This document shows positions 1-64,000 of a stretch of DNA of 64,000 bases, piece after piece. A program made the translations under genes and the position numbers. Source of the DNA: Cytophagales bacterium Alg240-R148 (GTDB taxonomy: Bacteria > Bacteroidota > Bacteroidia > Cytophagales > Cyclobacteriaceae); NCBI GenBank assembly GCA_900537185.1, contig LS999826.1, positions 1,196,379 through 1,260,378 of the forward strand, given 5' to 3'. The notes beneath the pieces were generated by a model. It had not been told where the DNA came from, made no database searches, and worked only from the letters and a program-made list of their open reading frames with translations. How positions within the stretch are numbered: position 1 is the stretch's first letter; the number at the start of each line of letters is the position of its first letter.

Positions 1-64
1 TTTGTATGATGCATATAAAAAGGAAAATACACTGCCTACTTTGAAATCTTCAACGCCCAATTAG
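1..64 (+). CDS. C-terminal end of an unidentified protein (cut by the window edge)
   Basis: A reading frame is open from base 2 and ends with TAG at 62-64. It encodes about 20 residues ending in LPTLKSSTPN, with codon use like the neighbouring genes. Only the tail is visible, so no function can be given. It converges on the sirtuin gene, which stops 8 bases further on. Because the stretch is so short, a chance open frame is possible. Confidence 0.35.
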   Translation, partial: LYDAYKKENTLPTLKSSTPN

Positions 65-71
65 CAGCACT

Positions 72-755
72 TTATTGCAGTATTTCATTTAACAAACGCT
101 GGCATCCGGTGCTGGCTTTTTCTTCCCAAAGAATCAAGTTTTCTTGTGGTCTGATGTTTGGCATGTTGGGATCAATGATGTATTTAAGTACATTATTTCC
201 GACGTAATCCATTAGTCCAGCAGCGGGGTAGACGTTTAAACTGGTACCAACCACTGCAAAAATATCGGCTGCCATGGCTTCTTGAATAGCGTGTTCCATC
301 ATAGGAACTGCTTCTCCAAACCATACAATATTGGGCCGGAGTTGGCTGCCTTTCTCACACTTTTCTCCAAGTTCTAACTCTGTTCCTTCAATGGGGTAAA
401 CTAAATTAGGATCCAGTGTACTGCGCGATTCGAACAAGCTGCCATGGAGGTGCATCACCTGTTTGGACCCCGCTCTTTCATGCAAGTTGTCTACATTTTG
501 GGTGACCACTACCACTTCCATATGGGCTTCCAGTTCTGCTAGCGCTAGATGCCCTGCATTTGGGTCCACCTTGTGTGCGTTGCGCCGGCGTTGGTTGTAG
601 AAATCGAGTACCAGCGCCTTGTTTTGGTTCCAGCCTTCCGGGGAGGCTACTTCCATCACATCGTGGCCCTCCCACAGCCCATCGGCATCACGAAAAGTGG
701 GAATGCCACTTTCCTGACTCATACCTGCTCCGGTGAGGACTACTATTTTTTTCAT
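72..755 (-). CDS. Sir2-family NAD-dependent protein deacylase (sirtuin)
   Basis: This is a 227-residue single-domain cytoplasmic sirtuin. Sirtuins remove acyl groups from lysines using NAD. Visible motifs are the NAD-binding GAGMSQESGIPTFR near residue 9, TQNVDNLH in the middle and the catalytic HLHG His shortly after. The YxxR pair in FYNQRR (near residues 53-57) is the signature that SIRT5 and CobB use to bind succinyl and malonyl groups, so desuccinylase activity is plausible. The four zinc-binding cysteines of classical sirtuins are not present: only one Cys lies in that segment. The start ATG (753-755) directly abuts the topA stop codon at 756-758, so the gene is probably co-transcribed downstream of topA. 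Confidence 0.93.
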   Translation of the reverse strand: MKKIVVLTGAGMSQESGIPTFRDADGLWEGHDVMEVASPEGWNQNKALVLDFYNQRRRNAHKVDPNAGHLALAELEAHMEVVVVTQNVDNLHERAGSKQVMHLHGSLFESRSTLDPNLVYPIEGTELELGEKCEKGSQLRPNIVWFGEAVPMMEHAIQEAMAADIFAVVGTSLNVYPAAGLMDYVGNNVLKYIIDPNMPNIRPQENLILWEEKASTGCQRLLNEILQ

Positions 756-3086
756 TTATTTTTTCTTTCTCCCACCTCGGCCTTTTTTCTCTGGTGTTTT
801 TTCAGCCAAATCTAGGCATTCTTGTAGGGTTAATTCCTTTGGATCTTTGTCCTTTGGTATTTTAACGTTTTTCTTTCCAGCTTTTATGTAAGGTCCATAC
901 CGCCCATTCAATACTTGTATGTCAGGGTTTTCGTCAAAAGACTTTATGAATTTGTTGGCATCGGCCTCTCTTTTTGCTAAAATGAGTTCTTGTGCTCTGT
1001 CCAACCCAATGGTGTATGGGTCATCGCCTTTCGGTATCGATACAAACTTGCCATCAAATTTTACATAAGGTCCAAACCTACCAATACCAATCATTACCAC
1101 TTTTTCTTCAAATTCACCTATTTCTTTAGGGAGTTTAAATAAGGTAAGCGCTTCTTCTAAGGTGATATTTTCAATAAATTGTCCAGGCCTTAAGCTGGCG
1201 TATTTTGGTTTTTCAGCTCCTTCTTCTTCGCTGGTTTCTCCTAGTTGGGCCAAGGGGCCAAACTTACCTAAGCGAACCAATACAGGCTTGCCCGTGGCAG
1301 GATCGGTACCCAGTTCTCTAGAAGTATCTACATCTTTTCGCTCAATTGCTTCAGTTGTTTCTACTCTGGTATGAAATTCAGAATAGAAATTATCAATCAT
1401 TTTGTCCCATTCCTTTTTGCCCTGGGCAATGTCGTCAAATTCTTTTTCAACATCTGCTGTAAAAGTGAAGTTGGTTACATTAGGAAAGTGGTCCACTAAA
1501 AAGTCGTTCACCACCATGGCAATATTCGTTGGGAATAATTTTCCTTTTTCGGTACCAGTAGTTTCTGTGCGGACGCTTTCTGAAATCTTCCCTTCTTTTA
1601 GTTGAATGAACTGGTATTGTCTTTCAACACCATCTCTAGCTTCCTTGACAACGTAATTTCTTTTTTGAATTGTAGAAATAGTTGGGGCGTAAGTAGAAGG
1701 TCTACCAATGCCCATTTCTTCTAATTTTTTAACTAAGCTAGCTTCTGTATACCTTGCTGGAGGCCTAGAGAAACCTTCTCTGGACTTCATCTCAATTAGA
1801 TCCAGCGTTTGTCCAACCGACAAAGGAGGCAAAACACCTTTGTCTTCATCTTCCAGTTCTTCATCGTCAAACGATTCCAGGTAAACCTTTAAAAAACCTT
1901 CAAACGTTACTACTTCACCCGAAGCAGTTAGTTTTTCTGGTGTTGTAGAGATGTTGATGTGTGCAATGGTCTTTTCTATTTGCGCATCACTCATTTGAGA
2001 CGCAATGGCCCTTTTCCAAATTAACTCATACAGGCGTTGTTCTCCTCGGTCACCATCTGTGCTAGAATGGTTGGCAAAGTTTGTTGGGCGTATGGCTTCA
2101 TGGGCCTCTTGCGCCGAATTGGATTTGGTTTTATATTTTCTTGTATGGACGTATTCTTTGCCATAAGCAGAAATTATTTCGGCACTGGCACCGGCTTGTG
2201 CTTCATCGGACAGGTTTACAGAATCCGTTCTCATATAGGTAATCTTACCCGATTCGTATAACTTTTGGGCAAGGGTCATGGTTTGAGAAACTGAAAACCC
2301 TAACTTTCTACTGGCCTCTTGTTGCAAAGTAGAGGTAGTAAACGGAGGGGCAGGAGATTTTTTAGAAGGTTTCTTTTCTAAATCTGCAATAGAAAATTCG
2401 GCCCCAATGCATTTGTTTAGAAAAGTTAAGGCTTCTTCTTTTGTTTTGAATTTCTTTGGCAATTCAGCTTTTAAAACTCTTTTATTGCCCAAGTCAAACT
2501 CGGCATTAATTTTATAACTTGAAACAGCCGAGAATTTGTCCACTTCTCTTTCTCTGTCTACTACAAACCTTACTGCTACCGATTGTACACGACCAGCTGA
2601 AAGACCTGTTTTAATTTTTTTCCACAATATTGGAGACAATTCAAACCCCACCAATCGGTCCAATACCCTGCGTGCTTGTTGGGCATTTACCAAGTCGATG
2701 TCGATGGTTCTTGGATTTTGTATCGCTTTGGTGATTGCATTTTTAGTGATTTCTCTAAAAACAATGCGTTTGGTTTGTGACTCTTTTAACTTTAAAGCTT
2801 CTTGTAAATGCCAGCTAATAGCCTCTCCTTCACGGTCATCATCCGTCGCGAGGTAGATTGTCTCGGAACCTTTTGCTAGTTTTTTAAGCTCGGTAACTAC
2901 TTGTTTTTTGTCGCTGGTGATTTCGTAAGTGGGTGTAAACCCATTTTCTTTATCAATGGCCTTGTCCCCCTTCGGAAGGTCGCGCACATGTCCATAACTC
3001 GAGGCGACTTTGTAGTCCTTGCCCAGGTATCCTTCTATCGTTTTGGCCTTTGCAGGCGACTCCACTATCACTAAATTTTTCGGCAT
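756..3086 (-). CDS. topA: DNA topoisomerase I (type IA)
   Basis: This 776-residue enzyme relaxes negatively supercoiled DNA through a transient 5'-phosphotyrosine. The Toprim domain starts at the N-terminus (VIVESPAKAKTIEGYL) and carries the acidic TDDDREGE motif at residues 81-88. The catalytic tyrosine is Y284 in the YMRTDS motif. The central domains include the GLSAGRVQSVAVR motif near 161-173. The C-terminus lacks the Cys4 zinc fingers of the E. coli enzyme. It has instead Cys-free repeats of the GRFGPYVK / GRYGPYIK kind and a Lys/Arg/Gly tail. Length and architecture are normal for Bacteroidota TopA. The gene heads a two-gene unit with the sirtuin. Confidence 0.97.
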   Translation of the reverse strand: MPKNLVIVESPAKAKTIEGYLGKDYKVASSYGHVRDLPKGDKAIDKENGFTPTYEITSDKKQVVTELKKLAKGSETIYLATDDDREGEAISWHLQEALKLKESQTKRIVFREITKNAITKAIQNPRTIDIDLVNAQQARRVLDRLVGFELSPILWKKIKTGLSAGRVQSVAVRFVVDREREVDKFSAVSSYKINAEFDLGNKRVLKAELPKKFKTKEEALTFLNKCIGAEFSIADLEKKPSKKSPAPPFTTSTLQQEASRKLGFSVSQTMTLAQKLYESGKITYMRTDSVNLSDEAQAGASAEIISAYGKEYVHTRKYKTKSNSAQEAHEAIRPTNFANHSSTDGDRGEQRLYELIWKRAIASQMSDAQIEKTIAHINISTTPEKLTASGEVVTFEGFLKVYLESFDDEELEDEDKGVLPPLSVGQTLDLIEMKSREGFSRPPARYTEASLVKKLEEMGIGRPSTYAPTISTIQKRNYVVKEARDGVERQYQFIQLKEGKISESVRTETTGTEKGKLFPTNIAMVVNDFLVDHFPNVTNFTFTADVEKEFDDIAQGKKEWDKMIDNFYSEFHTRVETTEAIERKDVDTSRELGTDPATGKPVLVRLGKFGPLAQLGETSEEEGAEKPKYASLRPGQFIENITLEEALTLFKLPKEIGEFEEKVVMIGIGRFGPYVKFDGKFVSIPKGDDPYTIGLDRAQELILAKREADANKFIKSFDENPDIQVLNGRYGPYIKAGKKNVKIPKDKDPKELTLQECLDLAEKTPEKKGRGGRKKK

Positions 3087-3177
3087 ATGTGTCAGATTAT
3101 AATAAAGAAACTAAAGTAAATTTTCCTCAAATAAAATTAATTGATCCCTTATTAACAATCACTTGAATTATATTATT

Positions 3178-3185
3178 TAAATTTG
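3178..3185 (+). promoter_or_regulatory. Possible -7 promoter element for sixA
   Basis: TAAATTTG matches the Bacteroidota TAnnTTTG -7 element and lies 22 bases before the sixA start codon, a sensible spacing. No matching TTTG is found 19 bases upstream, so the call is weak. Confidence 0.35.
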
Positions 3186-3207
3186 ATGACATTTTAATAT
3201 ATAAATT

Positions 3208-3708
3208 ATGGCCAAAAAGCTCTATTTGTTGCGCCATGCCAGGGCATCAGAAAAGTTAAATGGAGAAACAGATTTTGATAGAAACCTGACATCGGTTGGA
3301 TTGCAAAATGCTACTAGAATGGGGATTAACCTTAAGAATAAGGACATTCATCCTGACATTATAATATCCAGTCCGGCCATGCGTGCGAAGACCACGGCTG
3401 CACTCTTAGCAGAGCAGATAAAGTACGACGTAAAAAAAATTCATTTGAACGAAGAAATTTACGAGGCGTCAGCCAGGACTTTATTAAAAGTGATCAATAA
3501 TTTAAAAAAACCTTGGCAAACTGTTTTGCTGGTCGGACACAACCCATCTTTGAGTTATGTTGCAGAATACATCACCAACGAGCCCATTGGCAACATGTCT
3601 ACCTGCGGGTTGGTTGAAATTCAATTTGAAGAGGATACTTGGGAGGTGGTATCTGAAAATAACGGCACTTTTAATTGGTACGAATATCCGGAACTACTAA
3701 ATTTTTAG
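3208..3708 (+). CDS. sixA: SixA-like phosphohistidine phosphatase
   Basis: This 166-residue histidine-phosphatase protein removes phosphate from phosphohistidine, classically on histidine phosphotransfer domains. The N-terminal LYLLRHARAS holds the RH motif whose His is phosphorylated. The second catalytic His is in LVGHNPSLS around residue 110, as is typical of the SixA subfamily. The protein is cytoplasmic with no signal peptide. A large hybrid histidine kinase is encoded 4 kb downstream, but nothing in the sequence links the two. The arginase-family gene begins 8 bases after this stop, so they are probably co-transcribed. Confidence 0.85.
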   Translation: MAKKLYLLRHARASEKLNGETDFDRNLTSVGLQNATRMGINLKNKDIHPDIIISSPAMRAKTTAALLAEQIKYDVKKIHLNEEIYEASARTLLKVINNLKKPWQTVLLVGHNPSLSYVAEYITNEPIGNMSTCGLVEIQFEEDTWEVVSENNGTFNWYEYPELLNF

Positions 3709-3716
3709 AAATACAA

Positions 3717-4796
3717 GTGAGCAAAAAGGAAGAAATTATTGAGGCCTTTGACCCAAATGGCGTTGGGCAAATGGGACGGTTGTTTGGCTTGCCTTTTGAT
3801 CCTGATACATCGGAGATAGTTTTAATACCCGTTCCTTGGGATGTGACGGTGTCGTATGCTTCTGGTTGCTCTTTGGGCCCAGCCGCGATACTAAAAGCAT
3901 CACCGCAAATCGATTACTTTATTAAAGATATCCAAGATGCCTGGAAGTTGGGTGTTTCTATGTTGCCCATTCCTGAGGATGTTTTTAAGGAAAGCAAAAG
4001 CTTGAGGAAAATGTCTGAAGTATACATCAGTTGGCTGGAAGAAGGAAAAGACCAGGAGGCAGCTGAAATGAAGGTAATACCCAATACAGTCAACGAAGGG
4101 AGTGAAAAACTAAATATTTATGTACGAGCCCTAGCAGAAGAATACATAAAAAAGGGAAAAACTGTTGGGGTGATAGGGGGAGACCACAGTACGCCACTAG
4201 GTTTGATAAGAGCATTGTCCGAACATTTTTCTGATTTTGGAATTTTACAGATTGATGCCCATGCCGATTTAAGAAAAGCCTATGAAGGGTTTAAGTATTC
4301 CCATGCTTCGATAATGCACAATGCATTGGAAAACAAAGCGGTGAGTAGGTTGGTTCAGGTAGGTGTGCGGGATATATGTGAAGAAGAGGTGGAGGCCATT
4401 AAATCTTCTAAAGGCCGAATAAAGACTTTTTTTGACGAAGAAATAAAAGAAAACCTATTTCGAGGTGTCAACTTCAAACAAATATGTGATAAAATAATTA
4501 GTCAGTTGCCCGAGCTTGTGTATATTAGCTTTGATATTGATGGGCTTGATCCTAAATATTGTCCAGGAACAGGTACGCCTGTACCGGGTGGTTTGGAATA
4601 CAACGAAGCCCTATTTTTAATAAAAAGACTTGTAAAAAGCGGTAGAAAGGTCATTGGTTTTGATTTGTGTGAAGTAGCACCAAAAGGAACTGAAAATGGT
4701 TTTTCTGAAGACGAGTGGGACGGCAACGTAGGAAGTCGAATTTTATACCAACTCTCCGCACTTGTTGGAGTGTCACAAGGAAAACTAAGTATGTAA
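3717..4796 (+). CDS. Arginase/agmatinase/formimidoylglutamase family ureohydrolase
   Basis: This binuclear-manganese hydrolase of about 359 residues releases urea or formamide from a guanidino or formimino substrate. All manganese-ligand motifs are visible in order: GGDHS, DAHAD and SFDIDGLDP. GTG at 3717 is chosen as the start because it lies just after the sixA stop. A TTG at 3675 is in frame but would overlap sixA by 34 bases. The substrate cannot be read from the motifs. Agmatinase, which makes putrescine, would fit the polyamine genes elsewhere in the window, but arginase or formimidoylglutamase are equally possible. A symporter gene follows after 4 bases and may supply or clear amino acids in the same unit. 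Confidence 0.88.
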   Translation: MSKKEEIIEAFDPNGVGQMGRLFGLPFDPDTSEIVLIPVPWDVTVSYASGCSLGPAAILKASPQIDYFIKDIQDAWKLGVSMLPIPEDVFKESKSLRKMSEVYISWLEEGKDQEAAEMKVIPNTVNEGSEKLNIYVRALAEEYIKKGKTVGVIGGDHSTPLGLIRALSEHFSDFGILQIDAHADLRKAYEGFKYSHASIMHNALENKAVSRLVQVGVRDICEEEVEAIKSSKGRIKTFFDEEIKENLFRGVNFKQICDKIISQLPELVYISFDIDGLDPKYCPGTGTPVPGGLEYNEALFLIKRLVKSGRKVIGFDLCEVAPKGTENGFSEDEWDGNVGSRILYQLSALVGVSQGKLSM

Positions 4797-4800
4797 TTGT

Positions 4801-6177
4801 ATGTTATTAGGAAATGTAATTGTTGATTTTGCCAATTGGATTTGGGGATACCCTTTGTTAATATTATTGCTTGGAGGAGGTCTGAGTTTGACTTTATACA
4901 GCGAATTTGTGCCCTTTAAATATTTTGGGCATGCCATTAATGTATTGAGAGGTAAATACGACAGTGCCGATGAAAAAGGAGAAATCAACCATTACCAAGC
5001 ACTTTCCACCCAACTAGCTTCTACAGTAGGAATGGGCAATATTGCTGGTGTTGCGATAGCCATTACTACCGGTGGTCCTGGTGCGATCTTTTGGATGTGG
5101 ATGAGCGCCATAGTAGGCATCAGTACTAAGTTTTTTACCTGTACACTGGCTATTATGTACAGAAGCAAAGATGAAAACGGCCAAGTACATGGAGGTCCAA
5201 TGCACGTTATCAAAGAAGGCCTAGGTAAACCTTGGATGCCCTTGGCTTATTTATTCTGTGTCATGGGTTTGATTGGTTGTTTGCCCATTTTTCAAACCAA
5301 TCAACTGACCCAAGTAATTAGGGATGTGTTGATCCTTCCCAATGGCCTGGGCACTGAATTTATAACTTTAGGTGAAAACCAATACCGATTGACCGATGTA
5401 TATACGGGGTTAATTCTTACAGTTTTTGTGAGTGCTGTTATTTTTGGAGGTTTAAAGCGAATTGCCAATGTGGCCAGTAAAATGGTGCCCTTGATGATTG
5501 TGATTTACTTTGTAGTGGTAGTTACCATATTAGTTTTAAATGTTACTGAAGTGCCTAAAATGCTGTGGGTTATTATCGAAGATGCATTTACTGGGCAAGC
5601 GGTAATGGGAGGAGCGCTAGGAGCCGTTATCGTGGCTGGTGCTAGAAGGGCCGCATTTTCCAATGAAGCAGGCATTGGTACTGCTCCAATAGCCCATGGG
5701 GCAGCCAAAACCGATGAGCCCGTTAGAGAAGGTTTGGTGGCTATGTTAGGGCCTACCATAGATACTTTGGTGGTTTGTACCTTAACTGCTTTGGCTATTT
5801 TGATAACCAATGTATGGCAAACCACCGATGCGGTTGGGGTAACTTTGACTTCCAATGCATTTGAATCTGCCTTTCCGAATTATGGGAATTATATATTGTT
5901 GACCTGTATCGTGTTTTTTGCGGCGTCTTCTTTGTTCAGTTATTCCTGGTATGGTTCAAGGTGTTTTGCCTTTCTATTTGGAGAAAAAAACAAACACTAC
6001 TACAATTATATCTATGTGGCCACTATTATCGTCGGAGCCTCTGTATCTTTGAATACCATATTCAACTTAATTGATGGAAGTTTTGCTGTGATGGCCATTC
6101 CTACTATGATTTCTACTCTTATTTTAGCGCCAAAAGTGAAAGCGGAAGCCAATAAGTACTTTGCTAAGTACAAGTAA
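4801..6177 (+). CDS. AGCS-family alanine/glycine:cation symporter
   Basis: This 458-residue inner-membrane protein has about ten hydrophobic segments. It carries the Na+:alanine symporter family signature GGPGAIFWMWMSAIVG near residues 90-105 and the downstream FSNEAGIGTAPIAHG motif. The family imports alanine or glycine with sodium, which would suit a marine organism. It follows the ureohydrolase gene by 4 bases and so belongs to the same operon as sixA. The actual amino-acid substrate is not determined by the sequence. Confidence 0.92.
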   Translation: MLLGNVIVDFANWIWGYPLLILLLGGGLSLTLYSEFVPFKYFGHAINVLRGKYDSADEKGEINHYQALSTQLASTVGMGNIAGVAIAITTGGPGAIFWMWMSAIVGISTKFFTCTLAIMYRSKDENGQVHGGPMHVIKEGLGKPWMPLAYLFCVMGLIGCLPIFQTNQLTQVIRDVLILPNGLGTEFITLGENQYRLTDVYTGLILTVFVSAVIFGGLKRIANVASKMVPLMIVIYFVVVVTILVLNVTEVPKMLWVIIEDAFTGQAVMGGALGAVIVAGARRAAFSNEAGIGTAPIAHGAAKTDEPVREGLVAMLGPTIDTLVVCTLTALAILITNVWQTTDAVGVTLTSNAFESAFPNYGNYILLTCIVFFAASSLFSYSWYGSRCFAFLFGEKNKHYYNYIYVATIIVGASVSLNTIFNLIDGSFAVMAIPTMISTLILAPKVKAEANKYFAKYK

Positions 6178-6549
6178 ATTGCTCGTGTTTAATAAAAAAG
6201 ATAAATTGTATGTGGTGTCATTTAAAGCTATTTTCTTTTAACATAGACTAGAGTTATTGGCCTCATTTATTAGCTCCCATTTAAAAATACATGGCTGCTT
6301 TGGCTTCGCGCAGGTTTCTGTCCAGTTGCATGTTGGTGGAACGGTCTTGGTTAGAATCATATTATCTTTTTATTAATTGCATATTAATGCTTTAATACGT
6401 CTTTTTTAATGGTGTATTTGTAAAATTCTGATTTAGAGCTGCTTGCTTCAATATACCAAGCTTGTACCAAACATAGTACGGTCACATGCCATTAATTGTC
6501 TTGTATAAGACTTTAATATGTCCTTAAAAAGGTTGAAAAATTATTTATA
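6178..6549. other. Intergenic stretch with a possible coding remnant
   Basis: This gap of about 370 bases has no clear terminator for the symporter gene and no strong promoter. It is AT-rich except for 6285-6358, which has coding-like composition on the minus strand and is listed separately as a possible remnant. Confidence 0.5.
6281..6361 (-). pseudogene. Possible remnant of a gene C-terminus
   Basis: On the minus strand a 26-codon stretch reads DSNQDRSTNMQLDRN then LREAKAAMYF and a stop. It has balanced base composition in otherwise AT-rich DNA. An in-frame stop lies just upstream (6362-6364), so no complete gene exists. An alternative frame beginning ATG at 6362 gives a 40-residue Cys-containing ORF that looks less natural. 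This could be the eroded end of a lost gene. The family is not recognised. Confidence 0.3.
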
Positions 6550-7191
6550 TTGGCAACTAAAACTCAGGTGGTCTTTTTTAAGCGGATGGATAAGAGCAAA
6601 GCAATGTCGGTAAATGATTTCGGTAAATTTGTAATTGAATTTACATACAATCGAAACCAGTTTTTGACGGTTTGGGGAACCAACTATGCAATGGATTCGG
6701 AGGATGAATTTTTAGTGGCAAAAGACCAAAGGATAATAAAATTCAAAGATATACAGTCTGTTCAGACCTATTTAAACCAATCCGGTTCTCATATTTCGTT
6801 TGACGAAGAAAACATGAGGGAATGGGGGCAATTAATTCCTACCAACTATGAGCCCGAAAGACTGGATTTTGACCTTTTGCTTCAATTTTTAACCGATGCC
6901 GACGCGCAGCATCTCGATATTTCAGAAAGAAGTGAGATGCGGGCGCTTCTATCTGCCATCAACATCATAGAAGACTATTATTTTCAAATGAACTGGAGGG
7001 ATTCCATAAAAGCGATGAATAGCCAGGAAGTGAATAGTTTGAAAGGGCTGGTACGGTCCGCTTTTATGTGGCGCATTGCGGAGGAGGATTTGAAAGCGAT
7101 TGTTCAGGAGTTTAAAAGTACGGTGGACCTAAAAATTTTGAAAAACCAGCTCAACCAAATAATGAATACTTTTATAAACTACTGTGGTTAG
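6550..7191 (+). CDS. Conserved-looking cytoplasmic protein of unknown function
   Basis: This 213-residue acidic protein has no signal peptide or membrane segment, and its family is not recognised. The N-terminal half looks alpha/beta (for example FGKFVIEFTYNRN, QFLTVWGTNYAM). The C-terminal half is helical (SERSEMRALLSAINIIEDYYF, VRSAFMWRIAEEDLKAIV). TTG at 6550 is the longest start. ATG at 6586 is an alternative that would remove twelve residues. The gene stands alone between the symporter and the hybrid regulator, with 279 bases to the next start. Composition and codon use look normal for a real gene. Confidence 0.7.
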   Translation: MATKTQVVFFKRMDKSKAMSVNDFGKFVIEFTYNRNQFLTVWGTNYAMDSEDEFLVAKDQRIIKFKDIQSVQTYLNQSGSHISFDEENMREWGQLIPTNYEPERLDFDLLLQFLTDADAQHLDISERSEMRALLSAINIIEDYYFQMNWRDSIKAMNSQEVNSLKGLVRSAFMWRIAEEDLKAIVQEFKSTVDLKILKNQLNQIMNTFINYCG

Positions 7192-7470
7192 CTCGAAATA
7201 ACAACCCACTTTTTGTTGTAAAAATGGTCTCTGTTTTTGCGAATTACTTCCGGTACAAACCTTAGCTATCTCGTTAATTTACAGTATTTTGATGAATGGA
7301 TTTAACGTGTCTGATATTGTCTTGTTTTGCGCTAAATACAAGTGTTTCTTGTATATATTCAATTATTTTTATTAAATTAAACGTTTTATTTCATCTGACA
7401 TTTTAGGTTGGTCGGGCTGTTTGCCTTCTCTTTTTAGGAAGGTACAAGAATACATGCGTTTAAAATTTAT

Positions 7471-10400
7471 ATGATGCGACCACTTTTTATTTTTACACTG
7501 TTAACGATTACTTTTAACAGCTGGGCTCAAAACCAGTTGAATTGGAAAGAGATTAAGGAGTCTTCTGGTCTCCCATCCAATAATGCTTACAAACAATTGG
7601 CTTCAGAACATGGTGGAATGTGGTTGGCAACTGAAAAAGGTTTGGGCTATTTTGATGGGTATAGAGTGCAGCAAGTACCATTGGTTCAAAACAACGACAC
7701 CATCACTTCAACACCAATATACAATGTTGCCTATGGGCCACATGGCAACCTATGGTTGGGGAGCAAAGAAGGTTTAAAAATTTACAACCCCAACACTCAA
7801 AAGCTGCTGGAGCATCCCATTGAAGACAAAAGAGTGGTGGAATCTATGTTGTTTGTTGGAGCAGATCGGGTGTTGGTTTCTTTTTATTCTGGTTTTTTTG
7901 ATATAAAAATTGATGAAAATGGCTTGCCACTTGAAAGTTTTGAATATTCGATAGAGGATTATACAAAAGATAGAACAAATTTTATTAACCAATTCTATTT
8001 GGATAATAATGAAGATATTTACATTTCTATAATTGGTACCGGCATTTTAAAAGGCCCGTTGAGAAATATCCAAAACTGGCATTTATTTGATCTTTTAGAA
8101 ATCCCCTTTAAAACGGAACAACACCCATTCTCCCAAGTAAACTCCATAGAAAAATACGACAATCAAAACCTGTTAATAAATTTCATTAACGAAGGTTTGT
8201 TTCGTTATAATATTAACAGTAAAGTACTGATAAATGTACCAGCATTGTCCTTCCTGGACGATCCCGGGTTTACTTCCATCTCTGGGATGACCATGAACCA
8301 GAAGGTGCTCTTTGCTTCTCAACTTGGGGTTGGGCTCATCCAAGCAGATTTGTCCCTGTTGGACCAAGTAAATGTCAAACGGTATTCATTTGAAGCCATT
8401 CCAGATTTTAACTTTTGGGACAATATCATTTACTCTGTAACAGTCAAAGACAATATTATATGGTTGTGCACCAAAGGGGATGGAGTGAAGTACGCAGCCC
8501 TGGACAACCCAGGTATTACCACTTACCCATTGAACGACTATTTGGATAAAAACACTTCAATTTATGTTGTTAAAACCCAAAACAACAACCAGCTCTGGGT
8601 AGGAACATTTGGAGAAGGTGTTTTAAAAGTGGACTTAGAAAACGGAAGATTCCATTCAATTGTTCAATACGACCAAACCAACAACATACTCAATTTGCCA
8701 AGTGATTCTATTAATGACTTGTATTTTGCAAAAGACAACGCAGTATGGATTGCCACCAACAAAGGCTTATCGCTTTACAACAATGGGAAAAAGAAATTGG
8801 AAGCAATCAATGATGAGGGTACAGCACCGGATAGACTCTTTCTCAATTCCTTTATTGATAAAAACTCAATTTCTTCTAATAGCATCAATTATATATTTGA
8901 AGACGCCAAAGGCAGTATGTTTTTTACGAGTAACAACGGAATGAACATTTACGATGGAGCAGGGCGGTTTCTAAACCACATCAACAACCAAACGCAGCCT
9001 TTTTTAAAAGTAGATGCAGCGGTTTATTTTAGTGATTTTTTAGCGGATAGTTCTATTGTCATGAGCGGGCCTTGGTTGGGCGCGTTGTTTAGGAAGGGCG
9101 AGTCGATGAGCTACCAGACTATATTTCCTACTGACGATGTGGTGTACATCTCCTATAGCATCAATAGTGGCAAAGAAACTTCTTGGCTGGCTACTGACAA
9201 AGGTTTGTACCGTTACGATGCTAAAACAAGTAGAACCGTTCCATTTGGAGGCCAGGCTTTTTTTAAAAATAAAAAGATCAACTCCCTAATAGAAAGCAAG
9301 GGCCATTTATGGCTGGGGACCAGCCAAGGGCTCTATTCCTATAATTTGGAAACCGAAGAAATCAATAGTTTTAGTCTTACATCTGCTAGTGGTTGGCCAT
9401 TTTTCCATTATGGATCTGTAGACAAGGACGATAATGGCAATGTATATTTTGGAACCAACAAAGGCATTGTTGTGGTCAACCCAGATCGGGCTTTGGCGGC
9501 AGCCAGCACATGCCAAGGACAGTGCCCTATTTTTGTTTCCTCTTTGCACATCAACCAAAAGAAGACAATGCCACAACTCCAAATAGGAGGGGAACCCCAG
9601 GTGGTTTATGCGCCCATGCAGATTCATTATGGCGATTTAGTTGACTTCCAGCTTGGGTTTCCATCCCACCACATTGAAGCAGGCGCACGGGTGCAGTATG
9701 CCTTATCCGATGGGAACTGGATTGATGCTGGGCAGTCGGATCCTTCGGTGTTGTTGCACCGGTTGTCACCTGGCGATTATCAACTGAAATTTCGGGCAGT
9801 TTCTGTTGCAGGAAAAGTAATCGCAACCTCTGGTATGCAGGTGGTGGTGCTGGCTCCTTGGTATGCGAGGTGGTGGGCATATGGCTTGTATGCAATAGGG
9901 GTCCTGCTATTGGTTTTTATTGGTATAAGGCTCAAAATTCAATCCGTTAAGCGAAATGAAAGCATAAAAAGGAACCAAGCAGTTCTCAAAAAGAAACAAG
10001 AAACCAATGACCTTAAATTTGAATTTATTTCCAATATATCGCACGAATTAAGAACCCCACTTACCTTAATTTTAAATGATATTGAGTCCTTAAAAGAAAA
10101 GGATACGCCAGCCGTATCCCTAGATAAATTAGAAACGAACGCCAAACGATTGAAGCGATTGGCCAATGAGATGTTGGATTTGAAAGGGGTGGAAAAGGAA
10201 CGCATGAAACTGACGGTAGGCCAATACGATGCCATTGGTTTTGTTAAAGATATATTTGCTCTATTTGAGGCATTAGCTAAGAAAAAGAGACTCGAATTTA
10301 ATTTTGAAACCCCCGACGATAAATTGATGATCTGGTTCAACCCACATCAATTTGAAAAAGTTATTTATAATTTACTTTCCAATGCATTTAAGTTTACTCC

Positions 10401-11580
10401 GGATGGGGGTAAAATTGAGGTGAAAGTTTATAAAAATGATACTTGTGGGATTGATCAAGAAAGGTTGTATGGATTTGTAGAATGCATTTCTATAGAAGTT
10501 AATGATTCTGGTCAGGGAATTGAACCTGAAAACCTCGACCAACTCTTTGATTCTGATTTTTCAGTAGCGCCACAAAATGGATCGGAATTTGACAGTGCGG
10601 GGATTGGGTTGTATTTGAGTAAAAAAATAATTGATTTGCACTACGGCGACATCCGTGCAGAGAGTGCGTTGGGCGTTGGGACCACATTTTTGGTTCGAAT
10701 ACCAATTGGCCATTTCCACTACGACGATGATCAGTTGCAAGTGGACAACAACCAACGAGCAGTTGTTGGGCTCAATGGTGCAACACAACCGAATGAAGCC
10801 ATTGCGGAGGTAGACTTTACAAATAAAAAAGTTTTGACAATTGAAGATAATGTTGATATCAATGCTTTTCTTACGGAGTTTTTACAAGGAAGATACAAAC
10901 ATACAGCAGCTCAAAATGGTGTAGAAGGGTTGGAAAAGGCCAAGTCATTAGTCCCAGATTTAATCGTTACGGACCTGTCAATGCCAGGGAAAAATGGGTT
11001 GGCGGTAATTAAATCACTTAAAAAGGACGTGCTCCTTTCGCACATTCCCATCATAGTGCTCACTTCCTATGCTGGTGATGAAAAAAGAGTAGAAGTTTTA
11101 AATGAAGGAGTGGACGCCTTCATCACCAAACCTTTTGAAAAAACAGTACTGCTGGCAAGGATTAACAACTTGCTCTTGTCGAGAAAACAATTAAAAGATT
11201 TGTTTTCAGATGGGACTTCAAATTTTACTGATTTAGTAGGCCAGTCTCCAGATTCTGATTTTTTGAAAAGGATTATTTCCATTATCGACAAGAATTTGGC
11301 AGACCCTGAATTTGACGTCGCGGCGTTGGCAAAAAATATAAATGCAAGCCGGTCTTTGTTGTACAATAAAATACCTTCCTTAACCAATTATTCCCCAAAA
11401 GACTTTATTCATGTAATGCGCGTTAGAAAGGCCGCAAAGATGTTGCGCTCTGGTCAATTCAGAGTGAATGAAGTGTCCGATGAGGTAGGGTACAATACCC
11501 AAAAGAACTTCAGAAAATACTTCAAAGAATATTTTGGTATAGCACCTTCAGAGTACCTTAAAAACCAAAGCAGTATTTAG
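7471..11580 (+). CDS. Hybrid two-component system sensor kinase/response regulator (one-protein HTCS)
   Basis: This 1369-residue inner-membrane regulator senses a periplasmic signal and controls transcription directly. After a signal peptide (cleavage near NSWAQ) come two-component propeller repeats to about residue 680 (for example GGMWLATEKGLGYFDG, ENGRFHSIVQYD) and a Y_Y_Y domain to about 790. One membrane helix follows. The HisKA domain has phospho-acceptor H858 (FISNISHELRTP). The ATPase domain has NLLSNAFKFTPDGG and GIGLYLSKK. The receiver has phospho-acceptor D1168 (VTDLSMPGKNG) and KPFE. An AraC-type HTH ends the protein. HTCS proteins usually control neighbouring polymer-degradation genes. 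Here the next gene is a secreted protease with carbohydrate-binding modules, and there is no SusC/SusD pair. Confidence 0.96.
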   Translation: MMRPLFIFTLLTITFNSWAQNQLNWKEIKESSGLPSNNAYKQLASEHGGMWLATEKGLGYFDGYRVQQVPLVQNNDTITSTPIYNVAYGPHGNLWLGSKEGLKIYNPNTQKLLEHPIEDKRVVESMLFVGADRVLVSFYSGFFDIKIDENGLPLESFEYSIEDYTKDRTNFINQFYLDNNEDIYISIIGTGILKGPLRNIQNWHLFDLLEIPFKTEQHPFSQVNSIEKYDNQNLLINFINEGLFRYNINSKVLINVPALSFLDDPGFTSISGMTMNQKVLFASQLGVGLIQADLSLLDQVNVKRYSFEAIPDFNFWDNIIYSVTVKDNIIWLCTKGDGVKYAALDNPGITTYPLNDYLDKNTSIYVVKTQNNNQLWVGTFGEGVLKVDLENGRFHSIVQYDQTNNILNLPSDSINDLYFAKDNAVWIATNKGLSLYNNGKKKLEAINDEGTAPDRLFLNSFIDKNSISSNSINYIFEDAKGSMFFTSNNGMNIYDGAGRFLNHINNQTQPFLKVDAAVYFSDFLADSSIVMSGPWLGALFRKGESMSYQTIFPTDDVVYISYSINSGKETSWLATDKGLYRYDAKTSRTVPFGGQAFFKNKKINSLIESKGHLWLGTSQGLYSYNLETEEINSFSLTSASGWPFFHYGSVDKDDNGNVYFGTNKGIVVVNPDRALAAASTCQGQCPIFVSSLHINQKKTMPQLQIGGEPQVVYAPMQIHYGDLVDFQLGFPSHHIEAGARVQYALSDGNWIDAGQSDPSVLLHRLSPGDYQLKFRAVSVAGKVIATSGMQVVVLAPWYARWWAYGLYAIGVLLLVFIGIRLKIQSVKRNESIKRNQAVLKKKQETNDLKFEFISNISHELRTPLTLILNDIESLKEKDTPAVSLDKLETNAKRLKRLANEMLDLKGVEKERMKLTVGQYDAIGFVKDIFALFEALAKKKRLEFNFETPDDKLMIWFNPHQFEKVIYNLLSNAFKFTPDGGKIEVKVYKNDTCGIDQERLYGFVECISIEVNDSGQGIEPENLDQLFDSDFSVAPQNGSEFDSAGIGLYLSKKIIDLHYGDIRAESALGVGTTFLVRIPIGHFHYDDDQLQVDNNQRAVVGLNGATQPNEAIAEVDFTNKKVLTIEDNVDINAFLTEFLQGRYKHTAAQNGVEGLEKAKSLVPDLIVTDLSMPGKNGLAVIKSLKKDVLLSHIPIIVLTSYAGDEKRVEVLNEGVDAFITKPFEKTVLLARINNLLLSRKQLKDLFSDGTSNFTDLVGQSPDSDFLKRIISIIDKNLADPEFDVAALAKNINASRSLLYNKIPSLTNYSPKDFIHVMRVRKAAKMLRSGQFRVNEVSDEVGYNTQKNFRKYFKEYFGIAPSEYLKNQSSI

Positions 11581-11609
11581 TACCACTTGTTCTAGTATTG
11601 GAAACAAAA

Positions 11610-11626
11610 ACCCAAACCAGTTGGGT
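11610..11626. terminator. Small stem-loop after the hybrid regulator gene
   Basis: ACCCAA and TTGGGT form a 6-bp stem with a 5-base loop 30 bases after the stop codon. No T-run follows on the plus strand, while As precede it. It may be a weak terminator or a processing site. Confidence 0.3.
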
Positions 11627-11778
11627 CTTCTAAACAGGGTCTTTACAAAACAACAAGACCATGGCGTTGTATTGTTTGCATTTTAAATGCTGGACCTAGG
11701 GTGGGAGAAGTCCTGGGTGGAGCGAGCGGATGGAATTGTATTTATTGCGCTGTTCTTAACATTAATTTAAAGTTTATC

Positions 11779-11845
11779 TGGACAAACGAGACCGGTATTG
11801 GACAAACCGGCCCCTAAAAAACAAATTGTACCCATCAAATTGTAC
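11779..11845 (+). promoter_or_regulatory. Two sets of direct repeats upstream of the M4 protease gene (candidate operators)
   Basis: TGGACAAAC occurs at 11779-11787 and 11799-11807, a 20-base period or about two helical turns. Each copy is followed within a few bases by an ACCGG. CAAATTGTAC occurs at 11822-11831 and 11836-11845, a 14-base period. AraC-type domains of hybrid regulators are known to bind direct repeats, so these could be targets of the adjacent regulator. The role is inferred. The rest of the gap 11581-11928 shows no other feature. Confidence 0.45.
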
Positions 11846-11928
11846 ATACAAGCCAAGAGGGTTCATTTTTTAATAACAACTTAGGAATTGAAATTTTTTT
11901 GTTACTAACCTAACCAAACCCAAGTAAA

Positions 11929-14900
11929 ATGAAAAAACACTTTACTTTATTATGGATGGTGGTATTCCTGAGCATGAGCCTATATGCTCAGGATATTTCC
12001 ACTTACGAGTCGAAAGGGTTGTTTCCCTATTCGAAAAACTATGCAACAAAGGGAGGGCTTGCATTTGACAACCCCAACGCCTTTGTGAAGAGCCAGTACC
12101 AATCCAATGCCTCCTATGGAATAGAAGTATTGGATTCAGAAACCGATGCACTTGGTTTTACACATTACAGATTAAGACAAACATTTAACGGCGTACCAAT
12201 TGAGAAGTCCATGTTGTTGGTACACGTCAAAAATGGAAAAGTAACTTCCACCAATGGCGAATGGTTTCGCCAACTTCCAATTGCTGGGATCAAAACTCCA
12301 GCCGTTCAGGAAAATGTTGCTTTGAATGCAGCCTTAAAAAAGGTGGATGCAAAAACTTATATCTGGGAAAGTAAAGAGGCGAAAGAAAGAGCAGCTATGA
12401 AAGTAATGGATGGTGCTGTTAATTTTAATAAACCAAAAGGGACGTTGGTTTATATGAATGTTGGTAACGAATTGAGCGCCCAATCGTTAAGGTTGGCGTA
12501 CAAATTCGATATTTTTGCGGTAGACCCATTTACACAACAGGACGTTTATGTAGATGCGAAAAATGGGGAGGTCATTTTTTCAGTATCCCAACTTCACCAC
12601 AATTACGGAGAAGGCGACAAGCACGAGGACCATACAGAGCCTAGTCCTGCTGCGCCTGCACCCGTAAAAGCAGTTCCATTTGCCAATGCCTCTGCAACGG
12701 CAGTTACAGGCTATTATGGTTCCAAACCAATTACAGCCGATCAAAGTGGCGGTTATTATTACACCAGACAAAATGGTGCTAGAAGCATCGAGGTGTATGA
12801 TATGAATGGTAGAACTGTACCGCAAAATGGCTCGAGACCTTCGGGTTCTACTATTTCCAGTAGTTCTTCTACTTTTAATTTTTCTGGAAATAAAAAGTAT
12901 TATATGGACGCTTACTGGGGTGCCGAAGTAACCTTGGATTTTTTCAAAGAAAAGTTCAATAGAAATAGTTACAACAACGCCGGAGCCAAAGTAGATATAT
13001 TTGTAAATGGTTCAGGCCAAGGAGCAAGTAACAATGCTTTCTGGTATGGTTCGTTCGCCTATTTTGGCAATGCAACAAGTGGCACACCATTTACTTCTTT
13101 GGATGTAGTATCGCATGAAATTACCCATGGTGTAACTGGAAACTCTGCGCGATTGGTGTACCAAGGAGAGTCTGGAGCGCTTAATGAAGCCTTTTCTGAT
13201 ATTTTTGGCGCGTACGCGGAACATTATGCTGGAGTTGGTCAAAAGTGGACCATGGGAGAGTATATCTCGTTTCAGAGATCTATGAACAACCCGAACCAAC
13301 ACAGGCAACCAGATACCTACCGCGGAACCTATTGGGCCAGTACAACTGGTGGTGATAATGGTGGTGTTCATACCAATAGTGGTGTGATGAATTATTGGTA
13401 TTACCTTACTTCCGAAGGTGGAAGTGGATCCAATGACAATGGGGCCTCGTTTTCGGTAAGTGGAATTGGTATTGAAAAGGCATCTCAAATAGCCTATAGA
13501 GCATTGACCCGCTACCTAACTTCTTCATCCGGCTATAGCGCCGCAAGAACTGCTGTAATTAGTGCTGCAAGAGACTTGTACGGGACTGGTTCCTGTGAAG
13601 AAGCTGCGGCAACGGATGCGATGCAAGCAGTTGGGGTAGGAAGCGCCTATAGTGGCAATTGTTCTGGACAAAGCTGTGATGCCCTAACTGGATTGTCTAC
13701 CAGTAATGTATCGGAAAACAGTGCAACGGTATCTTGGAATGCTGTTTCAGGCGTTTCTTCTTATACTGTAGAGTACAAGCCATCAACGTCTTCTTCTTAC
13801 ACAAGTACAGTAGCCTATTCCGCTTCAAAAGTATTGAGTGGGTTGTCTGCTGCTACTACTTATAATGTGCGGGTGAAGTACAACTGTAGCAATGGGTCTA
13901 CTGCCGATTATGCAATTACTTCGTTTACAACACAATCAGGAAATACAACCTGTAATGCGCTAAGCGGTCTTTCTGTTGGCTCTGTTACGAGCTCTGGTGC
14001 AACTGTAAGTTGGAACGCTGTATCTGGGGTGTCCAGCTATAACGTGCAATACAAACTACAAAGCGCGTCTTCTTATACCTCAATTTCCGCAAGCGGAAGC
14101 TCTGTGAATTTATCTGGATTGTCTAGTGATTCAAATTATGATGTCCGTGTTAATTATACTTGTAGCAATGGCCAAACTGCATCTTATGCTTCCACCAGCT
14201 TTGCAACTACTGGAGGTGGAGGAGATTGTGACGGATTGCCACAATGGACTTCTACGGGTTATTATGATGCCGGAACAAGGGTTGCCTACAATGGTAAAAT
14301 ATACGAGTCATTGTACTTTATTTACTATTATGCTCCTACTGATACGAGGTATTGGAGGTTAATAGGGGATTGTGGTACAACCAACCCAACTTGTAATGCA
14401 CTTACTGGCTTGTCTACCTCTAATATCACTAAAAATTCTGCTAGTGCTAGCTGGAATGCAGTATCAGGAGTAAGCAGTTATACTGTAGAATACAAAACTA
14501 GTTCTTCTAGCAATTACACTGTTGGTACCGTTTCAAGCAATGGAGCAAGCTTCTCTAATTTGGCTGCCAATACAACTTACAATGTTAGAGTCAAATATGT
14601 ATGTAGCAATGGTCAAACAGCTCCATATGCTGCTACTACGTTCACAACATTGGACGATGTTGTAACTACTTGTAATGCCGTTTCAGGATTAACTGCTTCG
14701 TCCATTACTTCTAGTTCTGCTCAAATATCATGGAATGGTGTGAGTGGAGTTAGCAGTTATACGTTGGAGTACAAGGCCACTTCGGATGCCAATTACCAGT
14801 CAGCGGTTGTAAATGGTACTTCTGAACCTTACACAGGCTTAGCAGCCAACACTTCTTATACCGTAAGAGTAAAGTATACTTGCTCCAATGGGCAAGAGGC

Positions 14901-15369
14901 CGCGTATGCTACCCATACTTTTACAACTACTGGCGGAACGTCGGGTTGTGATGGCGTAGCCGCGTACGAACCAGGGAAAATATATTTCTTGGGTGATAGA
15001 GTGGTGTACCAAGGTAGTATTTATGAAGCCCAAGCAGACTATGTGTATTGGGAACCTATTTATGGATGGTGGACCTACATCGGATCGTGTGGCAGCGCTT
15101 TGAGTTCTTTCCAAAGCCAAGGCGATCGTTTGCCATTGGACGTATATCCAAACCCAGCTAAGAACCAAATCAACATACAATTTTATGTAGAAGGCGAGAG
15201 TCAAACTACTTCAGTTAGACTGATCAACTCTCTTGGTAAAGTAGCCTTTGAAAGAAAGGTGAAAGTAAACAGAGGGCTCAATTACATTCCTTTGAAACTT
15301 CCAGCTTTAGAACCTGGTGTATATATGCTGCAACAAGGTGCTGAAATAAAACGACTATTAATCGAATAA
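11929..15369 (+). CDS. Secreted M4 (thermolysin-like) metalloprotease with FnIII and carbohydrate-binding modules, T9SS type A signal
   Basis: This 1146-residue extracellular zinc protease starts with a signal peptide (ending SLYAQ) and an FTP/PepSY-type propeptide to about 240. The M4 catalytic domain has zinc motif HEITH at 396-400 and GALNEAFSDIFG carrying the third ligand Glu. Fibronectin III domains follow at about 583-671, 675-760, 822-905 and 914-1000. Two short aromatic modules at about 767-816 and 1007-1055 (VAYNGKIYES, RVVYQGSIYEA) resemble CBM5/12 chitin-binding modules. The C-terminus (DVYPNPAKNQINIQF) is a type A T9SS sorting domain. The protein probably degrades protein in a carbohydrate matrix such as cuticle, but that substrate is inferred. 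The upstream hybrid regulator is its likely controller. Confidence 0.95.
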   Translation: MKKHFTLLWMVVFLSMSLYAQDISTYESKGLFPYSKNYATKGGLAFDNPNAFVKSQYQSNASYGIEVLDSETDALGFTHYRLRQTFNGVPIEKSMLLVHVKNGKVTSTNGEWFRQLPIAGIKTPAVQENVALNAALKKVDAKTYIWESKEAKERAAMKVMDGAVNFNKPKGTLVYMNVGNELSAQSLRLAYKFDIFAVDPFTQQDVYVDAKNGEVIFSVSQLHHNYGEGDKHEDHTEPSPAAPAPVKAVPFANASATAVTGYYGSKPITADQSGGYYYTRQNGARSIEVYDMNGRTVPQNGSRPSGSTISSSSSTFNFSGNKKYYMDAYWGAEVTLDFFKEKFNRNSYNNAGAKVDIFVNGSGQGASNNAFWYGSFAYFGNATSGTPFTSLDVVSHEITHGVTGNSARLVYQGESGALNEAFSDIFGAYAEHYAGVGQKWTMGEYISFQRSMNNPNQHRQPDTYRGTYWASTTGGDNGGVHTNSGVMNYWYYLTSEGGSGSNDNGASFSVSGIGIEKASQIAYRALTRYLTSSSGYSAARTAVISAARDLYGTGSCEEAAATDAMQAVGVGSAYSGNCSGQSCDALTGLSTSNVSENSATVSWNAVSGVSSYTVEYKPSTSSSYTSTVAYSASKVLSGLSAATTYNVRVKYNCSNGSTADYAITSFTTQSGNTTCNALSGLSVGSVTSSGATVSWNAVSGVSSYNVQYKLQSASSYTSISASGSSVNLSGLSSDSNYDVRVNYTCSNGQTASYASTSFATTGGGGDCDGLPQWTSTGYYDAGTRVAYNGKIYESLYFIYYYAPTDTRYWRLIGDCGTTNPTCNALTGLSTSNITKNSASASWNAVSGVSSYTVEYKTSSSSNYTVGTVSSNGASFSNLAANTTYNVRVKYVCSNGQTAPYAATTFTTLDDVVTTCNAVSGLTASSITSSSAQISWNGVSGVSSYTLEYKATSDANYQSAVVNGTSEPYTGLAANTSYTVRVKYTCSNGQEAAYATHTFTTTGGTSGCDGVAAYEPGKIYFLGDRVVYQGSIYEAQADYVYWEPIYGWWTYIGSCGSALSSFQSQGDRLPLDVYPNPAKNQINIQFYVEGESQTTSVRLINSLGKVAFERKVKVNRGLNYIPLKLPALEPGVYMLQQGAEIKRLLIE

Positions 15370-15403
15370 GAATTTTAATATCCCTAACTCAAACCTAAAT
15401 GCT

Positions 15404-15433
15404 GAGGGAGTACGCTTCATTGTGTGCTCCCTC
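15404..15433 (+). terminator. Intrinsic terminator after the M4 protease gene
   Basis: GAGGGAG pairs with CTCCCTC, and the stem continues inward with five more pairs including wobbles around a TTCATT loop. A short T-rich tail follows. Confidence 0.7.
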
Positions 15434-15504
15434 TTTGCGTTTTCAATAGTTTGTTCTTCTTTTTTAGGTCGTTTTTTGGTATATTATATTAAAAAAAACG
15501 GATC

Positions 15505-15939
15505 ATGAGTATTTTAACGGATGCCGAGTCTTGGGGCAATAGCCACCGACTGGCATTCATGGATTACATTAGAGTAGTGCTTGGAGGTTTTATAACTTTC
15601 AAAGGTGTTGAATTTATGGCAGAGATTGACCAACTGATGGCTTTGACAAATGGCCTTGATGTTGTTTTTGCTTCTGCTTTTATTGCACATTATGTGGTGT
15701 ATGCCCATTTGATAGCTGGGCCCTTACTTGCTTTAGGATTGTTCACGAGGTTGATGGCCATAGTACAGATTCCAATTTTGACCGGTGCTGTATTTATGGT
15801 AAATCAACCAGATGGGTACTTGTCTGTAGGCAACCACATGGAGTTGGAAATATCAATTGTTGTTTTAGTATTGCTGATTGTTTTTATGATTTTTGGTGCT
15901 GGAAAATTTTCCATAGACGAACGGAGGCGACAAAAATAG
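15505..15939 (+). CDS. DoxX-like small inner-membrane protein
   Basis: This 144-residue protein has four hydrophobic segments. It shows the DoxX-type pattern RVVLGGFITFKGVEFM in the first helix and LIAGPLLALGLFTRL in the middle. DoxX-family proteins are small quinone- or thiol-linked membrane proteins whose exact role is often unknown. The gene stands alone between two strong terminators, so it is probably monocistronic. Its start region (A-tract, then CGGATC, then ATGAGT) is nearly identical to that of the SUI1 gene 8.5 kb away. Confidence 0.8.
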   Translation: MSILTDAESWGNSHRLAFMDYIRVVLGGFITFKGVEFMAEIDQLMALTNGLDVVFASAFIAHYVVYAHLIAGPLLALGLFTRLMAIVQIPILTGAVFMVNQPDGYLSVGNHMELEISIVVLVLLIVFMIFGAGKFSIDERRRQK

Positions 15940-15941
15940 AG

Positions 15942-15983
15942 ATAAATAGAGGGGCCAAATACTTATTTAGCCCCTCTATTTAT
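15942..15983. terminator. Bidirectional terminator between convergent genes
   Basis: A perfect 14-bp stem (ATAAATAGAGGGGC with its complement at 15970-15983) with T-rich flanks on both strands serves the DoxX-like gene and the opposing secreted-protein gene. Confidence 0.85.
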
Positions 15984-15984
15984 T

Positions 15985-16428
15985 TTATGGTTTGTAAAAT
16001 ATGTATCTGGTAATGAAAATACCTGTTCCATCCTTAGCACCGGCATCACTTTCAACCCCACTTATTACAAACTTCAATTCCCATCCGCCCATTATTAGTT
16101 CATTAATTTGAGCCGTTATTAAGGCATCGTTGGAAGCTATGTTTTGAAAATTAATACCGGTTGCACTGTAAAAGTTCAACAACTTGGTTTCTTTAAATTT
16201 GGATATCTTAGCGCTCTTTCTACTTACCTCATTTTGATTCGATTTTTTACCATCTGTTCTTTCGGTGGTGAAATTTTGGGTATCCATTTTTTCTTCATTT
16301 TGAATGATTCTGGACCTTCCTATTCCCATTGGTACTACCGATTCAATGGAGGTTACAATTTTGTATTCTTGCGCTTGAACAAAGAAAGTTGCAAAAGCGA
16401 AAATCAATATTAGAATGGATGTTTTCAT
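15985..16428 (-). CDS. Small exported protein with a DUF4177-like tail
   Basis: This 147-residue protein has a clear signal peptide (cleavage near FFVQAQ). The mature part begins EYKIVTSIE and ends with an INELIMGGWELKF segment and a YIFYKP end. That layout recalls DUF4177-type small alpha/beta proteins, whose function is unknown. The middle is Lys/Ser-rich and may be disordered. It lies 35 bases downstream of the OmpA gene and ahead of the cassette terminator, so it is probably the last gene of the adhesin-SprF-OmpA operon. The function is not known. Confidence 0.7.
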   Translation of the reverse strand: MKTSILILIFAFATFFVQAQEYKIVTSIESVVPMGIGRSRIIQNEEKMDTQNFTTERTDGKKSNQNEVSRKSAKISKFKETKLLNFYSATGINFQNIASNDALITAQINELIMGGWELKFVISGVESDAGAKDGTGIFITRYIFYKP

Positions 16429-16463
16429 GTTTTTTTATTTTTAAAATAACGAAAACAATGTAA

Positions 16464-18386
16464 TTATTCTACTTTGTTGTTGGTTTCATGACCGCTAACT
16501 AGTATGAATTCAATTCTTCTATTTTTAGCATGTTCTTCTTCTTCACAAGGTACGCCGTCGGAACACCCATTTAAGAGGTGTTCTTCTCCTAATCCCTCAA
16601 TATTTATTATGCGATGAGTGGAAACTCCATTTTCAACCAAGTAGTTAGCTGCACTGTTAGCTCTTAAGGTGGAAAGTTGTTTGTTGTATGCTTTTTTTCC
16701 TCTAGAATCAGTATGAGCGTGTATTTCTAACTTTAATTGGGGATATTTAGTTAGGATATCCGTGAGTTTGTCTAACTCATCTTCAGCACTTTTCTTTAAC
16801 TTGTATTCATTGAATTCGAACATTACACTATCCGGTTCTATGTATTCGAACGAAATGGAGGGCTTGAGTGTTATGGATGCTTCGAAATATTGGTCGTCCT
16901 CAATCCATATTGTACGTTCGTGCACTTCATAGCCAGCTTTTTTGAATAGTATTGAATACTCTCCGGTTTTTAATGTGTCATATAAAAGACCATTGCTATC
17001 TGTAAAACCAATTTTAACAATTCCTGTGTGCTCATCAATCATTCGGACTTTTGTATTGTCGAGAGGCATACCATTTAGATCGTCTTTTATTACAAGGTGG
17101 ATTGTATTGGTGCTGGGTTGAATTTCTTTTTTATTTGGTGTTTTGGTAGTTATTAGGTACAGATCATCTTTTCCTTTTCCTTCTCTTCTGTTGGAAGAAA
17201 TTATGGCCTGATCTTCTAAGAAGCATATTCCAAAATCGTCATAACCGCTGTTAATCGGAGCTCCCAAATTGTATAGTTGATTTTTTGATTTATAAGGGAA
17301 AGGTACTTTAAATATATCCATCCCACCTAATCCAGGGTGTCCGTTGGAAGCAAAGTATATATGTTTGTTTTTTGGAAATGGAAAAATTTCATTGCCAGCT
17401 GTATTTATTTTTTCACCGGCGTTTACTGGTGGCCCCCATTTATTATTGTTTTTAACGGAATAAAAAATATCCAATCCACCAAACCCGCCGGGCATATCGG
17501 AACTGAAGAATAATGTGTCTCCAGATATGGTAAATGCAGGATGTGCAACATTGTATTGCTTGTTGTTATAAGCAAAAGGCTTTTGATAAACAACGGTGTT
17601 GTTTATCATTTCAAAAAAGTAGAGTCCCAAATGGTTGTTTTCGGATGGTTTTTTTGTGCCGTTGTTTCTGGTAACAATTAATATATTGTTATGGATGCTA
17701 ATTGGACCATTGTTAGATGTGAACGGGTGTGGAAGTTTTATTTTTTCAGAAAGTTGTTTTATGGAAGGGTTGAAATTTGAAATGCGAAATAATTCGGTTA
17801 GAGGTTCATCAGTGCGTAGATAGTTGTGCTGAATCACCTGGTGCTGGGGTTTAGAAGCGGAATAATATAGGGTGCCATTGTAAACGGTGCTTCCAAATTC
17901 GTTGTTTTGAGTATTAATTAAAAGGTTGTCAATTTTGGTGTATGCCGAATTTTGGGTAAATGGTTCTAAATTGTTGATGGCATTAAATTGATTGATAGCA
18001 ATTGGGTCCTCTGGTTTTTGGGCAAGGTAAGATGAAAACCACTTTTTTGACTTTTCATATTCTCCAATGCTTTGCAATGATAGGGCGAGTTTCAAATGCT
18101 CCTCAACATTGTTGTATTCAGTGGTTTGTAACAGTGCTAAATAATAACCCGAGGCTTGTTTGTATTCTCCAAGTTTAAAATGAACTTCTCCAAGTTTTTT
18201 CAAAATTTCAGTATTAAATTCATGTTCATATTCTTCTTCATAAAGTTTAAGCGCTTCTCTATAAAATCCGCTGGCGTATAATTTATGGGCCTTTTCTGTT
18301 CTAGAATCTAAAAGGTTGTAGACGGTATTCAGTTGGGCCAAGACCATAATTGGTAACAAGTTCAATATGATGAGTAGTGATTTCAT
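16464..18386 (-). CDS. OmpA-family protein with TPR and PD40 propeller repeats
   Basis: This 640-residue exported protein anchors to peptidoglycan. After the signal peptide come TPR-like helices (about 30-150) and PD40/WD40-like propeller repeats (about 150-430, for example DTLFFSSDMPGGFGGLDIFY). A carboxypeptidase-regulatory-like beta domain follows (about 440-520). The C-terminal OmpA domain has the peptidoglycan-binding pattern HTDSRG then LSTLRANSA. This layout matches PorE-like and SprB-accessory proteins of the type IX system. ATG at 18386 is chosen: it overlaps the SprF-like stop as TGATG, so translation is probably coupled. Confidence 0.9.
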   Translation of the reverse strand: MKSLLIILNLLPIMVLAQLNTVYNLLDSRTEKAHKLYASGFYREALKLYEEEYEHEFNTEILKKLGEVHFKLGEYKQASGYYLALLQTTEYNNVEEHLKLALSLQSIGEYEKSKKWFSSYLAQKPEDPIAINQFNAINNLEPFTQNSAYTKIDNLLINTQNNEFGSTVYNGTLYYSASKPQHQVIQHNYLRTDEPLTELFRISNFNPSIKQLSEKIKLPHPFTSNNGPISIHNNILIVTRNNGTKKPSENNHLGLYFFEMINNTVVYQKPFAYNNKQYNVAHPAFTISGDTLFFSSDMPGGFGGLDIFYSVKNNNKWGPPVNAGEKINTAGNEIFPFPKNKHIYFASNGHPGLGGMDIFKVPFPYKSKNQLYNLGAPINSGYDDFGICFLEDQAIISSNRREGKGKDDLYLITTKTPNKKEIQPSTNTIHLVIKDDLNGMPLDNTKVRMIDEHTGIVKIGFTDSNGLLYDTLKTGEYSILFKKAGYEVHERTIWIEDDQYFEASITLKPSISFEYIEPDSVMFEFNEYKLKKSAEDELDKLTDILTKYPQLKLEIHAHTDSRGKKAYNKQLSTLRANSAANYLVENGVSTHRIINIEGLGEEHLLNGCSDGVPCEEEEHAKNRRIEFILVSGHETNNKVE

Positions 18387-19288
18387 CAAAAATATCTTGG
18401 TGAGGTTACGTTTTTCTTAGAAAATCTAAACTTATAATTAAGCATGATTTCATGTGAACCTTTGTCTACCTTATGGAGCTCATTGAGTGTAATATCATAA
18501 GCATACCCAAAACTTAATTGTTCAATAATTTGCATTTCAATTAAAAAAGTAGCGGCATTCATAGGGCGCAACGATGCGCCAACCCATAACATTTCATTAA
18601 ATAAAAAATTGGCGTTAATGTTCCATTCTACGGCTTTACCATTTACAAATTTTAACAACATGGAAGGTTTGAATTTGACCACATGTGAAAACTCAACAAG
18701 ATATGCTCCGTAAAGTAAAAGCGGCTTCTCTTGTATTATTTCTTTCTTTTCTCCAGTTGAAAGCAATTGTTGGGCAGAAATTCCAGCAAATATTTTATCG
18801 TTGTAGATAATGGCACCTGTACCAAAATTTGGTTTCACAGAATTTATATCTTCATTAAAAAGAGGGTCTCCAGGGTTGTTCAGAGATAACTGAGTGTAAG
18901 AAGTTTTATAAAAAGTGGCTCCTGCCTGCAAACCAACTGCTATTGTGAATTTTTCAAAAGGGATTTTATAGCTATATGCACCATAAAATCCAGTTTGTTT
19001 GGATACTCCGATGGTTTCTCTGAACACTTGTAAACCTAGTCCTATCTTATTGTTTTTAATAGGAGCATGTATGGAAAAAGATTGGGTTGTTGGGCTGCCT
19101 TCTAAACCAACTGATTGAAACCTTGAAAAAATCGAGCTACTCAAAAGTTGATCATAACCGGCGTAGGCAGGGTTTATGGCCAACCCATTGTACAAATATT
19201 GAGCGTAAGTACTTGTTTGTTGCCCTTCTACTTTTGTGAAAAAGCTGATGCAAATAAGGAGTAAAGGTATGGTTCTTATGATTTTCAT
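18386..19288 (-). CDS. PorP/SprF-family type IX secretion system membrane protein
   Basis: This 300-residue outer-membrane protein has a signal peptide. The family hallmark YNGLAINPAYAG sits at the mature N-terminus, and PNFGTGAIIYNDKIFAG lies in the middle, as in PorP/SprF. SprF proteins help one specific large T9SS cargo reach the cell surface, and their genes usually sit beside that cargo gene. Here the partner is the giant repeat protein just upstream. Start and stop codons overlap as ATGA at 19285-19288, and the OmpA gene overlaps at the other end. The two neighbours are therefore likely its functional partners. Confidence 0.93.
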   Translation of the reverse strand: MKIIRTIPLLLICISFFTKVEGQQTSTYAQYLYNGLAINPAYAGYDQLLSSSIFSRFQSVGLEGSPTTQSFSIHAPIKNNKIGLGLQVFRETIGVSKQTGFYGAYSYKIPFEKFTIAVGLQAGATFYKTSYTQLSLNNPGDPLFNEDINSVKPNFGTGAIIYNDKIFAGISAQQLLSTGEKKEIIQEKPLLLYGAYLVEFSHVVKFKPSMLLKFVNGKAVEWNINANFLFNEMLWVGASLRPMNAATFLIEMQIIEQLSFGYAYDITLNELHKVDKGSHEIMLNYKFRFSKKNVTSPRYF

Positions 19289-22200
19289 TTTTTTAATACT
19301 ATTGCTCCACTGATTGTAGCATGCCCATTGCCGGGATTAATAATGTAGAAATATGTGCCATTTGCTAACGCTCTCTGAGAAATTCCTTTGTTGGATTCTC
19401 CCTCCCATTTGACGGAACTGTTGTTGTACCCTGTTGCTTCATATACTAGATTATTCCACCTATCGTATAATTGTACCCTGTTATTTGGATAAAGTTCAAT
19501 GTTTTTAATTTTCCAAAAATCGTTATAATTGTCACCGTTCGGTGAAACACCCTCAAACACTTGGATGTTTTGATCTGATTCGCTTATAAATATGTTTACA
19601 ACAGCTTTATCACAAAGTTGGTCCGGTCTAAAATCGCAAAGCGTATATTCAAAATGGACTGTTCCCTCAAATGAAGTGGATGGCTGGTATTGAAAATTTC
19701 CATCTGATTGAATATGAAGGATTCCTTCCTTTGGAGGTTCAATTGAACCTATGTCAATATAAATGCTGTCGCCATCTGGGTCGCTATCATTCTCTAACAA
19801 ATTTCCAGTTAGAATTTCGGTGTTAGTAAAAATGAAATCGTCGTTTTGGGCAATTGGCGTGGTGTTGGGGCCAAGAACAGTTATGTTTACTCCAACAGAG
19901 TCGCACATAGATGGTAACCCATCGTCACAAACTTTCATTGAAATCAAATGTTTTCCCAAAGTATTTTTCTTAGGGATGTATTCCATTACCAACTCATCTG
20001 TTAATTCGGCATCAAATAAGCCTTGGTCGATGCTAGGCTGCAAGCTGTTCAAGTTGAGAATATCCCCTTCGCGATTGATGATGGTGAAATTTAATGAAAT
20101 GAATTGCTCCTCGAGGGCCAATAAATTCAACTCTTTTACATTTTGATTTTGATAGAGGATTATAGGAGCGGTGTTTAAAGGAAGCACTTTTATTTGTACG
20201 ATCGCAGTATCATACATAGTTGGGGTACCATTGTCAAATACAATTGCATTTAGAAATTCTAATCCGGAAAAATCATCATTTGGAGAGTAATTAATACAAG
20301 TTTTGTTTTGTGAATCAATATTGGCCGACCCATTAATTGGGTTAAATGTACCAGTTAATAATTCTAGTTCATCTCCATCAGGGTCTAGTATATCCAAACA
20401 AGCGTGGATAGGAGTACGCGCATAAGTTTCAAAAAAAACGGTGTCTGCATCTTGTTTATTAAAAAGTATTCTTGGTTTGTTATTAGTGTCAACAACTTCA
20501 ATTTCAATAATGACATTTTCACAAAGAGAAGGAATGCCATTGTCGCATACCTCTGCATATACATAAACAAGGCCTGAAAATGCAAACTGAGGTCGGTAAC
20601 GCATACAATATCCTGGGACATCGAGTTTGGTTATCTCGCCTTTTCCCTTTTGTAAATACAGCAAACTTAACATAACTTCATCCAAGTCATCATCATTGAC
20701 TTCAAAGCAAAAATCCACAGGTACATTTTCTAAAGTCGAAACCCTAATAGTGTCCAGTTTCATTCCGTTGTATAATATTTCCGGCTTTCTGTTTTCTGGT
20801 AATATGGCAATTGAAACGACAACGGAGTCGCACAAAGGGGTATCGTTGTCATCGCATACATAAACTCTTCGTATATCGGTGCCTAGAGAGTTGTTATCCG
20901 GAGTAAACAACATACAAAGGTCAGCTGTTCCAGGAAGTACTGTCCCGAAAGGTTGAATGGGTTTAATGTTTTGGATGTGTATGGGATCACCGTCAAAGTC
21001 AGATACTTCTAAACAATACTGAAAAGGAGTGTTTACAGGAGTTGTATAAAATAGAGAATCAACATCTTGCCCGTTTACTTGAATTTTGGGTGGGTTGTTT
21101 ATTGGCAATACCTCTATCCCTACTGCTAATGTGGTGCAGGCTTCAGGATTGCCATCATCACAGAGCTCATATGAGATCCAAGTCCATCCCTCGAAGTTGA
21201 TTTCTGGGTTATAAACAGAACATAACGCGCTATTCAAGGATATAGCACCAGCTCCTTGGTTAATTACAAAACTTTCAATTCTTACATCATCTCCGTCACG
21301 ATCTTCCGCATCAATGCAGAAACTGATAGGGGTACTGCGTTTGGTTTGAAAGTACAAGGTGTCTACAACAAGCCCATTAAGAAGCACCTCCGGCGGATTG
21401 TTTTCATTAAGGACGTTGATTTTGACAATAACCGAATCACAAAGAGAAGGGCTCACATCATCACAAACTGTTACTTTAAATAAGTCAGTTCCAGTAAAAT
21501 TTAAGGCAGGTTGGTAATTCAAACAAGGAAGTGTGCCAGAAAGTAAACCATTTGAATTTTCCAAATTGAGAACGGAATGAATGGCTAATGGGTCGTTGTC
21601 CAAGTCATTGGCTTCAATACAAACGGCTAATTCATTGTTTTTATTGACTTCAAAGTACAATGTGTCAGCAAGAATCACAGGTGGTCTGTTTACATCAATA
21701 ACTTCAAAAGACAAGGTGATGGAAGTACAAGCTTGAACTTCATTGTCGTCGCAAAGTATAATGTTGGCATATTCTTGGCCTACAAAATCCAAACTTGGTA
21801 AGTAATTAAAACATAAACCGGTATCAAATTGCAATGTTGAGGTTGAATTACCTAGCATACCTATGGCTTCAACAATAATGTTGTTGTTGTCTACATCTCG
21901 TACATCCAAACAGAAGTTAAGTGCTGCATTTTTTTCTGTTTTTAAAAATATTGAGTCAGTGGGCATGTCATTTATGTAAACAACTGGAGGGTCATTGACA
22001 GGTTCAATTGTTACCTCTACTATAAAGTCAATACACTGCGAAGGAATGCCATCGTCGCAAATAGATAGTTCAATGTATGCTAAACCATTATAATTTATGC
22101 TGGGTGTGAAATTGAGGCACAAATCAGACGTTTGCTCTACATGGCCATTTGAGTTTTGTACCTGAATTGATTCTATAAAAACAGTATTTGATTCAGCATC

Positions 22201-23832
22201 TTCGCTCATAAGGCAAAACGAAATTGGTACATCTTCTTTCGTAGATATAAATAGCGTATCCATCGAAGTGCCTACCGGGTCTACAATTATTGGTGGATCG
22301 TTTATTTCTTTGATTAGTATATTTCGTCGAACCGGTTGGCTTGTATTGGTTCCATCGTATACTGTAAAAACGACTTCTCTAATTTCCAAGCTTGGGTTTT
22401 CACTTGTGTTGTGGAATGTAAGTGTTTTAAATATAGCACTGTACTCTTCCGTAGTGGCTTCACCAGATAATTCAAGCCGGCCTTCAACTGAATTAAAATT
22501 AAGATCAATATTGGTAGTGTTAGTACCAGCTAAAAAGTCAAATCCAGTTTCATAATTGGAAGATATATTAACAGTTGCAGACAATAAATTTGAGTTGTCA
22601 TCGGTTATTTCAAAATCTTCCGCAATAAGAATCGGGGGGGTGTTTTCAACATAAGTTAAAGAAAGAAAAGACCCATTTATTATTGGTTTTTGATTTGGGG
22701 ATACAATGGCAAAACTTAAGCCTGCATCATTTTGACCAGAAGCGCACTTGCCATCAATAATTGCATTTACGACAATGCTGTCTCCAAAATTTAAGGGGTT
22801 GTTGAAAAAATTACTGTTCCAATTTCCGTTTAAATCGGCTGTAACTAGGTCACTTTGAAGAAAAGTGCCACCCTGGCTGTAAAGGTTCATGATGATATCG
22901 GCTTCTGGCTCTGATGTACCCGATATCATATCATCCCCAACCAATACTGGTAAATTAATATTGGGTTTATCTGTTACTCCTTCAGGGAAACCTTCACATG
23001 TCTCGCAAAGGTCTGCAACCTCAGATGAGCACTGGTTCTCAATTAAATCTAATATGGCACATTCATAACATCCGTCGTATAAAGTGTCGTCAACACCTCC
23101 TATGTCGCTAATGGCACCTCCAAGAGCACATGTGGCAGATATGTTGGTCACAGCAGCATATCTTAATTTGGTGTTCAAAGAAATATTGAAAAACTGGACC
23201 AAATCCGAAAAAGGTATATAAAAGTCAATGAAATAGTCTTCGTTGTTACAGCTTTCAATGGAGGAGGTAGATTTTTGTTGGTGTGTAGAAATTGGATATT
23301 CTATGAGTGGAGAGGGGCATTTGTCCTGTCCTTCGATATCGTAGATGTATACTCCGAAATTTTGAATTAATGTTACTTCAATTTCAAAACCTGGATTGAT
23401 TGAGTTTGCATTTGGATCTGAATTTCCAATCCATTCATCCGAGTCAATTAACACAGAATAAGACTGAACCGATGGCTTATTGCCTGCTACTCTAAATCTA
23501 AAGATTAAATTATTGGAGTTGTCAAGTCCTGCATATACTGCGAAACCATTTGCATCTAAAGCTAAATCGGAAACACCACATGGTTGTCCGTTTTGATTGT
23601 CTTTCAAAGTTTCCCCATCTCCGAAAATTGGAATACCGAACATAGTGATTTCAAATTCGTCTACATCGTACCCGTCGCCCGAAAATCCAGTATTCGTCGT
23701 AGAAACAAACCCATCTTGGTTTGGATCTAGTACATTATTGCCTAATTCAATTATATTTCCCTGTTGTGCGAAAGCAACAAAGGGGAAAAGGGTATAAAAG
23801 GCAAAAGTCCATATATATAAATTATTGTGCAT
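19285..23832 (-). CDS. Giant surface adhesin-like protein with Cys-rich repeats and a T9SS type B (gliding motility-associated) C-terminal domain
   Basis: This 1515-residue exported protein starts with a signal peptide (VAFAQQG). An N-terminal region of about 300 residues holds CxxC pairs. Then come seven cadherin/Ig-like repeats of about 100 residues beginning N(D/N)PP, plus two diverged ones. Most repeats carry four cysteines at fixed places (FC, LC, CDD, LC) and a D-x-D-x-D type stretch that could bind calcium. The last ~85 residues (VFEGVSPNGDNYNDFW ... NGTYFYII) are a type B sorting domain of the gliding motility-associated family. The protein is probably anchored at the surface and used for adhesion or gliding. 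It heads the cassette with the SprF-like and OmpA-like genes. Confidence 0.92.
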   Translation of the reverse strand: MHNNLYIWTFAFYTLFPFVAFAQQGNIIELGNNVLDPNQDGFVSTTNTGFSGDGYDVDEFEITMFGIPIFGDGETLKDNQNGQPCGVSDLALDANGFAVYAGLDNSNNLIFRFRVAGNKPSVQSYSVLIDSDEWIGNSDPNANSINPGFEIEVTLIQNFGVYIYDIEGQDKCPSPLIEYPISTHQQKSTSSIESCNNEDYFIDFYIPFSDLVQFFNISLNTKLRYAAVTNISATCALGGAISDIGGVDDTLYDGCYECAILDLIENQCSSEVADLCETCEGFPEGVTDKPNINLPVLVGDDMISGTSEPEADIIMNLYSQGGTFLQSDLVTADLNGNWNSNFFNNPLNFGDSIVVNAIIDGKCASGQNDAGLSFAIVSPNQKPIINGSFLSLTYVENTPPILIAEDFEITDDNSNLLSATVNISSNYETGFDFLAGTNTTNIDLNFNSVEGRLELSGEATTEEYSAIFKTLTFHNTSENPSLEIREVVFTVYDGTNTSQPVRRNILIKEINDPPIIVDPVGTSMDTLFISTKEDVPISFCLMSEDAESNTVFIESIQVQNSNGHVEQTSDLCLNFTPSINYNGLAYIELSICDDGIPSQCIDFIVEVTIEPVNDPPVVYINDMPTDSIFLKTEKNAALNFCLDVRDVDNNNIIVEAIGMLGNSTSTLQFDTGLCFNYLPSLDFVGQEYANIILCDDNEVQACTSITLSFEVIDVNRPPVILADTLYFEVNKNNELAVCIEANDLDNDPLAIHSVLNLENSNGLLSGTLPCLNYQPALNFTGTDLFKVTVCDDVSPSLCDSVIVKINVLNENNPPEVLLNGLVVDTLYFQTKRSTPISFCIDAEDRDGDDVRIESFVINQGAGAISLNSALCSVYNPEINFEGWTWISYELCDDGNPEACTTLAVGIEVLPINNPPKIQVNGQDVDSLFYTTPVNTPFQYCLEVSDFDGDPIHIQNIKPIQPFGTVLPGTADLCMLFTPDNNSLGTDIRRVYVCDDNDTPLCDSVVVSIAILPENRKPEILYNGMKLDTIRVSTLENVPVDFCFEVNDDDLDEVMLSLLYLQKGKGEITKLDVPGYCMRYRPQFAFSGLVYVYAEVCDNGIPSLCENVIIEIEVVDTNNKPRILFNKQDADTVFFETYARTPIHACLDILDPDGDELELLTGTFNPINGSANIDSQNKTCINYSPNDDFSGLEFLNAIVFDNGTPTMYDTAIVQIKVLPLNTAPIILYQNQNVKELNLLALEEQFISLNFTIINREGDILNLNSLQPSIDQGLFDAELTDELVMEYIPKKNTLGKHLISMKVCDDGLPSMCDSVGVNITVLGPNTTPIAQNDDFIFTNTEILTGNLLENDSDPDGDSIYIDIGSIEPPKEGILHIQSDGNFQYQPSTSFEGTVHFEYTLCDFRPDQLCDKAVVNIFISESDQNIQVFEGVSPNGDNYNDFWKIKNIELYPNNRVQLYDRWNNLVYEATGYNNSSVKWEGESNKGISQRALANGTYFYIINPGNGHATISGAIVLKK

Positions 23833-24021
23833 GGCATATAATTTAATATTGGATATAGTATGCTTTTAATGGAGCTTTAAATGCTCTAGGAGTCTGTTGG
23901 CTAGTATAAATATAGTGAAATATCTGTTATATTCAAGCTTAAACGTTAATATATTTGTGTAAAATATATGTTTGTTGGTATTTATTTTAGTTGGTACTGC
24001 GTATAAAAATTTGCGACAAAA

Positions 24022-24054
24022 GTTGAATTCCAATAGAATCAAGCTGTATCTTTG
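24022..24054 (+). promoter_or_regulatory. Probable promoter for the SUI1 gene
   Basis: TATCTTTG at 24047-24054 matches TAnnTTTG exactly, and GTTG at 24022-24025 gives a 21-base spacer. The expected transcript start leaves a leader of about 14 bases. The rest of 23833-24074 should also hold the divergent adhesin promoter, but no clear match was found. Confidence 0.45.
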
Positions 24055-24074
24055 TAGAATAAAAAAAGCGGACC

Positions 24075-24428
24075 ATGAGTAAAAAGAACAAAGAAAACGA
24101 CTGGAAAGACAGATTGGGTGTAGTGTTTTCTACAAGTGATGACTACAATTTTGACTACGATTCAGAAAATGAAGAGGCCACTTTGCCTCCCAATGCACAA
24201 TGTTTGTATGTAAGGTTAGAGAAGAAAGGGCGTGGTGGCAAGCAAGTTACTATCATTGAGGAGTTTGTGGGTACCGAGGAAGACCTCAAAACACTGGGCA
24301 AATTGTTGAAAACTAAATGTGGGGTGGGTGGTACTTCAAAAGACGGGGAAATTGTTCTTCAGGGTGATTTTAGAAAGAAAATAGGAGAGATTCTTAGAAA
24401 AGAGGGGTACAAAGTTAAAGGCGTTTAA
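24075..24428 (+). CDS. SUI1/YciH-family translation factor
   Basis: This 117-residue cytoplasmic protein belongs to the eIF1/SUI1 fold family. The core motif region GRGGKQVTIIEEFVG is followed by LKTKCGVGGTSKDGEIVLQG and KIGEILRKEGYKVKG, as in bacterial YciH. Archaeal and eukaryotic homologues monitor start-codon selection. Bacterial YciH binds the small ribosomal subunit, but its role is less certain. The gene is monocistronic in appearance, diverging from the adhesin operon, and a membrane barrel gene follows after about 110 bases. Confidence 0.93.
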   Translation: MSKKNKENDWKDRLGVVFSTSDDYNFDYDSENEEATLPPNAQCLYVRLEKKGRGGKQVTIIEEFVGTEEDLKTLGKLLKTKCGVGGTSKDGEIVLQGDFRKKIGEILRKEGYKVKGV

Positions 24429-24542
24429 TGCTCGAGTTTTGCTTTTTTCTTATAGATGTACTCTTTTCAAGTATTGGGGATAAAATAGGCGGTTACAGCT
24501 GGTTTAATTTGGATATCAATACCAAACACCAGATAATCTAAT

Positions 24543-25430
24543 ATGAACAAAGTACTCTTTTTAATCCTCCTAGTTTTTTCGACTGTTACCATTTCTAGAG
24601 CCCAGATTCGCTTGGGGGTAACCACTGGTATGAATACCACTATTGTTCTGGACAAAGGCTTGACAGAAGATCCAAGGTATAATTCTCAATTGGACTACAA
24701 TTTTGTGCCAATAGGGTTCTCTTTTGGAGCCGATATTTCAAAAGGATTTGGAATTCAGTTGGAAGGGATTTTTGCAACACAAGAAAAAATATACGAAGTA
24801 TTGGATATTGCAGAACAAGTTGTGGGCCAACGCAAGCTGGACATGGACTATGTTCAGATTCCTTTGATGTTTAAATTCATGAGTTCAACCAATGCCAGAA
24901 CCAGGGGCAACTTTTCTCTAGGACCGCAGCTATCCATTTTAAATGGAGGCGCAGAAACCATACAATACATACAATCCAACCAGACTTTTCCAGAAGGCAC
25001 GCCGATTTCAATGAATGCAGATGGTACGTATACCATTCATGATTTGAACAATAATATGGTCATCAACAACGCTACCCAAAACAGCGATGGTTCTTATACA
25101 GTTCCTCAAACCAATGGCCCCCACACCATTTTTAGTTCGGAAGCGCAAAATGAAGTACAAAAATTCAAAGACAAAGCGTTTCAAATAGCAGGATCTTTTG
25201 GGATGGACATTGATGTTGGAAAATACCTGTCCTTGTCTGCTGTAATAAGGGCGAGTTACAACGTAACAGACCAAAGAAATGACGATTTTATAAAAGCATT
25301 GGAATCAAGTGACTTGGATGCTTTCTTTTCAAAAAGAGCAGATTTAATAGTTGGTGCTCAAATTGGTTTAAATTTTGTATTTGGCGGCAATCGCTATTTC
25401 AATGCCAACGGAGGTAAAATTAAAGAATAA
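24543..25430 (+). CDS. PorT-like outer-membrane beta-barrel protein
   Basis: This 295-residue protein has a signal peptide (TVTISRAQ). Alternating beta strands include SFGADISKGFGIQLEG and YVQIPLMFKFMSS, the latter being the typical core of PorT-like barrels of Bacteroidota. A longer polar insert at about 130-210 probably forms an extracellular loop. The C-terminus ends in QIGLNFVFGGNRYF, a membrane strand. The function is not specified by the sequence. These barrels are common and are not reliably linked to type IX secretion. Confidence 0.85.
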   Translation: MNKVLFLILLVFSTVTISRAQIRLGVTTGMNTTIVLDKGLTEDPRYNSQLDYNFVPIGFSFGADISKGFGIQLEGIFATQEKIYEVLDIAEQVVGQRKLDMDYVQIPLMFKFMSSTNARTRGNFSLGPQLSILNGGAETIQYIQSNQTFPEGTPISMNADGTYTIHDLNNNMVINNATQNSDGSYTVPQTNGPHTIFSSEAQNEVQKFKDKAFQIAGSFGMDIDVGKYLSLSAVIRASYNVTDQRNDDFIKALESSDLDAFFSKRADLIVGAQIGLNFVFGGNRYFNANGGKIKE

Positions 25431-25456
25431 CCGTTAAATAAACATAGATAGATGGG

Positions 25457-25480
25457 AGGGAAGCAAGTTATTGTTTCCCT
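25457..25480. terminator. Bidirectional terminator between barrel and helicase genes
   Basis: AGGGAAGCAA pairs with TTGTTTCCCT (10 bp, one wobble) around a GTTA loop, followed by a T-run that overlaps the helicase stop codon. Confidence 0.75.
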
Positions 25481-28213
25481 TTATTTTTTCAATATTTTTA
25501 ATATGCCGCTTTTTGTAATGGTTGGCTCAAAATGCCAGTTTGAGTAGGGCAAAGGCAATACTTTTACGCCAGCCCGGTTAAGAATTTCGTACTCATGCAA
25601 GCTGTAGGCTTTGTAAAAAGCACCTGGATAGCCAATGAGATCAATTCCAATGTGTTGTCCATTATACTCTATTAAAAAGTCAAGTTGGATGTGGGCAATG
25701 GTATAATCTAGTTTGATGTTTACAAGACCATTGGCGACTAAAAACAATTCTACCTCTTTAGAAAATTGGTCATGAGCATCTTTTTGTTCCTTATGGAATT
25801 TGAATTCATGCTGTTCAATAAATTCGAAGTAATTCCTTAAATTCTTGCCTTTAGGCATGTTGTTAATATCAAAGGATATGAAATGCTTAGATTTGGACTT
25901 AGCTCTTGTAACACTAACATTAAAAACTTCAGTTTTGTTAAGGTATTGGTGAATGGAACCATGGGTTTGATTGTCTAACACCCAAGACAACAACATGATT
26001 TCTTTTTCATCCCCTTGAAAACTGTATGGACTGCCTACCTTTATTCGGTGTTTTTCAATGTTATGACTTTTTAATTCTTTGTCCAAAAGGGCTTGGATAT
26101 AGTCAACTTGAGAAGAAAATGGGCTTAAGATACCAATGGATTGGCAAATTCTTTCAGGAACTGTTTTCTGACTTTCAATGATGGATTGCACTTCTTTTAA
26201 TAGCAATTCTGCCTCTTCTTCGTTGTGTCCTTTTTTGTTTCTGTTTCCCGCAGACTTTATTATTTGGTTGCCATTGATCTTATGGTGGGGCAAACCCTTC
26301 ATTACTTTTAAATCTCCGTTGTAAAAGAATTTATTACTAAATCCAATGATAGAATCGTTGCTTCTAAAATGTTCATTTAGAAAAGTCAACTGATGTTGGT
26401 TGTTGATTTTATGGAAATAAATATCAAATAGGCTACTCTCGCGATAATTGCCATAAGTGCTATCTAAATCATCGGGAAATTGGTGTTTCTTTTGTAAACG
26501 CTGTATTTGATTCATGCTCAAAAAAGAATAATGTGTAAGTTGTTTGTTATCCCCTACAACAACTATTTTTTTTGCTCGATGCATGGCCGGAAGACTTGTT
26601 GCTAAATCGGCCTGTGAAGCTTCGTCTATAATCAGAACATCAAACAATTCAGCTTTTAACGGCAATACTTTGTACAAGTCCTTAAAGTTGCAAAGCCAAA
26701 TGGGGAGTGCTTTGAAAATCTTATCGAATTGGATACTATCGAATAATTCGGCCTGGCTTTTTAAAGTTCTGGCCTTTATGGCTTTCAGAAATAAACTGAA
26801 ATATTTCCGGTTGTAAAAAAGAGTTTTGGCCAATTGGTATTCAAACAAGGCATTAACATAGTTTTTTAAACTGTCAATGTATGCGGTTTGTTTGTCATAA
26901 AATTGATCTACCAGGTCCCAATGGGCTGTTTGCATGCTGTTGAGAAAAGAATAGTACTTGCTTAATAAGGAGTTGAAAAAACCAGCGTCTTTTTGGGAAT
27001 GGAACAAGTGCTCTCCCCATTTTAAATCATCTGCTACTTGCAAATGAAACTGATCAGAAAGTTGTTGCAGCTTGGATTCAAAGGCAATTAATTGGCTTTC
27101 TTGTAGGTTTAGTTCGCGGGATAAATCATCGGGTTGTCTTTTGTAATTTCTAAGGAAAATTTGGAGTTTGTTTTTAAGAGCGGGTAAGTAGTCGCTTTTG
27201 CCTGCCCTTACAGTTACTCCTTTTACACCCAGTTCATTTTCAATTTTATCATTGACTACATCTACGGCTTCATCTGTTTTACAAACTATCAAAACGGATT
27301 TTCCCTTGTTCATTAAATCTACTGCCATAGAGGCAATTGTATACGATTTTCCAGTGCCAGGAGGTCCGAATATCAAAGATTCCTGGAATTGGTGGACATT
27401 GAAAATGGCAGATTTTTGAGCCTTGCTCAGTACCGAAGGAATTCTAATAGGAATTTTATCTGCAATGGGTCGGTTGTCTGAAAAGGCTGCATCAAAATAA
27501 TGTTTGATAACAGACGAAGTTTTCTTAAGTCCGGCCATTTGCTCCAGTTCACTCATGATACCCAATGTGGCAGATGAATGCCTTAAAACACCAAATCCAG
27601 CAGCACTTAAAACATTGAAATTTTCGAGTTTTTTTCGCTGTGCTTTTTTAATTGCACTTTCCTCAAGAAAAGAAGGATAGAGCAGCATTTCTTCTGTATC
27701 GATGCCTTGTAGTTTTTCTTCAATAAATTCCTTCAGAATCCCCATTTTACCAAAGTCCATTGGACCTGGTTCAATAGCGTCCATGATATCAGAAATATCG
27801 CCAACACCTTCCTTTTTGAAACGTTCTAAAAATGGCAAGTTGAAAGCCATCAAACGGGTATCTATTTGTATGAAATAATCATGGTTTTTTTCAATAATTT
27901 CTGCTGGATACAGAATTAAAGGAGCGCATATGGACCTTCGTTTGCCTCCAAAACTAGAAGACTTACCAACGCAAAAAAATGCCATGGCATAAAGGTTTTT
28001 TTCTTTGCTGTATTCCTTTAGATTGGCAACCACCTCTGAAGCTATTTCTGAATTAATAGGAACCATAGGCAAATGGGCATTAAAAAGTTCATCACTGCCC
28101 TCCAACACCCATCTGTTTTCTACTTTCTTGGAATAAAAATTGGATACTGCAAAAGCCCGGTTGTCCGCTTCGAAACAATCTTTGTAATATTTAAAAAGCT
28201 TTCCGTACTGCAT
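25481..28213 (-). CDS. Superfamily 1 (Upf1/Dna2-like) helicase with a C-terminal nuclease-like domain
   Basis: This 910-residue cytoplasmic protein has Walker A GPPGTGKS near 283-290 and Walker B/motif II IIDEASQAD near 534. Motif III is VVGDNKQLTHY, and motif VI is NVSVTRAKSK near 769. The N-terminal ~250 residues are unassigned. The last ~100 residues (LDFLIEYNGQHIGIDLIG, ILNRAGVKVLPLPYSNW) resemble the Vsr/DUF559 restriction-endonuclease fold, though a catalytic Lys after the second acid is not evident. The gene starts 4 bases after the FAD protein stop, at the end of the polyamine-type operon. Such helicase-nuclease fusions act in DNA repair or phage defence. Which applies here is unknown. 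Confidence 0.85.
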   Translation of the reverse strand: MQYGKLFKYYKDCFEADNRAFAVSNFYSKKVENRWVLEGSDELFNAHLPMVPINSEIASEVVANLKEYSKEKNLYAMAFFCVGKSSSFGGKRRSICAPLILYPAEIIEKNHDYFIQIDTRLMAFNLPFLERFKKEGVGDISDIMDAIEPGPMDFGKMGILKEFIEEKLQGIDTEEMLLYPSFLEESAIKKAQRKKLENFNVLSAAGFGVLRHSSATLGIMSELEQMAGLKKTSSVIKHYFDAAFSDNRPIADKIPIRIPSVLSKAQKSAIFNVHQFQESLIFGPPGTGKSYTIASMAVDLMNKGKSVLIVCKTDEAVDVVNDKIENELGVKGVTVRAGKSDYLPALKNKLQIFLRNYKRQPDDLSRELNLQESQLIAFESKLQQLSDQFHLQVADDLKWGEHLFHSQKDAGFFNSLLSKYYSFLNSMQTAHWDLVDQFYDKQTAYIDSLKNYVNALFEYQLAKTLFYNRKYFSLFLKAIKARTLKSQAELFDSIQFDKIFKALPIWLCNFKDLYKVLPLKAELFDVLIIDEASQADLATSLPAMHRAKKIVVVGDNKQLTHYSFLSMNQIQRLQKKHQFPDDLDSTYGNYRESSLFDIYFHKINNQHQLTFLNEHFRSNDSIIGFSNKFFYNGDLKVMKGLPHHKINGNQIIKSAGNRNKKGHNEEEAELLLKEVQSIIESQKTVPERICQSIGILSPFSSQVDYIQALLDKELKSHNIEKHRIKVGSPYSFQGDEKEIMLLSWVLDNQTHGSIHQYLNKTEVFNVSVTRAKSKSKHFISFDINNMPKGKNLRNYFEFIEQHEFKFHKEQKDAHDQFSKEVELFLVANGLVNIKLDYTIAHIQLDFLIEYNGQHIGIDLIGYPGAFYKAYSLHEYEILNRAGVKVLPLPYSNWHFEPTITKSGILKILKK

Positions 28214-28217
28214 GAAC

Positions 28218-29723
28218 TTAATTGTTTTTTAATTGATTTACTGCCTGAATGGCCGAGTCCACTGCTTCTAGAAACAACGGCAGCCTTCCATTGTCTACTC
28301 CAGCAAATGCTAAGTTTTTGTTTTTACTTTTTTTATAATCAAACAAATATCCAGGTACAGGGATTGGCATGGCATGTCCCATGGCTTTTATACTTACATT
28401 TTTCACGAAAGGGGTTAGGTCTATACTAAAATACTCCGAAAGGTGGGCAATGGTTTTATGGGCAATGGCCGCTTTGTTTTTTTCAGTATTCAACAAGTGG
28501 TTCCGAGACGATTGCGGCAAACAATAATATCCCGTAAAAACCCTGCTATTGTTACTACTATGCTGGGATTTTGAATCTACAAAACCCATGAAACTCTGGT
28601 CATTTGTTAACATTTCGTTTTGCCAAAATGCTTTTTTGTCATTGCGGAAATCGGTAGCTAGGTTTACTACCATCCAAGGGGCATATTGATTGGATGCAAA
28701 TAGCTCTTTTTCTTCCGGGTAAATAAAAGGCAGTGCATGTTTTTGGCCTGCGTAAATTATTTTTTGTACTTGGTGCTGCCGCTGCACTTGGTTTTGGATG
28801 TCCACAATTTTAACCAAAAACCCATTGGCTTGGCTTTCAATGGATTGCACCAAATGGCCTGTTTTTATTCGGTTTTGGTCTGTGTTTTGAAGCATCTTAT
28901 CAATAAAATAAAAGTTGCCTTCGGGAGGAGAAAACAAAGGAACCACCTCGTTGTAATAAGGACGGCATTTAAAATAGTGTATACCAGCCAAAGCGGAAAC
29001 TGTTTTTATTCCAGCCCCATAATCGTCCTTCATATGGTAGTCCAAACCATTCATAAAGTCTTCGTCCAAAGGCAAATGCTCTTTTAAAAAATCGTAAAAA
29101 GTCACAGCATCTAAGTATTTTAATTCACTAGGCACCAAAGCAGAAGGCAAGGGCATTTTCCTATCAAATTGGGCCATCAATTTCAAAAACTTTGTTTTTA
29201 AAGGACCTTCTTTTAAAACATCTTTTCGGATGCTCCCATGGTCGAAACATTGGTTTTTACTTTTGTGCAGAATCAAATGCCTTTCATCTGAAAACGACCA
29301 TTGGTCCCTCCATTTTTGTTGGTGGATGATGCCTAAGGAATGCAAGGTCTCTAAAACCTCTGTTCCATAATACCCGGGGTATGCCAAATCGTAGTGGGCT
29401 CCTTGCGAAAAATTCAGGCCCTCAAAAGAGTCGAAGGAGGAAGAACCACCCAACTGTTGGGATAACTCTGCCAATAAGAAATTCTCCCCTTTTAACAAGT
29501 AGGCTGCAGTCATCCCGGCGACTCCACCACCAACAACCAAGTAATCCAATGGTTTTCCTTTTTGCACTGGAAAATTAGTACTTTTTCTAATCAAATGACC
29601 AGCCGCGGCATCGCTGTTTACATGCACCTTGTAGGGGTGGTCTTCTACCAACCAGTTACAAGATTGCAGCAGCATGGGCAGGGTAAGGGCAGAAGAATAC
29701 TTAATAAAAGAACGCCGTTTCAT
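28218..29723 (-). CDS. Tat-exported FAD-dependent amine oxidase-like lipoprotein
   Basis: This protein of about 501 residues begins MKRRSFIKYSSALTLPML followed by LQSC. That combines a twin-arginine (Tat) motif with a lipobox, so a folded, FAD-loaded protein should be exported and lipid-anchored. The FAD-binding motif YLVVGGGVAGMTAAYLL lies near residue 63. The C-terminus (LAFAGVDNGRLPLFLEAVDSAIQAV) has the flavin amine oxidase-type closing motif. ATG at 29723 is chosen over 29771 because it creates the Tat signal and an ATGA overlap with the upstream membrane gene. Position in an operon with AdoMet decarboxylase and an aminopropyltransferase suggests that it oxidises a polyamine or a polyamine conjugate. 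That substrate is inferred. Confidence 0.85.
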   Translation of the reverse strand: MKRRSFIKYSSALTLPMLLQSCNWLVEDHPYKVHVNSDAAAGHLIRKSTNFPVQKGKPLDYLVVGGGVAGMTAAYLLKGENFLLAELSQQLGGSSSFDSFEGLNFSQGAHYDLAYPGYYGTEVLETLHSLGIIHQQKWRDQWSFSDERHLILHKSKNQCFDHGSIRKDVLKEGPLKTKFLKLMAQFDRKMPLPSALVPSELKYLDAVTFYDFLKEHLPLDEDFMNGLDYHMKDDYGAGIKTVSALAGIHYFKCRPYYNEVVPLFSPPEGNFYFIDKMLQNTDQNRIKTGHLVQSIESQANGFLVKIVDIQNQVQRQHQVQKIIYAGQKHALPFIYPEEKELFASNQYAPWMVVNLATDFRNDKKAFWQNEMLTNDQSFMGFVDSKSQHSSNNSRVFTGYYCLPQSSRNHLLNTEKNKAAIAHKTIAHLSEYFSIDLTPFVKNVSIKAMGHAMPIPVPGYLFDYKKSKNKNLAFAGVDNGRLPLFLEAVDSAIQAVNQLKNN

Positions 29724-30832
29724 TGTAGTAAAATTGGTTTTAAGTAAGGGTTTTTGGAATTGTTTTTCCAAATGTAACCATCCAGAATGTAGTGGGTAAT
29801 TTGTGGTAAAGACAACAACGCCATGCCCAACGCTTGAACAATTGGATTTTCAAGGGCGCTCAAAGGATATGCCACCCAACTTTCAAAAAATTGACCATTT
29901 TCCCTATAGAACCACATGTCCCAAAAATATTCTTCTCCAAGTGCCAATAATAGGATAGTAAGCACCATGCTTACCACCAATATTAAACTTTTTATTGGAG
30001 GCAAAAGAACGCCCTTGATTTCCTTTTTGCGTTGGACATATACAAAAATGAGCAACATATAGGGTATTCCATGTGCCACCACATTGGTAAGGCTAAAAGC
30101 AAAATCACTGTTGAAGTACACGATACCTAAAAACCAGTTGCCAGCAGTTGTCAGTGTCCATAAAAATAGCCCTGTTGGAAAGGGTTGTTTTTTTTGATAG
30201 CAGTTGTAGGTCGTTTCAATGGACCATGCCAATAAGAAAGAAAAGTACAGCATATTAAAGAATGGAACACTTTTTTGAACCCAAGCCTCAACTAAATTGT
30301 AATTGGATAAAACTTGAGGAAGTAATAGGAAATCGCCTTCTACAAACCAGTTAAATTCAAGGCCAGAAGCAAGGTGCCAATAAACCACCGGATAGAGCAT
30401 GGTAAAGTACAATACATAAGAGTGTTTTAGAAATCTATTTTTCACTTCGATGCCATAACGACCCAAATAGAGCATTAAAAAACCATATTGTTGTTTGATA
30501 AAGTGAAACAGTGCCAAATAGGCAAGGATAGTCCAAAACAAGGCGGTAGACCAAAAAGCTACCCCAAAGCATATCATAAATGCCAAAATTGGAGCCTTTA
30601 TTAAAATCTTGTTATGGGCTTTGAATTCTTCTGGGTCTAAGTAAGTTCTAAATAGAGTGCTCCACACATGGCTTACATCTATTCCTACAATAATAAGTAT
30701 CCAAAACCAAAATGGAAGACTTTGTTGGTGGAAAGTACTTGGTACTAAAAAACAAATGGCCCATGTAACCCAAACAGGTAAAAACAACCAAACCAAATCG
30801 TTGGTTTTTGAAAAGAGCCAAATTTTTTTCAT
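29720..30832 (-). CDS. Polytopic membrane protein with four conserved-looking His motifs
   Basis: This 370-residue inner-membrane protein has roughly eight to ten hydrophobic segments. Histidines sit inside or at the edges of membrane segments in motif-like contexts: H55 (IDVSHVWSTL), H110 (ALFHFIKQQYGF), H254 (NVVAHGIPYM) and H347 (QITHYILDGYIW). Such patterns occur in metal-dependent membrane oxygenases and desaturases, including the Brp/Blh carotenoid cleavage family. Homology to any of these is not established here. The gene sits between the aminopropyltransferase-like gene (27 bases) and the FAD lipoprotein (ATGA overlap), so it probably acts in the same pathway. Confidence 0.75.
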   Translation of the reverse strand: MKKIWLFSKTNDLVWLFLPVWVTWAICFLVPSTFHQQSLPFWFWILIIVGIDVSHVWSTLFRTYLDPEEFKAHNKILIKAPILAFMICFGVAFWSTALFWTILAYLALFHFIKQQYGFLMLYLGRYGIEVKNRFLKHSYVLYFTMLYPVVYWHLASGLEFNWFVEGDFLLLPQVLSNYNLVEAWVQKSVPFFNMLYFSFLLAWSIETTYNCYQKKQPFPTGLFLWTLTTAGNWFLGIVYFNSDFAFSLTNVVAHGIPYMLLIFVYVQRKKEIKGVLLPPIKSLILVVSMVLTILLLALGEEYFWDMWFYRENGQFFESWVAYPLSALENPIVQALGMALLSLPQITHYILDGYIWKNNSKNPYLKPILLQ

Positions 30833-30859
30833 GGTTAAAAATAGAAAACCTATAAGCTT

Positions 30860-32254
30860 TTAAAAAGCATAAGACCCTTTTAAATAATGTTGGTAAACAA
30901 TTGGTTTTTGAAGGGTGTTTATGCTGGTACTATCTTTTTTATGCCATGGTTTTCCGAAAGACAACATCATATCCATCGCCTGGTTGTTCAGCCATTTGGT
31001 TGGAACATCATCGAAATTTATAGATTGTAAAACCAACTGCGCCTCTTTTTTATTATGGGATTTGATTCCAAGTGTCCAACCCCATTCTCCTAATGTTAAA
31101 ACCTGGTTGTGGTATTGGGTGGTCGTAAAGCCGCTTTTTTTACAAGTATTGTTAATAATGTCAAAGGCGCTTCCTGCAAAATAAGGGCTACCAGACTGGG
31201 TAACCATAGCTCCTTCCTTTTTCAAGGCTGTAAAACAGCCTTCATAAAATGCCAATGTATAAAATTGGTTTAACTCTATGTCTGTAGGGTCCGGAACATC
31301 CACAATGACCACATCGTACCGGTTATTATTATGGTGGAGGAAGTCTAAAATATCTTTTTTATAGCGGATGTTTACTCTGGGATCTTTTAAACTTCCTTCG
31401 TTTAATTGTGTAAAAAGCTGATTTTCATTGGAATACCTTAGTAAGGCAGTATCCAAAGGCAACAAAGTGCATTGTTTGAAATCATATGGTGCCAACTCTT
31501 TGACGATAATGCCATTTTCTCCTCCAATTACTAAAATATCTTGTGCGCCGCCTATAACATTCATAACTGGATGCACCAAAGGTTCGTAGTACAGCCAGTA
31601 ATCAATAGAACTCAATTGGTTTTTACTATTTTGATAGAACCAATAGTGGCCATTCCAACGGGTTATGTCTAGGTTCTGAAAGGAGGTTGCTTTTGAAAAA
31701 ACTACTTTGTCTACATATTTATTTTGGGATTCAGGAATGTCAATCTCTGAGAAAAAAAACAATAGTACTGCCAATCCTATTACCTTGGACCAAACCCATA
31801 GTGGGTGGCTGTGTTTTCCAACCAAGAAGACGAGTAGAACCAGCACCAAAATCCATAACACCGGAATATAACTCGCCCCATACCCAACTCCTATTGCCAA
31901 AGGAGTTAAAGGCCAATAAAGCGGTTTGCCTTTGCTTTTACTGTGGCTCAGAAAACCAACTAAAAAACATGAAAACAAAGCAAGTTGGCTAATGTAATCC
32001 GTGAAATTATACAAATAGTAAATAAAATGATCCCCCAGAGAAGCTAGCAAAATGGCCAATATTAGGCTCGTTTGCTCCAACTTGAAAACCTTCATAACAT
32101 GCCGAAGCCAAATGCCTGCTATGGAAGCCACAACCAACAAAAAAATGTCGATCCAATGGAGTCCGTAGAGATGGGTGTAAATAACCTGAAGTTTACCAAT
32201 AAAAATCCCAGGAATTAAGAAAGGAATAAATGTTATGGGGTTAATGTTTCGCAT
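30860..32254 (-). CDS. Membrane-bound spermidine synthase-like aminopropyltransferase
   Basis: This 464-residue protein has about six membrane segments (residues 1-180) fused to a cytoplasmic spermidine/spermine synthase-like domain. That domain shows NKYVDKVVFSK, SSIDYWLYYEPLVHPVM (family D-E-x-x-YHE-x-L-x-H region), ILVIGGENGIIVKEL (family GGGDGG) and VVIVDVPDPT (family D-S-S-D-P). The core acids are kept, but GGGDG has become GGENG, so the donor or acceptor may differ from soluble SpeE. The start overlaps the AdoMet decarboxylase gene by 14 bases. That enzyme makes the aminopropyl donor, which supports transferase activity. A membrane-located or lipid-linked acceptor is a reasonable inference. 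Confidence 0.85.
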   Translation of the reverse strand: MRNINPITFIPFLIPGIFIGKLQVIYTHLYGLHWIDIFLLVVASIAGIWLRHVMKVFKLEQTSLILAILLASLGDHFIYYLYNFTDYISQLALFSCFLVGFLSHSKSKGKPLYWPLTPLAIGVGYGASYIPVLWILVLVLLVFLVGKHSHPLWVWSKVIGLAVLLFFFSEIDIPESQNKYVDKVVFSKATSFQNLDITRWNGHYWFYQNSKNQLSSIDYWLYYEPLVHPVMNVIGGAQDILVIGGENGIIVKELAPYDFKQCTLLPLDTALLRYSNENQLFTQLNEGSLKDPRVNIRYKKDILDFLHHNNNRYDVVIVDVPDPTDIELNQFYTLAFYEGCFTALKKEGAMVTQSGSPYFAGSAFDIINNTCKKSGFTTTQYHNQVLTLGEWGWTLGIKSHNKKEAQLVLQSINFDDVPTKWLNNQAMDMMLSFGKPWHKKDSTSINTLQKPIVYQHYLKGSYAF

Positions 32255-32555
32255 CAGCCAATAGCGGGGATAGCGTGTCGCTTTTATTTAGTTGAACTAT
32301 AAAATTGTCGTACATCTCTTTGTTGCAAGAACTTAATTCAACGTAACTTTTAGACTCTTCAGGAAATGTGTGAATAGCCAAATGGCTCTCAGACAACAAC
32401 CAAATAGCAGTATACCCTTGTGGCTCAAAGTGGTGCTCCATAAAGTTCAAAATTCCAAACCCTGAATCGAGCAAAAGATCTTTGAAACCAGAAGTTAATG
32501 TAACAGGGTCAATTTCTGCTACCCATATTGAAAAATTGTCTATTTGTGCTTTCAC
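32241..32555 (-). CDS. speH: S-adenosylmethionine decarboxylase proenzyme
   Basis: This protein of about 104 residues belongs to the short bacterial pyruvoyl AdoMet decarboxylase family, which makes decarboxylated AdoMet for aminopropyl transfer. The self-cleavage site is in SESHLAIHTFPE, where the Ser (about residue 57) becomes the pyruvoyl group. The conserved His and the Cys in VELSSCN follow. GTG at 32555 gives a normal N-terminus (VKAQIDNFSIWVAEID). A TTG at 32588 would add eleven residues. It is the first gene of the minus-strand operon and overlaps the aminopropyltransferase-like gene by 14 bases. Confidence 0.9.
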   Translation of the reverse strand: MKAQIDNFSIWVAEIDPVTLTSGFKDLLLDSGFGILNFMEHHFEPQGYTAIWLLSESHLAIHTFPEESKSYVELSSCNKEMYDNFIVQLNKSDTLSPLLADAKH

Positions 32556-33023
32556 AGTTGTAGAATAATTAAAGCACAATATTAACAAATAAAAGTTTAA
32601 TTATGTCTATTGAAGTGACGAAAGGAAGAATCATAGCCTAACAGGGGGAAATAGTCCTGCTTGGTTTTTGTTCTAGAAAATCAAGCTTCAAGCTTTGGTG
32701 CTTTCTGTATTTAATAAATATAAATTTTGGTTACAGTACAGTGTATCAAATTCTCAGGAGCACATTCCAATGCCTTTCGAAAATGCTGCAGAGGATTGTG
32801 TTGGTTGAATGAGAGGAAATAGGAGACAAGGTTCTTATCTCTGCGTAGTAAGTATTGCCATAAGACATGAAAACAACTTCTTGAAAGCGGAACAAGTGGG
32901 GGCAACCTATAGGGAAATGGACTTGTTGTATTGGAGTTCTTAAAAAGGGGGTAAGGAAATCCATTAGGTCAGTTTAGGATATTCAGTCTTTATATTTTAT
33001 TTTGAATTAAAATCCTAAAAACA
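32556..33023. other. Long intergenic stretch with short open frames on both strands
   Basis: This 468-base gap must hold the promoter of the speH operon (minus) and of the M24 peptidase gene (plus). No exact promoter match was found. Between 32711 and 32964 there are two overlapping minus-strand frames of 64 and 72 codons. A plus-strand frame of 44 residues (ATG 32809 to TAA 32941) is also present. None is recognisable. Base composition is less AT-rich than usual for a spacer here, so an eroded gene is possible. Confidence 0.35.
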
Positions 33024-34346
33024 ATGAAATCGAACCACTTAATATTTATCCTGCTATTGTTGGGCATGCATTCCGTTTTTGCTCAATCCTCTTTTATTTT
33101 GCCCATGAAAGACAGAGCCGCTATTACAGACAAAATACTGGAAGAACGGATGCAAACTATTTTACCCGGATTAATGGAAAGAACTGGGATTGACATGTGG
33201 GTAGTGATTTCAAGAGAATACAACGAAGACCCTGTAATCAAAACCATGCTGCCAGCCACTTGGCTTTCGGCAAGGCGGCGAACAGTTTTGATTATGGTTA
33301 AAAAAGAAGATAAAGTAGAGGGGTTTGCTGTGGCTCGGTACGATGTGGGTTCTGCTTTTAAAAAGGCATGGGACAAGGAAAAACAACCAGACCAATGGAA
33401 GCGCGTGGCAGAAATAGTCGAAGCCCACCAACCCAAAAAAATTGGAATTAATAAATCCAATGATTTTGGATTGGCAGATGGAATTGTAAGTACGGATTAC
33501 GAAGCTTTTATGGCAGCCATAGGCAAATATTCAAAGCGCGTAGTGCATGCCACTCCGTTGGCAGTAGGGTGGTTGGAAACAAGAAGTGCCACTGAAATGA
33601 TGGTATACCCACAAATATGTAGAATAGCCCATGAAATAATTGCCGAGGCATTTTCGAACAAGGTGATCCAGCCAGGTGTAACCACAACCGAAGATGTTGT
33701 TTGGTGGATGCGGGAAAGAGTGCGAGAGTTGAAACTAGTAGCCTGGTTCCACCCAACCGTTTCCATTCAACGGTTCGATCCTGAAAGTTTTGACCACTTG
33801 AGATCATTTTCTAAACGACCAGATAAAAATGTGATCCTTCCAGGAGACTTGTTGCACGTAGATTTTGGCATTACTTATTTGAGGTTAAATACGGATACAC
33901 AGCAACATGCTTATGTTCTAAAGCCTGGGGAGACAGAGGTGCCAGCCTATTTGAAAGATGCTTTTAAAACTGGCAACCAACTGCAAGACATATTTACAGG
34001 AAATTTTGCGTTGGGCAAAACAGGCAACGAAGTTCTGAAAGAATCTAGGGAGGAAGCCATTTCAAAAGGGCTGCAACCTACTATATACACCCATCCAATT
34101 GGGTTCCATGGGCATGCTGCAGGACCAACGTTGGGTATGTGGGATGCACAAGGTGGCGTGCCTGGTTCTGGTGATTACCCCTTGTATTACAATACTGCCT
34201 ATTCAATAGAGCTGAATAATGCGGTGTTCCTTCAGGAATGGAACAAGGAGATAAGGATTATGTTAGAAGAAGAGGCCTTTTTTGATGCTAACGGTGTGCG
34301 TTATATAGATGGTAGGCAAACGGATATTATAGTAATAGGTAATTAA
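33024..34346 (+). CDS. Exported M24-family metallopeptidase (Xaa-Pro aminopeptidase-like)
   Basis: This 440-residue protein has a signal peptide (ending SVFAQ), a creatinase-type N-terminal domain and a pita-bread metallopeptidase domain. The five metal ligands of the M24 fold can be traced. Two Asp are in HVDFGITYL and LNTDTQQ, the His is in HPIGFHGHAAGPTLG, and the Glu residues are in YSIELNNAV and the C-terminal RIMLEEEAF. The likely job is to remove residues ahead of proline from peptides in the periplasm or outside. It stands first of two plus-strand genes, with the next start 35 bases away. Confidence 0.88.
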   Translation: MKSNHLIFILLLLGMHSVFAQSSFILPMKDRAAITDKILEERMQTILPGLMERTGIDMWVVISREYNEDPVIKTMLPATWLSARRRTVLIMVKKEDKVEGFAVARYDVGSAFKKAWDKEKQPDQWKRVAEIVEAHQPKKIGINKSNDFGLADGIVSTDYEAFMAAIGKYSKRVVHATPLAVGWLETRSATEMMVYPQICRIAHEIIAEAFSNKVIQPGVTTTEDVVWWMRERVRELKLVAWFHPTVSIQRFDPESFDHLRSFSKRPDKNVILPGDLLHVDFGITYLRLNTDTQQHAYVLKPGETEVPAYLKDAFKTGNQLQDIFTGNFALGKTGNEVLKESREEAISKGLQPTIYTHPIGFHGHAAGPTLGMWDAQGGVPGSGDYPLYYNTAYSIELNNAVFLQEWNKEIRIMLEEEAFFDANGVRYIDGRQTDIIVIGN

Positions 34347-34380
34347 TATTCAGATAAAAAATGTTTGTAACAAGCGCGAT

Positions 34381-35271
34381 ATGGACTCTAGGAAATTGAG
34401 ATGGATTGCAGTGGCAATGTTTTTACTACACCTCGAGGCATTGGCGCATCCTACAGGCAACATGGTAGTAGTTGGAGAGAACGTTTTTTGGAGTTATACA
34501 GCTCCCATTGACAATTCCAGCCATTATGGATGTATTATGGTCTGGTCCAATGACCATGCCCCTAAGGTGCTGTTACAATCGGCATTTCCTTCAACAGATT
34601 ACATCTTGTATGCAAAAGAGGACCAACTATATGCAATTGAAAGAAGACACGACGATCTAAGAAACGATTCGAGGCTACTGAAGGTAGGCCTAGATGGTGC
34701 TGTTGTGGTTCTTTGGCCCTGGTTTCAGGACAACCATCGAATGGGAGAAGGAGGGTTTTATATCAACGACCAAGAACATGTTGTTTTTGCCAGGTATCCC
34801 AATGTTTACGTGAAGGAAAAAGGGAAAGTGCCTTATAAGAAGTTGGAGTTCCACGAACCGATAAATAGAATCAGACAGGTAGAGAACCAACAATTGTTGG
34901 TGTTAACGGTCAATGATTGTTATTTGACTACAGCGTCAGGAAGGGTGCTCAAGCGTTGGAGAAAATTGATTAAAAAACTGGATAAACCGGCTTTTTTAGG
35001 TAGGAACACTATTTTTGACGTAGATTACTTCCGGGGAGAACTGTTGTTGGCATATTGGGGCAACCGCACTTTCGATTTAATAAACAGCAAAGGGGAAAGG
35101 AAAACGGTTCAATCCTGCCCCATCGGAGACCTGCCTCATTGGGTGGCATTTCACAATGGAGCTGCCATGCTTTTTGCTTCTAAGCTGGTTTTGGAAGCCG
35201 AAGAACTTCCTTTGCCCAGGTTGTGGCGTTATGATAGCGCTATAACCGATATTTGGGTAATAAACGAATGA
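34381..35271 (+). CDS. Exported protein of unknown function, possibly a beta-propeller
   Basis: This 296-residue protein has a signal peptide (LLHLEALAH) and no recognised family. The body is rich in short beta strands with repeated aromatic turns (VFWSYTAPIDNSSHYG, LLLAYWGNRTFDLINSKGE), which suggests an irregular propeller. No catalytic motif is visible. It follows the M24 peptidase gene by 35 bases and ends at a strong terminator, so the two are probably co-transcribed. The function is unknown. Confidence 0.7.
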   Translation: MDSRKLRWIAVAMFLLHLEALAHPTGNMVVVGENVFWSYTAPIDNSSHYGCIMVWSNDHAPKVLLQSAFPSTDYILYAKEDQLYAIERRHDDLRNDSRLLKVGLDGAVVVLWPWFQDNHRMGEGGFYINDQEHVVFARYPNVYVKEKGKVPYKKLEFHEPINRIRQVENQQLLVLTVNDCYLTTASGRVLKRWRKLIKKLDKPAFLGRNTIFDVDYFRGELLLAYWGNRTFDLINSKGERKTVQSCPIGDLPHWVAFHNGAAMLFASKLVLEAEELPLPRLWRYDSAITDIWVINE

Positions 35272-35307
35272 CTTTAGGGATGGTGGATGGCCAACATCCC
35301 CAAAGTC
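35270..35307. terminator. Bidirectional terminator
   Basis: GACTTTAGGGATG pairs with CATCCCCAAAGTC (one mismatch) around a 12-base loop, with T-rich flanks. It overlaps the end of the unknown exported protein gene and serves the convergent hexosaminidase gene. Confidence 0.8.
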
Positions 35308-35309
35308 AA

Positions 35310-37604
35310 TTATTTTATTTCTATTTCATCAACAAACAGCCAACCTGGTTTTCCAACACCTGGATGTCCTACTGGTATACTGCTTATTGGGTTGCCTATA
35401 ATTTTTATGTACCGCGCCTCAAGATTTAATGGAATCATGTTGTTGTTTAGAACGTTGGAGGTTGTAAATACTTCCGTATAGTCAGCGCCATTTTCTGAAG
35501 CCATTACTGTCAGCTTTTCAGGAAGGAAAATCCAGGAATCTGGGTCGTCATAAAACCGAATGTTGACCATTTGTAGGTTGTTGCTGGTTTTTAAATCCAC
35601 CTCTGCTACCAGCGGTTTTTCAATAAACCCTAGCCATTCGCCATCCGCAAATTCTTTCCCTCCAAGCCTACCATTTAGCAAGGTGTTTTTGCCATGGAAA
35701 GTGTATTTTTTTACAGGTTGGTGGGCTAAACTAATGTCCGCTCCTATGCCTTGGTGAATAACAAACTCATCTGTAAAAAGCCTACCTACCTCAAGGTTGT
35801 TGGTATAGGCTTGTGCCTGAATTTTCATAGTTTGGGTTACTTCTATGGGTTGCTGGTACAAGGTAGATTGTTGGTTCACTGGACTTCCATCTGTTGTATA
35901 CCGGATGGTGTCCGAAGACCACGAATGCAGTTGCACTTTAAACTGTTGTAACAAGGTGTCCAATTGGTGTACTTTGTTGATGTCATAAAAGTGGTTTGCT
36001 GCATGTATTTCTAATAGTTCATACCGTTTGAACTGGGCATGAAGCCGTTGGCTAAAATCTTGGTAATTGCGATGCTCTGGGTTGCTCCATACTACCTCGG
36101 CCAAAGCAGCAATTCTTGGATAGACCATATATTCAACATGCTTTTCGGATTGCATATATTCTGTCCAAACATTGCCTTGTGCCCCTAAAATGCGCTTGCT
36201 TTCTTGTTGGTTAAGTTCTTTTGGAATGGGTTCAAAAGCATACACTTTTTGCAGGGGTAGAAAACCTCCAATTGCCAAGGGTTCGGAGGGGTCGTCGGAT
36301 TGGTAATGGTCGAAGTAACAATGGGATTGTGGGGTCATAATAGCATCGTGGCCTAATTGGGCGGCTTTTACACCTCCTTGAACTCCCCTCCAAGACATTA
36401 CGGTGGCATCAGGAGCCAAACCACCTTCCAATATTTCGTCCCATCCTATGAGTTTTTTTCCATTTTTGTTTAAAAAGGTTTCGATTCTTTTTATAAAATA
36501 ACTTTGTAATTCATGCTCGTCTGATAGCCCTTCGGATCGTATTCTGCTTTGGCATTTTTTGCAAAGTTTCCAGCGGTCTTTTGGACATTCGTCTCCGCCA
36601 ATATGGATGTACTGGCTAGGAAAGAGGTCCATTACCTCTTTAAGAACATTCTCAAGGAATTCAAATGTAGTTTCTGTAGTGCAGAACACTTCTTTTTCAA
36701 TGCCCCACTTGGTAGAAACTTCGTATGGTCCACCAGTACATCCCAGTTCGGGGTAAGCAGCCAAAGCAGCTTGGGCATGGCCCGGCATTTCTATTTCTGG
36801 AATTATTGTCACATGGCGCATTTGTGCATAACCGACTATTTCTTTTATCTCCTCTTGTGTGTAAAACCCTTTGTATTCTTTTCCATCGAACGAGGGGTTG
36901 CTGGCTCCTGCGTGTCCGAGGATGGTTTCCTTTCTGACAGAGCCTATGGAAGTTAGTTTTGGGTATTTTTTAATTTCGATCCGCCAACCCTGGTCTTCCG
37001 TTAGGTGCCAATGAAATCGATTCATTTTGTGCATGGCAATGCCGTCGATGTATTTTTTTATAAAACTTGGAGGGAAATAATGCCGCCCTACATCTAAATG
37101 CATCCCTCTGTACTCAAATCTAGGAGCATCAAAAATACGGACAAAAGGAATTGAAGTAACTTGGTCTTTTTGCGATAACAATTGACTGAGGCTGTTGATG
37201 CCATAAAATATTCCTGCGGCGGTTGCGGCCTTTACCTTTATGCCTTCGGCCGAGACCAACAATTGGTAGCCTTCTTGGTGGGCTACGCTATCCGAAAATA
37301 CCAATTGAATATGGCTTTTGTTACTTCTTTGGTATTGCACTTCCACTACCTGTTCAGGCGCTTGGGTTAAAATGAAACTCCTTAGTATTTGCGTCTCATT
37401 TTTTAAAGAGGAATCCGCCGAGATTACCAATACTTTAGGCAATACAAATTGGCCATTTTCAGCAACCAACTTGTTGGGCATTGGCAGTATGTTGTATTGG
37501 TTGGGTTCGTTTTGGTTGGTGCCTTTATTGTCAGAACAACTGGACACGGCCAATAGGTATATTAAGGCTGCTATTAGCAACCCTTGTGGGGCAATTATTT
37601 TCAT
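35310..37604 (-). CDS. GH20 beta-N-acetylhexosaminidase lipoprotein
   Basis: This 764-residue enzyme removes terminal N-acetylglucosamine or N-acetylgalactosamine from glycans such as chitin oligomers. A lipoprotein signal (LLAVSSC) places it on an envelope membrane. The GH20b domain (about 40-165) precedes the GH20 barrel. That barrel has HLTEDQGWRIEIKKYP and the catalytic Asp-Glu pair D338-E339 in HIGGDECPKD. The C-terminal ~230 residues form a beta-rich region that includes a chitobiase-type end domain and a discoidin-like module. With the M4 protease's carbohydrate-binding modules it suggests use of chitinous or glycoprotein material. Confidence 0.94.
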   Translation of the reverse strand: MKIIAPQGLLIAALIYLLAVSSCSDNKGTNQNEPNQYNILPMPNKLVAENGQFVLPKVLVISADSSLKNETQILRSFILTQAPEQVVEVQYQRSNKSHIQLVFSDSVAHQEGYQLLVSAEGIKVKAATAAGIFYGINSLSQLLSQKDQVTSIPFVRIFDAPRFEYRGMHLDVGRHYFPPSFIKKYIDGIAMHKMNRFHWHLTEDQGWRIEIKKYPKLTSIGSVRKETILGHAGASNPSFDGKEYKGFYTQEEIKEIVGYAQMRHVTIIPEIEMPGHAQAALAAYPELGCTGGPYEVSTKWGIEKEVFCTTETTFEFLENVLKEVMDLFPSQYIHIGGDECPKDRWKLCKKCQSRIRSEGLSDEHELQSYFIKRIETFLNKNGKKLIGWDEILEGGLAPDATVMSWRGVQGGVKAAQLGHDAIMTPQSHCYFDHYQSDDPSEPLAIGGFLPLQKVYAFEPIPKELNQQESKRILGAQGNVWTEYMQSEKHVEYMVYPRIAALAEVVWSNPEHRNYQDFSQRLHAQFKRYELLEIHAANHFYDINKVHQLDTLLQQFKVQLHSWSSDTIRYTTDGSPVNQQSTLYQQPIEVTQTMKIQAQAYTNNLEVGRLFTDEFVIHQGIGADISLAHQPVKKYTFHGKNTLLNGRLGGKEFADGEWLGFIEKPLVAEVDLKTSNNLQMVNIRFYDDPDSWIFLPEKLTVMASENGADYTEVFTTSNVLNNNMIPLNLEARYIKIIGNPISSIPVGHPGVGKPGWLFVDEIEIK

Positions 37605-37690
37605 TATGTAGGTAGTTTAGTAAGTGCTAATCTACTAAAAATTAGTAGTTTAAGAAACTAAGCGTTAATAGTTAACCTAAAACAACCCTT

Positions 37691-38257
37691 TTATTTAATA
37701 AAAGTCAAACCATAAATTTGAGCAATTGAATCCACTTTTGAAGGAGAGAAAGTACCATTCTGGGTTATGGTGTTGATGTCTTCAAAAAAATGTTCAAAAC
37801 CACCTGGGGTAATGGTGTTCATCATTATGCCCGTACTGTCCCCTAGGTTTTTGAAGCTATGGGGCAGGCCTTTGGGTAAATGTACCAGACTTCCTTTTTC
37901 CGCCATAATTGTATCTGTCCCACACAGAAAACGGTATTTTCCTGCAAGTATATAGAACAGTTCATCCTCGTGCTGGTGGAGGTGTACTGGGGGGCCACCC
38001 TGTGGTGGGGTTTTGCTTATAATGACAGCATACGCACCCTTGGTCTGTTCGCTCATTATTTTTTCTGTTATTTTTAAACCAAAAATATTCCATTCGGTTC
38101 CGGCGTTGGCAGCCACGTGAAAGGCAGGGTGGGTTTGTTGGGTAGTGGCCCCAATTTGGGGGTCGGCAATTGGTTCGGCAGAATTTGCTGTATCGGCTTT
38201 CTGGTTAAAGCAAGAGATTGTTACAAGTGCAATAAGAATGAACGGGAGTTTTTTCAT
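37691..38257 (-). CDS. Cupin-domain lipoprotein
   Basis: This 188-residue protein has a lipoprotein signal (LVTISC) and a linker of about 40 residues. A single cupin domain follows, with metal-ligand pattern HLHQHEDELFYILAG and the second-motif His in HLPKGLPHSF. The closing PGGFEHFF segment resembles quercetin-dioxygenase-like and bacilysin-type cupins. The ligand and reaction cannot be told from the sequence. It lies between the hexosaminidase (downstream) and S10 peptidase genes on the same strand. A strong stem-loop separates it from the latter. Confidence 0.82.
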   Translation of the reverse strand: MKKLPFILIALVTISCFNQKADTANSAEPIADPQIGATTQQTHPAFHVAANAGTEWNIFGLKITEKIMSEQTKGAYAVIISKTPPQGGPPVHLHQHEDELFYILAGKYRFLCGTDTIMAEKGSLVHLPKGLPHSFKNLGDSTGIMMNTITPGGFEHFFEDINTITQNGTFSPSKVDSIAQIYGLTFIK

Positions 38258-38305
38258 AAGAACATAATATTATTTATTATTCCCGTCGCATCCGAATAAT
38301 ACGGT

Positions 38306-38338
38306 AGAAACCTGTTGGGAAATTTCCAACAGGTTTCT
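38306..38338. terminator. Perfect 13-bp stem-loop after the S10 peptidase gene
   Basis: AGAAACCTGTTGG and its exact complement surround a 7-base loop. The T-run lies on the plus-strand side, but the only upstream gene on the transcribed side is S10 (minus), so its action as a terminator there is inferred. Confidence 0.55.
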
Positions 38339-38343
38339 GTTTT

Positions 38344-39822
38344 TTAGTATTTTGCAGGCACTCCTTTGGCAGGTAATGCTCCTTTTATAAAATCGCGCAA
38401 ATGTTCATTGGCTGCTTCAAGGTCTACCCGTCTCAAATACATCATATGTCCACTTTCGTAGCCTTCAAATCTCAACCTGTCTTTCATTCGGCCCGAAGGG
38501 TCTATTTGCCACATGGTATACTTGGCATCAAAATAAGTTGTAGCACCATCAAAATATCCAGACTGTACCATTACTTTTAAATAGGGATTTTCAGCCATAG
38601 CCAGCCTTAAGTTTTCTCCCGTTCTATTTCCTTCTCGGTTCCATGGTCGTACCGGACCAAACATGTTGTACTTAATGTCTGTTTTAAAATTGAGGTGTTC
38701 TCTTAAGTAGTAGTTGATGGCTGGTGTAAACGAGTGCAACCACGAGGTAAGTTCTGCATTGTAATCTGGTCTAGAACCAGCTTCAGTTTTATCAATTCCC
38801 TTGTATCGAGAATCCAAACGGCCGACGGTATACCCTTCCTCCCTCAATAGTTCTTTCCAGAAAAAGGACATGGGTACATCTAAGTTGTGCTGCAAGATGG
38901 ACTTTTTTGAAATTCCAGAAAAATAAGCCATTTTTTCTGCAGCTTTTTCTCTGTCCTCTTTTGTTACAAAACCACCTTTGGCAATAACCGGAATGAGTGT
39001 GTTAATGGTATAGGCTTCAGATTCGGCTAAGGCATCTTTGAGGGGTTTGTTCTGAAGGGCAGGTGGTAGTTTTTTGTGGTACCATGCAGCTGCAGTAAAG
39101 TAAGGTACCCGGTTGGCCGCTTCAACGGGCCCATCTCGTCTAATACCTAATTCGGTTGGTGAAACCAATGTGACACCGTTTAAATACATCCAATGAGCGT
39201 TTTGAAGCTCCAGTGCTAGGCCGGATACACGGGTAGTTCCGTAACTTTCTCCAATTAAAAATTTAGGAGACGGCCATCTGTTCTTACGAGTTACAAAAGT
39301 GTTGATCCATTCGGCCAAATATTTTACATCCGCATTTACACCAAAAAATGTTTCTTTTTTGGCTTCTGGGTCTACAATTCTTGAGTAGCCAGTGTTCACA
39401 GGGTTAACAAAAACTATATCCGCTACATCCAATACAGAGTAGGGGTTGTCCTGTACACCGTAGGGTTGCACCGGGTATCCCTCCGAATCTATATTCAAGG
39501 TTTTTGGCCCCGTGTAAGCAACGTGCATCCAAACAGATGCAGAACCCGGTCCTCCATTAAATGAAATTAATAGGGGTCTTGATTTTTTGTCTTTGATGTC
39601 TGTTCTTTCGTAATAGGTGTAATACAAGGTGGCTTCTGGGTGCCCCGCTTTGTTCCAAACTGGCTGTGTGCCAGTTGTAGCTTTATACGGAAATTTCTTT
39701 CCTTTAATGGTGGCTTCATGTAAGGTGACCACCATGGTGTCAATCGGGATTTTTCTGCTTTGCCCTAATACAACAGTAGACAAGAGCATGCAAAAAGCCA
39801 GGGTTAGTTTTAAATGATTCAT
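38344..39822 (-). CDS. Exported S10-family serine carboxypeptidase-like protein
   Basis: This 492-residue protein has a signal peptide (STVVLGQ). The catalytic triad of the S10 family is complete: S193 in GESYGTTR, D425 in GYFDGATT and H459 in YESGHMMYL. The oxyanion region FNGGPGSASVWMH is also present. S10 enzymes remove C-terminal residues at acidic pH in eukaryotes. Bacterial members are exported and less studied. It forms its own transcription unit between a stem-loop and the methyltransferase gene. Confidence 0.92.
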   Translation of the reverse strand: MNHLKLTLAFCMLLSTVVLGQSRKIPIDTMVVTLHEATIKGKKFPYKATTGTQPVWNKAGHPEATLYYTYYERTDIKDKKSRPLLISFNGGPGSASVWMHVAYTGPKTLNIDSEGYPVQPYGVQDNPYSVLDVADIVFVNPVNTGYSRIVDPEAKKETFFGVNADVKYLAEWINTFVTRKNRWPSPKFLIGESYGTTRVSGLALELQNAHWMYLNGVTLVSPTELGIRRDGPVEAANRVPYFTAAAWYHKKLPPALQNKPLKDALAESEAYTINTLIPVIAKGGFVTKEDREKAAEKMAYFSGISKKSILQHNLDVPMSFFWKELLREEGYTVGRLDSRYKGIDKTEAGSRPDYNAELTSWLHSFTPAINYYLREHLNFKTDIKYNMFGPVRPWNREGNRTGENLRLAMAENPYLKVMVQSGYFDGATTYFDAKYTMWQIDPSGRMKDRLRFEGYESGHMMYLRRVDLEAANEHLRDFIKGALPAKGVPAKY

Positions 39823-39956
39823 TTGTTATTACTCTAATTGATTCTATTAAGTATAATAGGTTACACCATAAGATCATAACTAGATTACATTAACGAGAAA
39901 ATAGCACTTTAAAAGGAGGGAAGTATAAGGACATATATTTAGACCATTTGATCAAA

Positions 39957-39976
39957 ATTTGGACAAAGTTCCAAAT
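39957..39976 (-). terminator. Weak terminator-like stem-loop after the methyltransferase gene
   Basis: ATTTGG and CCAAAT form a 6-bp stem with an 8-base loop. On the minus strand it is followed by TTTTG, just past the methyltransferase stop codon. Confidence 0.4.
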
Positions 39977-39979
39977 CCG

Positions 39980-40714
39980 TTATTTTAATAATTCCAATTG
40001 CGTCATTCCATCTGAATTAATGGAGTGTTTTGATTTGAAACCAATTGCATGACAAAAGTTGACCAATTGCTCTATAGGCAAATGCACTTTTTTATAACTG
40101 CTAATTTCATGTTGCCATGCGCCCTCCGACCATTGTTGTACCACGTCGTTCACTTTTACGTATTCCGAATGGAACTCCAGAAAACAAGAGAATATTTTAT
40201 GCTCCGTACTTTTTACTGGTATAAATTTAGAGGTACCTTTTACTACAGAGCTAAAGTCTCTATAGGTGATAACCATTTGTCCATTGTTTTTGAGCTTGTC
40301 ATATGCATCTTTCAAAAGGGCCTCTACTGTTGCAATAGAGGCTAAATGGGTAATGGTATCGCCCATACAAATGATAATATCGGCCTGTAAAGGGTATTGT
40401 CTAATAAAGTTTTCAATGTTGTCGTCGTGGTACGAAATGGTAAGGGATTTGTTCCTTGCGTTTTTGAGAAGTTCTTTTAATAAAGTTGGACTATTGTCTA
40501 CTGCTTGAATATTGTAGCCCATTGAAGCCAGTGGCAAAGATTGGAAACCGGAACCACAGCCTAAATCAATTACAAGCCCTTGGTGGGGGGCTGAGAAAAT
40601 TTCGCTAAAAAGGGTGGTATTTCGTTTGAACTGAGCATCCAGTCCCCCAAAAATCCAAGAGTAGTGGGCTGCAAGTAATTGCTCGTAATGTTCTTTGCTG
40701 TTTGTTGGGTGCAT
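39980..40714 (-). CDS. Class I SAM-dependent methyltransferase
   Basis: This 244-residue cytoplasmic protein has the Rossmann motif I LVIDLGCGSGFQSLPLA near residue 50. It also has an acidic motif II (IQAVDNSP) and DIIICMGDTITH as motif IV. The substrate cannot be inferred. It diverges from the rtcB-prfH unit, with about 430 bases between the start codons, so shared control is possible but not shown. Confidence 0.85.
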   Translation of the reverse strand: MHPTNSKEHYEQLLAAHYSWIFGGLDAQFKRNTTLFSEIFSAPHQGLVIDLGCGSGFQSLPLASMGYNIQAVDNSPTLLKELLKNARNKSLTISYHDDNIENFIRQYPLQADIIICMGDTITHLASIATVEALLKDAYDKLKNNGQMVITYRDFSSVVKGTSKFIPVKSTEHKIFSCFLEFHSEYVKVNDVVQQWSEGAWQHEISSYKKVHLPIEQLVNFCHAIGFKSKHSINSDGMTQLELLK

Positions 40715-40755
40715 GTGCAGGGTTGCTAAAAAAATGTAGCATTGATAGTATGCGA

Positions 40756-40763
40756 CAAAAGTA
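40756..40763 (-). promoter_or_regulatory. Possible -7 promoter element for the methyltransferase gene
   Basis: On the minus strand TACTTTTG matches TAnnTTTG and lies about 40 bases before the start codon. No TTTG is seen at the expected upstream distance. Confidence 0.35.
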
Positions 40764-40879
40764 TCTTAAATTTCTGAAAAAGGCATCTCATATGTATAAA
40801 AAGAAGTGGCCAATATGAATTTAATTGGAGTGGCCAATGAATTAATTTAATGTCTCTTTCCAAAAAATGAAATCAAACA

Positions 40880-40910
40880 TTTGTAATTAATTCTTTTGTC
40901 TATACATTTG
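40880..40910 (+). promoter_or_regulatory. Consensus Bacteroidota promoter of the rtcB-prfH unit
   Basis: TTTG at 40880-40883 and TACATTTG at 40903-40910 are separated by exactly 19 bases, a perfect match to the TTTG/N19/TAnnTTTG consensus. The transcript should start near 40917, giving an untranslated leader of about 230 bases before rtcB. Confidence 0.8.
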
Positions 40911-40944
40911 TATTCAAATCCTTTAATCAAGAAAGGAACTCGTT

Positions 40945-40992
40945 ATGATGGATCTTAATATACATACCGCACCTGTAACCGTCCTCGGTTAA
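40945..40992 (+). CDS. Short leader ORF (15 residues) ahead of rtcB
   Basis: The frame ATG ATG ... TAA encodes MMDLNIHTAPVTVLG. An AAGGA at 40933-40937 lies 7 bases before the ATG, a good ribosome site that is unusual for a Bacteroidota gene start. The stop codon TAA (40990-40992) touches the 5' arm of the following terminator. The last codons also form a small hairpin, AACCG-TCCT-CGGTT at 40977-40990. There is no run of one amino acid, so classical amino-acid attenuation is unlikely. The ORF looks like a leader peptide whose translation or termination controls read-through into rtcB-prfH. Confidence 0.6.
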   Translation: MMDLNIHTAPVTVLG

Positions 40993-41039
40993 TTTCTCAA
41001 TACCACTTGTTGTGCCTGATTGAGAAATCGGGTTTTTTT
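40984..41039 (+). terminator. Intrinsic terminator (attenuator) between the leader ORF and rtcB
   Basis: ATTTCTCAAT (40992-41001) pairs perfectly with ATTGAGAAAT (41019-41028), and CTCG (40984-40987) can extend the stem with CGGG (41029-41032). Seven Ts follow at 41033-41039. It lies inside the leader of the rtcB transcript, so it must be bypassed for expression. Two more hairpins follow at 41044-41068 and 41099-41126, the second just ahead of the rtcB start. Confidence 0.75.
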
Positions 41040-41146
41040 ATGTCTTGAATTCAAATCGGAATTTCAAGCAATACACAATTATGTTTTAAAATATCATATT
41101 TTGAATGGGTTGTTTCCTATTCAAAACACCATTATAAGTATCCATT

Positions 41147-42544
41147 ATGGGAAATTTAAAAGGCAAAGACCTTAAAAAAATAAATTACCGTTCTAACGAA
41201 CAAATAAGCATGGCCAAGGGGGTTATGGCCCAACATTACAAATACCTTCAAAAAGAAAAAAAAATAGAACTTCTCTGCGATGTAAGAGACAATTACGAGC
41301 AATACCTAGACCACGAGCATTGGGCCGGTGTTGCATCCGGGTTTGAAACAAATATTCTGGTGCAAAATGAGACAATCGAATTGTTGCCACAAGCATTGGA
41401 CTATGCCGTATTTGGGTCTGAATTAATCAGCAGCAATGCAAGACAGCAAATGAATTTGGCCATGCGTTTGCCCATAAGTAGGGCTGGCGCTATGATGCCC
41501 GATGCCCATATGGGATATGGCCTACCGATTGGTGGCGTTTTGGCTACTGAAAATGCAGTAATTCCGTATGGCGTTGGTTTGGATATAGGTTGTAGAATGA
41601 GCCTCACCCTTTACGATTTGAACCATAGACATTTCGTTAAACACCAATACAAGTTTAAAATGGCTCTCAAAGAAAGAACTTGTTTTGGTTTGGGAGGAGA
41701 GATAGGAGTGCCACAAGAACATACTATCTTAGAGGACGAACGTTTTAAGATGACCGACCTCACTAGAAAACTTAAAGGCAAAGCAGTTAAACAATTGGGG
41801 AGTTCAGGTTCCGGAAACCATTTTGTAGAGTTTGGGCTGGTCGATTTAGAAGCCAACAATGGGTTGGGGCTTGAAAAAGGAAGCTACATTGGGTTGATGG
41901 CGCATAGCGGATCACGGGGCTTTGGGGCAGCTGTGGCTGGTCATTATACTCGTGTAGCAAAGGAAACTACTTTTCTGCCTAAAACAGCAGGGCATTTGGC
42001 TTGGTTGGGTTTGGATACTGAAGCCGGATTGGAATATTGGGAAAGCATGCAATTGGCTGGAGATTATGCCAAAGCTTGCCACGATCAAATTCACTATAAC
42101 ATTCAAAAGTACTTGGGCATACAACCTTTGTGCGTGATTGAAAACCACCATAATTTTGCTTGGAAGGAAAAACAAAAAAATGGACAAGAATGGGTAGTGC
42201 ATAGAAAAGGAGCTACTCCAGCTGGAAAAGGAGCAATGGGCATTATCCCAGGGAATATGATCCAAGCAGGTAAAATAGTAAAAGGGCTAGGCAATGAACA
42301 GTCGTTACAATCTGCGTCCCATGGAGCTGGAAGAAAATCATCCAGAAAGGCCATGAAGGAAAGCCTTACAAAAAGTGCCATGACCAAACAGTTGAAGCAG
42401 GCTAAAGTGACCTTGTTGGGAGGCGCTGTTGATGAAGCCCCACAGGCTTACAAAGATTTAAACAAGGTAATGGAATGCCAAACTAACTTGGTGGAAACAA
42501 TAGGCAGTTTTGAACCATTGATGGTACGGATGGACAAAAAATAA
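41147..42544 (+). CDS. rtcB: RtcB-family RNA ligase (PrfH-associated type)
   Basis: This 465-residue ligase joins RNA 2',3'-cyclic phosphate or 3'-phosphate ends to 5'-OH ends using GTP and manganese. The active-site region GVGLDIGCRMSL holds metal-ligand C149. SSGSGNHFVEFG, MAHSGSRGFG and IENHHNFAW supply further ligands. H392 in ASHGAGRKSS is the residue expected to be guanylylated. A prfH gene follows by 5 bases. PrfH-linked RtcB enzymes are reported to repair 16S rRNA cut in the decoding centre. The first ~75 residues form an extra N-terminal region compared with the shortest RtcB proteins. Expression probably depends on the upstream leader and attenuator. Confidence 0.93.
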   Translation: MGNLKGKDLKKINYRSNEQISMAKGVMAQHYKYLQKEKKIELLCDVRDNYEQYLDHEHWAGVASGFETNILVQNETIELLPQALDYAVFGSELISSNARQQMNLAMRLPISRAGAMMPDAHMGYGLPIGGVLATENAVIPYGVGLDIGCRMSLTLYDLNHRHFVKHQYKFKMALKERTCFGLGGEIGVPQEHTILEDERFKMTDLTRKLKGKAVKQLGSSGSGNHFVEFGLVDLEANNGLGLEKGSYIGLMAHSGSRGFGAAVAGHYTRVAKETTFLPKTAGHLAWLGLDTEAGLEYWESMQLAGDYAKACHDQIHYNIQKYLGIQPLCVIENHHNFAWKEKQKNGQEWVVHRKGATPAGKGAMGIIPGNMIQAGKIVKGLGNEQSLQSASHGAGRKSSRKAMKESLTKSAMTKQLKQAKVTLLGGAVDEAPQAYKDLNKVMECQTNLVETIGSFEPLMVRMDKK

Positions 42545-42549
42545 AAACA

Positions 42550-43254
42550 ATGCAAACAAAAAAATACATACAGTTAAGTGCAGGACAAGGCCCAGCAGAA
42601 TGTTGTTGGGTGGTGGCTCAAGTACTTAAAAAGTTATTAAAGGAAGCCAAATCTTACGGTGTAACTACGGAAGTTGTACACAGAGAAGAAGGCGTAGAAA
42701 ACAATACGTTGCTGTCTGCAGTGGTTCAACTAGAAAGTACAGATCTGTCTGAATTTTTGGCCCGATGGGTTGGATCTGTATTGTGGGTTGGGCAAAGTAA
42801 ATATAGAAAGTTCCACAAAAGGAAAAACTGGTTTATTGGCATTCAAGAGGTTTTTGTAGGGCAGGCTGCCTTGCAAATAAAAGAATCTGATATAAAATAC
42901 GATGCCATTAGGGCAGGAGGTCCTGGTGGCCAACATGTCAATAAAGTAAGTACGGCAATTAGAGCCAAACATTTACCTACTGGCCTACAAGTTGTTGCTT
43001 CAGATCAAAGATCGCAGGCCCAGAATAAGAAAAATGCGAAAGACCGACTAGAAGTGTTGGTTCAACTGAGTACGAAGGATAAAATCAAGGAAAAAGCCAA
43101 ATCTGGATGGCTGCAGCACAAACAATTAAATAGAGGCAATCCAGTTCGGGTTTTCCATGGAAGTGATTTTAAATTAAAACACGAAAAAAATAAAAATAAA
43201 GAACGCAGGAGCAAAGACAAACAAATGTTGAAAAAAGGAAGGTATGAAGATTGA
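42550..43254 (+). CDS. prfH: Peptide chain release factor-like protein PrfH
   Basis: This 234-residue protein keeps the peptidyl-tRNA hydrolysis domain with the GGQ motif at residues 126-128 (RAGGPGGQHVNKVSTAIR). It lacks the long N-terminal and codon-recognition domains of RF1 and RF2. The Lys-rich C-terminus (RRSKDKQMLKKGRYED) suits ribosome binding. PrfH is thought to free nascent chains from ribosomes with a damaged decoding centre so that the partner ligase can repair the rRNA. The 5-base gap to rtcB indicates one operon. Confidence 0.93.
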   Translation: MQTKKYIQLSAGQGPAECCWVVAQVLKKLLKEAKSYGVTTEVVHREEGVENNTLLSAVVQLESTDLSEFLARWVGSVLWVGQSKYRKFHKRKNWFIGIQEVFVGQAALQIKESDIKYDAIRAGGPGGQHVNKVSTAIRAKHLPTGLQVVASDQRSQAQNKKNAKDRLEVLVQLSTKDKIKEKAKSGWLQHKQLNRGNPVRVFHGSDFKLKHEKNKNKERRSKDKQMLKKGRYED

Positions 43255-43530
43255 AACCTGGGCCTTTTATTTTCTAGCTTCACTTTGGAGATTAATGGGA
43301 AATCAAAAAAAATTGCAAAATGAATATCAATGTTATTGCTGATTGAATTAAGTAAATTAATACCTGTATATTGGAAAAGTACAATTATTTTCCTTTTCGT
43401 AAATAAATCTTGCATATTCCATCTGCATTCATTTTTTTTGCACTATTAATAATGATTGGGCATGGTTCCTTGAGCCATGAACATCATTTTTTTTGATTTG
43501 GCTTAAATATTATTTTTAAAAGTTTATTCT

Positions 43531-46500
43531 ATGGTTGGTATTAAAATAAGAGGGAAGCTTATTCTAAGTTTCTTGTTTGTATTGTGTGCATTTTCTGCAT
43601 TTGGTCAAACCACCCAAACAATTCGGGTTAAATTCACTAAAGAAGCCGTTGTTTCTATTCAAAAGAATGCAGGGCAACTTAATGCAAAGGGAGTAGTCCA
43701 ATCGGGCATTTCTGAAGTAGATGCATTAAATAGTACTTTCGAAGTGCACAAAATGGTGCCTTTGTTTGCGCAAGGAGGAAAGTATGCCCAACGCCGGAAG
43801 GCCTTTGGATTAGATTTATGGTATGAATTGGAAATAACAGTCCAATCCAAACAATCCCTTGAAACCGCCGTTGCAGGGTATGCCCAATTGGGTGCGACCA
43901 TCCTGGCTGAAAAAACATATGAAAAGAAAAATTGGGTCCTCAATGAGACACCAGTCCTTTTGGATAAAAACATAAATTCTCTTAAAACAAATTCGACATT
44001 TAACGACCCTAGGGTGTCTGAACAATGGCACTACAATAACACAGGTCAAACCTCCGGTACGGCTGGCTCAGATATTGATTTGTTTAGTGCTTGGGATCTT
44101 GAAACGGGAAGCAGTGATGTGATCGTATCCATTCAAGATGGAGGAGTGGATTTTAACCACAGTGATTTGGCTGGCAATATGTGGGTAAATGTTGCGGAAA
44201 GAGATGGTACTCCCGGTGTAGATGACGATGGTAATGGGTACATAGACGATGTACATGGTTACAACTTAGCAGATGGACAAGGTACCATCAGCCCAGGCAA
44301 CCATGGGACCCATGTGGCTGGTACGGTAGCAGCTGTAAACAACAATGGCATTGGAGTTGCAGGAGTTGCAGGAGGCAGTGGCAGTGCAGACGGTGTGCGG
44401 CTGATGTCTGTTCAGGTATTCAGTGGTGGCAATGGTGGCTTTGCAGAATCTTTTGCCTATGCCGCCGACAACGGAGCCATTATTTCGCAAAACAGTTGGG
44501 GGTATACCAGCCCAGGAGTAGTGGAGCAAGCGGTGTTGGATGGGATTGATTATTTCATAGCCAATGCGGGATATGACGAAAACAACCAGCCTTTCGGGCC
44601 TATGCAGGGTGGTTTGGTGATTTTTGCTGCGGGTAACGACAACGACAATGACCAGTATTATCCAGGGTATTATGCGCCTGTTTTATCGGTGTCTGCTACC
44701 AACCATGAAGATCAAAAATCGTGGTATTCCAACTATGGCGAATGGGTGGATGTTGCCGCACCAGGAGGAGAAACCAATTCGTTGTCTTTTGAAGGGGTAT
44801 TAAGTACGTTGCCAAATAATAATTACGGGTTTTATCAGGGTACCTCCATGGCCTGTCCCCACGTTTCTGGTTTGGCTGCATTAATTGTTTCTAAATACGG
44901 AGAATTGGGTTTGGTGCCCGATCAAGTCAAAACTAGAATATTAAGTTTAAACGATGATATAGAATCATTAAACCCCAATTACAATGGCATGTTGGGTTCT
45001 GGCAGAATCAATGCTTTAAAAGCCCTGACAGTAAACGAAGGCATTGCACCGAATATGGTGACAGACCTCGCTGCAAGCCTAGTTTCCTTTGATGGACTTC
45101 GACTTACATGGACTGCCCCCGAAGACCAGGACAACGAAAAAGCAAGTTCGTATATTCTAAAAATGAGTACATCTGCAATAAATGGAAGTAATTTTAGTGC
45201 AGCTACTACAGTTGGGGTGCTGAGAGCCAATGCAGCAGGGGTACTTGAATCCCATGCCATAGAAAATTTGGACCCAACTACGCAGTATTATTTTGCTTTA
45301 AAATCTACGGATGTTTTCTTGAACGAATCGGTAGTGTCCAATATTGTTGCAGTACAAACAACCAACCCTCCTGCAATCGAGGTGACACCCAAATTAATAA
45401 CAGAATCTTTGTACACTGGAGAAAGCAGCACACATAAAATCTATATTTCCAATACGGGGGATGGCGTATTGGAATTCGATGCTAAGCTGACTTTTGATGG
45501 TTACCAACCTTCTATAAAAACAGTTTGGAAAGACCCTACTTTTGTTGGTTCCGCGCCTTCCTATAAAAAACAAGAGCCAACCGAGGCTAAAAAAGATCTA
45601 TACCATTCTGAATTCAAAAATGTAAAACAGGATGGGATAGAGCAAAACAATATTAGAAGAAGCTTAGAAGATGTATTATCTGATTTAAATTCCAAAAACC
45701 ATGAAATTACGGAGAGCATTAGTGGTGTTTATAATTTCTATGATGGTTTTACCGGAAATGAAATAGTAGATGGAGGAAATGACATGTACGATGGTGGCAA
45801 CCACCTTGGTACAAATTTGGGAACCAGAATGTACTACACCAATGGAAGTATTGCAACTTCAACTGCATTGGGAGGAAGCGCTTATTTTACTGCCAAGTAC
45901 GACGGTTTATTTATTGCGGCATTAAATGCCGAAAACATCAATGCTTTTAACATTACTGGAAACTTGGGTGCAGATGGAGGAGGCAGTTTGGATGGAACAA
46001 TATTGCAGTACAGCAAAGGAGGCAAGTCTTTTCTTGGCTTTGTGAAACGAGTATATGATGCGTACGATCCTTCGATCAACCATTTGGTTATAGTAGAAAA
46101 TAGTGGAAGCCCATCCCATTCTTATTATGCAAGCACCCATTATGACGACCATCAAATTGAAAATATTGAATCTGTAACTAGGGTATATTATTTGCTTTAC
46201 GCAAAAACAAACGGTGCTTATTCAAGTGATGAGGAAGTTCAGCAAGTGATGGAGAAATTTTTAGAAATTGCCGAAAAGACTGAAATTGGTATTTTGGAGC
46301 CGAGTAGTGGTGCCGTTGCCGCTGGAACAACACAAGAACTGACTTTGACACTTTCTGCGGATGGCTTGGATGCTGGTCAGTATTTGGGCACGGTAGCCAT
46401 TGAATCCAATGTACCAGGCAGTAATGCAGAGACCGTTGCACTGGATTTGGAGGTGCTCAATGGACCTAATATAATAATTGAATCAGAGACGGTTAATTTT

Positions 46501-47658
46501 GAGGAAACTTTTGTGGGTGGCTCTTCGGAGCAAGTTTATTGGGTTACTAACAACGGCAATAGAACCTTGAATCTTCAAGGCGTTAGTACCAATCAAAATG
46601 AATTCTTTACAGATTTTACCCCATCTAGTATTAACCCTGGAGATACGTTGCGATTTAATGTGTCCTATGCGCCAGTGGCTATAGGGAATGATAATGCAGA
46701 AATGACCATACTTAGCAATGATGCAAATAGTTTCAATGTTAAAGTACAACTAACAGGGGTGTCTATTGTACCTCCTTCCATTGATTTTTTATCCGAAAAG
46801 ATTATAGAATACGCTACTACCTCTGAGATAAAAGATACAAAGTTTTACTTTCAAAATAATGGTGGCGCCAAACTGTCTGTTAACGATGTGGAAGTTGTTC
46901 TGGAGTCTGGACAAAATTGGTTGACAACTAGTGATGTATCGTTTGATGTCGAAATGGAAGAAGTTAAAACGCTCAATTTTAGATTGAATGGAACATTAAA
47001 TGGAGCTGGAACTTTTAAAGCAAAAGTTTTTTTCCATTCGAATATTCCAGGTGCTTCGAAATCTGTGGAGGTTGAATTTAATGTTTGTGCCTTGGCCGGT
47101 GATGAAATTGAGAACACTATTGGTATAAACAATATGGATTTCGAAAATGAAGTGCCATACGAACTGAATTTGGACCATTATTATACCCATAGCGAAGGGA
47201 ATCAGTTAACCTACCAAATAACGTTGTTAACGCCACAACTAGGTACCATGACAATGAATGGGTCCACCTTGTCCTTTGTTCCAAGCCAAATTGGTGCAGG
47301 AAAGTTTGAGTTGTTGGTGTCGGATGGCGGTTGTGCCTATAAAAAGGAGGTTAAAAACTTTGAAGTAGTGGAGATATTAGCTGTGGAAAAACAAAGTGAT
47401 GCTGTTCTGCAAGTTTTTCCGAATCCTATTGGCAACAAAATTTCAATTCAATACCAAGTTCAATCTAAAAACAAAGGCAACGTTGTTCTTGCCTTGTACG
47501 ATTTGAATGGAAAACAAAAGGTTGAATTTATTAATAAAAAAGGAATACAACCAGGCCTTTACAATTTCGAAAAAACAATTGGCCTTCCTAAAGGGATATA
47601 CCTATTGGTACTAACCGAAGGTGCTTTTAAAGAGGTCCGAAAGGTAGTGGTGAAATAA
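43531..47658 (+). CDS. Secreted S8 subtilisin-like protease with T9SS type A signal
   Basis: This 1375-residue extracellular serine protease has a signal peptide ending SAFGQ and a propeptide to about 160. The catalytic triad is complete: D203 (VSIQDGGVDFNH), H258 (GNHGTHVAGTV) and S439 (GTSMACPHVSG). Acidic D-x-D-x-N stretches such as DDDGNGYIDD near residue 230 could bind calcium. A fibronectin III domain (about 505-620) is followed by ASH/HYDIN-like beta domains (near 625-660 and 990-1090) and an unassigned central insert. The C-terminus (QVFPNPIGNKISIQY ... KGIYLLVLTEG) is a type A sorting domain. The gene is a single transcription unit ending in a strong terminator. Confidence 0.95.
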   Translation: MVGIKIRGKLILSFLFVLCAFSAFGQTTQTIRVKFTKEAVVSIQKNAGQLNAKGVVQSGISEVDALNSTFEVHKMVPLFAQGGKYAQRRKAFGLDLWYELEITVQSKQSLETAVAGYAQLGATILAEKTYEKKNWVLNETPVLLDKNINSLKTNSTFNDPRVSEQWHYNNTGQTSGTAGSDIDLFSAWDLETGSSDVIVSIQDGGVDFNHSDLAGNMWVNVAERDGTPGVDDDGNGYIDDVHGYNLADGQGTISPGNHGTHVAGTVAAVNNNGIGVAGVAGGSGSADGVRLMSVQVFSGGNGGFAESFAYAADNGAIISQNSWGYTSPGVVEQAVLDGIDYFIANAGYDENNQPFGPMQGGLVIFAAGNDNDNDQYYPGYYAPVLSVSATNHEDQKSWYSNYGEWVDVAAPGGETNSLSFEGVLSTLPNNNYGFYQGTSMACPHVSGLAALIVSKYGELGLVPDQVKTRILSLNDDIESLNPNYNGMLGSGRINALKALTVNEGIAPNMVTDLAASLVSFDGLRLTWTAPEDQDNEKASSYILKMSTSAINGSNFSAATTVGVLRANAAGVLESHAIENLDPTTQYYFALKSTDVFLNESVVSNIVAVQTTNPPAIEVTPKLITESLYTGESSTHKIYISNTGDGVLEFDAKLTFDGYQPSIKTVWKDPTFVGSAPSYKKQEPTEAKKDLYHSEFKNVKQDGIEQNNIRRSLEDVLSDLNSKNHEITESISGVYNFYDGFTGNEIVDGGNDMYDGGNHLGTNLGTRMYYTNGSIATSTALGGSAYFTAKYDGLFIAALNAENINAFNITGNLGADGGGSLDGTILQYSKGGKSFLGFVKRVYDAYDPSINHLVIVENSGSPSHSYYASTHYDDHQIENIESVTRVYYLLYAKTNGAYSSDEEVQQVMEKFLEIAEKTEIGILEPSSGAVAAGTTQELTLTLSADGLDAGQYLGTVAIESNVPGSNAETVALDLEVLNGPNIIIESETVNFEETFVGGSSEQVYWVTNNGNRTLNLQGVSTNQNEFFTDFTPSSINPGDTLRFNVSYAPVAIGNDNAEMTILSNDANSFNVKVQLTGVSIVPPSIDFLSEKIIEYATTSEIKDTKFYFQNNGGAKLSVNDVEVVLESGQNWLTTSDVSFDVEMEEVKTLNFRLNGTLNGAGTFKAKVFFHSNIPGASKSVEVEFNVCALAGDEIENTIGINNMDFENEVPYELNLDHYYTHSEGNQLTYQITLLTPQLGTMTMNGSTLSFVPSQIGAGKFELLVSDGGCAYKKEVKNFEVVEILAVEKQSDAVLQVFPNPIGNKISIQYQVQSKNKGNVVLALYDLNGKQKVEFINKKGIQPGLYNFEKTIGLPKGIYLLVLTEGAFKEVRKVVVK

Positions 47659-47678
47659 TATTGGATACAAACATATTT

Positions 47679-47715
47679 AAGCCTGTAAAATATTTGTTTT
47701 ACAGGCTTTTTTTAT
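47679..47715 (+). terminator. Strong intrinsic terminator of the subtilisin gene
   Basis: AAGCCTGTAAAA pairs perfectly with TTTTACAGGCTT (12 bp) around a 6-base loop and is followed by a T-run. Confidence 0.88.
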
Positions 47716-47722
47716 AATTTCG
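47693..47722 (+). promoter_or_regulatory. Possible tRNA-Val promoter inside the upstream terminator
   Basis: TTTG at 47693-47696 lies in the terminator loop. TAATTTCG at 47715-47722 matches seven of eight positions of TAnnTTTG, with an 18-base spacer. The expected start is a few bases before the tRNA. Confidence 0.45.
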
Positions 47723-47733
47723 CTTTTCAATTA

Positions 47734-47808
47734 GAGGCATTAGCTCAGTTGGTTTAGAGCACTACCTTGACAGGGTAGGGGTCATTGGTTCGAATCCAAT
47801 ATGCCTCA
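47734..47808 (+). tRNA. tRNA-Val (anticodon GAC)
   Basis: The cloverleaf folds fully. The acceptor stem is GAGGCAT/ATGCCTC and the D-stem GCTC/GAGC. The anticodon stem CTACC/GGTAG has loop TTGACAG (anticodon 47769-47771). The T-stem ATTGG/CCAAT has loop TTCGAAT. The discriminator base is A and the CCA end is not encoded. The gene lies between two strong terminators and appears to be transcribed alone. Confidence 0.96.
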
Positions 47809-47809
47809 C

Positions 47810-47845
47810 AAAAAAAGGCTTTCCATATTTGGAAAGCCTTTTTTT
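47810..47845. terminator. Bidirectional terminator after tRNA-Val
   Basis: A 16-bp perfect stem (seven As, GGCTTTCCA and complement) with a TATT loop starts two bases after the tRNA. It also ends the opposing minus-strand unit. Confidence 0.9.
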
Positions 47846-47872
47846 GTGAGTACAGCCAAAACATTTTTTGAA

Positions 47873-48907
47873 TTAAGGCACATGTTTGTTTATGAATTTG
47901 AAAGTTTTTTTATTCCAATCCTGTATTAGGTCAGTCTTAATTTTATGTTGCTTTTCACTATCCTCTCTGTATTGTTCTAAAGCTTCATTCGCTTCAGCAA
48001 CGGCTTTGTTGTATTGGTCTACATCGCTCTGAGTTTTATCTTTTTGTTTTTTTGAATCAAATGACTTTTTTATTTCTTCAAAATGCTGAGATTTAATCAG
48101 GTAGTTGGTATATAAATCAACACTCCTTTTAGCGTAGTTATTCTGGAATTTTAATATTTCGGTACAGCTTAGCTTAAGCGAACCATCGCCGTTGTACCCA
48201 ACTATTTTGGTCATTTTGTTAAGCCCCTCTTTTGTAGTTGCTCTCAGTGCATTTTTATTTTGCTCAATGGCATTCAAGTCTTTTTCTTGGATGGCCTGCA
48301 TAAGGTACTCATCCTGTTTCCAACTTTTGAAAAAAACCAAATAAACCTTGTTGTAATAGTCGTAAACACGCCCAGAAATCTCTAATTTTTTTGATATTTT
48401 AGATTGCTCGCTTTCAGTAAATTTAATTCCATTTTCTTTTGCAAACCTTTTGTATTCATTGTACATCATATTAAATGCTGTACTGCTTTTTTTACTTGCT
48501 TCTTCTTTGGCTAAAAGATATGCTTCCATTTTATCATAACTCTGCTCTGCTATTTCATCGAGGTCTACAATTTTAGCGTAATCTTCTTTTAAAATTAAGT
48601 ACTTGAGTCTTAGAGCTTCGGCAACAGAGTCTTTTAAGTTTGTCTTACCTTCAAAAGGAGGCATTTTAAGTACTCTTTTCCGAGCATTAATGGTCGTTTG
48701 AATTAATTCCTGCCTTTTTTTATCAATTTTTTTGGCGTTTTTTCTGTGAGAAGCTGCTTTAGTATACGCCCAAGTCTCCGTTTCAATTTTTTGGTATTCT
48801 TCCCCAATGTAAGTTAAATATCCTGAAGCTGTTTTTAAATCTTGTCCAATACAATTGCTACTGTATAAAACAGAAAGGAAAAGTGTTGTTAAAAGTAATT
48901 TATTCAT
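47873..48907 (-). CDS. Exported helical protein of unknown function
   Basis: This 344-residue Lys- and Glu-rich protein has a signal peptide with a Cys (SSNCIGQ), so it could be either cleaved or lipidated. Almost all of the mature chain is predicted helix with heptad-like spacing, including a Lys/Gln-rich segment near 280-320. It resembles helical envelope proteins of the DUF3829 or LIC11966 kind, but that link is tentative. The gene lies 10 bases after the S41 protease gene and is probably co-transcribed with it, so it may be a partner or substrate. Confidence 0.7.
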   Translation of the reverse strand: MNKLLLTTLFLSVLYSSNCIGQDLKTASGYLTYIGEEYQKIETETWAYTKAASHRKNAKKIDKKRQELIQTTINARKRVLKMPPFEGKTNLKDSVAEALRLKYLILKEDYAKIVDLDEIAEQSYDKMEAYLLAKEEASKKSSTAFNMMYNEYKRFAKENGIKFTESEQSKISKKLEISGRVYDYYNKVYLVFFKSWKQDEYLMQAIQEKDLNAIEQNKNALRATTKEGLNKMTKIVGYNGDGSLKLSCTEILKFQNNYAKRSVDLYTNYLIKSQHFEEIKKSFDSKKQKDKTQSDVDQYNKAVAEANEALEQYREDSEKQHKIKTDLIQDWNKKTFKFINKHVP

Positions 48908-48916
48908 TGTTATTCA

Positions 48917-50995
48917 TTATTTTTTTTTAAAATTGATTAGATCTAGACAAATAAGAAATGCTTCATTTAATACTAGATCTGATTGAATGGTTTTCTGTTT
49001 TTTTTCATTTATTGATGCATACAATTCGTTTATCCTATACAATTCCAATTGGTAAGAGTGGTTGACGATTTTAAAACTTACACTTTCTTTATTCTCATTT
49101 TCGAAACTTCTGGGGACATCTTTAATAGTTTCGTAAAAATGAAAAATGTTAAGTGGTATCGAATCAAGAAATTTAATTCTTTCGTCATTCAATTGAAAAT
49201 AGGATTGTTTGGAAGTTCTTTGTTGGCTTAAATGAACAAGAGGCTCAAAGTCAAATTTGGGTGGCAACGGTTTGTAAAGTTTCTTGTAAACCAAATCGTT
49301 TGGAATAACATTGCTGTAGTCCGATTCTCTTCTATCATACCAATTGGTGTGTTCCGGCAATTCTATATCTGGCTTAACACCTTTGATTTGTATTGTCCTT
49401 CCATTAAGTCGGTAAAATTTTGTTTGTGTTAGTTTAATGTAGTGTTTGGCTTTAAGATAGGATCCTTGGGAAGTATTGTTGTTTAACACAGCAGGGTGCA
49501 GGGGCAACATTATTTGACCAGTGGACTTGCCAAAACTTCGCCTACCAACAATTATAGCTTGGCTGTAGTCTTGTAACATACCAGCAAGAATTTCGGATGC
49601 AGAGGCGCTATTGTTATTTATTAACACTGTCAATGGGCCATTGTAAATGCTTCCTCTATTGATGTCTTTATGAATCCTTACCTTTCCATCCTTTTCTTTA
49701 TAAAAACAAAGCGGGCCTTCATTAATGAACAAGCCGGCTAGTTCTATGGCTTCTTGTAGAGAACCACCACCATTGTTTCGTAAATCTAGAATTAAGCCAT
49801 TAATTTTTTCTTTTTTTAATAAGAGTATTTCCTTGGCTACATCGTTGGCACAGCCATGTTCTTGGTTGCTGTTTCCTCCCATATAAAAACTTGGCAAATT
49901 GATATAACCAATCTTTTTTTCCCCTTCTAGAATTAGGCCTTCAATTTTATTTGAGATTACCTGAATTTCTTCTTTGATAAGTCTGGTGGATATTAATTTT
50001 CCAGTGGTGTTTTTGATTTTAAAAAAAGCACTTCTGTCGTTGTCATTGTTTAATAAGTTGTTAACATAGTTGAGTTCTGAACATTGAAACGTGTGTTTTT
50101 TTTGGTTTGGAAATTCTACCGAAATTAACTCATCTCCAGGTTTAATCATTCCAGATTTCCAAGCTGGCCCACCTGGTGCCAAAGCGGCAACTATCATTTC
50201 ACCTTTATTGTTTTGATGTAATTTGAGCCCAAAAGACAAAGAAGATTTAGAAAGGAGGTCATTGAATGCATCAAACTCACCTAAAGAAAAATAATCACTA
50301 TGGGGATCATAGTTTTTTGCCATAGCCTTGAAGTAGGCTCGAGCAATGATGTCGTTTAGAATGTTTTTTTGATTTAAGGCATAGGTGATCGTACACTTTT
50401 TTTTGTTAATAACATGGGTGCTAGCTTCCTGTAGGGTAGCGCTAAACTGCTTAAAATCTAAGGAGTCATAGGTGCTGGAACTGGTCCAGATACTTTTCAT
50501 TTCAACCAAAATTTGCAATCGCAGATGTTTTGTTAACCGCTGATTGGTATTGTCATATTTATCTTGGTTTTGTCCCCAAATAAGTTGTTTGATGCTTAGG
50601 GTATCTTCAGGAACGAAGCTAATTTTAGCGATTTCTAAAGAATCAAGTAGTCGTATTTGTTTTTCTAATGCGTTTTTGTAAAGGGCCGTGGCTTCTTCGA
50701 AAAAGTCGCAATTAATAACTTTACCATTGTTAGTGGTGGGTGCTTTTGAACTCAATCTCTCAAAATCACCTTTATTAAGTATAGTACCTTCAGGATCTAT
50801 ATTGTCAATAAACTTAACAAAAGTCTGTTTATAAAAGCTTGAGTCTATTGTGGTGTTTGTTAAATGGTACCGCTCAAAAATTTTGATTAATAACTGACCA
50901 TCCTTACAGGGAGAAAAGTTTGTTTGACCGACAAGGTACTGAGACGTCAGGACCATTAAAATAACTAAAGTTATCCCTTTTTTATACATTTTCAT
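48917..50995 (-). CDS. S41-family carboxy-terminal processing protease (Prc/Tsp-like)
   Basis: This 692-residue periplasmic protease cuts proteins from their C-terminal end. After a signal peptide comes a helical N-terminal region (about 30-240) and a PDZ domain (about 240-320, MIKPGDELISV). The S41 core has LILDLRNNGGGSLQEA, the SASASE motif at 463-468 with nucleophile S465, and K490 in RRSFGKSTGQ. The Ser-Lys spacing equals that of E. coli Prc. The C-terminal helical region (about 570-692) is also Prc-like. The gene is followed 10 bases later by a helical exported protein. Prc proteases act in envelope maintenance and lipoprotein turnover. Confidence 0.93.
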   Translation of the reverse strand: MKMYKKGITLVILMVLTSQYLVGQTNFSPCKDGQLLIKIFERYHLTNTTIDSSFYKQTFVKFIDNIDPEGTILNKGDFERLSSKAPTTNNGKVINCDFFEEATALYKNALEKQIRLLDSLEIAKISFVPEDTLSIKQLIWGQNQDKYDNTNQRLTKHLRLQILVEMKSIWTSSSTYDSLDFKQFSATLQEASTHVINKKKCTITYALNQKNILNDIIARAYFKAMAKNYDPHSDYFSLGEFDAFNDLLSKSSLSFGLKLHQNNKGEMIVAALAPGGPAWKSGMIKPGDELISVEFPNQKKHTFQCSELNYVNNLLNNDNDRSAFFKIKNTTGKLISTRLIKEEIQVISNKIEGLILEGEKKIGYINLPSFYMGGNSNQEHGCANDVAKEILLLKKEKINGLILDLRNNGGGSLQEAIELAGLFINEGPLCFYKEKDGKVRIHKDINRGSIYNGPLTVLINNNSASASEILAGMLQDYSQAIIVGRRSFGKSTGQIMLPLHPAVLNNNTSQGSYLKAKHYIKLTQTKFYRLNGRTIQIKGVKPDIELPEHTNWYDRRESDYSNVIPNDLVYKKLYKPLPPKFDFEPLVHLSQQRTSKQSYFQLNDERIKFLDSIPLNIFHFYETIKDVPRSFENENKESVSFKIVNHSYQLELYRINELYASINEKKQKTIQSDLVLNEAFLICLDLINFKKK

Positions 50996-51596
50996 TTCTT
51001 AAGCCAACTTGAAATTTATAAAATGAATGCATAGATAAAAGCTGTATTTTTATTCTGCAAGAGATCTCTATATTAATACTATTTATTCTTTTTATTGTAC
51101 AGAGTTATGTTCGCTAAATATAAAATTGATTCATTAAAAGCTGTTAAATTTCATTCCATTTTGTCTCTGCTAACTAAACAAAGAATTAGGATAGAATTAA
51201 AAGCAAACCAAATATTTGGAATGACTTAAAAGGCCCTAAATGGTATATTTTATAAGAATAGTTTGCGTTGTTAACTCTGTTTATTAAAACGCAAAATGCA
51301 ATTGGAGATACCAATTCATATATGCAATAAAATACTCTGTTGGTGAAATCGAAATAAAAAAAAAGATTGAAACAAACTGCCACTAAAAAAAGCGGGGCAA
51401 AGATGATCAGTCCTTGCCCCTTATGGGTGAATTAAGACCATCGGTTAGGATGGTTTATCTTCAATGTTTTGTTTCGAAATGAGATTCGAATATAGGATTA
51501 ATAATCTGTATTGCAAGGGCATTTATCATTTATCCTGCTTTTCGTTTTGGAGGGAGGTTGGGAAGAAGGAAAGGAGAAGGTTTAAATCTTCCAACA
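50996..51596. other. 600-base AT-rich intergenic region
   Basis: The S41 promoter must lie near the left end, but no consensus match was found. A 65-codon minus-strand frame at 51186-51383 is Phe-rich and looks like chance. The only structured element is the minus-strand terminator at 51385-51420. Confidence 0.5.
51385..51420 (-). terminator. Minus-strand intrinsic terminator far beyond the YchJ-like gene
   Basis: GGGGCAA and TTGCCCC (7 bp, 13-base loop) are followed on the minus strand by GC and seven Ts. It lies about 180 bases past the YchJ-like stop codon, leaving a long 3' region or a separate small transcript. Confidence 0.6.
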
Positions 51597-52085
51597 CTAG
51601 ATACTTCCACAACACTTTTTAAATTTCTTTCCGCTACCACATGGACAAGGATCGTTTCTGTGCGTTTTATTCTGCTCCAGAACCATTTTAGGGCTGACCT
51701 CTCCATCTACATAAAACCAAACGCCATTTTCTTTTAAGAAGTTAGAACATTCGTGGTGGGTGCTTTTTTGGCCTTTGCCATCGGTATAATACGCCATGAA
51801 CTCCACCTGACCAGATTTGTGTCGAGTTCCCCCTTTTGTAACTGCAATAACATCAAGTTTCAGAAAACTGCTGCTTTCTGCCCAAGCTTTAATGTCTCTT
51901 CCGTCCACCGGGCGCGTAGATTGATGGGTTGTGGCCAATAAATAATCAATGTTTTGGGTACAATATGCACTGTACCTAGAACGCATTAATTTTTCGGCGG
52001 TATCAATTTTTTCTTCTGCGTTTAAGAATGGGCGGCAACAATTTTCAAAGCCTTTACCAGAACCACAAAAACAAGTTTGAATCAT
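51597..52085 (-). CDS. YchJ-family protein with SEC-C motifs at both ends
   Basis: This 162-residue cytoplasmic protein has the zinc-binding motif [13 protein letters not shown] at the N-terminus and [13 protein letters not shown] at the C-terminus. Between them is a YchJ-type NTF2-like middle domain ([21 protein letters not shown]). The SEC-C motif is best known from SecA, where it binds zinc and SecB, but YchJ function is not established. The gene appears monocistronic, with its promoter region close to the caspase gene's on the other strand. Confidence 0.9.
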
Positions 52086-52183
52086 ATTACATTGGTTTGT
52101 ACAAAAGTATGTATTTTTTCTATTCCAACGGTTTAGTTGACGGAACGATTTTTTTAACCACCTAAAATTTCTTATTTTTAATT

Positions 52184-53395
52184 GTGAAGCTATTGTTGGT
52201 CATAGGGTTAATTTGGAGTGCAGGAGCTTATGCTCAGGAGAGCGCCTACATCGGAAAATGGAAGGGGGCAGCCAAAGTTCCTAGAGGTATTATCTCCGTA
52301 GCACTAGAATTATCATTAGACGAAGAAGGCAACCATGTTGGCGTATTTTATTCCAAATCTGTCCCGGTTAAAGACTCTTCCGCTTATACTGTAAAAGGAA
52401 ATACAAAAAAAGGTCTTTTGACCTTATACGGTAAAAAATTTATTTATAGGAAGGGGACTTCTTGTTTGGCTAAGTTGGTGTTGTCTTACGATCTGCAGGG
52501 AAATTCAGAATTTATCAATGGAAAATGGAAACCTCAATTGGTAGTAGGAGGTTGTATACCGGGCTTTTCAGGAGAAATGTCTTTTGAGAAAGTGAAGGAA
52601 TCGCAGGCCGTTGCAGCAGCCATTCAAGCGCCGGTTTTAACACCGTCAGATGATGTTGGGCGCTTGCTCAAAGAACGGTTGGAATCCACCAATTTTTATG
52701 CATTAATTATTGGTGTTAACAACTATCCTTCCGAAGGGCTTACCCCTTTGGATAGACCAGAAAGCGATGCGGATGCACTAGCACAAACGCTTACGACTTA
52801 TTATGGGTTTGAGTCCACCAACATAGAAGTCTTAAAAAGCCCGAGTAGAGATGGGATCATACAGGCATTCGAAAACCTTTCTTCTAAGACAAAAGAAAAA
52901 GACAATGTTTTGATATTTTATGCGGGGCATGGTGTTTGGTTGGAGGAACTGCACCAAGGGTATTGGCTGCCGTCCGATGCTTCTTTAACGAGTAGGTCCA
53001 ATTGGCTTTCTAATGGAACAATAAGGGACTTAATACGATCGTTAAAATCGAAACACACCCTGCTGATTGCAGATGCTTGTTTTAGTGGGGCAATGCTTAA
53101 GGAACGGGCGGTAATGATGAATAGCAAAGCTGTATTGGAGATGTACAAAAGAACCAGTAGAAAAGCCATTACCAGTGGAACATTGGAAACGGTACCGGAT
53201 AAAAGTGTTTTCTTTAAGTATTTAAATAAACGGTTAAAAGAGCAAGATGGGCTGTTTTTAACAGCTGGAGAGCTTTTTAATAGCTTCAAAATAGCGGTTA
53301 TTAACAACAGCCCCAACAGCCAACTGCCCCAATATGGAGCAATAAGCCAATCGGGAGATGAGGGCGGCGATTTTATATTTTTGCGTACGGATTAA
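52184..53395 (+). CDS. Exported caspase-fold (C14) peptidase
   Basis: This 403-residue protein has a signal peptide ([18 protein letters not shown]) starting at GTG 52184. A beta-rich N-terminal domain (about 20-130) has two Cys. A caspase-like domain follows from about 175. The catalytic dyad is present: H249 in FYAGHGVW and C299 in [20 protein letters not shown] opens the domain as in bacterial metacaspase-like proteins. Exported caspase-fold proteins in this phylum have unknown roles. An intracellular death or defence role is unlikely because of the signal peptide. No partner gene is adjacent in the same unit. Confidence 0.88.
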
Positions 53396-53509
53396 AGAGC
53401 CAAAAGATCGGCGCATCTGACTGATAATTGTCATGTTGTAAGATGACCCTACATACAGCGAATGAATGAAGAAAATTGTAAAATTGAATAACAATAAAAA
53501 ATAAAAACT

Positions 53510-53812
53510 ATGAACGTCGATATACAAGCAGTGCATTTTAATGCACGGGAGGAGTTGTTGCAATTTGTTAAGGATAACGTTGCAAAATTACAGCAGTTTT
53601 ATGCTCACATTACCTCTGTGGATGTTATTTTAAAGGCAGAGAAGGATGAAAAAGGAGACAACAAAAAAGTGGAGATAAAAATAGCAGTTCCAGGAAAGAC
53701 ATTGTTTGCTGAAGACCACCACGACAGTTTTGAAGAAGCTACAACCTCCGTCTGTGACAAATTAAAAAGACAAATAATTAAGTACAGAGACAAACAATAT
53801 GCCCACCATTAA
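53510..53812 (+). CDS. Short ribosome hibernation-promoting factor (HPF/RaiA family)
   Basis: This 100-residue protein shows the S30AE/YfiA pattern: MNVDIQAVHFNAREELLQFV, then VDVILKAEKDEKGDNK and FAEDHHDSFEEATTSVCDKLKRQI. It lacks the long C-terminal extension, so it is the short type. The family binds the decoding region of the 30S subunit when growth slows and inactivates the ribosome. The gene is monocistronic and ends with an unusually long terminator hairpin. Confidence 0.93.
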   Translation: MNVDIQAVHFNAREELLQFVKDNVAKLQQFYAHITSVDVILKAEKDEKGDNKKVEIKIAVPGKTLFAEDHHDSFEEATTSVCDKLKRQIIKYRDKQYAHH

Positions 53813-53833
53813 TTAAAAATAAAGGCAAAACTA

Positions 53834-53876
53834 AAGCATAAAAAATGCCGGTCTCAGACCGGCATTTTTTATGCTT
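53834..53876. terminator. Very strong bidirectional terminator
   Basis: A 20-bp perfect stem (AAGCAT, six As, TGCCGGTC and complement) with a 3-base loop lies between the hibernation factor gene and the opposing NTF2-like gene, and overlaps the stop codon of the latter. Confidence 0.92.
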
Positions 53877-54267
53877 GGTCGTACCAAGCAACAGCTGTTA
53901 TAATCCAATTTGTTTTTATTTTAACCAATTGAATCATTTTGGTGCCCTTGCCACTATAATCGCTACCATCTAAAACCCCTTTTTTTGTAAAGGATACCCG
54001 CACATTGGCTGTTTTTTCAAAAGTATCAATATTAATCGTTTCAATTTGTTCAGCAAAATTTTGCAGTCGTCCAGATTCAAATAAGGCAATTCTGGGTGTT
54101 AAAAAACTTTCTAAGGTATATACTTCGGTGCTGTTTTTAGTGGATTTAATAATGTTAATATTATCCAGACAGATAGAAGACAAAGCGTTCCAATCTGGTT
54201 GTTGTTCGCAATTGTTGAAAACTCCAAAAAACTTTTCTACTACCAATTTTATTTGCTTTTTTTCCAT
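53869..54267 (-). CDS. NTF2/SnoaL-like protein
   Basis: This 132-residue cytoplasmic protein has the cone-shaped NTF2 fold pattern. An N-terminal helix pair (IKLVVEKFFGVFNN) precedes a beta sheet ending ITAVAWYDQA. The C-terminal W-x-I-x-x-x-x-W-Y signature is typical of DUF4440/SnoaL proteins, which include small enzymes and ligand binders. No catalytic residues can be named. The gene overlaps the 3' end of truA by 19 bases, so the two are co-transcribed and perhaps translationally coupled. Confidence 0.78.
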   Translation of the reverse strand: MEKKQIKLVVEKFFGVFNNCEQQPDWNALSSICLDNINIIKSTKNSTEVYTLESFLTPRIALFESGRLQNFAEQIETINIDTFEKTANVRVSFTKKGVLDGSDYSGKGTKMIQLVKIKTNWIITAVAWYDQA

Positions 54268-55055
54268 GGTTCATGTGGGCTTAACTTTACTTGGTGTACC
54301 ATTAAGCCAGATGCGGGCGCTACAAACTTAATGAGTGGCAGTGGTGTGGGTTGTAGTCCTTTTAAAAGGTCTTGAAGGGGCAGTTCTCCTTTGCCTACTC
54401 GTATCAATGCTCCCATCATCAGGCGCACTTGGTAGCGCATAAAACCTGCACCTACCACTTTAAAAATAAAGGAGTTTTCTGGAAAGAAACTAGCCGTTAA
54501 TTCGGAATTGATAGCAATGGATGCTGATTGAATGGTCCTTATTGGGTCTAGTCCTTCTTTCGGGGCATGACAGAAATTGATGAAATTATGAGTTCCCTCC
54601 ATTAATTTGGCTGCTTCTGTCATTTGTTCTATATTCAAATGCTCAGTAAAACAAGCCATAAATGGTGCTGCAAAGGGGTGCGCCTTCTGTCCGTGTGCAA
54701 ATATATAGTGGTACTCTTTGAACTTGCTATTTTGAATAATGTTTAAAGTTCTGTCGGAATGTTGGATGCTCAAAGCCTTAATGTCGGCCGGTAAGTTCTG
54801 GTTAAAAATTTCCAAAAAGGAGTTGGTATCAACCTTGGTCCAAATAAACAATTCAAATAATGTTTGTTCTGCTGATACCATGGCATCGGTTCTTCCAGAC
54901 CCTAAAGTCTTTAATTTAATTTCTGGATAAATGTAGCGCAGTGTTTTTTCAATTTGACCTTGAACAGTTTTAACATTTTTTTGTAGGGCCCAACCGTGGT
55001 ATCTAAAACCTAAATATTGGATTTCTATGGTATACCGATGTTCGTTGTTTGTCAT
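54249..55055 (-). CDS. truA: TruA-like tRNA pseudouridine synthase
   Basis: This protein of about 268 residues is a TruA-family enzyme, which makes pseudouridine at positions 38-40 of tRNA. The N-terminal YTIEIQYLGFRYHGWALQ and the catalytic Asp (D57) in GSGRTDAMV are present. The usual GRTDAGVHA is changed to GRTDAMVSAEQ, so the residues after the Asp are diverged. FMRYQVRLMMGALIRVGKGE closes the second domain as in TruA. ATG at 55055 is preferred over a TTG at 55082, which falls in the upstream terminator. It could be the housekeeping enzyme or a diverged paralogue. Confidence 0.85.
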   Translation of the reverse strand: MTNNEHRYTIEIQYLGFRYHGWALQKNVKTVQGQIEKTLRYIYPEIKLKTLGSGRTDAMVSAEQTLFELFIWTKVDTNSFLEIFNQNLPADIKALSIQHSDRTLNIIQNSKFKEYHYIFAHGQKAHPFAAPFMACFTEHLNIEQMTEAAKLMEGTHNFINFCHAPKEGLDPIRTIQSASIAINSELTASFFPENSFIFKVVGAGFMRYQVRLMMGALIRVGKGELPLQDLLKGLQPTPLPLIKFVAPASGLMVHQVKLSPHEPWKKSK

Positions 55056-55083
55056 ATGGTTGGAAATATCCGGTTTATTCAAA

Positions 55084-55120
55084 AAAAAAGCCAGAACAAT
55101 AAAATTATTCTGGCTTTTTT
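55084..55120. terminator. Terminator between the exported protein gene and truA
   Basis: GCCAGAA and TTCTGGC form the core stem, extended by an A-run and a T-run. It ends the minus-strand gene at 55137 and precedes the truA start. Confidence 0.8.
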
Positions 55121-55136
55121 AATTTTTGGATTAAAT

Positions 55137-55835
55137 TTACAACCCGTCGTAGTATTGAAAGGCTTTGATCAAGTCACTTTCTTTTTTAGGGTTGATTTTA
55201 TTCTTTTTTATAAAGTCTTTTGTTGCTGGCTTGCTTGCCAAGAGCTTAGTAAATTCTTTTTTGGATTTTGGGATTTCATGAAGTTTGTTATCCAGTTGTA
55301 CGTAGTAGCTCAATTCCTTCAAAATGCGGTAGTCCTTTTCTCCTACATTGAGTGCAGCATTGAAGTTTGGCTCCATAATTATCGTTTTATAATGGCAGTA
55401 GATGGTGCTCTTACCACTGTAAACCACTTTTGAGAACCCTTTCAAAGAACGGTTAATGATGCCCATGTGGGAAACATAGTTTTCCGCGTTGTTCAACCTT
55501 ACCAAGCTTTTAACTTCAAATGCATCCAGCACCTTAATTTGACCATTAAAATCAATTTCAATCGTATTTTCTTGAACATTTATGTTGGCACTAACTTTTT
55601 CCAAGCCTTTAATGTCATTTTTATAAGGGACTATGCTCACCATTTCAAATTCTTCAAAAATGTAAAAGTCACCTTTGAACTTGGAAACGTATTTTTTTCC
55701 TTTTAATCCACTGCCGTTGCCTATATCAGAATTTTGCATACTGGCGGTGTTGCCACCAATGGTGCGGTGTTGTGCCGATGCGTTTAAAAAAGGTAGTATT
55801 ACAAGTAATACAGTTAATAATTTAATGAATTTCAT
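55137..55835 (-). CDS. Exported protein of unknown function
   Basis: This 232-residue protein has a signal peptide (PFLNASAQ). The body has beta-strand rich segments (FYIFEEFEMVSIVPY, NTIEIDFNGQIKVLDAFEV) and a helical Lys-rich tail with a DLIKAFQYYDGL end. Neither a catalytic motif nor a known family is recognised. The gene is monocistronic in appearance, with about 350 AT-rich bases upstream and a clear terminator downstream. Confidence 0.72.
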   Translation of the reverse strand: MKFIKLLTVLLVILPFLNASAQHRTIGGNTASMQNSDIGNGSGLKGKKYVSKFKGDFYIFEEFEMVSIVPYKNDIKGLEKVSANINVQENTIEIDFNGQIKVLDAFEVKSLVRLNNAENYVSHMGIINRSLKGFSKVVYSGKSTIYCHYKTIIMEPNFNAALNVGEKDYRILKELSYYVQLDNKLHEIPKSKKEFTKLLASKPATKDFIKKNKINPKKESDLIKAFQYYDGL

Positions 55836-56182
55836 GATTGTTAGTTAAAAAATTAATGGTTTAGGTATTAGTTATTTTATAAGCCCGTATAATAAAGACT
55901 ATTTTCAGTATATATTAGTTTTTTAACATAAATTTTATCAAAATGATTTCATTGTTGAATAAATTCTAAATTTTATTGGGCAAGACTTTATCCAATCCTT
56001 AAAAGTCCGTACAAATTGAATGGTTTGGTGTTGGAATTGAATGAAAAGGCTCCTATAAAAATAGGTCCATTTTTTCATTTTGTAATGGGTTGAACCTTTG
56101 TTTCGAATGATAAAGTGGTACTGGATTATGAAATGTTTTTTAAAATTATTTGTAGATTAGAAGATCGCCTAATTTTTTACCT
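55836..56182. other. AT-rich divergent promoter region
   Basis: This gap of about 350 bases lies between two divergent start codons and must hold both promoters. No exact TTTG/N19/TAnnTTTG match was found. A small CCTAT-AAAA-ATAGG hairpin near 56053-56073 has a T-run behind it, but no gene on that side explains it. Confidence 0.45.
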
Positions 56183-57364
56183 ATGCACCCACTGAAACAC
56201 CCTGTTCTATTACTGGTCTTATTGTTGTTCAGCATGCCTGGTTTGGCCCAAAAACATATCAATACCACCCGTTTGGATTCTGACTTAGTCGCCGATTCTA
56301 TTGCTTTCCACTACCAGCATTACAAACTGATTGTAGAAGCAGAAGTGAATGGAGTGCGTGGAAGGTATTTAATTGATACGGGAGCACCAATGGTGATTTC
56401 TGAAACCTTGTACGAACAACTTAAACCTAAGACATTGTACAAGCGAGATGTTTCAGACGCAAATGGTCAGAGGCATAAAACGAGGTATGTGAAAATAGAT
56501 AAACTAAAATTGGGTACTACCTCTTTTTCTAACATCACTGCATTGGTATTGGATTTAAAGAAAATTCCTTTAGGGTGTTTTGAGTTGGATGGTATGATTG
56601 GTTCCAATGTTTTTCATGAACTTGTAGTCCATTTTAATTGGCAGATCAAAACTATGGTTTTGGCTAAAGAAAGGAGTGTGCTTGGTTTAACGAAGTCGGA
56701 TTTTAAGAAGATCAAATTTAAATCGTACCAAAAGACCCCATTGGTAAAGTTAGGGTTTTCAAATATTACAACCAATGCAATTATTGATACTGGAAGTGGC
56801 GGTTTCTTTTCAGTATCCAACAATGTTTTGCCTTATGGAAAAGCGAAAAATACCATTGTTGAACAAGCCAATGGAGCGGCAACCTTTGGCGTTTTTGGAT
56901 ACAATTTGGACAGCAAATATTATTTACTGGACATTGATTCTGCTACTATCAATGGCGTTGGACAAATTAAGGCACAGGTAACAACCTCCACCGATAAACT
57001 ACCAAAACTAGGTATGAAACTCTTAGAAAAAAGCAACTTAACCATTGACTACAAAAAAGGAGGTCTTATTTTCAACCTTACAGAACCAATAAACAGGCCG
57101 TTTTATACCTACGGATTTGAATTGGCGTTTGATGGGAATTCGCTCATTGTAGGGAGTGTGTGGGAGGGAAGTGAAGCAGAGAATAAGGGCATTCGACCAG
57201 GAGACACAATTATGAAAATAAATGACTTTATATTGGAAGAGGAGGAGGTTTGTTCCAATTTTTTTAAAATTGGTGGGATGCTGAAAGAACAAGATACTAT
57301 AAAGGTAAGCTTTAAAAAAAGCACGGGAATTGAAACAATAGAATTTAAAAAGACATTGTATTAA
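56183..57364 (+). CDS. Exported retropepsin-like aspartic protease with a PDZ domain
   Basis: This 393-residue protein has a signal peptide (GLAQ). Two Asp-Thr-Gly motifs are visible, D65 (YLIDTGAPMVIS) and D202 (AIIDTGSGGFFSV), each in its own lobe. The chain can therefore form a complete aspartic protease site without dimerising. A PDZ domain (about 305-390, ENKGIRPGDTIMKIND) ends the protein. This layout fits the Bacteroidota aspartyl protease/PDZ family, whose substrates are mostly unknown. A PNPOx-like gene begins one base after the stop, so the two form an operon. Confidence 0.9.
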   Translation: MHPLKHPVLLLVLLLFSMPGLAQKHINTTRLDSDLVADSIAFHYQHYKLIVEAEVNGVRGRYLIDTGAPMVISETLYEQLKPKTLYKRDVSDANGQRHKTRYVKIDKLKLGTTSFSNITALVLDLKKIPLGCFELDGMIGSNVFHELVVHFNWQIKTMVLAKERSVLGLTKSDFKKIKFKSYQKTPLVKLGFSNITTNAIIDTGSGGFFSVSNNVLPYGKAKNTIVEQANGAATFGVFGYNLDSKYYLLDIDSATINGVGQIKAQVTTSTDKLPKLGMKLLEKSNLTIDYKKGGLIFNLTEPINRPFYTYGFELAFDGNSLIVGSVWEGSEAENKGIRPGDTIMKINDFILEEEEVCSNFFKIGGMLKEQDTIKVSFKKSTGIETIEFKKTLY

Positions 57365-57365
57365 T

Positions 57366-57914
57366 ATGGGAAAATTATTCAAAGCATTGGAAGCCGAACA
57401 CCAATCGTTTATTGAAAAGCAACCGCTGTTTTTTGTTGCTACGGCATTGGAAAAAGGCCGTGTAAATGTTTCTCCTAAGGGCATGGACAGTCTGCGTGTC
57501 GTAAGTGCTTCTAGGGTCGTTTGGATGAATCTTACCGGAAGTGGTAATGAAACTGCTACCCACCTACAAGGAAGCAACAGAATCACCTTAATGTTTTGTT
57601 CTTTTGAAGGAAAACCCTTGACGTTGCGGTTGTATGGAAAAGCAACGGTATACCATAGGCGAGACAAGGAGTGGGATGGCCTGGTTGGTTCGTTCCCTGT
57701 TTCCAATGGTAATAGACAAATAATAGACGTTGCAATAGAATCCGTGCAGACCTCTTGTGGCATGTCCATTCCTTTTATGGATTTCAAAGGCCCACGAGAT
57801 GAACTAAAAAATTGGGCCGAAAAGCAAGGAGAAGAAAGAATAGAACAATATTGGCGTAAAAAAAATAGTGTGAGTTTGGATGGGCTTCCAACTGGCATTA
57901 TTGAAAAACAGTGA
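57366..57914 (+). CDS. Pyridoxamine 5'-phosphate oxidase-fold flavoprotein
   Basis: This 182-residue cytoplasmic protein has the split-barrel pattern of FMN-binding PNPOx-like proteins: FFVATALEKGRVNVSPKGMDSL, then VVWMNLTGSGNETATHL and RITLMFCSFEGKPLTLRLYG. The GNET and NRI segments are typical of the class that binds FMN or F420-like cofactors. It is unlikely to be the vitamin B6 enzyme itself. The function is unspecified. It is co-transcribed with the aspartic protease gene and ends at a GC-rich terminator. Confidence 0.88.
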   Translation: MGKLFKALEAEHQSFIEKQPLFFVATALEKGRVNVSPKGMDSLRVVSASRVVWMNLTGSGNETATHLQGSNRITLMFCSFEGKPLTLRLYGKATVYHRRDKEWDGLVGSFPVSNGNRQIIDVAIESVQTSCGMSIPFMDFKGPRDELKNWAEKQGEERIEQYWRKKNSVSLDGLPTGIIEKQ

Positions 57915-57917
57915 AAA

Positions 57918-57949
57918 TTGCGGCGGTCTTCCGTTAAAAACCGCCGCAA
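57918..57949. terminator. Bidirectional GC-rich terminator
   Basis: TTGCGGCGGT and ACCGCCGCAA form a 10-bp stem with a 12-base loop between the PNPOx-like gene and the convergent efflux adaptor gene. Confidence 0.82.
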
Positions 57950-57953
57950 AATG

Positions 57954-59123
57954 TTAATGGCTGTGTTCTGCTTCAGCTTTTTTCAATTCAGCCATTAAAT
58001 AGTAGGCACTATTTAATACAAAATTGCCCTTTCCGTTGTCTTGTATCAATTGAATGGCTACCCAATTGTTGTATTCTTTAACTTTTACAACTTCTATCGG
58101 AATAAATTCATTTTTGTTTGTATTGGATTCTTTGAAAATAAAAAACTGATTGTTTTCTTGGACCATGGCCGAACTGGGTAGCGCAAGCACTTCTTCTGCC
58201 TCCAATAAAATTTCTCCTTTGATATACATTCCAGGGATTAGTTCTCCTCCTTTGTTTTCGATTTCAGCATGTACATGTACCGCTTTTGGATCTTGTTCAA
58301 ATGTTTTGCTAACAGAATAAATAGAAGCGATTAATTCTCTATTTGGCATGGATTGGGTTGTAAATCGCACCTTTTGTCCTTCTTTTACTTTGTGCACATC
58401 TTTTTCGAACACCATTAAATCGGCATGAACGTGGTGGGTGTTGACGATTTCAAACAATTCTTGTTGCGGTTGAACAAATTGCCCAATATTGGCTTCTACT
58501 TTTTGTACAAAACCATCAATTGGGCTAGTTAACCTTACTTTTTCTTGAAATTTCCCCTTTTCAATTGGAGCGGTTGCTATATTCATTAATTTTAACTGAA
58601 GTTGGATGGCCTGGACCTTTGCTCTTGCAATTGCCAATGCCGCTTCTGTTGTTTGGTATTTTTGTCCAGAGCCTACTTTGTTTTCATAAAGTGTCTTCTG
58701 TCGATCGTATTCTTTTGATAATAGGCCAACTTGATTGTAGGCGTTCATATAGTCAGACTGTAACTGAATAATGTCGGGGTGTGCAATGATGGCAAGTGTT
58801 TGCCCTTTTTTAACTTCGTCCCCTTCGATAACTTTAATCTCTTGGACTATTGCCCCAATGATATTGGTTACGCTGGCTTCGTTTTGAGGTGGTACTTCCA
58901 GGGTACCGCTCGCACGAACAACCCCAGCCATATTTCGTTTTGGAATAGCACCTACTCGAAAGCCTATGGCATCCACTTGCTGTTGGCTAAGGTGGACGGA
59001 GTACGACTCTTCTTCTTCGTGCCCATGTTCGTGTGCATCTTCATGCGCCTTTTGGTTTTCACATGCAAAAAAGACAAAAGAAAGGACAAGGAATTTTGCT
59101 GTATATAGGATTCTGTTTTTCAT
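57954..59123 (-). CDS. CusB/CzcB-like efflux RND periplasmic adaptor lipoprotein
   Basis: This 389-residue membrane fusion protein links an RND pump to its outer-membrane channel. A lipoprotein signal (FVFFAC) is followed by a His/Glu-rich stretch (HEDAHEHGHEEEE) that can bind metal. The barrel-sandwich hybrid halves are at about 70-110 (EVKKGQTLAIIAHPD) and 195-235 (SPIDGFVQKVEANIGQFVQ), around a helical hairpin. The C-terminus ends in EHSH. The gene lies 6 bases after the pump gene and is the last of a three-gene operon. The metal (copper, silver, zinc, cobalt or nickel) is not fixed by the sequence. Confidence 0.93.
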   Translation of the reverse strand: MKNRILYTAKFLVLSFVFFACENQKAHEDAHEHGHEEEESYSVHLSQQQVDAIGFRVGAIPKRNMAGVVRASGTLEVPPQNEASVTNIIGAIVQEIKVIEGDEVKKGQTLAIIAHPDIIQLQSDYMNAYNQVGLLSKEYDRQKTLYENKVGSGQKYQTTEAALAIARAKVQAIQLQLKLMNIATAPIEKGKFQEKVRLTSPIDGFVQKVEANIGQFVQPQQELFEIVNTHHVHADLMVFEKDVHKVKEGQKVRFTTQSMPNRELIASIYSVSKTFEQDPKAVHVHAEIENKGGELIPGMYIKGEILLEAEEVLALPSSAMVQENNQFFIFKESNTNKNEFIPIEVVKVKEYNNWVAIQLIQDNGKGNFVLNSAYYLMAELKKAEAEHSH

Positions 59124-59129
59124 TTTTTT

Positions 59130-62100
59130 CTATTTAAAATATTCCACCTCAATTTTTGATAACAATGTATTCAACTTTGCTTCTGCGGCCTCAATTTCTA
59201 TGTTAACCGCATCCCGGAGCAATTGTGTATAGGCGAGGTATCCTATGGCGCCTGTATTGTAGGCCAATTGCGCTCCCTTAATTTGTTCTTCTGCCATTGG
59301 AATGGCCTCTTCATTGTAGTAGCGCCAGGAATTTTTCCAATTCTCAAATTCAGAACTTTTAATTTTATACCTGGTTTGCAAATTAATTTGTTGGATTTTT
59401 ATGTTTTCTTGCGCAATATCTCGTTCAATGGTTGCCCGTTCTACTTTGCCTTTTTGATTGCTGGATAACAATGGCAAGATTAATCCAAATTGATAGGTAT
59501 GGAAACCTGTGGCACCATCTACTTTTTGTTGCCCATACATCAAGTTTACTTTGGGAAGCCGGTCGGACTTTACCGAAGCAATTTGAGAGGTTAAAAGGGC
59601 CTCTTGGTGGGTGGCCATTTCTATTAAGGCATGCTGTTTGTCGAGCTGCTCTACCAATAGATTAAAGTCGTATTCTTTGTGCACTACTGTTGTAAAAAGC
59701 GTATCACTTACAAACCACTTGTTTAGTTCTAACAAGGCATTTTCATAATCTGTTATCAGTTGAATTTTTTTTATGCTTACTCTTTTGGATTGGTTTTCTG
59801 CTGTAAGCAATTCTAGTTTCGAGCTGGATTCTACCTGGTATTTAATTCTGGCCGCCTGTACAAAAGATTGCATTAGAGAATCCAAATGGGTAACTATTTC
59901 TAGTTTTTCTCGCTGAAAAACTACTTTGGCCCAGTCCGATTTGACACTTTTCTCCAGTTCCAACCTACTGAGCTTGGAAATGGATTGTTGCAACAGTAAT
60001 TTTTTTTGATAAACTAAATTTCGAGCATGTGCACCAAACAAGTGTATGTTGGTTTGCTGAATTCCTAATTGGGTATAGGTACCTTGGTTGTTTTGTTTTA
60101 CTTCTTCACCAGAACTAAAAAACTGAGTGCTTCCTAAGTCTATTCTTGCACGTTTCCAGCTGGATTGCCCAGCTTCTTTCAATTTATTGATTTTGAGTAA
60201 GGGATAATTGTTTACCGCTTTTTCTACGGCCTGGTCCATGTTCAGGGCACTGCTGGTATCTTGGGCGCTTAATGGAAGAACAGCACAAATGAAAACAACC
60301 ACTACTGCAATGGCCGGTTTGGGCTTAATGCGAACAGAGAACTTCTTTTCTTCTACCCAAGTATATAAAAGTGGAAGTACAAATAAAGTCAACAAAGTGG
60401 AGGTGATAAGACCACCAATAACTACCGTTGCCAATGGTTGCTGCACTTCCGCCCCAGCCGATTTTGACAGGGCCATAGGCAAGAATCCTAAAATATCTGT
60501 TAAAGCGGTTAGCATAATGGGTCTTATTCTTCTTTTTGAGCCTTTGATGACCCTTTGTTGTACATTTTTTTCTCCTTCTTCTTTCAATTGGTTGAGGCCA
60601 CTAATTAGTACAAGGCCATTTAAAACGGCTACTCCGAACAATACAATAAACCCAACCCCAGCCGAAATACTGAAAGGCATGCCTCGCAACCAAAGAGAAA
60701 ATACCCCTCCAATACATGCCATAGGAATGGCGAGGTAGATCATAAAGGTTTGGGAAATGGATTTTAATGCGAAGAAAATCATAACAAAAATTAAAATCAA
60801 AGCAAGCGGAACCAAGGTCTTTAATCGTTCGCTGGCCCTCTCTAAATTTTCGAATGCGCCACCATATTGAATGTAATAACCTGGAGGTAAATTTAAATCG
60901 GTGCTTAGCTTTTCTTTTATTTCTTCTACCAGCGATTGGATGTCCCGACCCCGAACATTGATGCCTACATAGACTCTTCTGTTGGTGTTGTCTCTGCTGA
61001 TTTGCATTGGCCCTGTTTGGTAGTCAATGGTGGCAAGTTCTTTCAATGGGATTTGGGCACCGTTGGGCAGGCTGATGTACAAGCTTTCTAGATCATCCAT
61101 GCCTTTTCTGGCACTTTTTTCCAATCGGATAACCAAATCAAACCGGCGTTCTCCTTTGAATATTACTCCCGCTTTTTTTCCTGCAAAAGCAGTTTCAAGG
61201 ATGTTGTTGACATTTTCTATTTGCAAACCATATTGAGCTATTTTATCTCTGTTGTAGGTTACAGTTATTTGCGGGAGTCCTTTGGTTGCTTCCACTTTCA
61301 TATCGCCTACGCCATCAATTTTAGAGATAAGCACCCCCATTTCTTCGGCCTTTTGAGCTAAGATTTCCAAATCCTCTCCAAACAGTTTAACCGCTATGTC
61401 TTCCCGTACACCGGTAATGAGTTCGTTGAACCGCATTTCGATCGGTTGTGTGAATTCATAATTGACACCTGGTATTACAGATACTGTTTCTTTTAATTCA
61501 TCAATCAGCTGGGCCTTCGTTTTCTGAATGGGCCATTCCGAGCTTGGTTTCAGAATTATAAAGATGTCTGCCACTTCCATGGGCATAGGGTCTGTGGGAA
61601 CATCGGCTACCCCCATGCGGCTGATTACTGTTTTCACTTCCGGAAACCTTTTTTTAATCAATTTTTCAATTTGAGTATTGGTTTTTATAGCTTCCTCTAA
61701 GGAACTTCCAGGTTTTAGAATAGAGTGAAACGCAATGTCTCCTTCGTCCAATTGTGGTATGAATTCACCTCCTAGTTTGCTAAAAGTATAGACAGAAAGC
61801 CCTAGGAACAACAGGGCAATTGTTAAAATTGCCCATCCATGTTGTAGGCTTTTTTTCAATAATGGGGCATATTTGTTTTCTACCCAAGTAGTAAACTTAT
61901 CACCAAAACTTTGTTTTTTTGAAGTGGGTACTTTTATGAAAATAGCGGAGACAGCCGGGACATAGGTCAAACACAAAACCATAGCGCCAATCATTGCAAA
62001 TCCAAAGGTTAAAGCCATAGGTTGGAACATTTTTCCTTCCACTCCTTCGAGTCCTAGTATGGGCAAGAAAACGATTAAAATTATCAACTGACCAAAAAAT

Positions 62101-63446
62101 GCAGCATTCATCATATTCTTAGATGCAGTTGAAGCAGCCTCTGACCTTTCTTTTCTGGACAACTCTATGTCATTTTTAGTTTTGCTGTGCAGTACAAATA
62201 CAGTGCTTTCCACAATGATGACAGCTCCATCCACAATTATTCCAAAATCAATTGCTCCTAAACTCATTAAATTGGCCCAAACGTCAAAGGCGTTCATTAA
62301 GATAAAGGCGAAAAGCAAAGACAATGGTATAGTGGAGGCTACAATAAGCCCGCCGCGCCAATTTCCGAGTAAAAGAACCAATATAAAGATCACGATTAAA
62401 CCTCCTTCCACTAGGTTGGTGCCTACTGTTTTTGTGGTATCCTGTATTAAGGAGGAACGGGCAAGGAAGGGAACCATTTTTATGCCATCAGGAAGAGATT
62501 GGTTGATTTGTACTACTCTTTCTTGCACTGCCTCAATCACTGCGTCAGAATTGGCCCCTTTGAGCATCATGATCATACCACCAACAGTTTCTCCTTGCCC
62601 ATCTTTGGTTAGTGCTCCATATCGAACTGCTTTCCCAATGGTTACGGTTCCGATGTCTTTAATTTGAATGGGGATATTTTTTTGGTTTTTAATTACAGTT
62701 TTTTCAATGTCTTCTATTGTTCTAGCCAATCCTTCCCCTCTAATAAAGTTGGCCATGTGGTTTTTTTCAATGTAAGCACCACCTGTATTTTGGTTGTTGG
62801 CTTCCAGCGCTAAGAAAACTTCTTGTATGCTGATGTTCATCGACCGGAGTGCATCCGGATCCACTGCCACTTCGTATTGCTTAATATTGCCTCCAAATGC
62901 ATTTACTTCTACTATTCCTGGAACCATGGCCATTTGCCTTTTTACAATCCAGTCTTGAATCGTCCTTAATTCGGTAATGTCATAGAGGTTTTGATGCATG
63001 CTGTCTACTTCCAAGGTGTATTGGTAAATTTCACCTAAACCAGTTGAAATAGGCCCAATAAAAGGAGTACCGAAACTTTTAGGAATCTCTTCTTTTACTG
63101 CATTGAGCTTTTCCATAACCAGTTGCCTGGGCAAGTAGGTGCCCATACCATCATCAAAAACGATGGTTACAACAGAAAGACCAAACCTCGAAACACTTCT
63201 GATTTCCAATACTTGTGGCAGGTTGCTCATGGCCAATTCAATAGGGTAGGAGACAAACTGTTCAATGTCTTCAGTTCCTAAATTCGGTGCTTGGGTAATA
63301 ATTTGCACTTGGTTGTTGGTAATGTCTGGTACGGCATCAATTGGAATTTGCCGCATGCTCCAAATTCCACCAACTACCAAGGCTAGGGTTAGTAATCCGA
63401 TCAAACGTTTGTTTTTGATCGAAAACTCGATAATTGAATTTATCAT
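59130..63446 (-). CDS. CusA/CzcA-type heavy-metal RND pump fused to a TolC-like outer-membrane factor
   Basis: This protein of about 1438 residues joins two transport parts. Residues 1 to about 1035 are a heavy-metal RND transporter with twelve membrane helices. They include MINSIIEFSIKNKRLIGL at the start, DFGIIVDGAVIIVES in helix 4 and FGVAVLNGLVLISGLN near the end. At about 1040-1065 a hydrophobic segment ends LPLSAQ and looks like an internal signal peptide. Residues 1066-1438 are a TolC-like helical outer-membrane factor. ATG at 63446 is chosen because it gives the standard pump N-terminus. Cleavage at the internal signal could yield two proteins. The operon also encodes the adaptor and a Cys/His-rich small protein. 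Confidence 0.95.
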   Translation of the reverse strand: MINSIIEFSIKNKRLIGLLTLALVVGGIWSMRQIPIDAVPDITNNQVQIITQAPNLGTEDIEQFVSYPIELAMSNLPQVLEIRSVSRFGLSVVTIVFDDGMGTYLPRQLVMEKLNAVKEEIPKSFGTPFIGPISTGLGEIYQYTLEVDSMHQNLYDITELRTIQDWIVKRQMAMVPGIVEVNAFGGNIKQYEVAVDPDALRSMNISIQEVFLALEANNQNTGGAYIEKNHMANFIRGEGLARTIEDIEKTVIKNQKNIPIQIKDIGTVTIGKAVRYGALTKDGQGETVGGMIMMLKGANSDAVIEAVQERVVQINQSLPDGIKMVPFLARSSLIQDTTKTVGTNLVEGGLIVIFILVLLLGNWRGGLIVASTIPLSLLFAFILMNAFDVWANLMSLGAIDFGIIVDGAVIIVESTVFVLHSKTKNDIELSRKERSEAASTASKNMMNAAFFGQLIILIVFLPILGLEGVEGKMFQPMALTFGFAMIGAMVLCLTYVPAVSAIFIKVPTSKKQSFGDKFTTWVENKYAPLLKKSLQHGWAILTIALLFLGLSVYTFSKLGGEFIPQLDEGDIAFHSILKPGSSLEEAIKTNTQIEKLIKKRFPEVKTVISRMGVADVPTDPMPMEVADIFIILKPSSEWPIQKTKAQLIDELKETVSVIPGVNYEFTQPIEMRFNELITGVREDIAVKLFGEDLEILAQKAEEMGVLISKIDGVGDMKVEATKGLPQITVTYNRDKIAQYGLQIENVNNILETAFAGKKAGVIFKGERRFDLVIRLEKSARKGMDDLESLYISLPNGAQIPLKELATIDYQTGPMQISRDNTNRRVYVGINVRGRDIQSLVEEIKEKLSTDLNLPPGYYIQYGGAFENLERASERLKTLVPLALILIFVMIFFALKSISQTFMIYLAIPMACIGGVFSLWLRGMPFSISAGVGFIVLFGVAVLNGLVLISGLNQLKEEGEKNVQQRVIKGSKRRIRPIMLTALTDILGFLPMALSKSAGAEVQQPLATVVIGGLITSTLLTLFVLPLLYTWVEEKKFSVRIKPKPAIAVVVVFICAVLPLSAQDTSSALNMDQAVEKAVNNYPLLKINKLKEAGQSSWKRARIDLGSTQFFSSGEEVKQNNQGTYTQLGIQQTNIHLFGAHARNLVYQKKLLLQQSISKLSRLELEKSVKSDWAKVVFQREKLEIVTHLDSLMQSFVQAARIKYQVESSSKLELLTAENQSKRVSIKKIQLITDYENALLELNKWFVSDTLFTTVVHKEYDFNLLVEQLDKQHALIEMATHQEALLTSQIASVKSDRLPKVNLMYGQQKVDGATGFHTYQFGLILPLLSSNQKGKVERATIERDIAQENIKIQQINLQTRYKIKSSEFENWKNSWRYYNEEAIPMAEEQIKGAQLAYNTGAIGYLAYTQLLRDAVNIEIEAAEAKLNTLLSKIEVEYFK

Positions 63447-63526
63447 ACGTATGGTGTTATAGCGGCCCTTTTGGGCTGCGATGGGTATAAAAAAATAAGA
63501 TAAAGGCAAAGCCTTGTGTAGGCGCG

Positions 63527-63835
63527 TTAAGAACGAGGAGGTTCAGAAGGGGGAGTAAGAAATGTTTTACTCAGGTTGTCTTGTAATTGTTGGTAATTGG
63601 CTTTATCAAAATAGTCGTAACCGGCCTCACTGTATACTTCGTACATCGTGATATGAGAGTGACAACATTGGCACTGGCAAAAAGGAGAGCAGAAATCAAC
63701 CTCGTGGTGTTCGTCCTCTGTTGGTTCATGTACACCAACCTCAGAAGTAGCTTGGTGCTCTTCCAATGCGTCGTCACATGGCAGAACTATTATGCCGATA
63801 AAGTATAGAGATAATATGTACAATAAGTACTTCAC
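63527..63835 (-). CDS. Small exported Cys/His-rich protein, probable metal binder (DUF6660-like)
   Basis: This 102-residue protein has an N-terminal hydrophobic segment (YILSLYFIGIIVLPC). An acidic, His-containing middle (HEPTEDEHHEVDF) and a Cys/His cluster CSPFCQCQCCHSH near residues 49-61 follow. Similar small proteins often precede CusA/CzcA genes in Bacteroidota, so metal binding or sensing in the periplasm is likely. The start is GTG at 63835. An exact TACATTTG -7 element sits directly before it, which would make the mRNA almost leaderless. It is the first gene of the efflux operon. Confidence 0.75.
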   Translation of the reverse strand: MKYLLYILSLYFIGIIVLPCDDALEEHQATSEVGVHEPTEDEHHEVDFCSPFCQCQCCHSHITMYEVYSEAGYDYFDKANYQQLQDNLSKTFLTPPSEPPRS

Positions 63836-63899
63836 ATTTCAAATGTAGAAAAATTATGCTGCAACGCTTTTGCATCCATGAAAATTTATTGGATAAACA

Positions 63900-63919
63900 G
63901 ATAAATAATTTTATTTATC
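63900..63919. terminator. AT-only stem-loop after the truncated gene at the window end
   Basis: GATAAATAA and TTATTTATC form a 9-bp stem with a 2-base loop directly after the stop codon of the partial gene. An alternative GGATAAA/TTTATCC stem overlaps it. Confidence 0.4.
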
Positions 63920-64000
63920 CTACTCCATTATCTCAAATGCACTTCTATAAGCACCAATTTCACTCATGTAGTCCAATAGTTCGTTGTAAAATTTATTTTG
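63920..64000 (-). CDS. C-terminal end of an unidentified protein (cut by the window edge)
   Basis: A frame open to the window edge encodes 26 residues, NKFYNELLDYMSEIG then AYRSAFEIME, followed by TAG. The composition is that of a real helical C-terminus. It lies upstream of the efflux operon on the same strand. The family cannot be recognised from this fragment. Confidence 0.55.
   Translation of the reverse strand, partial: QNKFYNELLDYMSEIGAYRSAFEIME

Follow-up and report, generated by a model that had tools for sequence, protein, structure and literature searches.

In the window, the 64,000-nucleotide stretch of DNA analysed here, prfH lies directly 3' of an rtcB-like gene, and both genes are preceded by a leader ORF and an intrinsic terminator that, read from the sequence, together occupy 40945-41039 (Table 1). 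The window's RtcB matches RtcB family models, but its score stays under the curated cut-off of TIGR03073, the PrfH-linked model. Its genome holds one prfH copy, two weaker matches resembling ordinary release factors. The leader ORF starts 202 bp 5' of rtcB and has a ribosome-binding site, while the gene 5' of the leader region lies on the opposite strand.

Table 1. Positions of the leader elements and of the rtcB and prfH genes in the window
Feature	Position	Strand	Basis
Sigma-A type promoter, Bacteroidota form, TTTG-N19-TACATTTG	40880..40910	+	Sequence, mainly position
Promoter elements TTTG and TACATTTG, 19-nt spacer	40880-40883; 40903-40910	+	Sequence
Shine-Dalgarno (SD) sequence of leader ORF, AGAAAGGA	40930..40937	+	Pairing energy -10.3 kcal/mol
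Leader ORF from ATG 40945, 15 codons MMDLNIHTAPVTVLG plus TAA (40990-40992)	40945..40992	+	Sequence
CATACC, window variant of conserved CATATC, 18 nt past the start codon	40963..40968	+	CATATC in most relatives
P1 5' strand TTTCTCAAT, competing helix, begins just past the stop codon	40993..41001	+	Predicted
P1 3' strand ATTGAGAAA, overlaps the terminator	41019..41027	+	Predicted
Intrinsic terminator CCTGATT-GAGA-AATCGGG-TTTTTTT (stem 41015-41032)	41015..41039	+	Terminator listing and pairing analysis
AT-rich hairpin	~41044-41068	+	MFE fold, position read from sequence
AT-rich hairpin close to rtcB start	~41099-41126	+	MFE fold, position read from sequence
rtcB (RNA ligase), without SD, start pairing energy 0.1	41147..42544	+	NCBIfam matches below curated cut-off
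prfH (release factor H)	42550..43254	+	TIGR03072, 230 bits against a cut-off of 166.65

Several of these elements had been recognised in the initial annotation. The consensus promoter is present where it was placed, but because its pattern matches twice in the window against 0.93 expected, which is within chance for the window alone, the call rests mainly on position. The two further hairpins described ahead of rtcB both reappear in the MFE fold, and the fold z-score is -2.86 for 40917-41050 and -4.44 for 40917-41160. At Rfam gathering thresholds, the sole match in the whole window is a tRNA at 47734-47808 (RF00005), downstream of and distant from the leader. When nine loci were searched at E up to 1, the only match over a leader was a weak, sub-threshold one to anti-hemB in L023 (23.1 bits against the 49.5 needed). 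By eye, the T-run of the leaders is often followed by [AG]TG[CT]C (41040-41045 in the window, and in relatives).

Since the sample contains a single genome of the window's genus, conservation was compared at the family level and above. Judged from sequence, the predicted leader attenuator is conserved ahead of rtcB-prfH in relatives. The initial annotation had reported a 15-residue ORF with an intrinsic terminator and had proposed conservation of ORF and hairpin as its test; both are present, and they recur. Among 295 family genomes searched, 20 carry prfH and 19 of these have the leader directly upstream, the remaining one (G238) having it at the end of another contig. Upstream regions were taken from the best 80 named loci among the matches listed in a search with the window's RtcB protein, and from genomes found by PrfH searches of the family and the order. 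The 112 regions, including the window, became 107 distinct ones after removal of five duplicates, 74 with prfH downstream and 33 without (L093 counts among the former, its prfH overlapping rtcB by one base).

A strict pattern (SD, ATG, 12-19 nt, CATATC), searched in the last 1100 nt 5' of rtcB starts, occurs at 38 of the 107 distinct starts listed, at none on the reverse strand (0/107) and at a mean of 0.15 in shuffled sequences; the window, with its CATACC, is not among the 38. The pattern tracks prfH, being found at 35 of 74 listed loci with the gene and 3 of 33 without it (Fisher p = 1.4e-4). When a looser rule was combined with inspection by eye and a model, a leader was found in 53 of the 74 listed prfH loci (43 by regular expression; L029, L033, L053, L060, L061, L069, L088, L115 and L124 by eye; L039 by the model) and in 7 of the 33 others (L043, L057, L064 and L071 by regular expression; L035, L049 and L051 by the model). 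L077 was dropped as a chance-like regular-expression match and is still within the 48 leaders of the SD comparison below. None of the three approaches gave a confident leader in 21 of the 74 prfH loci, which include 10 Flavobacteriia, L026 with only 413 nt upstream, and the weak candidates L028 and L135; by eye, several of the 21 have another gene directly upstream of rtcB.

Model R1, built from 17 leaders and run on the 295 family genomes, gave 23 matches with E < 1e-6 in 21 genomes, 10 of them training sequences, and the next match had an E of 3e-4. Sixteen of the 23 precede rtcB-prfH, two precede prfH units that have no rtcB in the fetched stretch (G002, G188), four precede a TPR gene, and one, that of G238, lies at a contig end. 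A second model, R2, built from 13 leaders mostly of the Sphingobacteria/Chitinophaga type, was applied blindly to 395 class genomes. Of its six best matches, which were examined, all four with E < 1e-5 precede rtcB operons, one being identical to a training row, and the next two (E 4e-4 and 5e-4) do not. No match to the leader was found in phages. A wider target set in the window's own genome was rejected, as the pattern matched eight times there, once at the leader itself, against nine times when reversed; of the other seven matches, the one examined (L107) sits inside a long ORF.

The TPR protein whose gene follows four of the R1-matched leaders has 171-198 residues. Clear copies of its gene number 12 across the 295 family genomes (E < 1e-30), two weak matches with 24-27% identity having been left out of the count. 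Six of the 12 lie in leader-headed prfH operons, five behind rtcB-prfH and one behind prfH, while the other six stand alone, each with its own leader, recognised by the model in four and by eye in two (G013, G048). In G238, the link between TPR gene and leader is not established because the leader is on another contig. G289 and G008 (L176, L178), the latter a genome only 83% complete, carry the TPR gene with its leader and have no prfH at E 1e-30. The TPR gene has already been noted as a neighbour of RtcB-PrfH (PMC6514570), and the portion of that paper available to us makes no mention of a leader accompanying the stand-alone gene. The leader also tags the TPR gene as a member of the RtcB-PrfH pathway even when it is alone.

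Other observations concern the neighbourhood of these genes. Downstream (3') of one stand-alone TPR gene behind a leader, L177:3505-3993 (minus strand) encodes a protein of 162 residues without a Pfam match. Beside rtcB, several Bacteroidota encode basic proteins of about 240-290 residues that look alike (L090:2261-2995, L043:4399-5277 and L143:648-1394, in the rtcB orientation), and the two members tested have no Pfam family above threshold. L043 also holds two RtcB-like genes close by on one contig (510-1916 and 3001-4395), and a sub-threshold match to YrlA (Y RNA-like) that overlaps a tRNA-like match lies near rtcB in Pedobacter caeni (L064:5861-5968). Defence-system profiles gave no match for RtcB, PrfH, the TPR or the accessory gene.

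A terminator combined with a leader ORF could also belong to an ordinary amino-acid attenuator, a riboswitch or a plain terminator of upstream transcription. The features of amino-acid biosynthesis attenuators are absent here: the leader peptides contain no codon run, in agreement with the initial annotation, and no biosynthetic genes lie downstream. In addition, Rfam gives no match at the leader above threshold, the same leader heads rtcB, prfH and TPR units, and the orientation of the upstream gene argues against a terminator of upstream transcription. Consequently, we consider such an ordinary element extremely improbable.

A leader length of 15 codons is common in relatives. In one group of leaders CATATC follows the start codon at 18 nt, or at 21 nt in some; another group has it at 17 nt, or at 20 nt in some. 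In the first frame, covering 37 leaders, the motif is read as CAT ATC, with His in 36/37, always CAT, and Ile in 36/37, always ATC. In the second, it is read as xAC ATA TCx in 19/22 leaders, with Ile encoded by ATA in 22/22, Ser kept in 22/22 and a C-terminal Ala in 19/22. CATATC lies in the third frame in L031 and behind a stop codon in L074. As third positions are fixed and the frame changes, CATATC appears to be constrained as RNA. A peptide-level constraint is also indicated, because Leu at codon 2 is spelled by five codons, Glu by GAA and GAG, Gln and the terminal Ala also vary synonymously, and L088 keeps Asn-Ile-Ser while its AGT codon disrupts CATATC. With constraint of both kinds in evidence, CATATC was rejected as a pure peptide motif or a pure RNA motif. 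The peptide-level conservation would suit an arrest mechanism, in which the nascent His-Ile or His-Ile-Ser peptide stops the ribosome under a defined signal. This is unlikely, as CAT and ATC show no synonymous change in the one frame, and the motif is frame-shifted in the other group, stands in a third frame in L031 and follows the stop codon in L074.

SD pairing energies were computed against an assumed 16S tail. Against it, leader SDs pair with a median of -12.5 kcal/mol and reach -7 kcal/mol or lower in 31 of 48 leaders (a set that includes L077 and had been selected for a minimal SD), compared with 1/48 rtcB starts of the same loci and 13/428 long ORFs. The ribosome site called strong in the initial annotation is strong indeed, AGAAAGGA pairing at -10.3 kcal/mol; 16/48 leaders lie at -13 kcal/mol or lower, the approximate limit for the extended SD of rpsU, although these values were obtained with a program that differs from that of PMC9976891 and with the assumed 16S tail.

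These energies invite the view that the leader senses the 16S 3' end: the strong SD would make the leader, and not rtcB, depend on an intact, exposed 16S tail, so that ribosomes cut near the 3' end could not read the leader and the mending ligase would be made. Leader pairing far stronger than that of rtcB starts or long ORFs is consistent with such a sensor, as are the strong-SD leaders of two stand-alone TPR genes and the description of Bacteroidia ribosomes as mostly ignoring SD sequences (PMC9976891). However, three of the six stand-alone TPR leaders (L176, L177, L179) and the rtcB leaders L035, L051 and L039 lack an evident SD and keep the ORF and attenuator, and SDs are weak in the Sphingobacteria/Chitinophaga group. 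Because several leaders without an evident SD retain the switch, we assign this reading a low probability. Pairing of CATATC with 16S rRNA was set aside, as no 16S 3' end could be read in the window's own genome or in relatives: an SSU model had no match in the own genome nor in 7 of 8 relatives, and string searches recognised no 16S 3' end in L144, the SSU-matching locus of the remaining relative. L144 contains a loxP-like string.

A T-run terminator is found in 25 of the 56 leaders tested, nine of which had been included by eye; that of L090 is probably spurious. The terminator's 5' arm is predicted to pair alternatively with a stretch that lies at the end of the ORF or close to it, forming a helix that we call P1. 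Compared with shuffled sequences, P1 reaches p < 0.05 in 15/25 leaders (combined Fisher 1e-17, related rows included). The initial annotation had let the terminator's 5' arm begin at the leader stop codon; the helix beginning there is instead P1, and the terminator lies further downstream (Table 1). The window's P1 (TTTCTCAAT/ATTGAGAAA) begins at ATG+47, more downstream than in most relatives, and is not significant alone (p 0.168). The competition is clearest where GACCGGG/CCCGGTC opposes the terminator CCCGGTC/GATCGGG. Compensating versions of P1 do occur, namely GACCGAG/CTCGGTC (L177), GATCGGGAA/TTCCTGATC (L178) and GACCGGA/TCCGGTC (L120), but no excess of covariation emerges from the alignment.

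That alignment, A3, made with MAFFT, comprises 17 of 24 terminator-type rows; L119-L122 were omitted from the second alignment because their terminators were misaligned in the first, L032 and L123 are in neither, L124 is in the first only and L060 in the second only. In A3, P1 pairs in 74% of cells, as against 23-51% when slid, while neither P1 pairing (119/500) nor covariation (109/500) exceeds that of shuffles, and RNAalifold recovers the terminator only, not P1. Since A3 scores within shuffles, the statistical case for P1 consists of complementarity and position, not of counted covariation. A P1-like helix also reaches p < 0.05 in 13/31 leaders without a terminator, and the leaders of Flammeovirga, Sphingobacteria and Chitinophaga have P1-like helices but no T-run terminator. 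Pairing of the 5' UTR with the leader SD in a hairpin was rejected as a general feature (p < 0.05 in only 5/56). The hairpin is kept as a possibility for the Sphingobacteria/Chitinophaga group, in whose consensus fold it appears, one sequence having a pair altered on both sides.

We simulated the effect of translation by folding 30 leaders (23 of the 25 terminator rows, without L090 and L123, plus seven further leaders) naked and with a ribosome placed on either the start or the stop codon, the covered nucleotides being masked. The mean terminator probability is 0.61 for naked RNA, drops to 0.52 when the ribosome occupies the start and rises to 0.84 when it occupies the stop; in the window, the corresponding values are 0.00, 0.00 and 0.78. 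In nascent RNA transcribed as far as the terminator 5' arm, the mean P1 probability is 0.64, 0.78 and 0.16, respectively. A ribosome at the stop codon raises the terminator over the naked state in 26/30 leaders, by at least 0.1 in about 17. The sign is opposite in L030, L041, L118 and L180, where the terminator is also less likely than with a start ribosome (in L118, it drops from 0.79 for naked RNA to 0.25 once a ribosome sits at the stop). In 5/30 (L023, L032, L088, L118, L125), nascent P1 remains above 0.5 despite a ribosome at the stop.

The initial annotation had proposed that a release failure holds the ribosome at the leader stop codon, masking the terminator 5' arm and allowing read-through. 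A helix does begin at that codon, and the operon's product PrfH is a release factor relative, which would fit such a signal. Yet this helix is the terminator's competitor, the terminator arm begins 22 nt past the stop codon in the window (22-44 nt in the 30 leaders), and in 26/30 the terminator becomes more likely with a ribosome at the stop. Besides, P1 starts at ATG+24 to +33 in 21/25 leaders while their stop codons range from +30 to +57. A stop-codon ribosome that blocks the terminator thus does not fit the predicted folds, and failed termination as the signal runs against the published Pseudomonas equivalent PA5471.1, in which complete translation forms the terminator; we regard the proposal as very unlikely.

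Instead, because a ribosome at the stop codon is predicted to spare the terminator arm and to favour the terminator, completed leader translation would turn the operon off, and both the simulation and the published Pseudomonas leader point to failure to complete the leader, rather than failed termination at its stop codon, as the signal. We therefore think it likely that the leader is a ribosome-mediated transcription attenuator, off upon complete leader translation and on upon an early stall or an unfinished leader. A ribosome translating all 15 codons would cover the P1 5' strand at and after the stop codon; as P1 could then not form, its 3' strand would be free for the overlapping terminator, and RNA polymerase would halt before rtcB. 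With a ribosome stalled at or near the start, or with the leader unfinished, P1 would form first and disrupt the terminator, and rtcB-prfH would be transcribed. The parts of this attenuator are present and conserved, and P1 and the terminator are mutually exclusive by prediction. We infer translation of the leader, termination by RNA polymerase at this site, and a natural trigger that consists of damaged or drug-stalled ribosomes; ribosome failure is the most likely signal of the rtcB-prfH attenuator.

Short leaders also precede rtcB-prfH beyond Bacteroidota: one of 15 codons with a strong SD (MTNPLSMTLCRPFQD) in E. coli, another of 15 codons in Proteus and one of 13 codons on a Klebsiella IncC plasmid. 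The same ORF scan gave none in Skermanella. In all three leaders, a predicted helix between SD and ORF (p <= 0.002) overlaps a P1-like helix, which starts at ATG+27, +27 and +23 in E. coli, Proteus and Klebsiella and is reached by 0/1000 shuffles in E. coli, with p 0.03 in Proteus and 0.005 in Klebsiella; one compensating pair distinguishes the E. coli and Proteus helices. CATATC was not seen in these leaders, R1 had no match in one E. coli locus nor in a Thiodictyon locus, and the literature searched does not mention the three leaders. The leader peptide of E. coli HUE1 (L228:1-470), in which the rtcB-family gene carries a pseudogene annotation, is identical to that of L226:1200-1480. The truncated E. 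coli K-12 homologue ykfJ is described as induced by 4-azaleucine, which interferes with translation (PMC3516279).

Bacteroidota have a predicted attenuator in this position, and E. coli, Proteus and the IncC plasmid have leaders there. These data suggest that RtcB-PrfH repair generally senses failed translation, and they raise a directly testable question, namely which ribosome damage turns the operon on. A bolder proposal, which we hold to be doubtful, is that leader attenuation is ancestral to RtcB-PrfH control across phyla and has become in Bacteroidota a portable regulon switch by which the condition of the small subunit itself is read through CATATC and the extended SD, which needs the 16S 3' tail, CATATC lying just beyond the initiating ribosome and kept as RNA in more than one frame. 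If so, 16S repair would be on exactly when the 16S 3' region fails to start the leader, and rtcB, having no SD, could still be translated.

The proposed attenuator shares parts with several known systems. The vmlR leader of Bacillus subtilis likewise combines a uORF-controlled antiterminator with an intrinsic terminator, and is described as induced by translation defects as well as antibiotics; it differs in controlling an antibiotic-resistance ABCF protein and in using an anti-antiterminator (PMC9226507), which is predicted in few of our leaders (nascent P1 at most 0.07 naked and 0.64-0.90 with a start ribosome in 5/30). The toiL uORF of E. coli and the whiB7 uORF of Actinobacteria are likewise short ORFs that sense several translation stresses; toiL, however, unmasks a ribosome-binding site and acts with Rho, and neither uORF is described with RNA-repair genes (PMC12121999). 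The extended SD of Bacteroidota rpsU is likewise exceptionally strong among SD-less mRNAs, but it is reported to act on the translation of rpsU itself, with no attenuator (PMC9976891), and the leader SD of the window does not belong to rpsU.

In the literature searched on rtcB-prfH leaders, only the Pseudomonas armZ-prfH leader turned up; the conservation of the leader, its presence ahead of three genes, the motif that crosses frames and the geometry shared between phyla were not found there, and a term search of the accessible text of the E. coli rtcB2-prfH paper (PMC9223846) found no leader mentioned. The core idea is already published in one species. In Pseudomonas aeruginosa, a 13-residue leader, PA5471.1, lies ahead of armZ (PA5471, RtcB-like) and prfH (PA5470) (PMC12057347, PMC3516279, PMC13041342). 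There, ribosome-targeting drugs are reported to cause read-through, complete translation to form the terminator and stalling to turn the gene on, an early amber codon or a deletion spanning the leader raising ArmZ (PMC12057347, PMC3516279, PMC3884212, PMC13041342); a 2025 review still calls the mechanism proposed. As in Bacteroidota, a short leader (about 250 bp upstream in Pseudomonas) is followed by an RtcB-like gene and then prfH, and completed translation leads to the terminator, in Bacteroidota by prediction in 26/30 leaders. Unlike PA5471.1, the Bacteroidota leaders have CATATC, a His-Ile peptide and a two-part P1/terminator switch, carry a strong SD where the phylum seldom uses SDs, and are also found ahead of stand-alone TPR genes and of prfH units that lack rtcB. 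By its structure and predicted sign, and likened through published descriptions rather than by sequence, the Bacteroidota leader probably works like PA5471.1.
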